Positions 1 to 39,534 of a stretch of DNA of 39,534 bases are shown here, in pieces. Position numbers and translations under genes: made by a program. A model generated the notes under the pieces. That model saw only the letters and a program-made list of their open reading frames with translations. It did not search any database and was not told the origin of the DNA. Source of the stretch: Candidatus Zixiibacteriota bacterium (GTDB lineage Bacteria > Zixibacteria > MSB-5A5 > GN15 > JAAZOE01). The stretch's first letter is position 1. The number at the start of each line of letters is the position of its first letter. The DNA lies in the NCBI GenBank assembly GCA_030668485.1, contig DAOUTW010000044.1, forward strand, positions 1 to 39,534. Reading direction: 5' to 3'.

Positions 1-90
1 ACCGTCTCAACTCCCTCATACTCATCCTGATAATGTCCTCTCCGACCATAATCCTCCCCAATTCTTTGAGGATTATTATAGCCTCTCAAC

Positions 91-132
91 AGGACATTTC
101 TACTTTGCTCTTTTAGGACATTATCACTTTGC
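91..132. repeat. Two tandem 18-base repeats, possible insertion-sequence end
   Basis: Two copies of an 18-base motif beginning aggacatt and ending actttgc lie at 91-108 and 115-132, matching at 15 of 18 positions with a 24-base period. Closely spaced repeats of this wording resemble the multiple terminal repeats of IS21-like elements, recalled from memory and not checked. No transposase reading frame is visible in the 90 bases to the left, and the window starts there, so this could be the end of an element lying outside. The rest of 1-231 shows no gene that I can support. Confidence 0.35.
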
Positions 133-231
133 GGGAACAGCAATTTTCGCTGCCAGATGGCGTGGGGAGTGGCTTCGTCGGAAAACGACAATTCCGATAA
201 GTACCTGATATAAGTAGCGATAAAATAAAAA

Positions 232-1104
232 TCAGAAGAAATATAGCAGCAGAAGGGCGGTTATCAACCAAAGCAATACGGTCAAAAGGATAGGTCGATC
301 GGTTACCAACAGGCGGGTTGGCGAACCGCCTCGCTCTTCGAGGTGAATTAGATACAGATATCGGAAAATTCCGTAAATCACAAACGGTGTCGTCAGATAA
401 AGATACTGAGTGTGCAGCTTTTCCTGCACCTCGGGCGAAATAACATACAGCAGATAGCAAACCAGAACCGCAGGGGTTACGACCCCGATCAGTTGATCGA
501 GGAAATAGCTGGTATAGCTGTCCAATATCCGGCGGTGATCGCCGCTTTTTTCTTCGAGCAGGACCAGTTCATGGCGCCGTTTGCCAAAACCGAGAAAAAG
601 AGCCAGGAGAAAAGACGAGATGAGCAGCCATCCTGAAAATTCGACCCCGATAACGACCGCTCCCGCCAAGGCTCGCAATACAAATCCAGCGGCGATACTC
701 ATGACGTCGATAATAACTATGTGCTTGAAAATAAAAGAGTAAAGCAGACTCAGAACGAGGTAGGCACAGGCGATCAAGAAAAAATTAAGACTCAGAAAAA
801 ACGCCGGAATCAGCGAAATCAGGGCCAGGATCACTGCCCATACAGCCGCGGTGCCGATTGACACCCGGCCCGAAGCGATAGGTCGATTTCTCTTGATCGG
901 GTGCTGGCGGTCGGCCTCGGTGTCGGCCATATCATTGACAATATATATTGTGGAAGAAAGCAGGCAGAACAGGCCGGTGGCGGCCAGCGCCACCAGAACG
1001 GCATCGATTTGCCCGGCGCTTCCGGAAAAAATCAATCCGGCCAGGACAATGCCGTTTTTGACCCATTGCTGGGGCCGCAGAAGCTGAAAAATATCTTTAC
1101 TCAT
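232..1104 (-). CDS. UbiA-family decaprenyl-phosphate phosphoribosyltransferase-like protein
   Basis: A 290-residue polytopic membrane protein of the UbiA prenyltransferase superfamily. The first aspartate-rich motif is visible near residues 57-66 as NDMADTEADR, followed by HPIKRNRPIASG, the wording typical of the branch that transfers phosphoribose from PRPP to a polyprenyl phosphate (DPPR synthase, Rv3806c-like) rather than prenylating quinones. The N-terminal LLRPQQWVKN also fits that branch. A second charged loop, GFGKRRHEL, follows the middle membrane segments. About eight to nine hydrophobic segments are seen. The ATG at 1104 has AGGAA about seven bases upstream. It stands alone, divergent from the RDD gene, so its product's use in an envelope glycan is inferred. 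Family assignment is strong; exact substrate is less sure. Confidence 0.85.
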   Translation of the reverse strand: MSKDIFQLLRPQQWVKNGIVLAGLIFSGSAGQIDAVLVALAATGLFCLLSSTIYIVNDMADTEADRQHPIKRNRPIASGRVSIGTAAVWAVILALISLIPAFFLSLNFFLIACAYLVLSLLYSFIFKHIVIIDVMSIAAGFVLRALAGAVVIGVEFSGWLLISSFLLALFLGFGKRRHELVLLEEKSGDHRRILDSYTSYFLDQLIGVVTPAVLVCYLLYVISPEVQEKLHTQYLYLTTPFVIYGIFRYLYLIHLEERGGSPTRLLVTDRPILLTVLLWLITALLLLYFF

Positions 1105-1231
1105 AAATAAATTCCTAATATTTTAAAATACATCTATCACCGGCAATTGCAATAAAAAGAATCGCCTCTTCAAATAAATCAGACGTATTTCACCTTCTGC
1201 TTATTTACTGCTCAATTTTTCACCAGTTTGA

Positions 1232-1260
1232 TTGAGCTTCCCCCCAAATTGCCATATGAC
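1232..1260 (+). promoter_or_regulatory. Weak promoter candidate for the RDD gene
   Basis: TTGAGC at 1232-1237 and TATGAC at 1255-1260 are separated by 17 bases and each match the sigma-70 hexamers at four of six positions. They lie about 80 bases before the RDD start. It is a weak match judged by eye only. Confidence 0.25.
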
Positions 1261-1338
1261 TATAGATAAGTTATTACCCGGGACCGACACAGATAAGGTG
1301 TTAGTTTATTCATTTTTGACCCTTAGGAGGAGAGAAAA

Positions 1339-1779
1339 ATGGAAACGACTGTTGCCCCGGTGCAAACACCGACGACACCCAAGCCGATTTCCACCCCGAC
1401 ACTTGCATCTCGCGGAACACGATTGGCTGCCGCTCTGGTCGACAACGCCATCTTCATGGTAATTTATCTGGTCGCGCTGCTGGCCTTGAACGAGCCGGCT
1501 ATCTTTATACTCGGGCTGGGAATTCTGGCCGCCTACCAGATCTACCTGCTGACCACTCAGGGCCAGACCATCGGCAAAATGCTGATGAAAATCAGGATCA
1601 TCAAATGCGATACTCATACCAACGGCGGATTCGTTCCCAATGTGCTGTTGCGCGGAATCGTCAACGGCATTATCAGTTTTATTCCTTTTTATGCCCTGGT
1701 AGATATTCTGTTTATTTTCCGCGAGGATCGGCGCTGTATCCATGACATGATCGCCAATACCCAGGTGGTAGAAGAATAA
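1339..1779 (+). CDS. RDD family membrane protein
   Basis: A 146-residue protein with a proline/threonine-rich N-terminus of about 24 residues, then the RDD hallmark: ASRGTRLAAALVDN, where Arg and Asp precede the first membrane helix. Three hydrophobic segments follow, with the conserved GQTIGKMLMKIRI between the second and third, and a terminal HDMIANTQVV. This is the full usual length of a single RDD domain. The function of most RDD proteins is unknown; some are ion antiporters, but nothing here selects a substrate. AGGAGGAG lies seven bases before the ATG, a strong ribosome site. No operon partner follows; a 410-base gap separates it from the ABC exporter genes. Confidence 0.88.
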   Translation: METTVAPVQTPTTPKPISTPTLASRGTRLAAALVDNAIFMVIYLVALLALNEPAIFILGLGILAAYQIYLLTTQGQTIGKMLMKIRIIKCDTHTNGGFVPNVLLRGIVNGIISFIPFYALVDILFIFREDRRCIHDMIANTQVVEE

Positions 1780-1824
1780 ATAGAAGCATTTTGAGACTTT
1801 TTTTAGTGTTTTGTAAAAAAGTAC

Positions 1825-1861
1825 TTGACAAAACGTGAAACTTTGATAACTTTTTCACGTT
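1825..1861 (+). promoter_or_regulatory. Promoter overlapped by a perfect inverted repeat (operator candidate)
   Basis: TTGACA at 1825-1830 is a perfect -35 hexamer. Possible -10 boxes are TAACTT (1847-1852, 16-base spacer) or GATAAC (1845-1850, 14-base spacer); neither is strong. A perfect inverted repeat, AACGTGAAA at 1832-1840 and TTTCACGTT at 1853-1861, brackets the -10 area with a 12-base gap, the geometry expected for a dimeric repressor site. It could equally form an RNA hairpin if transcription starts upstream. The transcript would feed into the structured region and terminator that follow. Confidence 0.45.
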
Positions 1862-2118
1862 CACTGAAAAGATATGTTTTTTTCGAAACCGAGGACCTTT
1901 GATGATACGAGTATTTCACATCGGAGTTAACCAGGCTTAAGCAGCCGCAGGAGGAGTATCTTCTAATATGACTATCATGCTTACATATACGAATATTAGT
2001 GTACCGTATTCTGCGGAGCGGTCCCATGGTTTCGGAGGTTGCCGAAGACGACTATAGTTATTATAGATACAGGCAATTATGAACCCGTCGGACCGTCCAT
2101 GGTCCGGCGGGTTTTTTT
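1862..2118 (+). ncRNA. Candidate structured small RNA or leader ending at an intrinsic terminator
   Basis: This part of the 410-base gap (1780-2189) holds no convincing reading frame but folds well on paper. An irregular long hairpin spans 1947-2014: GCAGGA (1947-1952) pairs with TTCTGC (2009-2014), GTAT (1956-1959) with GTAC (2001-2004), and CTAATAT (1963-1969) with ATATTAG (1993-1999), leaving a loop of about 23 bases. A second hairpin, TTCGG-loop-CCGAA, lies near 2031-2046, and the region ends in the terminator at 2082-2118. A TTGACA promoter candidate lies just upstream. I compared it by eye with 6S, SRP, RNase P, tmRNA and c-di-GMP riboswitch signatures and recognised none. The terminator before the ABC genes argues for either an independent small RNA or an attenuating leader. 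Confidence 0.4.
2082..2118 (+). terminator. Strong intrinsic terminator
   Basis: AACCCGTCGGACC (2082-2094) pairs with GGTCCGGCGGGTT (2101-2113) across a six-base loop, with one T-G wobble, followed by a run of seven T at 2112-2118. It ends whatever is transcribed from the gap upstream and insulates, or attenuates into, the ABC exporter genes. Confidence 0.9.
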
Positions 2119-2189
2119 ATTGTCCTCTTCCGGACCGATCGGAAACTATAAACCGCCGCCTTGCGTAAGGTAAGGCACAGGAGTTACAA

Positions 2190-3992
2190 ATGGATTCAGC
2201 ATATTACGAAGATGAAAAACATGACGGCATAAGCTCGCGTAAAGCTTTCGGCCGCTTGTTGCCGCTTCTGAAGCCTTTCAAGAAATGGCTCGCCTTCTGT
2301 TTACTGTTGCTGGCGGTCTCCAAAGTAATCTATCTGATCGGACCAAACCTGATTCGACGCGCCATTGACGTCGATATCACCGGCAGCGATTACAACGGCC
2401 TGCTGCTAACAGTCGGCTTTTACGTTTTAATCCAGGCCCTCTTTCTGATCATCAACTATATCTTCCGGGTCAGGATGGAGATTATCGGTCAGAAGATTAT
2501 GACCGGTTTGCGCAAACTGCTGTTCGATCATATTATGCGGATGTCGGTCTCGTTTTTCGATCGCAACCCGACCGGACGGCTGATGGCCCGGGTCGAATCG
2601 GACACCGAGGCGCTGCGGATGATGTTCACCAATACCGTGGTCGCCATGATTGGATCGGTACTGCTGGTCTTCGGGATGTTTTTCTGGATGTTTATCATCT
2701 CCCCACGGCTAGCCGCGGTGGTGGCTCTGTTTATCCCGATTCTGTCGGTATTGATATATGTTTACCATCGGTATACCACGCCGAAATGGCTGGTTATTCG
2801 GAAACGGATGGCCGATATCACGGCGACGTTGACAGAGCTGCTGCAGGGTATGCAGATTATCCAGATATTCGCCCGCATCAAGGATGCGCGGCGGCGGCTG
2901 TATGACGCCAACCGGCGGAAATATGAAACTGAAATACGAGCTGAATTGTTTGTTGTACTGACATTCAACATCATCTTTTTTACCGAAACGATGATTATAG
3001 CCCTGGTGCTTTATGTCGGCTCCCAATGGGCCGGTGTCGGGCAACTGACTATCGGTACTTTGGTGATGTTTATCGCCTATATCAGGATGTTTTTCGAGCC
3101 GGTACATATGGTGGCCGAGGAGATCGCCGTAGTGCAGAAAGCGGTTGCCGGAGCCAAGCGGATATTCAGCCTACTCGACACCGATGAAATGGTACCGGAG
3201 CCGGTTCGACCGGTCGTGTGGCCGAATCTGAACGAGGGAATCACCTTCGAGAAGGTCTGGTTCTCTTACACCAACGACGGTAATTATGCCATGAAGGATA
3301 TTTCTTTTAATATTCCGAAAGGCAAGCGATATGCTTTGGCCGGTGTCACCGGCGGCGGTAAATCGACCGTGATCAACCTGTTGCTCCGCTTTTATGATAT
3401 TCAAAAAGGGCGCATCATGGTTGACGGGATCGACATCCGAGAAATCGCCAAGAAGGATCTGCGCGACAAGTTCGGGCTGGTGCTGCAGGATATTTTCCTC
3501 TTCCCCGGCAACGTCGCCCATAATGTGTCGCTGTCGGCCAATGGTTTCGACCGCAATAAAGTGATCGATGCCTGCCGCATGGTGGCCGCCGATAATTTTA
3601 TCGAACGGATGCCGGATCAGTATGAGACGGAATTGTCCGAACGAGGCGGCAATCTCAGTCGCGGCGAAAGACAGTTGCTGTCATTCGCACGGGCGCTGGT
3701 GTTCGATCCGGAGATATTGATTCTCGATGAAGCGACCAGTTCGGTCGATCCGGAAACGGAACGATTGATTCAGGAAGGGATGGCCACCCTGATGAAGGGT
3801 AGAACGTCGATTGTCATCGCGCATCGGCTATCGACCATCCTGAATGTCGATAAAATCCTGGTGGTCCGCGAAGGTGAGATAATCGAGCGCGGAACACATA
3901 ATGAGCTGTTGGATCAGGGCGGTTATTATTCGAAACTGTTCAAATTGCAGTTTGCCGCCGCCAACGGTATGGAAGTGAGAAAAGCATGTTGA
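2190..3992 (+). CDS. ABC exporter half-transporter, catalytically competent Walker subunit
   Basis: A 600-residue fusion of a six-helix type IV ABC exporter membrane domain (about residues 20-325) and an ATPase domain (about 350-590). Walker A is GVTGGGKST at 385-393, the Walker B end is ILILDE with the catalytic glutamate at 514, and the switch histidine is in IAHRLST at about 545. The signature is degenerate: LSRGE at 489-493 instead of LSGGQ. The next gene has the opposite pattern (normal signature, altered Walker B), so together they form one consensus and one degenerate ATP site, as in TM287/288 or BmrCD-type heterodimers. The ATG follows CAGGAG by seven bases. Its stop overlaps the next start by seven bases, showing translational coupling. 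Substrate (drug, lipid or peptide) cannot be read from sequence. Confidence 0.95.
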   Translation: MDSAYYEDEKHDGISSRKAFGRLLPLLKPFKKWLAFCLLLLAVSKVIYLIGPNLIRRAIDVDITGSDYNGLLLTVGFYVLIQALFLIINYIFRVRMEIIGQKIMTGLRKLLFDHIMRMSVSFFDRNPTGRLMARVESDTEALRMMFTNTVVAMIGSVLLVFGMFFWMFIISPRLAAVVALFIPILSVLIYVYHRYTTPKWLVIRKRMADITATLTELLQGMQIIQIFARIKDARRRLYDANRRKYETEIRAELFVVLTFNIIFFTETMIIALVLYVGSQWAGVGQLTIGTLVMFIAYIRMFFEPVHMVAEEIAVVQKAVAGAKRIFSLLDTDEMVPEPVRPVVWPNLNEGITFEKVWFSYTNDGNYAMKDISFNIPKGKRYALAGVTGGGKSTVINLLLRFYDIQKGRIMVDGIDIREIAKKDLRDKFGLVLQDIFLFPGNVAHNVSLSANGFDRNKVIDACRMVAADNFIERMPDQYETELSERGGNLSRGERQLLSFARALVFDPEILILDEATSSVDPETERLIQEGMATLMKGRTSIVIAHRLSTILNVDKILVVREGEIIERGTHNELLDQGGYYSKLFKLQFAAANGMEVRKAC

Positions 3993-5791
3993 AATATATA
4001 AAATGGTTCTGGAGGTTTTATTCCGGCCATAAACGAGCGTTGACGCTGCTGTTGACTCTGTCACTCGTGGTCAGCGCCCTGGTTGTGATCCAGCCGCTGC
4101 TGTTAAAGAACGTATTCGACCTGATGAAGTCGGGAACGACCAAATCGATTTCGCTTCCATACATCAGCGAAGCTATCGAGTATGTGGCAGCGGGTGAGAT
4201 ATCCAACTATATCATAATGATGATCCTGTTCGGAGCGGCGACGCTGATTACCCACTTTATTCTCGTGGGGCATCGCGCCTATTTGAACCTGAAATTGGAA
4301 TGGGAATTCCGCCAGTCTATTTTCGCCAGTGTGACTGACAAGGGACCGGACTTTTTCAACCGGTTCACTACCGGCGACCTGATTACACGGCTGACCGACG
4401 ACGTTGGTCACGAAAAATTGGCGTGGTTTGCCTGTAGCGGTATCTTCCGCTTCTATGAAGCGTTGACGTTGATAGCTTTCAGTCTGATTATGATGCTGTC
4501 GATCAATCCGATGCTGACTTTGTGGACGGCAGGACCGCTGCCGATTCTGGTCCTGATCTATATGCGTAGTTCATCCATCCTCGATAAGAGGTTTGATTTT
4601 CTGCAGAAGAAGATCTCGGCCGTTAACGACGCTATGGAAGCCTGTTTTTCCGGAATTCGCGTTATTAAGGCCTATAGCCGCGAAGGCGATCAGGAAAAGA
4701 AGTTTGCCGACGTTGTCGAAAATCGTCGGCAGGCTGAAATTTCGGCGGTCAAGGCGCATACCGTGATCGAATCGCTGTGGATGTATATCTGGCAGCTCGG
4801 AATCGTGATCATCCTACTGGCCGGCGGATATTATGTCATCAACGGAACGCTGTCGATCGGCGAATTCGTCGCCTTCGATTCCTATGTCCTGTTTATGATC
4901 TACCCGATGTTCGATGTCGGCAACTTTTTGGTCAAGGGTCTGCGAGCGGCGGTGTCGATCAAGCGATTGATCGAGCTGGAAGATCATCCGCCGATGGTCG
5001 AGGCCGACGAAGGCGGCCTACCGGTCAATGAGTCAATTCAGGGCCGGATCGAGTTTGATAATGTTTCCTTCCGTTTTTCCGGAATGGAGCGCGACATCCT
5101 CGACAGCCTGTCATTCGTAGCCGAGCCGGGCCAGCGTATCGCTCTGGTCGGCAAGGTCGGTTCCGGCAAAAGCTGGGCCGCCCGCCTGGTGCCGAAGCTG
5201 GTCAACCCGACCTCCGGTAAGATCACGCTCGATGGAACCGATTTGCGGGAGTACAATATCGAGGATTTGCGCAATTTTATCGGTTATGTGCCGCAGGAAC
5301 CGATTCTCTTCTCCGACTCGATCGAAAACAATGTTCGCTTCGGCCGCGAGGGGATCAGCGACGCTACGCTGAACTGGGCAATCGAGGTCTCGCAGTTGAA
5401 AGAGGAACTTGCTGCCTTCCCGAAAGGGCTGAAGACAAAAATCGGTGTGCGCGGAGTATCAATCTCCGGCGGGCAGAAGCAGCGAGTAGCATTGGCGCGT
5501 GCCCTGGCCGGAAAGCCAAAGATATTGATTCTCGACGACTGCACCTCGGCGCTCGATGCCGACACCGAGGCGGTACTGTGGGATCGGCTGCATGAAGTGA
5601 TGCCCGATCTGACCTGCTTCATTATCAGCCATCGACCGGCGACGCTGGAGAAGGCCGATAAGATCATCGTCCTCGATGACGGCAAAGTGGTCGAAACGGG
5701 CGGTCATATCGACCTGATCCTGGCTGAGGGTTTGTATTGCAGGCTCTACCACCGAATCATGCTTGAGGAGGCCGTCGGAGGCGCCGCATAA
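3986..5791 (+). CDS. ABC exporter half-transporter, degenerate Walker B subunit
   Basis: A 601-residue partner of the preceding gene with the same layout: membrane domain to about residue 330, then ATPase domain. Walker A is GKVGSGKS at 389-396 and the signature ISGGQKQR at 493-500 is normal, but the Walker B end reads ILILDD, so aspartate 518 replaces the catalytic glutamate. The histidine switch is intact in ISHRPAT (about 549). The extra loop around residues 48-72 in the first periplasmic segment is longer than in the partner. In known heterodimeric exporters such a subunit contributes the non-hydrolysing site when combined with the partner's altered signature, exactly the pairing seen here. 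The start codon lies inside the last codons of the upstream gene. Confidence 0.95.
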   Translation: MLKYIKWFWRFYSGHKRALTLLLTLSLVVSALVVIQPLLLKNVFDLMKSGTTKSISLPYISEAIEYVAAGEISNYIIMMILFGAATLITHFILVGHRAYLNLKLEWEFRQSIFASVTDKGPDFFNRFTTGDLITRLTDDVGHEKLAWFACSGIFRFYEALTLIAFSLIMMLSINPMLTLWTAGPLPILVLIYMRSSSILDKRFDFLQKKISAVNDAMEACFSGIRVIKAYSREGDQEKKFADVVENRRQAEISAVKAHTVIESLWMYIWQLGIVIILLAGGYYVINGTLSIGEFVAFDSYVLFMIYPMFDVGNFLVKGLRAAVSIKRLIELEDHPPMVEADEGGLPVNESIQGRIEFDNVSFRFSGMERDILDSLSFVAEPGQRIALVGKVGSGKSWAARLVPKLVNPTSGKITLDGTDLREYNIEDLRNFIGYVPQEPILFSDSIENNVRFGREGISDATLNWAIEVSQLKEELAAFPKGLKTKIGVRGVSISGGQKQRVALARALAGKPKILILDDCTSALDADTEAVLWDRLHEVMPDLTCFIISHRPATLEKADKIIVLDDGKVVETGGHIDLILAEGLYCRLYHRIMLEEAVGGAA

Positions 5792-5809
5792 CAGGCAGGC
5801 TGAATATTC

Positions 5810-5836
5810 GTAGGGCGGGATCCGTGTGATCCCGCC
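5810..5836 (+). repeat. REP-like element: GTAG followed by a hairpin (copy 1)
   Basis: GTAG at 5810-5813 precedes perfect 9-base arms GGCGGGATC (5814-5822) and GATCCCGCC (5828-5836) with a CGTGT loop. A second copy at 35951-35977, in the opposite orientation, has a compensated G-C to A-T change in the stem, and a truncated copy lies at 35078-35100. A conserved tetranucleotide such as GTAG before a hairpin is the defining form of REP elements moved by RAYT transposases. Confidence 0.75.
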
Positions 5837-5946
5837 ACTTCGAGGATATAGGAGTTGGCAGAATCCACAGATCCCGCCAACCTGACTTGGGTTGTCCGCG
5901 CGCCTGTCCGCCTCCGGCCGGACAGCCTGAAAGTTGTCAATGTAAT

Positions 5947-5976
5947 GGGTGGCACCCTCAAACTTGTTTGGGGGTG
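5947..5976 (+). repeat. GGGTGG-headed hairpin element
   Basis: GGGTGG at 5947-5952 is followed by CACCCTCAAA (5953-5962), a CTTG loop and TTTGGGGGTG (5967-5976), a ten-base stem with one wobble pair. Two elements at 35827-35901 share the GGGTGG head but have a different stem. It may also help end transcription between the convergent exporter and barrel genes. Confidence 0.55.
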
Positions 5977-6010
5977 AATTTTATGTGAGGTCGGGAACCC
6001 TTTCACAAAC

Positions 6011-6043
6011 GTAGAATGCGTCGTAGGGAAAAGTTCCTGACGC
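6011..6043. repeat. Hairpin repeat left of the barrel gene
   Basis: GCGTC (6018-6022) and GACGC (6039-6043) enclose an inner stem AGGGA/TTCCT. Read on the minus strand, it begins gcgtcaggaa, the same wording as the hairpin at 7602-7627 on the other side of the outer-membrane gene. GTAG lies just before it at 6011-6014. Confidence 0.5.
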
Positions 6044-6054
6044 CCAGGAAATAC

Positions 6055-7509
6055 TCAGAATACATAATGGACAAAGCGAATCGAAAGGTAATATTGCGAG
6101 ACATCATATTCACTCTGAAAATACCTATATTCATTCCGGCGATCGTGTCGACTGACATCCAAATTTATTTGCAGCGTTGTCGGAATCGATATCCTGTATT
6201 CGAGGGTTGCTATCACATTGAAAAGCCCATATCGCTCATACGACTGGGTATCATGGTTTACATATATCTCGTGAAGACTGTATATATTATAGGACGTAGA
6301 CAAATGCATTGAAGTGCGCAGGTCAAAAAAGTACCGCAATAATACCGATATTGAGTAAGAGTAAAACTGCTCTTGTGTATTATACAGGTTTTCAGAGTAA
6401 TGTCTATCGCTTGGATAATAAGGAATTTGCATATGTTCCCGGTTGTAGAAAGCATTCAGATAGCGTCTGTACTCACTCACCAATTCCAGGTGCCAGCGAC
6501 TGGAAAGAGGCTTCGCGTATTGTGCGATGATTGTTAAATATGGCTGATGGTGCTTCTCTTTCGCGTACAAATAGGTATGCCGATAGTCTCCCTCGGGAGA
6601 TGTGGTTTCGTCAGTGGTTTGCTCGGTGGTGTGGAGATAATTGAATCCAAAACCGGCACGCAAACGCCAGCCAAAATATCTATGTTCATTCGGGAAGTAG
6701 TCCCACACATCCTGAATCAACAGATAACCATACGGCCCCGGATCTTTTATAATTCCGCGGTTGATTAATAATCCGATTATCTCCTGCAAAGCCGCAATTT
6801 TGTGAAGGCGTTCATCCGGCCTGTATGTAAGTCGATAGTATCGTACCTTGTCGGTCAGATTGTACAGCTCATCATAGTCGGCATTGTGGACAATCATTCC
6901 ATCCTTATCCAATTCCTTGATTATATTCAATGCCGTGGCGGCAAAACGGCCCTCATAAAACCGGCCCCATCCAGCCATTAATGCGCCATCCAAAACATAC
7001 TTACGATAATGGGTGTCAGGATTTACATCGTGCAGATTATGCCTGTATATCCATTGGACGAGGCCCTTAGCCGACAGAAAATAATCGTTATGTATATATG
7101 TCCCCGCATCAAATTTAACAAGTATGCCGGGATCAAGACCACTTGATTTGACATATACATTGTGAGGTTTGGCGTGTTTCAGACTGTATCCGGTAATCAG
7201 TGAACAAATCACAAATCTCGATATGGATTCATTTATGTAATCCACGTCGGAAGTAAATGCGATTAATTGAACGTCTTTTGTTTTTACAGTGACTTCAGAC
7301 GAATATTCATGCACATTATATTGCGTTTCTTCGCGGTGATCACCCTCCATTCTGATATTCCCGTCCACTCGCCACTGAAAGTCAACGAATTTTTCCGGGA
7401 TATAGCTCTCGATTCGGAATTTCGGTTCATCGGCGTGACACAAAGAATCAATACAAACGACCGCCAGAATAGCGAAGAGACATTTCACCAAATTGTTTTT
7501 TAGATTCAT
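6055..7509 (-). CDS. Outer-membrane beta-barrel protein, function unknown
   Basis: A 484-residue protein with a signal peptide (hydrophobic stretch about residues 8-22, cleavage likely after SLCHA). The C-terminal 200 residues show alternating hydrophobic and polar strands rich in Tyr and Phe, and the last residue is Phe after YLSIRFVHYVF, the usual targeting signal of outer-membrane barrels. A helical insert near residues 178-255, containing GWGRFYEGRFAATALNII and a helix with ALQEIIGLLIN, resembles a segment seen in some barrel proteins of the Bacteroidetes/FCB group (from memory). The gene is AT-richer than its neighbours and has hairpin repeats of matching wording on both sides, which suggests acquisition as a unit. 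No transport or enzymatic role can be assigned. It has no operon partner. Confidence 0.7.
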   Translation of the reverse strand: MNLKNNLVKCLFAILAVVCIDSLCHADEPKFRIESYIPEKFVDFQWRVDGNIRMEGDHREETQYNVHEYSSEVTVKTKDVQLIAFTSDVDYINESISRFVICSLITGYSLKHAKPHNVYVKSSGLDPGILVKFDAGTYIHNDYFLSAKGLVQWIYRHNLHDVNPDTHYRKYVLDGALMAGWGRFYEGRFAATALNIIKELDKDGMIVHNADYDELYNLTDKVRYYRLTYRPDERLHKIAALQEIIGLLINRGIIKDPGPYGYLLIQDVWDYFPNEHRYFGWRLRAGFGFNYLHTTEQTTDETTSPEGDYRHTYLYAKEKHHQPYLTIIAQYAKPLSSRWHLELVSEYRRYLNAFYNREHMQIPYYPSDRHYSENLYNTQEQFYSYSISVLLRYFFDLRTSMHLSTSYNIYSLHEIYVNHDTQSYERYGLFNVIATLEYRISIPTTLQINLDVSRHDRRNEYRYFQSEYDVSQYYLSIRFVHYVF

Positions 7510-7601
7510 AACCCTACCCCGTTAAGACACCAGAAGTACTACTATATAACAAAATTACTTCGGATTGTCAAGCACACGGAGCAGATCAGGGATGAAATAA
7601 T

Positions 7602-7627
7602 GGCGTCAGGAAAGGATTACTGACGCC
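7602..7627. repeat. Hairpin repeat right of the barrel gene
   Basis: Perfect eight-base arms GGCGTCAG (7602-7609) and CTGACGCC (7620-7627) surround a ten-base loop. The wording gcgtcaggaa matches the minus-strand reading of the element at 6011-6043, so the two elements flank the barrel gene. It lies in the 384-base gap 7510-7893. Confidence 0.55.
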
Positions 7628-7699
7628 GCATAATCATCAATTTATTCGGGGCATCCTCGCGACAGCCAAAAAGTAGCCCCTGCTACCTGTTTTTCCTCT

Positions 7700-7728
7700 T
7701 TGCCATAAGGCCAATAATGTCTTATAAT
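7700..7728 (+). promoter_or_regulatory. Promoter P1 in repeat copy 1
   Basis: TTGCCA (7700-7705), a 17-base spacer, and a perfect TATAAT (7723-7728). Transcripts from here would pass through the hairpin of the second repeat copy, so P1 output may be attenuated. Confidence 0.7.
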
Positions 7729-7790
7729 TGCCACCCTCCGGTCATCCTCGCGACAGCCAAAAAGTAGCCCCTGCTACCTGTTTTTCCTCT

Positions 7791-7819
7791 TTGCCATAAG
7801 GCCAAAAATAGCTTATAAT
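7791..7819 (+). promoter_or_regulatory. Promoter P2 in repeat copy 2, driving the signalling operon
   Basis: TTGCCA (7791-7796), a 17-base spacer and TATAAT (7814-7819). The predicted start point is near 7826, which rules out a GTG at 7825 as the start of the kinase-like gene and supports the ATG at 7894. The 68-base leader has a small hairpin, ACGCC-GATCGGT-GGCGT, near 7839-7855. Confidence 0.75.
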
Positions 7820-7893
7820 TTATTGTGGCTCATGATAAACGCCGATCGGTGGCGTCACCTTTGAAGACAGGGACCAGACACTTAAAAAACAGC

Positions 7894-8859
7894 ATGAGTG
7901 AAAAAGATCAGATTATCGAACGCGTCCGCGAATTGACCGGCTGGGAACAATACGATCAGCCGAAAATCGTTACCGATACCACCGACTGGATGAGAATCCA
8001 GCGCGGCAATATTCTTCGGATCGGCGGTAAGGACTTTGTTATCGAGGGAAACCGCTACGAAAACCGGTTCGGTATCGGCGATCAGCCGAAATACTGGGTA
8101 TTTTCCGCCATCGACCTCGAAGACGGCAAAAAGAAAATCGTCAAGATGGTATTCCTTGAGGAATTCCAGGTGCATATCGGCATTTTCAAAATTCGCTGTT
8201 TCCGCAGCCCGGAAAAAGAGGCCAAGGTACTCGACATGGTCAAGCATGATAAACGATTCATGCAGGGGTATACGGCGCGGGACGACAAGGGCAATCCGGT
8301 CCGGATCATCGACTATATCAAAGGACAGTCGCTGTTCGGGCATATTTATGGAATCGACAAACCTCATGAGCAATATTTCCATGAGAATTTGCCGCAGATT
8401 CTGCATAAAATTGTCGGATGCATGGAGGCGATTCAATTTCTGCACGATCGCGGTACCTGTCATGGCGATATTCGCAACGATCATATCATCATCGAGGCGG
8501 AGACCGGCCAGTATCGCTGGATCGATTTCGATCTGAACCAGCATGTGTCTGACTTTGATGTCTGGAGTATTGGCAATATTCTTAATTATGCCGCCGGCAA
8601 GGGAATCAATTCGTTCAAGATTGTAATGAAGAGCGACAAGTTTTCAGAGAGTCTGAAGCAAAGCCTGTCGGCAAGCGATGCCTCGGCATTTTATGAATAT
8701 CGGGTGATGAATATCAGGAAGCTTTACCCGTATATCCCTGAGAGTTTGAATAATATTTTGATGCATTTTGCCATTCACCCCCACGGCACCTATGGCACTA
8801 TCCGCGAACTGGTGGGTGATTTCCGCGAAATGCTGGAGAATAATTTTCCTTCGAGTTGA
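7894..8859 (+). CDS. Protein-kinase-fold protein of a signalling operon
   Basis: A 321-residue protein with a divergent eukaryotic-like kinase fold. Numbering from the ATG at 7894, an ATP-contacting lysine candidate is in KKKIVKMVF (about 84), the catalytic loop is HGDIRNDHI (about 190-198; Asp 192 as catalytic base) and the metal-binding motif is IDFDLN (about 210-215, DFD in place of DFG). The glycine-rich loop is not obvious, and CHGD replaces HRD, as in RIO, BUD32 and phosphotransferase-like kinases. The first 50 residues are unlike the kinase core. The start is inferred from the promoter position; its ribosome site is weak. It lies 31 bases before a Rossmann-histidine kinase gene, so a shared pathway is likely. 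The target is unknown. Confidence 0.75.
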   Translation: MSEKDQIIERVRELTGWEQYDQPKIVTDTTDWMRIQRGNILRIGGKDFVIEGNRYENRFGIGDQPKYWVFSAIDLEDGKKKIVKMVFLEEFQVHIGIFKIRCFRSPEKEAKVLDMVKHDKRFMQGYTARDDKGNPVRIIDYIKGQSLFGHIYGIDKPHEQYFHENLPQILHKIVGCMEAIQFLHDRGTCHGDIRNDHIIIEAETGQYRWIDFDLNQHVSDFDVWSIGNILNYAAGKGINSFKIVMKSDKFSESLKQSLSASDASAFYEYRVMNIRKLYPYIPESLNNILMHFAIHPHGTYGTIRELVGDFREMLENNFPSS

Positions 8860-8890
8860 GATCGATTAATCTCAAGACCGGGGAAGAAGT

Positions 8891-10714
8891 ATGAAGACGG
8901 TTATCATCGGCGCAGGAAAAGGTTGCAAGGCGATCATCGAGCTGGCATCGGGGACTTTCCTCAAGGAATTGAAACTGGATATCAAATGCGTTGTCGATAT
9001 CGACAAAAACGCCCCCGGTATGGTTACCGCCCGCAAGATGAAATTGAAGACCAGCCCCGACATGGTCAAGGCGCTGTCGATTCCCAATATCGATCTGGTT
9101 ATCGAGTTGACCGGCAAGGACCACGTCCTTGAAAAGATATACAAAATTCTGCCGCCCGGAATGCGCCTGATCGATCATACTTTTGCACATATTTTCTGGG
9201 ACCTGGTTAACGCTCAGCAGGAACTGGAAGTGCGTCTGGACGAGATCACCACCTTGGAGGAAAAGGTCGAAAGGGAGCGTCGTTTCCTCCAGGCATCATT
9301 CGATACCATTCCCGATTTAATCGTGGTGCTGGGGCAGGACAAACGGATCCGGCGAGTGAATGCCAGCTTCAGCCGTGCTGCCGGAGTATCCGGGCAGACA
9401 GCTCGCGGGAAAAAATGCACCGACCTGCTGGAAAATACCGAACTGTCGATCGGATGCCGTGAATTGGCTCTGCTTGTCGACGAGGTCCTCGATACCGGCC
9501 TTCCGCGATCGGTTGTCTGGCAAACCGCGGTGCCCAAGGAAGCCTTCTGGGAGGTATCGTTCACCCCGATTCTCGATGAGAATCTGGAAATTGACGCGAT
9601 TGTCGTTACCTGGCACCGTATTACCGAAAAAGTCATGTTACGTCGTGAAATCGAAAGTGCCGAGCAAAAGTTCGAAAGATTTATCGATTCGGCTCATGAC
9701 TGGATTTCGATCAAGGATATTGACGGTCGCTACGTCATCGTTAATCCGGCATGCGCCCGATCTTTCAATCTCAAGCCGAAAGACTTTATCGGAAAATGTG
9801 TCGAGGAAATGTTGCCGACCAACCGTGCCGCCATGATCAGGATTCATGATGATGAGGCGATCCGCACCAATCAGCATCAAAAGTATGATGAAGTCTTTGA
9901 GATTGAGGGGCGCGAACAACATTATCAGACGGTTCGTTTTCCCCTTCATGATTACAAAGGAAATACCATCGGCGTATGCACTATCGCTCGCGATGTCTCC
10001 TCGGAAAAGGAACTGCATGAGCAACTGGTTCAGGCGGCTCGCCTGGCCGCCGTCGGCAAACTGGCCGCCGGAGTAGCCCATGAAATCAATAACCCCCTGA
10101 CCGGGGTGTTGGCTTATGCCGAGGACATCCTCGATGAATTATCGGAAGATGATCCGATGCGGGGCGATATTGCAGTCATTATCCGGGAAACGATCCGATG
10201 TCGGGATATTGTCCGCAACCTGCTCGACTTTGCGCGGCAGGAAAAACTTGAACTGGAGTTGACCAACCCCAACGACGTGATCGAGCATTCGCTTTCCCTG
10301 GTGCGACGTTTGCCGCAATTCAGAAATATCACTATCGAGGAAAACCTGGCCGAACGTCTACCCGATATCAAATGCGATGTTCATCAAATACAGCAGGTGA
10401 TTCTGAACCTGTTGATTAACGCCTCCGATGCGATGAATGAAAGCGGAACGATTGTTCTTTCGACGGAGTACGAACGTCAATACGGGCGGTGTGTCATTGC
10501 CGTCGCGGACAACGGCCCCGGTATTCCGGAAAACTTGATCGACCGGGTTTTCGAGCCGTTCTTCTCGACCAAAGGAACCAATGGTCTGGGGCTGGCGGTT
10601 AGCTGGGGCATCGTGGAACGTCATCGGGGTACCATGGAAGTTTATACAGCCGAAAAAGGCGGAGCTATTTTCAGGATAGTCCTGCCGGGCGTAAGCAAAA
10701 CGGAGAATTCCTAA
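8891..10714 (+). CDS. Histidine kinase with N-terminal Rossmann domain and two PAS domains
   Basis: A 607-residue soluble sensor kinase without membrane segments. Residues 1-105 form a dinucleotide-binding-like domain: VIIGAGKGCKAI near the start, an acidic VVDID after the second strand, and NIDLVIELTG, as in dihydrodipicolinate reductase or semialdehyde dehydrogenase folds. A coiled coil (about 106-137) leads to PAS domains at about 138-250 and 260-378. The HisKA box is VAHEINNPLTG with phospho-accepting His 397, the N box is NLLINASDAM (506-515), the G1 box DNGPGIP (540-546) and the G2 box NGLGLAV (564-570). Cytosolic redox or metabolite sensing through NAD(P) or a similar ligand is an inference. 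GGGAAGAAG precedes the ATG. The response regulator gene follows after 32 bases. Confidence 0.92.
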   Translation: MKTVIIGAGKGCKAIIELASGTFLKELKLDIKCVVDIDKNAPGMVTARKMKLKTSPDMVKALSIPNIDLVIELTGKDHVLEKIYKILPPGMRLIDHTFAHIFWDLVNAQQELEVRLDEITTLEEKVERERRFLQASFDTIPDLIVVLGQDKRIRRVNASFSRAAGVSGQTARGKKCTDLLENTELSIGCRELALLVDEVLDTGLPRSVVWQTAVPKEAFWEVSFTPILDENLEIDAIVVTWHRITEKVMLRREIESAEQKFERFIDSAHDWISIKDIDGRYVIVNPACARSFNLKPKDFIGKCVEEMLPTNRAAMIRIHDDEAIRTNQHQKYDEVFEIEGREQHYQTVRFPLHDYKGNTIGVCTIARDVSSEKELHEQLVQAARLAAVGKLAAGVAHEINNPLTGVLAYAEDILDELSEDDPMRGDIAVIIRETIRCRDIVRNLLDFARQEKLELELTNPNDVIEHSLSLVRRLPQFRNITIEENLAERLPDIKCDVHQIQQVILNLLINASDAMNESGTIVLSTEYERQYGRCVIAVADNGPGIPENLIDRVFEPFFSTKGTNGLGLAVSWGIVERHRGTMEVYTAEKGGAIFRIVLPGVSKTENS

Positions 10715-10746
10715 TTATTTATGATAGTTTTACCGGGAGTCATGTT

Positions 10747-11529
10747 ATGGAACGCAGCCTCAATATATTAGTGGTCGACGACGAACAAGTGGTACTTGAC
10801 AGTATAAAAAAGCATCTCAAGAAGGACAATTATAACATACGCACTGCCCTGACCGCCAAAGACGGGTTGCAACTGTTTGATTCGGAAACGATGGATATTG
10901 TCCTGACCGACCTGATGATGCCAGAGATGGATGGTCTGGAATTTATGAAAGAGGTTAAGGATCGCCAGCCGCTGACGCCGGTAATCATGATCACCGGGTA
11001 TGCCACGATCAACACTGCCCTGCAGGCGACGGAATTGGGGGCCTTCGATTATATCGCCAAGCCGTTTACCAAGTCGGAACTGCGGGCCGTTTTACAGCGT
11101 GCCTGCGATATCGTCTCGAAATCGGAAGATGCCGTCGCCGACCCCAAAGCTGAAGTAACGGCCGGTCCCAAAGCGCCCCCAAAGGGATTGAAGACTCTCG
11201 GCGATTTCTCATGGATGATGGTGCAGAACGACGGCACGGTGCTGCTGGGGGTGGAGCGTTCGTTTTTGCTTACTATCGGGCAGATTCAAAACATATTTCT
11301 TCCCTCCGCCGGTGATAAAATTCGGCAGGGAAGTGTTTATCTTCAGTTTTTCTCCACCGATTTACGTTCGCATGCCGTGTTGTCGCCATTATCGGGCACA
11401 GTGGTTGAGGCCAATGAAAAGGTTTCGGAGACGCCCTCCTCGATTCTGGAGGACCCCTATGGTGAAGGCTGGCTGATCCGCCTAAAACCCTCCCGCCTCG
11501 AATTCGAACTCAAAGAGCTGGGGTTGTAG
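10747..11529 (+). CDS. Response regulator fused to a degenerate GcvH-like (lipoyl) domain
   Basis: A 260-residue protein. Residues 1-120 are a receiver domain with acidic pair DD at 11-12, phospho-acceptor Asp 55 in VLTDLMMP, Thr 83 and Lys 105. A proline/alanine linker (about 125-148) leads to residues 150-255, which follow the glycine cleavage H protein closely: LGVERSFLLTIGQIQNIFLP, then SPLSGTVVEANE (213-224) and EDPYGEGWLIRLKPS (235-249). By eye alignment on SPLSG, the lipoyl-bearing lysine of GcvH is replaced by leucine (about 206), and no lysine is nearby, so lipoylation is not expected. There is no DNA-binding domain. It is the natural partner of the preceding histidine kinase. GGGAG lies seven bases before the ATG. 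Confidence 0.9.
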   Translation: MERSLNILVVDDEQVVLDSIKKHLKKDNYNIRTALTAKDGLQLFDSETMDIVLTDLMMPEMDGLEFMKEVKDRQPLTPVIMITGYATINTALQATELGAFDYIAKPFTKSELRAVLQRACDIVSKSEDAVADPKAEVTAGPKAPPKGLKTLGDFSWMMVQNDGTVLLGVERSFLLTIGQIQNIFLPSAGDKIRQGSVYLQFFSTDLRSHAVLSPLSGTVVEANEKVSETPSSILEDPYGEGWLIRLKPSRLEFELKELGL

Positions 11530-11591
11530 GGCAAAGGCACCTGATTGGGTTGTATAAATACTGTATTATTATGCTACCAATGTAAAAATAG

Positions 11592-12287
11592 CTACATTTT
11601 GAATATTAAATGATGGCATTCGAAATCTGAAGGATAAGTTTTTCCTTTGGGGACTTTTCTTATGTGTTTCGAAGTACGATGATCTCGTTTTGGAAAATCC
11701 GAATGATGATTTAAGGTCCATTTTCCTTTCTTAGCGATATTTTCGAATGCCTTATCGGGAATACCACTCAGCAAATAACCTAACATCGCAGCCGAACTCG
11801 AGAATGGTGCATATCTACAGGTTAAGTAGTTGTTTTTGATTTCTTTTATATACTCGGCAACCTCTCCATCCGTTTTTAGTATCTTTGCTTCTAATGGCCA
11901 CATCAATCGTTCACCACCATAACAAATAACCGCCAAATCATATTCCGGAGGCTGTGCCTGTGTTGATGCTGCTGTCTCGTATTCGTAACTTCCATGCTGA
12001 ATGAAAAACGGCATATCCTCATTCCAGCATTTTCGTATGCGTGGTTCTAGCAGTTGTGTTATATATCGTTCCGATTTTTTATCGTTTGGATCAATAGCAT
12101 TCGTTAATATCAGTTCTTTGAAAAATAGATCAAAGCCTTGCCATATGCTTTGAAGCATAAGCATTATTGCGTTAGATTGTAGCTTATGGGCTAATCTAAC
12201 GAAATCTGCTGTATGCGGCCATGCACTATCGGACAATGTCAATATCCGCCTATTGATGAATTTCTGATGCCTGTTTTGATGCTCCAA
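11592..12287 (-). CDS. Small PD-(D/E)XK-type nuclease candidate paired with a DNA methyltransferase
   Basis: A 231-residue protein that I do not recognise by name. A nuclease-like core is visible: EYDLAVICY (Asp 117) followed 15 residues later by PLEAKIL (Glu 133, Lys 135), the spacing of a PD-(D/E)XK active site. The N-terminal half is helical, and the C-terminus is rich in His, Lys and Arg. The longest frame starts at a TTG at 12287 and overlaps the methyltransferase by 38 bases; no good ribosome site precedes it. A TTG at 12242, after AGGCGG, would start just beyond the methyltransferase stop. The gene is AT-rich like its partner. A restriction or defence nuclease acting with the methyltransferase is the best inference. 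Confidence 0.6.
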   Translation of the reverse strand: MEHQNRHQKFINRRILTLSDSAWPHTADFVRLAHKLQSNAIMLMLQSIWQGFDLFFKELILTNAIDPNDKKSERYITQLLEPRIRKCWNEDMPFFIQHGSYEYETAASTQAQPPEYDLAVICYGGERLMWPLEAKILKTDGEVAEYIKEIKNNYLTCRYAPFSSSAAMLGYLLSGIPDKAFENIAKKGKWTLNHHSDFPKRDHRTSKHIRKVPKGKTYPSDFECHHLIFKM

Positions 12288-15200
12288 GCATTATATCTGC
12301 AGCCACCTCATCGGCGTCTCGCAATGCCACTGACCGTGTCCAATATCGGACTTTATCCGGTTTTATGAGATAAATAGTCGGTGTTTTTTGACCATCAACC
12401 AAATTTGTACTGTAGGTTCTCGAAATTCGCTGATAGAATATATTTTGACTAGGATCGCCCGTTCTCTTAAGTATTTTCTCATTAATTTCTTCAAGCTTTG
12501 ACATCAACTCTGTCGACTGGATAGGTTCAATATTTATTTTCTTTCGAGTGGGGGGATCAAGATGGAAAGCAATCATACGCAATGGCAATGGTGGGTCGCA
12601 TTTATCCTGAAATATCGTCGCGCTAATCTGCGCTTTTTCACCAAAGCCCGCCTTCAAAACACGCATAAAATAGTCGCAATAACTGCCAAGCTCAGGCTCA
12701 TTTTCTCTGGTTGTAATCATGCGGCCAGGTGAGTTTTCACCACCCTTAAAATCCGCCAAAGTATAGTTTATGAAATCTTGAATAATGGCCCATTCCACTT
12801 CAGTAAAGCCATAAGCTTTCCGTGCGCATTCATCTAAATCATTGAACGATCTTATACCTTTTAGTATTCCCGGTTCGACATCAGGAAGAGGTGTATCTAA
12901 TAGGCCCTTAACTGTGAGTTCAGGGCGATAGCCAGCTACACGACCATTTGTGAGAAAAAGGAAATACGTTGCCACGATGCTGTTATAAGCCAAAATAACA
13001 GAATCTATGAGATGCTTCGATGACTCTTCGAAGCGCACAGTAACTAACCTTTTGTAGCAGATTGCACCACGTCCTGCTTTATCTGCAGATACACGCACTG
13101 CTCTAAATCGACCTGATCTCTTCTTATACGATTGTCTAATAACAACTTGAGGTGGGTCAAAAGCGGTAAATGTAGTTGAATCCTTTTTATATGTTTTTGG
13201 ATCATTGATAATAACGAGCTTGTCTGCAATAACATTAAGACAAAAGTCATCTGGCAATGCATCCAAAGAATGCCTTCCTCTAATAATTTCCTGTACTTTA
13301 TGGGGGCGGGTTAAATCGATTCCACGACGTTCAAATATCCTTCCATCCTTTTTCAATTTAGCGAGACTTGAAAACTCAGAAAGCTTACGAACTAAAACAC
13401 TATCGCGTCTACCACCCCACATAAATGTAGTCCAAACACGTGAATTCTTTGCCGCCTCAATGGCATGTATCAGATTGGTATCATATTGCTCAAGTACTAT
13501 TCTATATTCATCCTCATGACTTTGGATTGGCTTTGGGAATGAATAGACAAGAGGCTGATTATCAGGTCTACTTTGTCGCATAAAAATAATGCAGGGAGGA
13601 GATATTGCCTTATCGAATATTTTATGGCGTAACGCCGAAAGATTAATAATTTCATCCACTTTATACTCTGTATAAAGTCTTTTACGAAATCTTTGATTAT
13701 TCTCATCATAAAGCAAGCCTCCAGCGGGCTGGATCATTGCTACTAGACCACCGTTCCTCAGATTCTCGGCCGCAAGCGCCAAAAATAATGGCCCTATATT
13801 CCTATTATAGGATGGCCATCCTTCCGCTCTCGCCCAATTTTCTGCAGGACACGTTATTGAGTCATATCCCCATGGGGCATTACCTATAACATAATCATAT
13901 TTCTTATTGTTATTACATGCAAAGGAATCACTTTCTATTAGCGATTTTCCTCGAAGTCTTGGAAATTTAACTTTACTCCAGTAATGTTTGGGGTCAATTT
14001 CATCACACATTGTCAAGTAAAGGCTAAATGATGCAACTCTCACAGCATGTGAATCAATATCTATTCCAAAAATATTGTTTACCAATAATTTCCTGAGTAC
14101 ATCGACATTTATATCTTCATTCTCGGAGTCTTGATTAGCCAGCTTCCAGCGGTGTATTAATCGTTGATATGCTTTAACAAGGAAAATACCGGAACCGCAC
14201 GCGGGGTCCAGTATTTTAACATCCCATTCTTTACAATCCCATGGTAACACCTTGTCGAGCATCATATCAACGATATGGCCAGGTGTATACACAACCCCCG
14301 GACTTTCAGTCAACTCATTTTTGGTTTTTTTGGTTTTTCTAACAAACACCTCATAAACACTACTTATAAACTCTAATGGTATTGCATCAAATGAATAATG
14401 TCGCCATAGACTCAATTGCCCATCGTCCATGGTCATTCTTCCGCCGACGAAATCCGCCAGTAAAGAGAGATGAGAAGCCCTAACCTGTTGTCTTTCGCTT
14501 ATCAGGTTACTATTAGTATCGCCGTTTTTATCGGATTCACTTCGGAACAGATCACCATTGAACTTCTCATTCAATAACGCAAATAGATTATAAGTATCTC
14601 TTTTACTTGTTAATATTGTTTCCAGGTCAGTGTATTTTTGGGATAAGTGACCTTGATCACAGAGTTGACGCAATTTCCGCTCATTCAGAGCGGAATTGCC
14701 ATCAGAATCTTTTCTGTGAAATAAATATTGGATGAAGATTATACGGGCTAAGAGATCGTGAATTACATCAAACTGTAATCCCTCATCATGTAGTCTTTTA
14801 CGTACTGATTTTAGATTGCTGAGCAACCTGCGGTCGGCGCATCCTTCACGCTTAAAACGCTTATGGTGCTCCATCAGTGGTCGCCCGGATATTAGCTCAA
14901 TCCAATTCAATGCATGGATAGCCTGTTGTTCAGTCGAAGAAAAATCAAATCTAAATTGCTGAATTTCTCGATCATAAATGTCGTCTGTTGGTGGTTCGCA
15001 ACAGGTCCAGGCACGAATTTGATTAGGTTCTAGTATTAAAAGTAGTGGTGTAGAACTGAGATTCCATGCAAGCCGGTGAATATGCTCGATAATATTTTGA
15101 GATACAGGCCGGGGAAATTCACACACTATTGCAATAGGCGACTCTGTGTTTTCTGAATTTGGATCTCTTGATAGAATTCCAATTTGCGCCCCATCCTGCC

Positions 15201-15345
15201 CTGATTCAAGTCTTAAATAATTGCCTATTTTTCGCCGAATCAACTCTGCCTGGATTTTTGAGCCTGATCCTGATGGATTAAGAATATCGGCGGACTTTGG
15301 CCATAATAAAAGCTTGCTAGCCTTATCGAGCATTGCGTTAGACAT
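12250..15345 (-). CDS. Large N6-adenine DNA methyltransferase (Eco57I/PglX-like)
   Basis: A 1031-residue protein. Residues 1-130 resemble the N-terminal nuclease-like region of type IIG enzymes, but the expected E-x-K is not present (AIVCEFPRP), so it is probably inactive. A helical region follows to about 340. The methyltransferase core has YTPGHIVDMML (353-363), SAM-binding motif I DPACGSGIFLVKAY (380-393), GIDIDSHAVR (427-436), and catalytic motif IV NAPW at 489-492, where NPPY/F/W is usual. Residues about 620-1000 would hold the target-recognition part. There is no helicase domain. It is AT-rich against flanking housekeeping genes, and lies between the signalling operon and hprK with its nuclease partner overlapping downstream, which suggests horizontal acquisition. 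The ATG at 15345 has AGAAGG very close; the ATG at 15333 is an alternative. Confidence 0.85.
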   Translation of the reverse strand: MSNAMLDKASKLLLWPKSADILNPSGSGSKIQAELIRRKIGNYLRLESGQDGAQIGILSRDPNSENTESPIAIVCEFPRPVSQNIIEHIHRLAWNLSSTPLLLILEPNQIRAWTCCEPPTDDIYDREIQQFRFDFSSTEQQAIHALNWIELISGRPLMEHHKRFKREGCADRRLLSNLKSVRKRLHDEGLQFDVIHDLLARIIFIQYLFHRKDSDGNSALNERKLRQLCDQGHLSQKYTDLETILTSKRDTYNLFALLNEKFNGDLFRSESDKNGDTNSNLISERQQVRASHLSLLADFVGGRMTMDDGQLSLWRHYSFDAIPLEFISSVYEVFVRKTKKTKNELTESPGVVYTPGHIVDMMLDKVLPWDCKEWDVKILDPACGSGIFLVKAYQRLIHRWKLANQDSENEDINVDVLRKLLVNNIFGIDIDSHAVRVASFSLYLTMCDEIDPKHYWSKVKFPRLRGKSLIESDSFACNNNKKYDYVIGNAPWGYDSITCPAENWARAEGWPSYNRNIGPLFLALAAENLRNGGLVAMIQPAGGLLYDENNQRFRKRLYTEYKVDEIINLSALRHKIFDKAISPPCIIFMRQSRPDNQPLVYSFPKPIQSHEDEYRIVLEQYDTNLIHAIEAAKNSRVWTTFMWGGRRDSVLVRKLSEFSSLAKLKKDGRIFERRGIDLTRPHKVQEIIRGRHSLDALPDDFCLNVIADKLVIINDPKTYKKDSTTFTAFDPPQVVIRQSYKKRSGRFRAVRVSADKAGRGAICYKRLVTVRFEESSKHLIDSVILAYNSIVATYFLFLTNGRVAGYRPELTVKGLLDTPLPDVEPGILKGIRSFNDLDECARKAYGFTEVEWAIIQDFINYTLADFKGGENSPGRMITTRENEPELGSYCDYFMRVLKAGFGEKAQISATIFQDKCDPPLPLRMIAFHLDPPTRKKINIEPIQSTELMSKLEEINEKILKRTGDPSQNIFYQRISRTYSTNLVDGQKTPTIYLIKPDKVRYWTRSVALRDADEVAADIMLGASKQASEIHQ

Positions 15346-15469
15346 GCCTTCTTAACCCGTCCATTTTAAAGCTATCCCAGATAACAATACGTTTTGGGAA
15401 AAAAGATTGCAATAATAACTTCATCACATTTGATATTTTTGAAATCTGGGTTACCCTAACAATGCCACC

Positions 15470-16438
15470 CTACTCATAATCCGATTCGAGGTAATCTTTG
15501 ATCGAGGATGAGCGGGTCAGGCGTTCGGTCAGGCGGCGTGAGAAATCCTGAGCCGAATGTTCGCCATAAACCTTAAGCATATGATTCATCGCGATCACCT
15601 CGGAAATCACCGTAATATTCTTACCGGGCGATACCGGAATCGTCACCAGGGGTATTTCGACCCCCAGAATGGTCGTGTATTTTTCCTCGATCCCCAAACG
15701 TTCATAATGGGTCGAATCCTCCCAGAAAGTCAACCTGACCTCGACCTCGATCCGCTTCTGCAGCCGGATGGCACGAATACCGAATAACGCCTCTATATCG
15801 ATAATCCCGATCCCGCGAACCTCCATATGCTGCCCAAGGATCTCCGATGAGGTCCCGACGATGTAGTTGGCCGACTTGCGGGTGATCTTGATAACATCGT
15901 CGGCCACCATACGATGGCCGCGTTCGACCAGATCGAGAGCACATTCCGATTTGCCGACCCCGGCCTTGCCGGTATACAGCAACCCGACGCCGTAGACGTC
16001 GACCAAAGTCCCATGAACGGTAATCGTCGGCGCAAACTGGTTGTCGAGGAAAGCCCCCAGGCGACTGACCACTTCGGTTGTCGACAATCGTGATGAGAAG
16101 ATGCCGGTTTTCTTACGGTCGGCGATCGCCAGCATCTCCGGCGGCGGAATCAATCCTTTGCTGATGATAAGCCACGGCATCGAGAACGAGAAGAAATTTC
16201 CGAGGGCATCGACCAGTTTCTCCCGGGGCAGGCTGTTGAGGTAGGCCATTTCAGTCTGTCCCAGGACCTGGGTTCGCTTGTGGGGAAAGCGTTCCATAAA
16301 ACCGCCCAGGGCCAGCCCCGGACGATGAATTTCCGCCGATTGAATTTTTCTTTTGAGACCCTCCTCGGAATTAAGGAGGGTGAGCATCAAAAAATCTTTG
16401 CGACTTTGAAAGACCGCTTCGACCGTGATTTCAGACAA
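15470..16438 (-). CDS. hprK: HPr kinase/phosphorylase
   Basis: A 322-residue protein with the two-domain layout of HprK/P: N-terminal domain to about residue 125, then the kinase domain. Walker A is GKAGVGKS (157-164), the conserved HGTLVDVYG (142-150) precedes it, and the family signature EVRGIGIIDIEALFG is at 206-220. The enzyme phosphorylates a serine of HPr and reverses this in response to metabolite levels. No HPr, enzyme I or other PTS gene is in the window. The start is a TTG at 16438, supported by AAAGGAG six to seven bases upstream; no ATG gives the full conserved N-terminus. It follows hpf by 11 bases and shares its promoter. Confidence 0.96.
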   Translation of the reverse strand: MSEITVEAVFQSRKDFLMLTLLNSEEGLKRKIQSAEIHRPGLALGGFMERFPHKRTQVLGQTEMAYLNSLPREKLVDALGNFFSFSMPWLIISKGLIPPPEMLAIADRKKTGIFSSRLSTTEVVSRLGAFLDNQFAPTITVHGTLVDVYGVGLLYTGKAGVGKSECALDLVERGHRMVADDVIKITRKSANYIVGTSSEILGQHMEVRGIGIIDIEALFGIRAIRLQKRIEVEVRLTFWEDSTHYERLGIEEKYTTILGVEIPLVTIPVSPGKNITVISEVIAMNHMLKVYGEHSAQDFSRRLTERLTRSSSIKDYLESDYE

Positions 16439-16449
16439 CGCTTACTCCT

Positions 16450-16809
16450 TTAATAATCGACGGAATCGACGTCGGTGTCGGGCTTGGCGGCATCGGCCTG
16501 AGCGGTACTTATTTCTTTGGGATTTCTATGTTTCAGTTTCCCTTTATATTTTTTAAGCTGCGCGCGCGCTTTGTCGAAAGCGGATTCTATCGATACATAC
16601 ATATCATCGGTCTCTCCGGTCGATCTCAACGTCTGTCCAAACACCATGACCTGCAATTCGGCCATCTTCCGATGTTTTTCAACATCGAGAATCAGGTGAC
16701 ACGAAATTATATTATCAAAGTATTTGAGCAACGCATCGAAATTTTCTTCGGCCAGAGCCTTTATTTCAGGGGTTAATTCGAAGTGCCGGGCGGTAACCTT
16801 TGTGTTCAT
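16450..16809 (-). CDS. hpf: Short ribosome hibernation promoting factor
   Basis: A 119-residue protein of the HPF/RaiA family. It starts with the typical TARHFELTPEIKALAEE and has DVEKHRKMAELQV and DDMYVSIESAFDKARAQLKKYKGK, matching the beta-alpha-beta fold that binds the 30S decoding region of idle ribosomes. It lacks the C-terminal dimerisation domain of long HPF, so it is the short type; the tail after residue 100 is acidic and low in complexity. GGAGG lies five bases before the ATG. The gene order with rpoN upstream and hprK downstream is the widespread rpoN-hpf arrangement. Confidence 0.95.
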   Translation of the reverse strand: MNTKVTARHFELTPEIKALAEENFDALLKYFDNIISCHLILDVEKHRKMAELQVMVFGQTLRSTGETDDMYVSIESAFDKARAQLKKYKGKLKHRNPKEISTAQADAAKPDTDVDSVDY

Positions 16810-17028
16810 AGAGACCTCCTGTTTCCTGTTTACCGCAACACCTCGAATGTTCAGGCATTACGGCCGAAAAATAGCTGCGTAGCCTCGACATTTCTCGCAT
16901 GGACTCTCCCCGGACCGCATAAACATTATATGCATCATCGCCGCCGGAGATTGCCCCTTCATCCAAAAGGAGACACGTCTACCCGAGAACATACCAACCG
17001 GACAAAGACATCTGTCCATACATATTTT
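16810..17028 (-). other. Long untranslated leader of hpf-hprK
   Basis: About 220 bases lie between the predicted start point and the hpf start codon. The stretch contains a small hairpin, GCATA-loop-TATGC, near the middle and several GC-rich segments. I match it to no known riboswitch. Short reading frames cross it on both strands, but none has a ribosome site and a recognisable product. Confidence 0.4.
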
Positions 17029-17035
17029 ACGAATT

Positions 17036-17064
17036 ATTATACCCAGTGGTGACTTTTTAATCAA
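17036..17064 (-). promoter_or_regulatory. Promoter of hpf-hprK
   Basis: On the minus strand TTGATT (17059-17064) is followed by a 17-base spacer and a perfect TATAAT (17036-17041). It sits between rpoN and hpf, so the hibernation factor and HprK can be expressed apart from rpoN. Confidence 0.75.
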
Positions 17065-17099
17065 ATAAATTTTGCCCGAATTGCGCAAAGAGCGCTCCG

Positions 17100-18503
17100 T
17101 TATGTTGCCCGACGTCGGAATCGGGCCGGTAATATTTTCAACTCCTCACGATATTTGGTTACTGTCCGGCGGGCCAGCTTGATACCTTCTTCCTGCAACT
17201 GACGATAAATCTCCTGATCGGACAGCGGTTTTTCCGTGCTTTCCCCTTTAATAATTACCTCTATTCTGGTTTTGACATGTCGTTTCGACAATTCGCCGCC
17301 ATCACTTCGGGAAATACCGGTATTGAAGAAATATTTTATTTCGAAAACGCCGTAAGGCGTCTGCACGTATTTACCGTTGGAAACACGCGAAATAGTGGCT
17401 ACATTCATATCAACCAGGCGGGCTATATCTTCCATTATCAATGGCTTTAGGAATTCGACTCCCTTTTCGAAAAACTCCCTCTGCTCCTGGATAATCATAC
17501 CCATCACCCGGATCATGGTGTTGCGGCGCTGGTTGATGGAATTGAGCAGCCAGCGTGCCTGTTCTAATTTTTGACTAATATACTTTTTGGTATCTTTTGA
17601 TGAGGTGCTGCCGCGCTTAACAAGCGAACGATACGAAGGATTGATCCGCAATTGAGGTACATTGCGGTCATTATGAATCACGACAAATTCGCCCCCGATA
17701 CTCTCAACGATCAAATCCGGCATTATTGACGCTGCCGCGCTTTCAAATCGGCCATGGGCCGGCGTCGGATTGAGAGATTTGACCAGGTCCAGCGCCGCCT
17801 GGGCCTTATCAAAGGGAACCCCCATCAATTTGGCGACCTGCAATATGGATTTTTTTTCGAGGTCATAAAGGTGTTCATCGATGATACGGTAGGACAGCGA
17901 GCTCTCCAGTTTTCTGTCACGTAATTGTATCATCAGCGATTCCCTGGTATCGCGAGCGCCGACTCCGACCGGATCGAATTTCTTAATCATTTCGAGGATA
18001 CTGACGATATCTTCAACCTGTACCTTCAGCTCTTCAACCATTTCCTCGGGCGACACGACCAGATAACCGCGCGAATCGATATTGCCGAGAATATAATCGC
18101 CGATTATATGCTCTTCAGCCGACAGACGCAAGAAGGACAGTTGTTCGTAAAGATGCTGATACAGAGATTTCTCGGTTTTGGTGGTCGCCAGGTAAGTATC
18201 TTCCTTGGACTCCTTAATTTCACGCACTTTATACCCGAAATCGTCATCGCCGAGATAATCGTCCCAATCTATCTTTTCCAGATCGGAATCGCCTTCGTCT
18301 TTTTCGTCTTCGGCAGCAGCGTCGAATTCATCTTCATTATCATCGGTTTCCAGAGCCTCGACTTCTTCCAGCAGTGGATTAGTAGCCAGTTCATGGCGCA
18401 ACGTCTGCTCCAACTTCAATATCGGCATTTGAAGCATCTTCAACGACTGAATCAACTGCGGTGCCAGAGTTTGCTTAAGTCTTAATTGTAATCCTAATTT
18501 CAT
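17100..18503 (-). CDS. rpoN: RNA polymerase sigma-54 factor
   Basis: A 467-residue sigma-54. Region I is the glutamine/leucine-rich N-terminus with LRLKQTLAPQLIQSLKMLQM, the part that contacts enhancer-binding activators. Region II is a strongly acidic stretch (about 50-85). The core-binding and DNA-binding domains follow, with the helix-turn-helix VDMNVATISRVSNGKYVQTPYG and the RpoN box ARRTVTKYRE at about 444-453. Length and domain order are normal. It lies 116 bases downstream of lptB. No sigma-54 activator with an AAA+ domain is encoded in the window. Confidence 0.98.
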   Translation of the reverse strand: MKLGLQLRLKQTLAPQLIQSLKMLQMPILKLEQTLRHELATNPLLEEVEALETDDNEDEFDAAAEDEKDEGDSDLEKIDWDDYLGDDDFGYKVREIKESKEDTYLATTKTEKSLYQHLYEQLSFLRLSAEEHIIGDYILGNIDSRGYLVVSPEEMVEELKVQVEDIVSILEMIKKFDPVGVGARDTRESLMIQLRDRKLESSLSYRIIDEHLYDLEKKSILQVAKLMGVPFDKAQAALDLVKSLNPTPAHGRFESAAASIMPDLIVESIGGEFVVIHNDRNVPQLRINPSYRSLVKRGSTSSKDTKKYISQKLEQARWLLNSINQRRNTMIRVMGMIIQEQREFFEKGVEFLKPLIMEDIARLVDMNVATISRVSNGKYVQTPYGVFEIKYFFNTGISRSDGGELSKRHVKTRIEVIIKGESTEKPLSDQEIYRQLQEEGIKLARRTVTKYREELKILPARFRRRAT

Positions 18504-18619
18504 ATCTCAACCTGTTGCAAATAAATAATTTACTAGTTCGTTGGCATCTTTCTATTTATAATATCGACCCCTTCATCCCAAAGTTCAAGCCGATTTATCA
18601 ATTATGCTCAATCTTTATT

Positions 18620-19345
18620 CTAATTGAGCCGGAACTTATCTCCCAAGTAGACTTTTCGAGCTTCCGGATCGGAGGCCAAAAATTCCGAATCGCCCGAGGT
18701 GAGAATTTTCCCCTCGCACATTATATATGCGCGATCACAAATCGACAGGGTTTCTCGAACATTGTGATCGGTAATCAAAATCCCCAAACCCTTTTCCGTC
18801 AATTTCCGAATTATTTTCTGGATGTCCTCGACAGCGATCGGGTCAATTCCCGCAAATGGTTCATCCAATAACATATACGATGGATTGGTGGCCAGCGCGC
18901 GAGTTATTTCCAGTCTGCGGCGCTCCCCGCCCGACAAGGTGTACGCTTTCGATTTCCCCAAACGGCCAATATCCAGCTCACTAAGCAATTCCTGCAGCCT
19001 TTCCTTCCGGCGGGAACGACTCATTCCCTGTAATTCTAATATGGTCTTAATGTTATCTTCAACTGTCAATTTCCGAAAAACCGAGCTTTCCTGGGATAAG
19101 TAACCTATACCCTTGCGCGCCCGACGATACATTGGCAACGATGTTAAACGCTCCTCCCCAAGAAAAACGTCACCCGAAAGAGGTTTTACAAATCCCATAA
19201 TCATATAGAAGGTAGTAGTTTTGCCGGCACCATTGGGACCCAGCAAACCGACCACTTCTCCCGGCTTGACATTGATCGAAACACCGGATACAACCTCACG
19301 GCGCCGGTAGATCTTAACCAGTTTTTCAGCTTTCAAAACAACCAT
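18620..19345 (-). CDS. lptB: Lipopolysaccharide export ATPase LptB
   Basis: A 241-residue ABC ATPase. Walker A is [10 protein letters not shown] (36-45), the Q loop is [17 protein letters not shown], typical of LptB, the signature is LSGGERRR, Walker B is [12 protein letters not shown] and the switch His is in [10 protein letters not shown]. LptB drives transport of LPS from the inner membrane through LptFG. Its presence implies an LPS-type outer membrane. The usual upstream partners lptC and lptA are missing: the gene is divergent from a TPR lipoprotein. It is followed by rpoN, hpf and hprK, a common gene order. No clear ribosome site precedes its ATG. Confidence 0.97.
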
Positions 19346-19504
19346 AATTCAAAATATGTGCCAGGATGGCCATTTACAACAATAATTTTTTTATTCCCGC
19401 ATATTATTTGCAAATGTAAGAAATTTCTTATAAATTCCCGATACATTACTGTAGAAGTGTGTACAAACCATTATATATCGGATTCGGATGCTATGGAGAA
19501 CGGA

Positions 19505-21685
19505 ATGAAAAAATTTATAATGCCGATCGGCGTGATTTTGCTGTCTTCTTTCATCATTGGTAGTTGCAGCCAGTCAATCGAGGATAAGATCAGTAGTGCC
19601 GAAAAACAGCTCAAGGTCGGCGAATTTGCCAGGGCCCAAAAGAAAATCGATGAAATCGTTCTGGCCGATTCCACATCCCCCGAAGCCCTATACGGGCAGG
19701 CTCTCCTGCAGGAATATCAATCGTTCGAATGGGAAGCGATCTTCGTTCTGATCCAGGCGTCGAGTATGCGAGGCGGTTATCTGCCGGCGATGGATGCCTT
19801 TACCCGTTTAGCGATCGGCCTTGATTATTTCGGCAATGCCCGCAAGATGGCCAAGATGTATGTCAAGCTGCAGCCGGATAGTCCGATCGGCTATCAATAC
19901 CTGATCGATATCGATGTCCGGGATAACAGACTCGATAGCGCCCAGGTTTATTTCAATAAACTTGCCTCGTTGGATATCGACCCGATCGACCTGACTCTGA
20001 CCGAAGCTCAGATCGCATTCTATTCCGATGATGATGACGCCATCAATTCCGCTCTCGCCAAATTATCGCAAATTAAGCCCAAAACAGCCGATCAATTCAG
20101 CCGTCTGGCAAAATTGTACAATTTTGTTAATATGGGCGATTCTGCGATCCAATACAGCCGCCGGGCTGTTGAAAAAGACAAAAAAAGCCTCAATCTCAAA
20201 ATGCAATTGGCCCAGCATCTATTAGATGAAATGCGGTTGTCCGAGGCGTACGATGTTGTTTCCGGTATCGCCGCCGAACGCGAGGAATACGGCCCGGCAA
20301 AAATCATGATGGCGATAATAGCTTGGACGATGGGGAATGAAAATCAGGCCGAACAGCATATCTTCAGCTTTATGGTTACCAACCGTAATTCGCCGATCAC
20401 TTTTGAAAAGCATGGAGATTTTTACGGATCGCTCGGCAAAATCCGCATGGCCGCCATGGAATGGCAGGCCGCCTATATCATGGCAATTAACCTTAAATAT
20501 CCCGACGACTATTTGCGCCAGTTGTATCTCAAAATGATGAACGGCTTCATAGAAGATAGCGATATCGGTTCGGCCATCGACTATTTTGAGGAAGGGGTGG
20601 AATTATTGCCTGACAGCCTTGAGATGGCTTTCATCGAGGCCGGTTTGAAAAGCCGCTTCCCGGAGACAGCCGATTCGGCACGGATGATGGTCGATGATCA
20701 AATAGACAAACACCAGGACGATCGAAAATGGCTGGAGCTGGCTGCTAACTACTTCCATCAGCGCAACCAGTTTGATCGGTCGGCGATCGTTTACCGACGT
20801 CTACTGGAACTACCGTATCCGAAACTGAAATATTATCTCACCCTGTTGGAATTTTGCAAAGACGATAATAACGCCGAGGGCGCCGATGCCGTCGTTGCCG
20901 ACCTGCCGTTCAGACTAAGAAACAGCCTTCGTCTTCAGAAAGCGATGGTCGACGTTTATCTCGAAGTGAATCAGATCGAGAAAGCGACTTCTTACGCCGA
21001 ATTACTATACCGCCACACAACCGAGTTTATGCCGTATATTATAACCCTGGCCGACCTTTATTCTCGCAGTGGACGGAAAGATGAGGCTCGGGGACTTTTC
21101 ACAAAATATCTGAATGACTTCCCCGGTAACGCCGAAAGTCATTATCAGATAGCCCGGTTCGATTATGATAACGGTGATGGGGATGCGGTTCTGGAACAAA
21201 TAGAGAAATCGCTGGCCATCGATACCGGTTTCGCATACTCCTATGAATTGAAGGGTGAATATTTTCAGTCCAAAGGCAATATCGATTCGGCCAACGCCTG
21301 TTATGAAAAAACAATCGCCCTGCATTGGCCGACTCCGATCGCTTATCATAACCTGGCCGAATATTACTTGAACAAATTTGACAGTCTCGACCGTGCCGCC
21401 GGACTGGCCATGGCGGCGGTTCGTTATTTCGATAAGGACCGGCGAGGATATTTGCTTCTGGGACGGATATATTATGATCAGGGCAAATTCAAAATGGCAC
21501 GCCTGCAGTTTTTCAAGGGGACCAAAATATTCTCCGACGATGCCGAGTACCATTTCCTGCTGGGAAAAACCTACGCAAAAATGGAGCAGAAACCCGAGGC
21601 AAGGAAATCATTGAAGAAAGCTCTGGATCTAAAACTCGCCTCGCCGCAAAAAGAGGAAGCGCAAGCGCTGCTATCCAATCTTTAG
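19505..21685 (+). CDS. TPR-repeat lipoprotein
   Basis: A protein of 726 residues when started at the ATG at 19505, which has GGAG six bases upstream; longer versions begin with sequence that is not signal-like. The N-terminus is a lipoprotein signal, MKKFIMPIGVILLSSFIIGSC, with the lipidated Cys at 21. The rest is almost entirely helical TPR repeats with the usual spacing of small and aromatic residues, for example PEALYGQALL, SHYQIARFDYDNGD and AYSYELKGEYFQSKGNIDSANACYEKTI; I estimate well over ten repeats. Such proteins act as scaffolds in envelope complexes. It is divergent from lptB, and an intrinsic terminator follows, so it is monocistronic. Confidence 0.85.
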   Translation: MKKFIMPIGVILLSSFIIGSCSQSIEDKISSAEKQLKVGEFARAQKKIDEIVLADSTSPEALYGQALLQEYQSFEWEAIFVLIQASSMRGGYLPAMDAFTRLAIGLDYFGNARKMAKMYVKLQPDSPIGYQYLIDIDVRDNRLDSAQVYFNKLASLDIDPIDLTLTEAQIAFYSDDDDAINSALAKLSQIKPKTADQFSRLAKLYNFVNMGDSAIQYSRRAVEKDKKSLNLKMQLAQHLLDEMRLSEAYDVVSGIAAEREEYGPAKIMMAIIAWTMGNENQAEQHIFSFMVTNRNSPITFEKHGDFYGSLGKIRMAAMEWQAAYIMAINLKYPDDYLRQLYLKMMNGFIEDSDIGSAIDYFEEGVELLPDSLEMAFIEAGLKSRFPETADSARMMVDDQIDKHQDDRKWLELAANYFHQRNQFDRSAIVYRRLLELPYPKLKYYLTLLEFCKDDNNAEGADAVVADLPFRLRNSLRLQKAMVDVYLEVNQIEKATSYAELLYRHTTEFMPYIITLADLYSRSGRKDEARGLFTKYLNDFPGNAESHYQIARFDYDNGDGDAVLEQIEKSLAIDTGFAYSYELKGEYFQSKGNIDSANACYEKTIALHWPTPIAYHNLAEYYLNKFDSLDRAAGLAMAAVRYFDKDRRGYLLLGRIYYDQGKFKMARLQFFKGTKIFSDDAEYHFLLGKTYAKMEQKPEARKSLKKALDLKLASPQKEEAQALLSNL

Positions 21686-21730
21686 GCGAGAAAACACAGA
21701 ACATGAAGCGCGTATTGAATGAGTAATAAA

Positions 21731-21760
21731 AGGCCGGGGTATCATCCCCGGTCTATTTTC
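21731..21760 (+). terminator. Intrinsic terminator of the TPR gene
   Basis: GGCCGGGG (21732-21739) pairs with CCCCGGTC (21746-21753) over a six-base loop, followed by TATTTTC. It lies 46 bases after the TPR stop codon. Confidence 0.85.
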
Positions 21761-21947
21761 TGTATTCATATCTGGTCAAACACGCAAAAAAAAGAATCAA
21801 AACCTACCTGTGACGCCAGTCATCAGGGGCGAAAATCTGTTGACGCACGGGATAATTTGATTATATTTAACATAAGTAGAGCAATAAATACATCTTGCAT
21901 CATCATTGGGACTGCATTACAACCGCCAATTAAGCAGGGAGGGTGTC

Positions 21948-24059
21948 ATGACACGTCATCTTGTAGTTTTAATCGGCCTCTGCGTTTTTTTCTTATTTGC
22001 TGCATCTATCGCCCTCGCGGGGGAAAATTCCATCGTCGCATATGAAGGCAGTACCTTATGGGGGTATGCCTACGATGTCGGCGTCTCGGGTGATTATGCC
22101 TTTTACCCCAAGAAATATGGACTTGAAGTCGCCAATATCAGCGATCCGCTCAACCCCACTATCGCCGCCAGATTTCGCATCAACGGAGGATGTCATTCGA
22201 TATTTATATCCGGCAATCTCGCCTATATGACTCTTGAAGATGATGGTTTTTCCATTGTTGATATTTCCGACCCTCTGTCGCCGTTTCTGATTAACACCTT
22301 CTATATTGAAGGAAGTCAGCGAAATATAACGGTGAATGGCAATATTGCCTTCATCAGCCAGAGAGAAGTCGGCGTCCATCTGGTCAATATTGCCGATCCA
22401 TATGCGCCGTATTTACTTTCAACATTTGAGACGGAAAGCGATCCCAGGCGCGTGGCGGTATCCGGCAATCTGGCATATATAACTCAAATAAATTACGGTC
22501 TGCAGATTATCGATTTCTCAAACGCCACCTCACCGGAACTGATTGGAGTGTTCGAGGGTGTCGGCAGTTATAACGGCACCGATTATCGGGATATCATTTT
22601 ATATGGCAGTTATGCCTTTATTGCCGATTACGCCTACAACGTAACTCACGATTCCGGCGGCTTCCAGGTTCTTAATATCAGCGATCCGACCGACCCGGAA
22701 CTGGTCTATCTCTACGATCTGCACCTGGTATTAAACCTCACCCTGGACGGAACGACATTATATATCTCGACCCAAACGACAGGCGTTCACTCTTTTGATG
22801 TATCGTCACCGGCCAGTCCGTTATATCTCGATAACAATATCGAGTACAGCTATCTTAGTGAAATGGCGATCTATAATGATTACCTGGTAACTACCGGCCG
22901 CAATTGTGAGATATATGATATCTCCGACCCTTCGGCGATCTCGTTGGCTTCATACAATAGGGTTATGTCCAGTGTCTATAGTGTCATCACCTCCGGCAAC
23001 TATGCCTATATCGGCCATTCCTATTCCGGCATGACAATCGTCGATATTTCCGATCCGTCTTCTCCCGAACCGGTTGCCAACCATGCCACGGCCGGGGGTG
23101 CACATGTGATCAAGGTCATAGACGATTTGGCTTATGTGACATCGACCGCCGGGATGGAAATATTCGACGTTTCAGACCCTCTTGACCCAACTTTGCTGGG
23201 TTACTTCCAGGATTCGGACTCCTGTGGTTGTGAGGAATTTACTATCGTCGGTGACCTGGCCTATATTACAGGATCTCCCCACGAGATGTATATCGTTGAT
23301 ATATCGGACCCATACAATCCATTACATATCTGTACCTATTCTCCTCCCCCTTCAACTAACACCAGACATCTTGAGAATATCGCCATCACAGGAACTACCG
23401 CCTATCTCTGCGACTGGGGTTCCGATATCGTGTATATTGTCGATGTATCCGATCCCTCAGCGCCGGTTGAGGTTGGCCGTTATGAAGGATTGCCTAATCC
23501 GGCTAAGACGAATTTTATCGGAGATTATGCGTATCTCTGTAGCTACAGTTCGGGAACCGATATTCTCGATGTTACCGATCCGGTTAACCCTGTCAAGGTC
23601 GGCCATTTTGATGGTGGATCACAACATGAACCAGGCTTGATTGGCGACTTCATATTCTTCGAGGACGCGGCGATCTTAGAAGAGATGCTTGGGTACGATA
23701 TCTTTATCTACAATATCGCCGATTTGGCCAACCCGGAATTTATCGGCAAATTCAAAACCCCGGGCATGAGCCAAGGTATCATGCCTTCAGGCGATTTCCT
23801 ATATGTCGCCGATAACGATGCTCTCCTGGTGATGTCATTGAACCTGCCAATCTATAAATCAGGAGATGCCAATGGCGACGGTACGGTTGATGTCGGCGAT
23901 GCCGTACATCTTATAAATCACATTTTCCGCGCCGGACCCGCGCCCGAACCGCTGGAAGCCGGCGACGCCAACTGCGACGGTGAAGTAAATGTCGGCGATG
24001 CTGTGAATTTAATCAATTATGTTTTCAGCGGCGGTGATGCACCCTGCTACGGCAAATAG
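21948..24059 (+). CDS. Secreted LVIVD-repeat beta-propeller protein with C-terminal dockerin
   Basis: A 703-residue protein starting at the ATG at 21948 after AGGGAGG. The signal peptide runs to about residue 25 (ending IALA). I count 13 LVIVD-type repeats, each with a form of hydrophobic-V-D-I-S-D-P, such as IVDISDPLSPFL and ILDVTDPVNPVK; this suggests 13-14 propeller blades, possibly two seven-bladed propellers. The C-terminal 65 residues are a type I dockerin with two calcium loops, DANGDGTVDVGD and DANCDGEVNVGD, each followed by a helix with LIN. Dockerins bind cohesins; none is encoded in the window. Dockerin tails of this form are frequent in Zixibacteria-like genomes. It probably acts at the cell surface; binding target unknown. 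Confidence 0.9.
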   Translation: MTRHLVVLIGLCVFFLFAASIALAGENSIVAYEGSTLWGYAYDVGVSGDYAFYPKKYGLEVANISDPLNPTIAARFRINGGCHSIFISGNLAYMTLEDDGFSIVDISDPLSPFLINTFYIEGSQRNITVNGNIAFISQREVGVHLVNIADPYAPYLLSTFETESDPRRVAVSGNLAYITQINYGLQIIDFSNATSPELIGVFEGVGSYNGTDYRDIILYGSYAFIADYAYNVTHDSGGFQVLNISDPTDPELVYLYDLHLVLNLTLDGTTLYISTQTTGVHSFDVSSPASPLYLDNNIEYSYLSEMAIYNDYLVTTGRNCEIYDISDPSAISLASYNRVMSSVYSVITSGNYAYIGHSYSGMTIVDISDPSSPEPVANHATAGGAHVIKVIDDLAYVTSTAGMEIFDVSDPLDPTLLGYFQDSDSCGCEEFTIVGDLAYITGSPHEMYIVDISDPYNPLHICTYSPPPSTNTRHLENIAITGTTAYLCDWGSDIVYIVDVSDPSAPVEVGRYEGLPNPAKTNFIGDYAYLCSYSSGTDILDVTDPVNPVKVGHFDGGSQHEPGLIGDFIFFEDAAILEEMLGYDIFIYNIADLANPEFIGKFKTPGMSQGIMPSGDFLYVADNDALLVMSLNLPIYKSGDANGDGTVDVGDAVHLINHIFRAGPAPEPLEAGDANCDGEVNVGDAVNLINYVFSGGDAPCYGK

Positions 24060-24105
24060 AAAAGTGACATGATCCGCTTGACAAATCGTTAATAGTCACC
24101 AATCA

Positions 24106-24141
24106 TCCACACGTCTACAAAACGGGCGTGTGGATTTTTTT
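24106..24141 (+). terminator. Intrinsic terminator of the LVIVD/dockerin gene
   Basis: ATCCACACG (24106-24114) pairs perfectly with CGTGTGGAT (24127-24135) around a 12-base loop, followed by a T run. It lies 46 bases after the stop codon. Confidence 0.9.
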
Positions 24142-24170
24142 ATCATCTAATTTTGGGCTGAATGACCCAT

Positions 24171-24205
24171 GCGACAGCCCAAAAGCGGCTTTTGCCACTG
24201 CGACA
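24171..24205 (+). repeat. Diverged relative of the 7652/7743 hairpin unit
   Basis: Begins gcgacagcccaaaag and forms GCGGC-TTTT-GCCAC, mirroring gcgacagccaaaaag with GTAGC-CCCT-GCTAC at 7659 and 7751. The hairpin position and flanks are kept while stem and loop sequences differ. No TATAAT follows, so the promoter part is not shared. Confidence 0.45.
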
Positions 24206-24226
24206 GTCAAACCCGGGTAAGCCGGA

Positions 24227-25228
24227 TCACACCAATTTTTGATAAGGCACGGCGTTGGCGTTAAAGGGGGAGGTTTCGCCGCGAGAAAGATGAATATGCC
24301 CGGCGCCGGCAATCATGGCGGCATTATCGGTGCATAAATGAAGCGGAGGATAGACAACCCGAATGCCCAGCTTGTCACAAACTTCATCCATCCTGTTCCG
24401 CAAACGGGAATTGGCCGCCACTCCTCCCGATATCGCCAGCAATTCCCGGCCGGTTTTCTTCAGAGCCAAAATTGACTTGTCGCATAACACATCGACCGCC
24501 GCCTCTTGAAACGAAGCGGCAATATCGGCTTTTTTCGAGGCCAGATCTTCATCGGACAATTTTTTGACATGCAATGCCACGGCGGTCTTTAGTCCGGAAT
24601 ATGAAAAATCAAGACGGCCTTTGCCTGATAAGGCTCGCGGAAAACGAAAGTATTCCGGATCACCGGTTTGTGCCAGCTTGTCCAGCGCTACGCCACCCGG
24701 ATAGCCCAGACCGAGGATCTTGGCAACCTTGTCGAAAGCTTCGCCGGCGGCATCATCGAGGGTTTTTCCCAGAACCGTATAATTACCGATACCTTTGACA
24801 TCGATCAACATCGTATGCCCACCGGAAACCAGCAGGGTCAGAAAATTGTCGTCCAGATCGGGATGGGCCAGCAGGTTGGCGACAATATGTCCCTCAAGAT
24901 GATTGACGGCATAAAACGGTTTATTGCGTCCCCATGCGAGTGACTTGGCCATCGATAATCCGACTAGCAAGGCTCCTACCAGCCCCGGGCCGAATGTCGC
25001 GGCATAACCGTCGATATCGTCCAGCGTCATCCCCACTTCATCCAGGGCTTCATTCATAATCGGGACAATCCGCTTGATATGTTCCCGGCTAGCCAGTTCC
25101 GGTACGACGCCTCCGAATTTTTTATGAACACTTTGGGAATAAATGATATTCGACAACACCTGATGGCCATCGCCAACGACGGCCACGGAAGTTTCGTCGC
25201 AGGAGGTTTCGATACCGAGGACATTCAT
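24227..25228 (-). CDS. tsaD: tRNA N6-threonylcarbamoyladenosine transferase TsaD
   Basis: A 333-residue protein that makes the universal t6A37 modification of ANN-decoding tRNAs with TsaB, TsaC and TsaE, none of which is here. The start is GIETSCDETSVAVV, the metal-binding HLEGH motif is present (preceded by FYAVN), and LVSGGHTML, AAGEAFDKVAK and ISGGVAANSRLR are family hallmarks. I chose the ATG at 25228: it overlaps the upstream stop as ATGA, which indicates coupling, and removes a non-conserved 17-residue N-terminal extension. It is the last gene of a three-gene minus-strand run after the FG-GAP and YbbR genes, an uncommon context. Confidence 0.97.
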   Translation of the reverse strand: MNVLGIETSCDETSVAVVGDGHQVLSNIIYSQSVHKKFGGVVPELASREHIKRIVPIMNEALDEVGMTLDDIDGYAATFGPGLVGALLVGLSMAKSLAWGRNKPFYAVNHLEGHIVANLLAHPDLDDNFLTLLVSGGHTMLIDVKGIGNYTVLGKTLDDAAGEAFDKVAKILGLGYPGGVALDKLAQTGDPEYFRFPRALSGKGRLDFSYSGLKTAVALHVKKLSDEDLASKKADIAASFQEAAVDVLCDKSILALKKTGRELLAISGGVAANSRLRNRMDEVCDKLGIRVVYPPLHLCTDNAAMIAGAGHIHLSRGETSPFNANAVPYQKLV

Positions 25229-26142
25229 GGGGAGACCAGGAGACGAACCGAATCGGGCGTAATTGATACCGTGGAACAATTTGCCGGAAGTTTTATTATG
25301 GGAATGAAATAACCGCCTGTCACTCCCGGCGGAGCGGTGACGCTGATCTTGATCTGATTTTCCCCAAGCGAATCGATCAGCGAAGCGGGGCCTTCGATAT
25401 CGACCTTTAACCGATCGGGATCGACAATGACCCGTCCGCCTCGAGCGGTGCTGGTCAGGACCGGGATATTTTCAAACTGTTTGCGACGAATCTTGTCGAC
25501 CGGAATTTCGATGGCAGCCGAATCATGAGCCAGGGAAATTTCCATTCCAGCCGGCACTTCCAGGGCGAGCGTGAGGGTAACTGTTTCTTCGATATCATCG
25601 ATAATTTTCTGCTCGGTGTAAATTGAATCGACGCTTTTTATAAGCGATGCCGGACCGACCGCCATCGTGCTCAGCGGTGAAATCGTTTCCTCTCCGGAAA
25701 TTATCATATACCCTTCATTGGTCACCACTGCCATGCGAGAGGCCACCGGAATGAGCATCGAATCGAGGCGATCGAGACGTACTGTCATGGGCTCGGCGTC
25801 GGGAAAATCAAGCAGACTGATCCCCTCGGGGCGAACCAGCGCCACCGTTTCCAGATCTAGCCCCAGATGATTGATGCCTTGCCTCAACCGATTCGCCTTG
25901 ATTCGCAATCCGGCCTTTTTCCAGTCGCTGCGTAGCAGTTTCTTACCCTCGGCCATTACTCGGATGGTTAATGAATCAGGGAAGGGTGTTACCGCGCCAA
26001 GTGCCGCCGGTAATTCGACAACGGTGACTTTTAATGTCAACTCATGCTCGTATTGTTTCTGGGTAATAACATTGAACCAGAGGAAAATCGCCAGAATGAC
26101 GGCTATAAATTTAATGACAATGTTGAGTACCGAGCCGGTCAT
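25225..26142 (-). CDS. YbbR-domain membrane-anchored protein
   Basis: A 305-residue protein with one N-terminal membrane segment (about 6-23, VIKFIAVILAIFLWFNVITQ, the wording typical of YbbR/CdaR proteins) and then extracytoplasmic YbbR repeats, recognisable from PDSLTIRVMAEG, GLDLETV, and GPASLIKSV / GPASLIDSL pairs. In Firmicutes YbbR (CdaR) regulates the diadenylate cyclase CdaA, whose gene is normally adjacent; it is not adjacent here. The stop overlaps the tsaD start, and the FG-GAP gene ends 23 bases upstream. No clear ribosome site is visible. Confidence 0.85.
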   Translation of the reverse strand: MTGSVLNIVIKFIAVILAIFLWFNVITQKQYEHELTLKVTVVELPAALGAVTPFPDSLTIRVMAEGKKLLRSDWKKAGLRIKANRLRQGINHLGLDLETVALVRPEGISLLDFPDAEPMTVRLDRLDSMLIPVASRMAVVTNEGYMIISGEETISPLSTMAVGPASLIKSVDSIYTEQKIIDDIEETVTLTLALEVPAGMEISLAHDSAAIEIPVDKIRRKQFENIPVLTSTARGGRVIVDPDRLKVDIEGPASLIDSLGENQIKISVTAPPGVTGGYFIPIIKLPANCSTVSITPDSVRLLVSP

Positions 26143-26165
26143 AAATTATTATCCCGTCTGCGCCC

Positions 26166-27683
26166 TTACCCGATTCTGTTGGTCACCAGCAGAGTAAGCC
26201 GCATGATTCCTTCCACCTGCTTATGAACAATGATCAGATCGGAGCGACCATCATTATTGAGTTGTACCGGTCGGATCACATCCGGATTGTCTATATCCAG
26301 AACCAAATTAGCCTTGTTCTCTAAATAGTCTTCGGCTATTCCGCGGTAAAACATCAGTTGGCCGCCGCCGTCGGCTACGACCAGATCGGACCTTCCGTCG
26401 CCATCATAGTCGCCAGTCCAGTTAATCCGAATCAGGGCTGTCGGATCGGCATTCTCGAAATCGAGACGGCATGATATTTTCTTGCGAACCTTCGGCTCAT
26501 TGGCGGGACGGCCGAGATTATCAATCGGATAAACCAGGATATGAAAATCGGTTTTCTTGGTGACCATTTTCTTGACGGTCGTCATGATTCCCAATTCCAC
26601 CGCCGGAACTACCAACTCCGGACTGCCGTTGCCGTCAAAATCGTCGATCATGAGGTTGCCACAGACATCGGTCAAAGAGACCGTGTAACTTCCGGTTCTG
26701 TCCTGCCGCCTGATCTGGGTCGAATGGAAAAAATTGATATCGGTCTGAGCACCCGAGATACCGCCTCCGGAACGGCTGCAAACGACATCGAGGCGCCCGT
26801 CGCGATCGTAATCGACCAGACGCGATTGACATAAGTTTCCGTCTTTCGTGTCCTGAAAACGAAAATTGACACCACTTTGATTGTCGAAACGACCGTTTTC
26901 CATCTGAGGAAGAATTGCTATGCGTTCGGACCAGATAAGATAAATATCATCTCTGTCATCGCCGTTAAGATCGCTGATAACCACAGCCGGGATATTCACC
27001 TGAAACCACTCCTGCCGATTATGGCTGGAGGCGCTGAAAAGTTTAACCGGGCGCTCGGACGATACCAGCAGGTGGGGTACGCTGAGCGTCCCGATATTAT
27101 TGAATTTACCGGCTGCATACTCCCACAGCGAATAACCGCTGCTGACCGGTATAAAGGCGACCGGCCGACCGGAAAGAGTCTGTATACACGGTTGGAATAA
27201 AAGCCCGCCTTCGATACCGGCGATAAAAATGGTCGGGACTGTTATCGCCGATTTGGGGGATTCGGCGAATTCTTCACCATCGTGAACGTATATACCCATC
27301 CCCTGACCGTCGATATAATACAATTCCATCCGCCCATTGCCATCGAGATCGAGGCATTGGACCATATTGGCCGAGGAGGAAATTTCCAAAATCTGTCCGG
27401 CGGTGGGAGGAAAACGCCCCGATTCGCGCTGAATGTAGCTTCTCAGCGTCCGCCGACCTGATGGTTCACTGACCAATAAGACAATATCGATACGCCCATC
27501 GCCGTCAAAATCGGCCTCCCGGGTTCCCAAAATCGTTCCGGAAACATCGATATGTTGTTCCAAAAAGAAATCATCCCCGGCGCCGTAGAGAACTCCGGAT
27601 AACACGATAACAACTATTGCCGCCGTAAATACCGAAGACACCACCCGTCTGACAATTTTATTGATATTCAGAGTATTCATCAT
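26166..27683 (-). CDS. Secreted FG-GAP/VCBS-repeat protein
   Basis: A 505-residue exported protein. The signal peptide covers about residues 1-36, with a hydrophobic core VVSSVFTAAIVVIVLSGVLYG. I count seven calcium-loop repeats of the form D-x-D/N-x-D-G-R-x-D: DFDGDGRIDIV, DLDGNGRMELY, DLNGDDRDDIY, DYDRDGRLDVV, DFDGNGSPELV, DYDGDGRSDLV and LNNDGRSDLI. Seven repeats fit a closed integrin-alpha-like propeller. Start: two adjacent ATGs (27683 and 27680) follow GAGGA. It heads the run with ybbR and tsaD. Cell-surface binding is likely; the ligand is unknown. Confidence 0.85.
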   Translation of the reverse strand: MMNTLNINKIVRRVVSSVFTAAIVVIVLSGVLYGAGDDFFLEQHIDVSGTILGTREADFDGDGRIDIVLLVSEPSGRRTLRSYIQRESGRFPPTAGQILEISSSANMVQCLDLDGNGRMELYYIDGQGMGIYVHDGEEFAESPKSAITVPTIFIAGIEGGLLFQPCIQTLSGRPVAFIPVSSGYSLWEYAAGKFNNIGTLSVPHLLVSSERPVKLFSASSHNRQEWFQVNIPAVVISDLNGDDRDDIYLIWSERIAILPQMENGRFDNQSGVNFRFQDTKDGNLCQSRLVDYDRDGRLDVVCSRSGGGISGAQTDINFFHSTQIRRQDRTGSYTVSLTDVCGNLMIDDFDGNGSPELVVPAVELGIMTTVKKMVTKKTDFHILVYPIDNLGRPANEPKVRKKISCRLDFENADPTALIRINWTGDYDGDGRSDLVVADGGGQLMFYRGIAEDYLENKANLVLDIDNPDVIRPVQLNNDGRSDLIIVHKQVEGIMRLTLLVTNRIG

Positions 27684-28078
27684 CAATTTCCTCAGGCATA
27701 TAATACGTTATTACGCTGGCGGATTCAATCATTTTGTTTAAGGCGGAGCCGTACCCATCTGCAAGGCCATTATACAATTGTACCGGCCAAAGTTGAAAAA
27801 GATCAGGAAGTCTTCCCGCGCCCATACCATATAATTACACTCCCCTTTTATTCGATTATCAAACAACAAGTTAGATCGTCCCTATGGCAATGTTCGGGGT
27901 CAAGTTATCGACCCAATGGTCGATAAAATTGTTAAGGAATTGGAAATTGAAAATTCAGCCATTGGGACAGACAATGTACTTGACCTGCAACTTTTCCAGC
28001 TTGGATTCGAATACCGTTTTTTGCTTGTCGCCAAAGTCGAACGGACAATCTGTAAGTCCGGAATAATAGAAAGCAGTA
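27684..28078. other. 395-base divergent gap between the FG-GAP and hybrid kinase genes
   Basis: It contains a promoter candidate for the minus-strand genes and a perfect seven-base inverted repeat, ATCGACC (27907-27913) and GGTCGAT (27918-27924), with a CAAT loop, which could be an operator or hairpin. A plus-strand frame from 27916 runs on into the kinase gene in another frame and is unlikely to be real. I see no RNA gene. Confidence 0.4.
27769..27797 (-). promoter_or_regulatory. Promoter candidate for the FG-GAP/ybbR/tsaD run
   Basis: Minus-strand TATAAT at 27769-27774 is perfect, but the -35 at 17 bases (TTCAAC, 27792-27797) matches only three of six. The leader would be about 80 bases. 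Confidence 0.35.
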
Positions 28079-31000
28079 ATGAAAACATTATCCCTAAAAT
28101 CGCAGATATTCGGTTTGGTGTCATCGGTAGCGATTGTCACCCTGGTCGCTTTGGTGACTCTGACTTTCAACCGCATGGAAGAGCATCTCGAAAAAGATCT
28201 GCAACAAAAAGCGGTAACCATCGGATCGGTGCTGGAACAACATATCGGCAAGGAGCTGAATCAACGCGACAGTATTCATGTCGAAAACATTGTTTCGAGT
28301 ACTATTGTCAACCAAGATATTGTCGGTATCAGCATCTTTGATGCGACAGGAAAACTGCTAATTGAAAAGTGGTCCGATAATCAAATCAGGCCTGGCGTAC
28401 TCGCCGCTACCATTTCCGATTCTGCACTGATTGAAGACACCGGGGACATCTGCACGATTTCTCAGCCGATACTTTATAACGGTCTGTGCGAGGGTTATCT
28501 GTGGCTGGCAGTGGGAAGGCAATCTGCGACTCCTTACATTCAATCGACAATAAATATCATTCTTGGCGGAGCGGCAATTATTCTGGTGATTGTTCTCATC
28601 GTTAGTATTTTTGTGTCCCGCAAAATCACCGAACCGATCAGGGTTTTTGAAAATGCTGTTGGGCGAATGACCGCCGGAGATATGATTTCTCCGATCGAAC
28701 TACCGAACCTGGGAAGAGATTTCACCACCCTGGGAACAGCCTTTAATGAAATGCAAAAGGCGCTCCAGGGCGCTTTCGATGAGCTCAATCAAACCCGCGA
28801 TCATCTGCAGGAACTGGTTTCGGAAAGAACCGGTGAATTGAAGGATTCTCTTCAATCCTCGGCCGATATCGTCGATGCCATACCGTCGGGGTTACTCATA
28901 TTCAAATTCGAACCGCCGGATAAATTCATTTTGGATTCATTCAATCCCGGAGCCAAAAAAATAATCGGGGAATCATTGAATCAATTGCTCAGCCATGATT
29001 TGGGCAGTATTCTGTTTGAAAAAGGAAATGACGAATTAACCCGCCGCTTGGTCAATGTACTCCAGACCGGCGACAGCTTCGAAGATGAATATTGTGCCAA
29101 AGAAAATAATTATCGCAAAGAGAAACAGTTCCTTCGTTTCCGAGCCTTCAAATTATCCGGAACCAGGCTGGGTGTAGCCTTTGACGACTTCACTCACCAG
29201 CGCAAGATCGAGATTGACCTGCGCACCAGTGAGGCCCAATATCGAACCTTGTTTGAAAAAGCCAATGACGCCATTTTTATAATGCAGGGCGACAAGTTCA
29301 CCGATTGTAATTCTCCCACCTTGAAAATGTTTAAATGCCGTCGCGAAGACATTGTCGGGCAGCAACCATTTAGATTTTCACCCTCGAAGCAGCCGGATGG
29401 ATACGATTCAAAAGAAAAGGCCCTTGTTAAAATACAAGCCGCCCTGGACGGGCACCCGCAAATTTTTGAGTGGCGCCATTGCCAACTCGACAAAACCGAA
29501 TTTGATGCCGAGGTGAGCCTTAATCGGATGAAACTTGACGGACAGGTGTATCTCCTCGCCATTGTCCGCGACATCACCGAAAGGAAACAGGCCGAGGAGA
29601 AGCTGCGGAACAATTCCGAACTGTTGCGGGCAACAATCGAATCGACCGCCGATGGAATTTTGGTGGTAAACAACTCCGGAAGGGTAACGCACACCAATAG
29701 ACTTTTCCGCAAAATGTGGCGGATCCCGGAAGAACTGGTATGGACGCGAGACGATAGTAGGCTCCTCGATTTCGTCCTCGATCAGCTTAAAAATCCTCAA
29801 ATTTTTCTGGCTAAGGTACAAAAGCTATATCAATCGACAAATGAAGACTTCGATATTCTCGAATTCAATGACGACCGTGTCTTTGAACGATATTCCTGCC
29901 CTCTTATTTGTGAAGGGAACGTCATTGGGCGGGTGTGGAGTTTCCGCGATATTACTGAACGCCGTTGTGCGGAACAACAACAACGTGAACTCAAGGCCAA
30001 GCTGGATCGGGCGGAGCGAATGGAATCTCTTGGAATTCTGGCCGGTGGCGTCGCTCATGATCTGAATAATATGCTGGGACCGATGGTCGGATATTCCGAC
30101 CTGTTGTTGATGAAGCTCGATGAAGGCGACCCGATCAGAAAACAGGTACAACGTATCGGTAAATCGGCCCAGGATGCTGCCGATGTCATTCAGGATCTGC
30201 TGACATTGGCCCGTCGCGGCCGATATGAGATGATCCCGACCAACCTCAATGATGTGGTCGAGGCTTATCTGGACTCCCCGGGATTCAATCAGTTGACTGA
30301 ATCGCGCCCGACGATTAAGGTTGAAACGCGCCTCGATCCGTCTCTTGCCAATTTCATGGGATCGGCGCCGCATTTGCATAAAGCGGTGATGAATCTGGTC
30401 ATCAATGCCTTCGATGCTATGCCCAACGGCGGATCACTGGTGATCGAAACCGTCCAGCAAAATCTTGAGAAATTGATCGGCGGATATGAAGGTATTGAAG
30501 CCGGCGATTATGTGATCCTGCGAGTCGGCGACACCGGTATCGGTATCGACCCCAAGGACTGTGGCAAAATTTTCGAGCCGTATTACTCTAAAAAGAAAAT
30601 GGGCTCCAGCGGCAGCGGCCTGGGACTGGCAGTGGTCTACGGAATCGTGAAAGATCATAAAGGATACTACGATATTTTCTCCAGCATAGGCCAGGGAGCG
30701 GAATTCGTCATTTATCTGCCGGTTACCAGGAAAGAAATTCCCGATCTGACTGATCCGCAAGTAGACTACCATGGCACGGAAACCATTCTGGTGGTTGACG
30801 ATTTCGAAGAACAGCGTCAGATAGCCGGCGACCTCCTCTCCAGCATGGGATATCAGGTGTCGACAGTTATAAATGGTCATGATGCCGTGAACTATCTGGC
30901 CAATCATAAAATTGATCTGGTGGTGCTGGACATGATTATGGAAAAAGGATTCGACGGACTCGATACCTATCGCGAAATTCTGAAAATCCATCCGGAGCAG

Positions 31001-31201
31001 AAGGCTATTATTGTCAGCGGCTTTTCCGCGACCGAGCGGGCCAATGAAATGCAAAGGCTCGGCGCCGGACCATATATCAAAAAACCGTACACCCTCAAGG
31101 AAATCGCCAAAGCTATCCGCGAAGAACTGGATAGTCAATTCTCATCCGAGTACAACGGCGACGTTCACGTCCCCAAGCAAAACCTTCCGACCACAAAATA
31201 A
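28079..31201 (+). CDS. Hybrid histidine kinase with extracytoplasmic sensor, HAMP, PAS domains and receiver
   Basis: A 1040-residue membrane sensor. Membrane segments at about 10-30 and 158-180 flank a periplasmic sensing domain of about 125 residues. HAMP follows (about 180-235), then a coiled coil and three PAS-like domains (about 260-375, 385-500 and 508-625). The HisKA box is [11 protein letters not shown] with His 660, the N box [10 protein letters not shown], the G1 box GDTGIGI (817-823) and the G2 box [10 protein letters not shown]. The receiver domain (902-1020) has the acidic pair VVDDFE and phospho-acceptor Asp 951 in VVLDMIME. The final helix is followed by a polar tail. It is an orphan: no regulator gene adjoins. 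The ATG at 28079 has no good ribosome site, but a stop four codons upstream excludes a longer form. Confidence 0.93.
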
Positions 31202-31266
31202 TTCTATAAGTCACGAATATGTTCTTTCAATCGTTGTTGGATGCCCGAATCTATACGGCGATAAGA

Positions 31267-32388
31267 TTATCGCTTGAGGAGCAGGTCAGCCAGGCGACAA
31301 ACTATATTGATCTGAAGATTTCGGAGGTAACCGTTAAGTGATTTTTTCGGATTGGTTACCCGGCGGCAATGTCGGTCGTCTTCATCGATAACCTGTTCGA
31401 TGAATTCGGAAATAATACGCTTGTCAGTTATGATCGCCATCGTCTCCTGATGGAAACGATAACTGAAATAATCGAAGTTGGTCGAACCGATGATTAAATA
31501 TTTTTGATCGATCAGCATCGCCTTTAGGTGAGTCATCCCTTTTTGATATAACCCGATATCGAACCCCGACCGCGCCGCTTCCCATCGGATATAACTGCCC
31601 ATAGCTTTCTTATTGTTTTGTTCCGGGCTGACCACAGTCACATTTACATCGCGATCCGCTGCGCAGGCCAAACGTCCGGTAAAAGGCTGGCATAAATAAG
31701 GGCTCTGAACATAGATCGAAGATTGCGCTTCGTCGATTAATTTCATCAACGGTTCGAAAGCGGTTTCGTTGCCGGCGCCGTCGTAGGCATGCAATTCCAA
31801 CATGCCTGATTTAATACGGCCGCCAAAATGTTTACCGTCCCATGAGGTTAGAAAATCATTTCCGAGAAAAGAAGCAATTTTTCCGTCCTCGATGCGCAGC
31901 ATCAGATCATGCCACTCGAAATTATGTTCGCTGAAATTGATACCGCCGATATAGCTGATACGATCGTCGATCACTATTATTTTCTTGTGATTGCGGGCCG
32001 GCAGTCGGGCAAAAAGAAACCCGACCGGATTGACAAACCGGACCTTTGTGCCGTTTGAGTTCAAATCCTCGATCATGCGGGCGGTGTCACGCGCTTCCTG
32101 CCGGAGTCCGGAATCGAACCAGTTTCTGGGAGAATGAATAAATTTATCGCTAAGCACGAAACGGGTATAATTATCGATGATTATTTTCTTGTCCGGAGCG
32201 GGCGATTTCAGAATCTGATCGGATAACTTTTTGCCGACCCTATCCCCCTCGAAAGATAACGTCTGAATATAAACGCGGTCCCGCGCCGATTCGATATCAT
32301 CTTTGAGTCGATCCCAAAAATTATTCGCATCGACCAGAAGGTCGACTACTTTTTTCTGCTGCTGAAATTTGTTTTCCGGCCTGCCCAT
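31267..32388 (-). CDS. Phospholipase D/cardiolipin synthase-like protein
   Basis: A 373-residue protein with two phospholipase D catalytic motifs: HKKIIVIDDRISYIGGIN (HxK-x4-D) and HLKAMLIDQKYLIIGSTN. Both have the following GG/GS and N, so the active site should be complete. Length and order fit bacterial cardiolipin synthases, but the two N-terminal membrane helices of ClsA are absent, as in ClsB/ClsC-like or other transphosphatidylases. It is most likely a lipid-modifying enzyme at the membrane; nuclease activity cannot be excluded. It ends 65 bases from the hybrid kinase gene, convergent with it. Confidence 0.87.
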   Translation of the reverse strand: MGRPENKFQQQKKVVDLLVDANNFWDRLKDDIESARDRVYIQTLSFEGDRVGKKLSDQILKSPAPDKKIIIDNYTRFVLSDKFIHSPRNWFDSGLRQEARDTARMIEDLNSNGTKVRFVNPVGFLFARLPARNHKKIIVIDDRISYIGGINFSEHNFEWHDLMLRIEDGKIASFLGNDFLTSWDGKHFGGRIKSGMLELHAYDGAGNETAFEPLMKLIDEAQSSIYVQSPYLCQPFTGRLACAADRDVNVTVVSPEQNNKKAMGSYIRWEAARSGFDIGLYQKGMTHLKAMLIDQKYLIIGSTNFDYFSYRFHQETMAIITDKRIISEFIEQVIDEDDRHCRRVTNPKKSLNGYLRNLQINIVCRLADLLLKR

Positions 32389-32606
32389 TGATTTAGTTGA
32401 TCCTGTCGCTATTTTGCCCTAAAATAACTGGGTTTATTAAACCAACCCCAAGAATGTAACGTCGCAATAAATCGTTGCATCGTAACAAAGTCAAGGGTTT
32501 TTAAGGGCTCGCATCATCTTCCGAAAGCTTCCCATGACATTTAATATGCAGAGATGAAGACATTACATTCGTGGCTGGATTCGATAATGACAGCTTCAAT
32601 ACCGAG

Positions 32607-32634
32607 GACCCCGCCCGCCCGGGCGGACGGGGTC
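32607..32634. terminator. GC-rich terminator-like hairpin
   Basis: Fourteen-base arms GACCCCGCCCGCCC and GGGCGGACGGGGTC abut with one mismatch. It lies 16 bases beyond the stop of the small cysteine-rich gene on the minus strand. A short TTT follows on the plus strand only, so it is a weak intrinsic terminator for the minus-strand gene. The rest of 32389-32650 shows nothing else. Confidence 0.5.
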
Positions 32635-32650
32635 TTTGATTTCGATCAGC

Positions 32651-32947
32651 TTACGGTATCGGTAGCGGTAAGCATTTGCTTCCGCCCCGAGCGCAACCGT
32701 AGAACTCATTGATGTAGGGGCAATAGAGCGGTCCACCCATGCACTGCGATACTCGATAGGCATAATACGGGAATCTCGGATTGTTGCACAATGGTCCCGT
32801 TTCGGTCGTGCAGACGAATTCTACCTTGCATGCGAATTCGCATGTGGGGATATCGGCCCTGGCTTCATCGGCAAATCCGACTACAAAACCGGCCGACATT
32901 CCGAATGCGAATAAAAACAACAACGAGAAAACGGACAATTTTCTCAT
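32651..32947 (-). CDS. Small secreted eight-cysteine protein
   Basis: A 98-residue protein with an excellent ribosome site (AAGGAGG five bases before the ATG) and a signal peptide (hydrophobic 6-24, likely cleavage after ARA at about 31). The mature part of about 67 residues has eight cysteines and is rich in Pro, Tyr and Gly, which suggests four disulfides in a compact extracytoplasmic protein. I recognise no family. Similar small signal-peptide proteins with even cysteine counts are often toxins, inhibitors or surface components; none of these can be chosen. It is single, with a hairpin downstream. Confidence 0.8.
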   Translation of the reverse strand: MRKLSVFSLLFLFAFGMSAGFVVGFADEARADIPTCEFACKVEFVCTTETGPLCNNPRFPYYAYRVSQCMGGPLYCPYINEFYGCARGGSKCLPLPIP

Positions 32948-33191
32948 CCTTACCTCCTTGATAAGTTAAAAAGGTTCCATCACACTCCTTTTAGTGCACT
33001 TAAGGAAGATTAACTTTTGTTCTGGCGATACGCTCCCTGCACGTTGTGTTGCCTCACACCCCAAATTCTTTCACACTAAAAATATATTTTATAATTTAAT
33101 TCAAAGCACCGACCATCGGTCAATCGGTAATGATGTGATTAACAGTCTGAGTGGAAATTGTTATGCGGTAATTACGCCTGCCGGAAGGTGT

Positions 33192-34076
33192 TTAGACCCC
33201 TTTGACGATTTTACGGTACATCTTCGCATACTCTTCAACCGTTGTAGTACATCGCCCGAAGATTTTATCGGCAATCTCCGGACCGGGATCGGCCTCGGAA
33301 TCGTCATGCTTGTTGAAAAAGGCCATCAACCGGACCGATGCTTTCAAGTTTTTATTGAAAGCTATCATCGTCGACCATTTCGCCAGCCACATTGGCAAAC
33401 GGCTAATCGTCACATCGGGATAAGCTATCGCCAGGAACCGTCGCATCGCCTCCGGAATCGGCAATGGTTCGGGGCCAAAAATTGTTAGAACCTTGTTGTC
33501 TGCCTTATCGCCGGAAAAACATTGCGATACAATTTGGGCATAGTCGGCTACTGCCAGAAAATGAAATTGGGTTTTCCCGGAACCGATATAGATCGACTTG
33601 GCTCCCTGTATAAACAGCGGCAGCGACTCGCAAAACCATGATGGCTTGAGAATCACATAGGTCAAACCGGAATTTATCAATGCCTTCTGTGCTTTGATTT
33701 TGCAGTGTATATGGGGATATTTTATATTTTTTTCGATAGCATTGGCGCCGGTTATCTGCACCACCTTCTTAATTCCGGTTTCTTTGGCGGCGGCATAAAT
33801 ATTTTTGGATCCGTCACCCACAATTCGCATATAATCCTGCGCTGTCGGGCCGCCCTTGAGGTTGACATAAACATAACCGCAGCCGTCCATGGCGTTGATC
33901 AGGCTTTGCCGGACAGTCACATCCCCTTTGGCATATTCGACATTATCGCCGAAAAAGGTTTTAGCTCGTTCCGGGCGAGTGGTTAATATCCGTACATCGA
34001 AACCATCGGAATGCATCTGGACCGCTACCGGCCGCCCCAACATCCCTGTCCCGCCGACAATCAGGATTTTCGCCAA
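33192..34076 (-). CDS. NmrA-like atypical short-chain dehydrogenase (NAD(P)-binding)
   Basis: A 294-residue Rossmann protein with the nucleotide motif VGGTGMLGRPV at residues 7-17, RILTTRPERA after the second strand (basic residues suggest NADP), and the atypical-SDR features NIYAAAKETGIKKVVQITGA and YVILKPSWFCE. The catalytic Tyr-x-x-x-Lys of classical SDRs is replaced by HIHCKIKAQKAL, typical of the NmrA/complex I NDUFA9-like group. It may be a redox sensor or a reductase. The start is a TTG at 34076 with GGAG six bases upstream; no ATG keeps the glycine-rich motif. It is downstream of the DUF58 gene by 77 bases. Confidence 0.88.
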   Translation of the reverse strand: MAKILIVGGTGMLGRPVAVQMHSDGFDVRILTTRPERAKTFFGDNVEYAKGDVTVRQSLINAMDGCGYVYVNLKGGPTAQDYMRIVGDGSKNIYAAAKETGIKKVVQITGANAIEKNIKYPHIHCKIKAQKALINSGLTYVILKPSWFCESLPLFIQGAKSIYIGSGKTQFHFLAVADYAQIVSQCFSGDKADNKVLTIFGPEPLPIPEAMRRFLAIAYPDVTISRLPMWLAKWSTMIAFNKNLKASVRLMAFFNKHDDSEADPGPEIADKIFGRCTTTVEEYAKMYRKIVKGV

Positions 34077-34153
34077 TTATTTCTCCAATTTCTGCAACAT
34101 GCTATATTAAGGGGAAGATAGAACAGATAATGGCCGTTCAACAATAATAAAAC

Positions 34154-35059
34154 TTAAAACAACCGTTCACGCTTTGCAAGAAACGCATATAACGCCTTGT
34201 CGAATGGCATCGAGGTATCGATCAAATGATAATCGGCGCGCGCCTGACGGCATTCGGCAGCCAGCAGGCTGGTGAAACTGTTGAACTGTTTGGCATAGTC
34301 GCCCTTGATCTGCCACGGCAGAGTAGTAATCTTTTCGCCCGTTTCCATATCCTCGAAAATCGCCTCACCCGAAAAGGCAAAGTCCTGTTCCCGAGGATCG
34401 AGCACCTGAAACACAATCACTTCATGGTTACGGTGCCGGAAATGTTTGATACCCGAAATGATCCGCTCGGGATCATCGAACAGGTCGGAGATGATAATAA
34501 TCAATCCCCGGCGTTTGATCCGCTCAGCCATTTCATGGAGCGGTAAGGCGATATCTGTGGTCGAGGCTGTCACCAGATTGGAAAACTGGCGCAGCAGCAC
34601 ATGCAAATGCCCGGTCGTCGACCGCGGTGGAACATACTTTATGATATCATCGGCGAAAGTCGTTAAGCCGACCGCATCGCGCTGCTTGAGCATCAAATAG
34701 GCCAGCGAAGCGGCCAGCGTTAGGGCATAATCAAATTTGTTCTGGTGGGCGGGATCGGAGCTGTACCCCATCGAGGCGGAGCAATCCAGCAGGATATACG
34801 ATTTGAGGTTGGTTTCTTCTTCGTATTGCTTGATATAATAGCGGTCCGATTTAGCATACACTTTCCAGTCGATATCGCGGATCGAATCGCCCGGCATATA
34901 CTGCCGGTGTTCGGCGAACTCGACCGAGAAGCCATGATACGGCGATTTATGCATCCCGGCAATGAAACCTTCCACCACCATTCGGGCCTTCAGTTCCATC
35001 CCTTTCAGCTTGGAAACAGTATCGGGACTCAGGAATTTTCTATAATCGGTTCGGTGCAT
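34154..35059 (-). CDS. DUF58 domain protein (MoxR partner)
   Basis: A 301-residue protein from the ATG at 35059 (GAAGTGAG upstream). It has the DUF58 hallmark RQYMPGDSIRDIDWKVYAKSD (the stretch from about residue 53) and a VWA-like metal site, LLDCSASMGYS (D-x-S-x-S). These proteins work with MoxR ATPases in complexes that insert or mature envelope or metal-dependent proteins. Its MoxR partner lies upstream but is separated by almost 1 kb of unrelated AT-rich sequence, which is unusual. A truncated REP-like element sits about 20 bases before the start, so its promoter region may have been rearranged. No BatA/BatB-like genes follow. Confidence 0.93.
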   Translation of the reverse strand: MHRTDYRKFLSPDTVSKLKGMELKARMVVEGFIAGMHKSPYHGFSVEFAEHRQYMPGDSIRDIDWKVYAKSDRYYIKQYEEETNLKSYILLDCSASMGYSSDPAHQNKFDYALTLAASLAYLMLKQRDAVGLTTFADDIIKYVPPRSTTGHLHVLLRQFSNLVTASTTDIALPLHEMAERIKRRGLIIIISDLFDDPERIISGIKHFRHRNHEVIVFQVLDPREQDFAFSGEAIFEDMETGEKITTLPWQIKGDYAKQFNSFTSLLAAECRQARADYHLIDTSMPFDKALYAFLAKRERLF

Positions 35060-35077
35060 GTTGTTCTCACTTCTTTC

Positions 35078-35100
35078 GTAGGGCAGGATCATTGTGATCT
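35078..35100 (+). repeat. Truncated REP-like element
   Basis: GTAG (35078-35081) and the left arm GGCAGGATC (35082-35090) match the elements at 5810 and 35951, but the right arm stops after GATCT. The stop codon of the cyclase-like gene (35089-35091) lies inside it. Confidence 0.6.
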
Positions 35101-35793
35101 AGAATAATGTTTAAGAACTTCAATCATACCTGTGTATTTCCGTTTAAATGTATCCTTATAGTCACCTTCAAATTCCGCCAATCGATTGTGATCATTTAAC
35201 ATCCAATAAAAATACAGGTGCTTTTTATCAGGTGGCCGTTTGATTACTCTATCAAATGGTGGTGTGTAAGTATTCGAGATGTTATTCTTGGTCGAATCGT
35301 CTAAGCTTTCAAGTAAAATGCGACACTGACCAGGTTCCACCTTTGGTTTACCCGTCTCAGTATCCAAGAAAGCATTCAGATATGCATTGCCGAACATAAG
35401 GGTTTTTTCAATTCCAACAAACTCAGTTCTATTCTCAAAATTGAATTGTCCAAAAGCAATTGATGCCGTCAGCATTATATCATAATGAATTAATTCTTTA
35501 CATATCCTCTCAATAGTTTTAAGAAGTAAGCCAAGTTCGTTCAGTACAATCCGATTATTAGAGTAGTTTTCTTCATTGTATCTTGAGAAAAGAATTCCGC
35601 AATCTGAGATAAACAACCCTTCAACACTCATGCCGGTTGAATCGTGGCCATGGTTCATAAGCACTGAATACGCAGTTTGGTAAAAAGTGCTTAGCGCTTC
35701 CCGCGCATGATCCCGATTTTTCATTTTTTCTTTAAACCCTGATATATCAATGAAAGCCACAAACGTGTCGCCTTGAAATGGATTAATCGGCAT
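35089..35793 (-). CDS. Divergent class III nucleotide-cyclase-like protein
   Basis: A 234-residue protein. The N-terminal FVAFIDISGFKEKM resembles the first metal-binding aspartate strand of class III adenylate/guanylate cyclases; SVEGLFISDCGILFSR resembles the second aspartate hairpin; IMLTASIAFGQF and IEKTLMFGNAYLNAFLDTE resemble the later GIatG and VNxAaR segments, though the transition-state Arg is not obvious. It is soluble, with no sensor domain. AGGATGAG lies five bases before the ATG. The last residues (about SRSQ) and the stop are encoded by repeat sequence, so the original C-terminus may have changed. The gene is AT-rich and splits the moxR-DUF58 pair. Short stand-alone cyclases occur in Pycsar-type defence, but no effector gene is adjacent, so function remains open. 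Confidence 0.6.
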   Translation of the reverse strand: MPINPFQGDTFVAFIDISGFKEKMKNRDHAREALSTFYQTAYSVLMNHGHDSTGMSVEGLFISDCGILFSRYNEENYSNNRIVLNELGLLLKTIERICKELIHYDIMLTASIAFGQFNFENRTEFVGIEKTLMFGNAYLNAFLDTETGKPKVEPGQCRILLESLDDSTKNNISNTYTPPFDRVIKRPPDKKHLYFYWMLNDHNRLAEFEGDYKDTFKRKYTGMIEVLKHYSRSQ

Positions 35794-35826
35794 ATCAACT
35801 CATCCTTTGATTTATTTGTACTTGGC

Positions 35827-35901
35827 GGGTGGCCCACCATTAATGGTGGGCAAATCATCACCGAAATATTTTGGAATCCCATCATAAATGATGGACCACC
35901 C
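35827..35901. repeat. Inverted pair of GGGTGG hairpin elements (BIME-like)
   Basis: Copy A (35827-35851) is GGGTGG running into a perfect 20-base palindrome, arms GCCCACCATT/AATGGTGGGC. Copy B (35878-35901), inverted, has GGGTGG and stem CCATCAT/ATGATGG. A C-G pair in A is a T-A pair in B, so the stem is kept by paired change. This is the layout of bacterial interspersed mosaic elements made from two REPs. Confidence 0.7.
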
Positions 35902-35950
35902 AAAATTTATTTATGCGCCCTGTGAACGGTAGATGGCCACATCTTTAATA

Positions 35951-35977
35951 GGCAGGATCACACGGATCCTGCCCTAC
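35951..35977 (-). repeat. REP-like element: GTAG hairpin (copy 2, inverted)
   Basis: On the minus strand GTAG precedes GGCAGGATC-CGTGT-GATCCTGCC with perfect nine-base arms. It equals the 5810 element apart from one compensated base pair. It lies in the spacer between moxR and the cyclase-like gene. Confidence 0.75.
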
Positions 35978-36030
35978 AATTTTATATCGCTCTTGTGCGC
36001 AGCAGACGCCCTTGTCAACCCGGACTACTT

Positions 36031-37035
36031 TTACTCCTTCTCCTTCACCTCATCCAGCAGCTTATTGATGATCGCGATCGTATCGACACCCTCAGCTTCG
36101 GCATTGAATGAGGTCACGATCCGATGCCGCAATACCGGAATCGCCGCAAATTTGACATCCTCCACCGACGGCGTCGGACGTCCCTCAAGGATGGCCCGCG
36201 TCTTAGCCGCCAGAATAAGATACTGCCCGGCGCGAGGCCCCGCGCCCCATGATACCCAACTCTTAATAAATTCGGGATTGCCCGGCTCGCCCGGCCGAGT
36301 GGCGCGAGCCAGACGGACCGCATACGACACCAGATGTTCCGATACCGGAACCGTCCGCACCAATTGCTGCATACCGATAATCTGCTCGGCAGTTAGCATC
36401 TTATCCAACTCCGCCGTCGGAGCGGCGGTGGTGGTCATGACGATTTCCTCTTCTTCATCGACATTTGGATAATCGACATAGATATTGAACATGAATCGAT
36501 CCAACTGCGCTTCCGGGAGAGGATATGTCCCCTCCTGTTCGATCGGGTTCTGAGTGGCCAGGACAAAAAACGGTTGATCGAGCTTGTATGTTTCACCCGC
36601 GGCCGTCACTTCATTCTCCTGCATCGCCTGCAACAGCGCCGCCTGCGTCTTCGGAGGGGTGCGGTTGATCTCGTCGGCCAGGATAATATTGGCGAAAACC
36701 GGACCGCGGACAAACTTGAAACTGCGCTTGCCGCTGGCGCGGTCTTCTTCAATGATTTCCGTCCCGGTGATATCGGACGGCATCAAATCGGGAGTAAATT
36801 GTATACGTGAAAACTTTAAATCTAATATTTTCGCCAAAGTTGAGATCAAAAGCGTTTTAGCCAGCCCCGGAACACCGACCAACAGGCAATGACCGCGCGA
36901 CAGGAGTGCGATAAGTAATTGCTCGATAACGGCATCCTGTCCTATTATAACTTTCGCAATTTCTGATTTAATCTTAGCGTAGGACTTTTGCAGATTTTCC
37001 AAAGCGGTAGCGTCGTCGAATTTATTTTCAGCCAT
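36031..37035 (-). CDS. MoxR-family AAA+ ATPase
   Basis: A 334-residue AAA+ ATPase with Walker A GVPGLAKT, Walker B IILADEINR followed by TPPKTQAALLQAMQE, and sensor 1 VLATQNPIEQEGTYPLPEAQLDRF, all MoxR hallmarks. MoxR proteins act as chaperone-like ATPases with DUF58 and VWA partners. The ATG at 37035 has GGAGG four bases upstream; a TTG one codon earlier is too close to it. The DUF58 partner lies about 1 kb downstream, beyond an inserted gene and repeats. Confidence 0.96.
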   Translation of the reverse strand: MAENKFDDATALENLQKSYAKIKSEIAKVIIGQDAVIEQLLIALLSRGHCLLVGVPGLAKTLLISTLAKILDLKFSRIQFTPDLMPSDITGTEIIEEDRASGKRSFKFVRGPVFANIILADEINRTPPKTQAALLQAMQENEVTAAGETYKLDQPFFVLATQNPIEQEGTYPLPEAQLDRFMFNIYVDYPNVDEEEEIVMTTTAAPTAELDKMLTAEQIIGMQQLVRTVPVSEHLVSYAVRLARATRPGEPGNPEFIKSWVSWGAGPRAGQYLILAAKTRAILEGRPTPSVEDVKFAAIPVLRHRIVTSFNAEAEGVDTIAIINKLLDEVKEKE

Positions 37036-37158
37036 CAATCCTCCAAAATATATCCCATATACGTTTTTGGGCTACTAAAAAGCCAAAAATCACATCGAAA
37101 TTATGTGATAAATTGGGGAAATTGGTTTACCGGCGTAACCTCAACAGGGACTGGAAAT

Positions 37159-37257
37159 TGTGGATAAACCCTTTACCGGGCCTTCACCACAAACAGGCAA
37201 GCCACTACCCTACATTCAGTTGTCGGCATTTCCACAATTGCGGACCACTTATCAACA
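37159..37257. other. DnaA boxes near parAB (weak origin candidate)
   Basis: A perfect DnaA box, TTATCCACA, lies on the minus strand at 37159-37167, and TTATCAACA (one mismatch) on the plus strand at 37249-37257. Further two-mismatch boxes are at about 37175 and 37229. The 220-base gap 37039-37258 also has an inverted repeat ATCACAT/ATGTGAT (37089-37109) and an AT-rich end. The neighbouring parAB genes often lie near the origin. There is no dnaA gene here, and the gap is short. Confidence 0.3.
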
Positions 37258-37258
37258 T

Positions 37259-37690
37259 TTACTTCGTGATCGTGGTCTGTTCTTTTCTCACCTTTTCGGC
37301 TGCTTCGGTGTATTTCTGGGTGCCCGACTGAATCTCTTTCATGTTGCATGAGCCGCAGAAAATCGCTCCCTGCTCGATAACCAGCGATTTTGTCTTCAGA
37401 TCGCCGGAAATCTCAGCCTTGGCCTGCAGCTCAACCTTTTCCGATGCGACAACATTGCCCGAAACCTTGCCGGAAATGGTCGCAACCTTGCAGTTGAGTT
37501 CAGCCTCGACATCGCCGCTGGCACCGACGGTGACAGTATCGGAGGAATTTACCTGACCCTTGACCTTACCGTCGATCCGAAGCGGACCCTTGACGTCGAT
37601 AGTACCGGTAATAACCGAATCTTTGCCGATTAAGGTGTTCATGTTTCCGTCCATTTCTACTTCTTCTTTTTTACCTGGTTTGATTTTCAT
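37259..37690 (-). CDS. Bactofilin
   Basis: A 143-residue bactofilin, a polymer-forming right-handed beta-helix protein. The repeat core runs from TLIGKDSVITGTIDVKGPLRIDG through GKVKGQVNSSDTVTVGASGDVEAELNCKVATISGKVSGNV to DLKTKSLVIEQGAIF, with hydrophobic residues at regular steps; the flanking tails are polar. The ATG at 37690 overlaps the M23 peptidase gene by 20 bases, but ATG 37654 after GAAGAAG is also possible. Bactofilin paired with an M23 peptidase is a known cell-shape module (as CcmA with Csd1 in Helicobacter), and it follows parA-parB-peptidase here. Confidence 0.93.
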   Translation of the reverse strand: MKIKPGKKEEVEMDGNMNTLIGKDSVITGTIDVKGPLRIDGKVKGQVNSSDTVTVGASGDVEAELNCKVATISGKVSGNVVASEKVELQAKAEISGDLKTKSLVIEQGAIFCGSCNMKEIQSGTQKYTEAAEKVRKEQTTITK

Positions 37691-38465
37691 AAACAAAATA
37701 CTTTATAGGATTAACCGATTTATTGTGAATTCGTATCTCATAGTGCAAATGCGGCGCGGAACTCTGACCGGTATTGCCCGAGAGCGCAATCCGCTGTCCG
37801 GCAAAAACGGTATCGCCCACCTGCACCAGGTTTTTACTGTTATGGCCAAATACGGTTTCAATGCTGTCATTGTTCTGCATAATTATCATATAACCATATT
37901 CGGCATTTAGACCCGAAAACGTTACTGTTCCGAACCCGGTCGCATAGACCGGCGTTTTTTCCGGCATAGCCAGATCTATCCCGGGATGCTTCTTACCCGG
38001 GATTTCGGAGAAACCGCGAGAAATCCATCCGGTCGCCGGAAGCCCGTCCGGTATCGGCGAACTCGGTGGCAAAGTGCGTGAAATACTCCCCGGACTCATC
38101 CTGGTTTCACTGATCGGAATAGTCGAATCGTTCCCACCATACTCCTCGGCCAGGAGAATCGAATCGAGCCCGGCCATTGAGGTGATATGCGCCATCAACT
38201 GCCGCGTCTCCAGAAGCGATTGCTCAAGGATCTGAACTTTATACTGGTAACGCCGCAACGATTCGTTTTCTTCGGCCAATCGTTCGGCATCGGCGGCCAA
38301 TCCGATGACCTTATAATACACCGTGATATAAATCACCGGCGCGATTAACACCAATACGATCACCACCAGTAGAGTGCGATACAACCACACCGGCAAACGC
38401 ATCCGCCGGGGATCGTTGGTGTCGTCATGGGGTACGATTAATAGTGTGACATACTTGTTCGCCAC
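37671..38465 (-). CDS. Membrane-anchored M23 family metallopeptidase
   Basis: A 264-residue protein: one membrane segment (about 30-52), a coiled coil (about 58-90), and a C-terminal LytM domain from about 140. Zinc ligands are visible in HPGIDLAMP (H-x3-D) and HLHYEIR (H-x-H), so it should be active against peptidoglycan cross-links. The start is a GTG at 38465 preceded by GAGGG four bases upstream. The stop overlaps the bactofilin gene, and the ParB gene ends seven bases upstream, so one transcript is likely. Confidence 0.94.
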   Translation of the reverse strand: MANKYVTLLIVPHDDTNDPRRMRLPVWLYRTLLVVIVLVLIAPVIYITVYYKVIGLAADAERLAEENESLRRYQYKVQILEQSLLETRQLMAHITSMAGLDSILLAEEYGGNDSTIPISETRMSPGSISRTLPPSSPIPDGLPATGWISRGFSEIPGKKHPGIDLAMPEKTPVYATGFGTVTFSGLNAEYGYMIIMQNNDSIETVFGHNSKNLVQVGDTVFAGQRIALSGNTGQSSAPHLHYEIRIHNKSVNPIKYFVYENQTR

Positions 38466-38472
38466 ATTTCCC

Positions 38473-39321
38473 TCATGAAATTTTTCTTATCAGGTCCAAA
38501 AGCCGGTTCAAATCCTCGTCGCCATAGTATTCGACTTCAATGCGACCCTTCTTTAATCCCGGTATTATTCTTACCGCGGTGCCAAAAGTTTGTTTCAAAA
38601 AGGTTTCCGCTTCCTCGATTGCCGGAGGTTTGCGTTTGACAACCAGGCGGCGCCTTTTGGTTTTGCGCGCGATCCCCTCGGCTTGTCGCACCGACAGAGT
38701 TTCGGTGAGGATACGATGAGCGATCCGATCGCGCATGGCGGTATCGGCCACCGAAAGTATCGCTCGGGCATGACCCTCGGTCAGCTTCCCCTCGGCGATC
38801 AGCGATTTGATATTTTCTGGAAGCGTCAGCAAACGCATGGTGTTGGCGATCGAGGCGCGATTTTTCCCGACCCGTTCGGCCAGTTGCGCCTGCGTCAGCC
38901 CGCATTTTTCGATCAATGACCGATAAGCCTGCGCCGCTTCGATCGGATTCAAATCCTCGCGCTGCAGGTTTTCGATCAAGGCCAACTGCAGCATTTCGGT
39001 GGCATCGATATTTTCCAGCACCAGCGCCGGCACTTCCGTCAACCCGGCGATTTTGGCGGCGCGGAAACGACGCTCGCCCGCCACCAACTGATACCCGGCT
39101 CCTTCCTTCACAACCAGAACCGGTTGTAACACGCCGCGCGCCTTGAACGATTCGGAAAGCTCCACCAGTTTATCCTGGTCGAACTCCTTTCGTGGCTGAT
39201 ACGGATTGGGAACGATTTTGTCCAAAGGAAGCGAATGCAGTTCACCGGATGATTCGCCGCCGTCAGCCGGCCCGGTCGGAATCAATGCTTCCAGCCCGCG
39301 TCCTAATGCAATTTTACCCAT
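38473..39321 (-). CDS. parB: Chromosome partitioning protein ParB
   Basis: A 282-residue ParB. The N-terminal [10 protein letters not shown] motif contacts ParA; the CTPase/ParB domain has [18 protein letters not shown] and the GERRFRAAK box with [17 protein letters not shown]; the helix-turn-helix is [24 protein letters not shown]; the C-terminal dimerisation segment follows a basic linker. It binds parS and slides as a CTP clamp. No parS-like site was found in the window. The ATG lies within the last codons of parA, with AAGGAG ten bases upstream. Confidence 0.98.
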
Positions 39322-39534
39322 GACTCAAAATCTCCTTGGCCAGAGAGAGATAATTTTGCGCCCCGGTGGAAAGAATGTCATACATGATAATCGGTTTTCC
39401 GAAACTGGGCGCCTCCGACAGACGCACATTGCGACTGATGGTGGTATCGTAAACTTTGTCCTGAAAAAACTTTCTTGTCTCATCGGCCACCTGCCGCGAC
39501 AGGTTCAACCGGCCGTCATACATGGTCAGCAGCA
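39314..39534 (-). CDS. parA: Chromosome partitioning ATPase ParA, C-terminal fragment
   Basis: Only the last 73 codons are inside the window; the 5' part lies beyond the right edge. [18 protein letters not shown], then [15 protein letters not shown] and a final helix with LSLAKEIL are typical of the C-terminus of chromosomal ParA/Soj. The Walker motifs are outside. It overlaps parB by eight bases, the usual arrangement. Confidence 0.95.

Follow-up and report, generated by a model that had tools for sequence, protein, structure and literature searches.

The gene at 10747..11529 (+) of the window, the whole stretch of 39,534 nucleotides analyzed here, encodes a two-component response regulator of 260 aa whose output domain has the fold of the glycine cleavage H protein (GcvH) and lacks the lipoyl lysine. 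The regulator is the third gene of a closely spaced, co-directional unit together with a Ser/Thr kinase (STK) and a histidine kinase (HK). Computation established the domain architecture and fold of the regulator, the loss of its lysine and the conservation of the unit, and showed that each of the three proteins retains its catalytic residues. With confidence and doubt about evenly balanced, we interpret the unit as a redox-responsive two-component system in which the output would be a phospho-gated, cofactor-free protein-docking domain, with the Ser/Thr kinase of the same operon as its likeliest partner. The fuller reading, according to which a histidine kinase that reads NAD(H) controls the Ser/Thr kinase through the cofactor-less regulator and the operon forms one branch of a wider, as yet undescribed redox-linked class of lysine-less H regulators that spans several phyla, is put forward tentatively. 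The original prediction from the DNA alone had recognized the H-protein-like fold, the receiver and the loss of the lysine, all of which held, but it also proposed a mimic, whereas nothing points to mimicry of the glycine cleavage system, and it missed the operon with its Ser/Thr kinase and NAD-type histidine kinase.

Domain architecture and fold of the regulator

The regulator, delimited by its ORF, Pfam, an AlphaFold2 model and Foldseek, consists of a receiver (REC) domain at aa 7-116 (10765..11094, +; Pfam Response_reg, E 7e-32) and a GcvH-like barrel-sandwich output domain without lipoyl lysine at aa 154-252 (11206..11502, +), which was assigned by fold and profile as well as by Pfam GCV_H (E 4.5e-17, 62.5 bits, cut-off 22.2). 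The REC pocket comprises the acidic residues D11/D12, the phospho-acceptor D55, T83 and K105; D11, D12, D55 and K105 were invariant in the cross-phylum alignment of 28 regulators and T83 was retained in at least 90%. Since 28/28 aligned members matched both Response_reg and GCV_H, this architecture is not due to chance. A DNA-binding family was not found in the regulator with Pfam, and the NCBIfam matches shown were confined to the receiver, with no DNA-binding output, in agreement with the earlier claim that the protein has no DNA-binding part. By every testable feature it is a two-component response regulator, for which phosphotransfer from the histidine kinase is predicted.

The AlphaFold2 model had a mean pLDDT of 88.6 and a disordered linker at residues 131-141, while the pTM of 0.54 means that the model does not reliably define how the REC and H domains are oriented to one another. 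In Foldseek searches the model resembled PDB receiver domains as well as solved H-proteins, including those of T. thermophilus (1onl; E 5e-11, TMt 0.78, rmsd 2.0 A) and E. coli (3a8j; TMt 0.80, rmsd 1.7 A). The structure prediction that had been proposed as a check thus contained an H-protein fold, with a TM of about 0.8 and an rmsd of about 1.7-2.0 A. The profile of the H domain matched 14 distinct PDB sequences, every one of them an H-protein.

Loss of the lipoyl lysine and conservation of a new hairpin

The former lipoyl hairpin was located by alignments and conservation at aa 203-209 (STDLRSH; 11353..11373, +), surrounded by the sequence RQGSVYLQFFSTDLRSHAVLSPLSG, and exceeds the hairpin of true H-proteins by one residue. 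Two registers were obtained for the position of the lipoyl lysine. Leucine, as originally named, occupies it when the residues are counted back from the shared PLSG motif at Pro214 (Leu206), whereas the HMM profile alignment to solved H-proteins places Asp205 there. No lysine is present at residues 192-224, on or near the hairpin, which rules out a lipoyl lysine in another register and bears out the claim that it was lost with none nearby.

In an alignment of 27 members, 25 from the Zixibacteria phylum and two from Kapabacteria, the lipoyl lysine was absent throughout, so that the loss extends across the regulator family. Asp205 was conserved in 27/27 sequences, and His209 and Ser203 in 25/27 each. 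The position of His209 is occupied by Gln in Kapabacteria and by Phe in Abyssobacteria, while 17 of 26 more distant receiver+H proteins have His at this place. The Glu three residues before the lipoyl lysine serves in ligase recognition; it was present in 5/6 true GcvH rows versus Ser or Phe in the regulator family. Because both the lysine and this Glu are missing while Asp205, His209 and Ser203 are kept, the aligned sequences indicate a family-wide lysine loss with a conserved new hairpin, i.e. a conserved trait and not decay. The invariant Asp and near-invariant His further argue that the hairpin tip is under selection even though the cofactor is gone.

One Abyssobacteria member (L004) carries a lysine at the equivalent hairpin place (SKM). 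Its two nearest relatives have Asn instead (NANM in L175/L223 and GSNM in L176/L224), and the lysine therefore does not mark a lipoyl site that is conserved. A further three distant receiver+H rows were dismissed as candidates, as their lysine lies one place earlier (SKE, SKD), off the lipoyl position; these lysines were not fixed among neighbours in the tree. Elsewhere in the genome, on a different contig, gcvPA and gcvPB adjoin an intact gcvH whose product has kept its lysine (EAVKAVS).

The histidine kinase and the Ser/Thr kinase

The histidine kinase (607 aa; 8891..10714, +) contains an N-terminal Rossmann domain followed by two PAS domains, HisKA and HATPase_c, the last two intact according to Pfam. 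Its gene ends about 30 bp upstream of the regulator, this neighbour is conserved among relatives, and by position it is the cognate kinase of the regulator. The N-terminal stretch had no Pfam match. Alignment, AlphaFold2 and Foldseek assigned an NAD(P)-type Rossmann input domain to approximately aa 1-105 (8891..9205, +), the model of which (pLDDT 86.4) was most similar to NAD(P)-dependent dehydrogenases, with acetaldehyde dehydrogenase subunits at E 1e-4; the redox sensor Rex appeared lower in the Foldseek list. The domain exhibits the alternating alpha/beta fold, the glycine-rich loop and the acidic end of strand 2, with G7 and G9 of the loop and D36 at the strand end invariant in the histidine kinase alignment. 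Based on the dehydrogenase-like model and these invariant residues, NAD(P)(H) is most likely the ligand.

The first gene encodes a Hanks-type Ser/Thr kinase-like protein of 321 aa (7894..8859, +; Pfam Pkinase, E 4e-9). A GTG start at 7825 is possible, but ATG 7894 agrees better with the promoter match and with most relatives. Among 17 aligned kinase sequences, the relatives being 45-67% identical, K84, E109, D192 and D211 as well as most of the HGDIRNDHI loop (190-198) were invariant. D192 in this loop is the catalytic Asp and D211 the metal-binding Asp, while K84 and E109 were assigned by position, not structure, as the Lys of strand 3 and the Glu of helix C. Judging from the invariance of these four residues, the kinase is probably active. 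An anti-phage role was discarded, the PADLOC matches being weak generic kinase ones.

Among 297 genomes from the phylum of Geobacter, 48 contained the kinase family, and most of these lacked the regulator. In 18/18 such loci read from this phylum (L242-L259) a universal stress protein (Usp) gene adjoined the kinase on the same strand, so that members of the family recur beside signalling or stress proteins, in the present operon beside the histidine kinase and the regulator. One of these loci (L243) has a kinase form of roughly 660 aa.

Conservation of the three-gene unit within the phylum

Of 132 genomes of the phylum, 27 contained the regulator (strong matches), 26 the kinase and 25 both, a co-occurrence with a Fisher p of 1.5e-23, the significance of which is inflated by relatedness. 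Two of the three mismatches, G061 (L121) and G113 (L166), are contig ends. The remaining genome (G114) is a real exception with a regulator and no kinase, showing that the HK-RR pair can exist without it, while in G082 the kinase was found in the expected place. Nearly every contig of sufficient length preserves the order STK-HK-RR, and the pairing of regulator and kinase is obligate-looking. H-domain genes of some kind were present in 122/132 genomes.

Further lysine-less H-like proteins, these with N-terminal membrane anchors, were encountered in relatives within the phylum (L158-L165). Some of them are fused to ferredoxin-like or cysteine-rich parts, and at several such loci (e.g. L158) the gene lies in an operon with NrfD, Fe-S proteins and multiheme cytochromes.

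Relatives in other phyla

One Kapabacteria genome (L003) has the complete unit at a single locus, whereas a second (G619) encodes the regulator and the kinase on separate contigs. All three genes also occur in a genome from the phylum of Geobacter (G143/L241), with the kinase convergent with the HK-RR pair. The regulator was present in 3/3 Abyssobacteria genomes, in which the STK-HK-RR unit includes a histidine kinase of the heme type (CxxCH); at two of these loci an NrfD gene or NrfD-like frame is located nearby. The input domains of the histidine kinase are of a redox type in every version, Rossmann/NAD here and CxxCH heme-type elsewhere.

Among 197 genomes sampled from the Kapabacteria class, about two dozen further ones contained frames of receiver+H length. 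All 12 frames that were read had the receiver and no lipoyl lysine, and the kinase family of the operon was found in none of these further genomes. The conserved operon in this class encodes an Fe-S protein, NrfD, a class III cytochrome c, a heme-type histidine kinase, an RR-GcvH regulator and a membrane-anchored REC-GcvH protein. The latter represents a second regulator type of about 385 aa (membrane anchor, REC and lysine-less H domain), which follows the small RR-GcvH in the redox operon (L200, L201, L203, L204, L211-L218 and others).

The original prediction had called this output type rare, which has to be qualified, since lysine-less receiver+H proteins recur in several phyla. Few genomes from the phylum of Geobacter and, at a strict cut-off, 1/247 from the phylum of an Acidobacteria genome carried a receiver+H regulator. 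In a tree of H domains, those fused to receivers were placed apart from true GcvH, although the alignment offered few columns and many forks were unresolved. Among the best-scoring relatives of the regulator H domain without a receiver were stand-alone H-like proteins of 145 aa with an invariant hairpin, QSRKWIGKL (L181, L182, L186, L187, L189 and L196), which have a lysine at the lipoyl position but Gln in place of the Glu at -3. Spread of the regulator by plasmids was rejected, as the matches listed were ordinary gcvH or weak, unannotated ones of 28-36% identity.

Flanking DNA

Just upstream of the operon lies a 91-bp tandem duplication (7652..7820, +) with copies 96% identical, each of which contains a predicted sigma70-like promoter with an 11/12 consensus match (TTGCCA-17-TATAAT). 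The first 36-38 bp of the duplication recur, as a dispersed repeat without an Rfam match, at about 42 further sites of the genome. An RNA element upstream of the operon was ruled out, since there was no Rfam match. Farther upstream, 6055-7509 on the minus strand encodes a protein of 484 aa that appears to begin with a signal peptide; it matched neither Pfam nor NCBIfam, and a relative was seen only at L114 among the loci compared.

The region directly downstream of the regulator is probably an acquired island. It includes a minus-strand ORF of 231 aa (11592-12287), which by eye has the look of a PD-(D/E)xK nuclease and had no Pfam or PADLOC match, as well as a restriction-modification gene of low GC (0.40) on the same strand (12250-15345) resembling type IIG enzymes.

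Proposed mechanism and alternative explanations

For the ligand, the phospho-gating, the docking and the identity of the partner we infer the following sequence of events. The N-terminal Rossmann domain of the histidine kinase would sense a redox signal in the cytoplasm, for which NAD(P)(H) is the likeliest candidate, the two PAS domains would supply further cues, and the kinase would phosphorylate Asp55 of the regulator. This may free or order the C-terminal H-protein-like barrel, in which the former lipoyl hairpin (S-x-D-[LM]-R-S-H), on the face that presents lipoate in H-proteins, would form part of a docking surface. Once docked, the H-like domain would change the activity of its partner, most likely the Ser/Thr kinase of the operon: the regulator may switch this kinase on or off, or the kinase may phosphorylate the regulator. 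The resulting cascade would run from histidine kinase to regulator to Ser/Thr kinase. We favour it because the regulator has no other output, the hairpin tip is conserved, the kinase is its regular companion and the inputs are of a redox type throughout. The fold, the missing lysine and the lack of a DNA-binding domain likewise support the earlier view that the output serves for binding and does not act as a carrier.

The partner may nevertheless differ or lie elsewhere, since other RR-GcvH lineages are accompanied by NrfD, Fe-S and cytochrome genes and have no such kinase. The H-like domain could dock on and tune a membrane electron-transfer complex (NrfD-type quinol subunit, Fe-S protein, multiheme cytochrome) with the kinase merely co-regulated, an explanation that we regard as unlikely but the most serious of the alternatives. 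The conserved Kapabacteria-class operons, the lysine-less membrane-anchored H-like proteins that accompany the same kind of complex and the NrfD genes beside the unit in Abyssobacteria all speak for it, but no NrfD, Fe-S or cytochrome gene was recognized in the operon of the window, and the constant neighbour of the Zixibacteria orthologues is the kinase and none of these three. For a ligand or metal sensor, in which the barrel would bind a small ligand or metal via Asp205 and His209 and the regulator would integrate phosphorylation with a second signal, the conservation of both residues at the hairpin tip and the recurrence of the His in distant receiver+H proteins can be cited; given that an Asp and a His by themselves bind metals weakly and that the His is exchanged for Gln or Phe in Kapabacteria and Abyssobacteria, we consider such a role improbable.

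Similarly doubtful is a decoy function corresponding to the mimic originally proposed, whereby the phosphorylated domain would occupy the P-, T- or L-protein or lipoate ligase and thereby throttle glycine cleavage. The shared fold is compatible with it and intact gcvH, gcvPA and gcvPB in the genome offer possible targets, but none of the loci read had a gcv gene beside the regulator, the Glu at -3 is lost, the hairpin is one residue longer, and H-domain genes are far more widespread in the phylum than the regulator (122 versus 27 of the 132 genomes). That the C-terminal domain is just a degenerate remnant, leaving the receiver to act alone like a stand-alone CheY-type regulator, would account for the lost cofactor site, yet it is very improbable in view of the strong conservation of core and hairpin residues in 27 sequences and the GCV_H match retained by all members.

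The docking cascade is of interest because the effect of a two-component system is set by its output domain, and for this entire class of output domains the fold is known, in contrast to the partner. The module joins a probable NAD(H) sensor, a regulator made from a repurposed carrier and a eukaryote-style kinase, and it recurs across phyla. That many related bacteria encode a lysine-less H regulator alongside both a sensor kinase and a eukaryote-style kinase suggests the reuse of a metabolic fold as a signalling part; if true, a metabolic swinging-arm domain has been turned into a phospho-gated docking module. The module yields a concrete prediction as to which protein the H-like domain binds. 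Such regulators should not be annotated as glycine cleavage H protein.

Comparison with known systems

A search of the open-access literature turned up no description of receiver+GcvH proteins, an earlier mention in output-domain reviews being possible, and a survey of archaeal output domains does not mention an H-protein barrel as output (PMC5847659). As the pairing is visible to Pfam, the combination is probably already in databases, even if undescribed. The regulator resembles response regulators with a protein-binding output in its conserved REC pocket, the adjacent histidine kinase and the lack of a DNA-binding domain, and differs from them in that its output is an H-protein barrel. Assignment to the DNA-binding response regulators of the OmpR, NarL or NtrC types was excluded by the absence of any such Pfam domain. 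The catalytic loop of the operon kinase reads HGDxRNDHI in contrast to HRDxKxxN of Hanks-type Ser/Thr kinases, and it is paired with a histidine kinase and RR-GcvH whereas its relatives from the phylum of Geobacter are paired with Usp.

The LbpA proteins of sHdr sulfur oxidation are relatives of GcvH outside the glycine cleavage system with a changed role, in which the lysine is strictly conserved; most carry two extra cysteines, and they occur in the context of hdr-like clusters (PMC6067878). Like LbpA, the regulator is a relative of GcvH that stands outside the glycine cleavage system and has a changed role. Membership in this group was ruled out, as the regulator lacks the lysine at this site as well as any cysteine in its H domain; no hdr genes were recognized in the window. 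With GcvH itself (PF01597) the H domain has in common the fold, the PLSG and DPYGxGW motifs and the profile similarity. It differs in its fusion to a receiver, the missing lipoyl lysine and Glu at -3, the longer hairpin and a location away from gcvP/gcvT, and despite its H-protein fold the regulator is not a functional GcvH.
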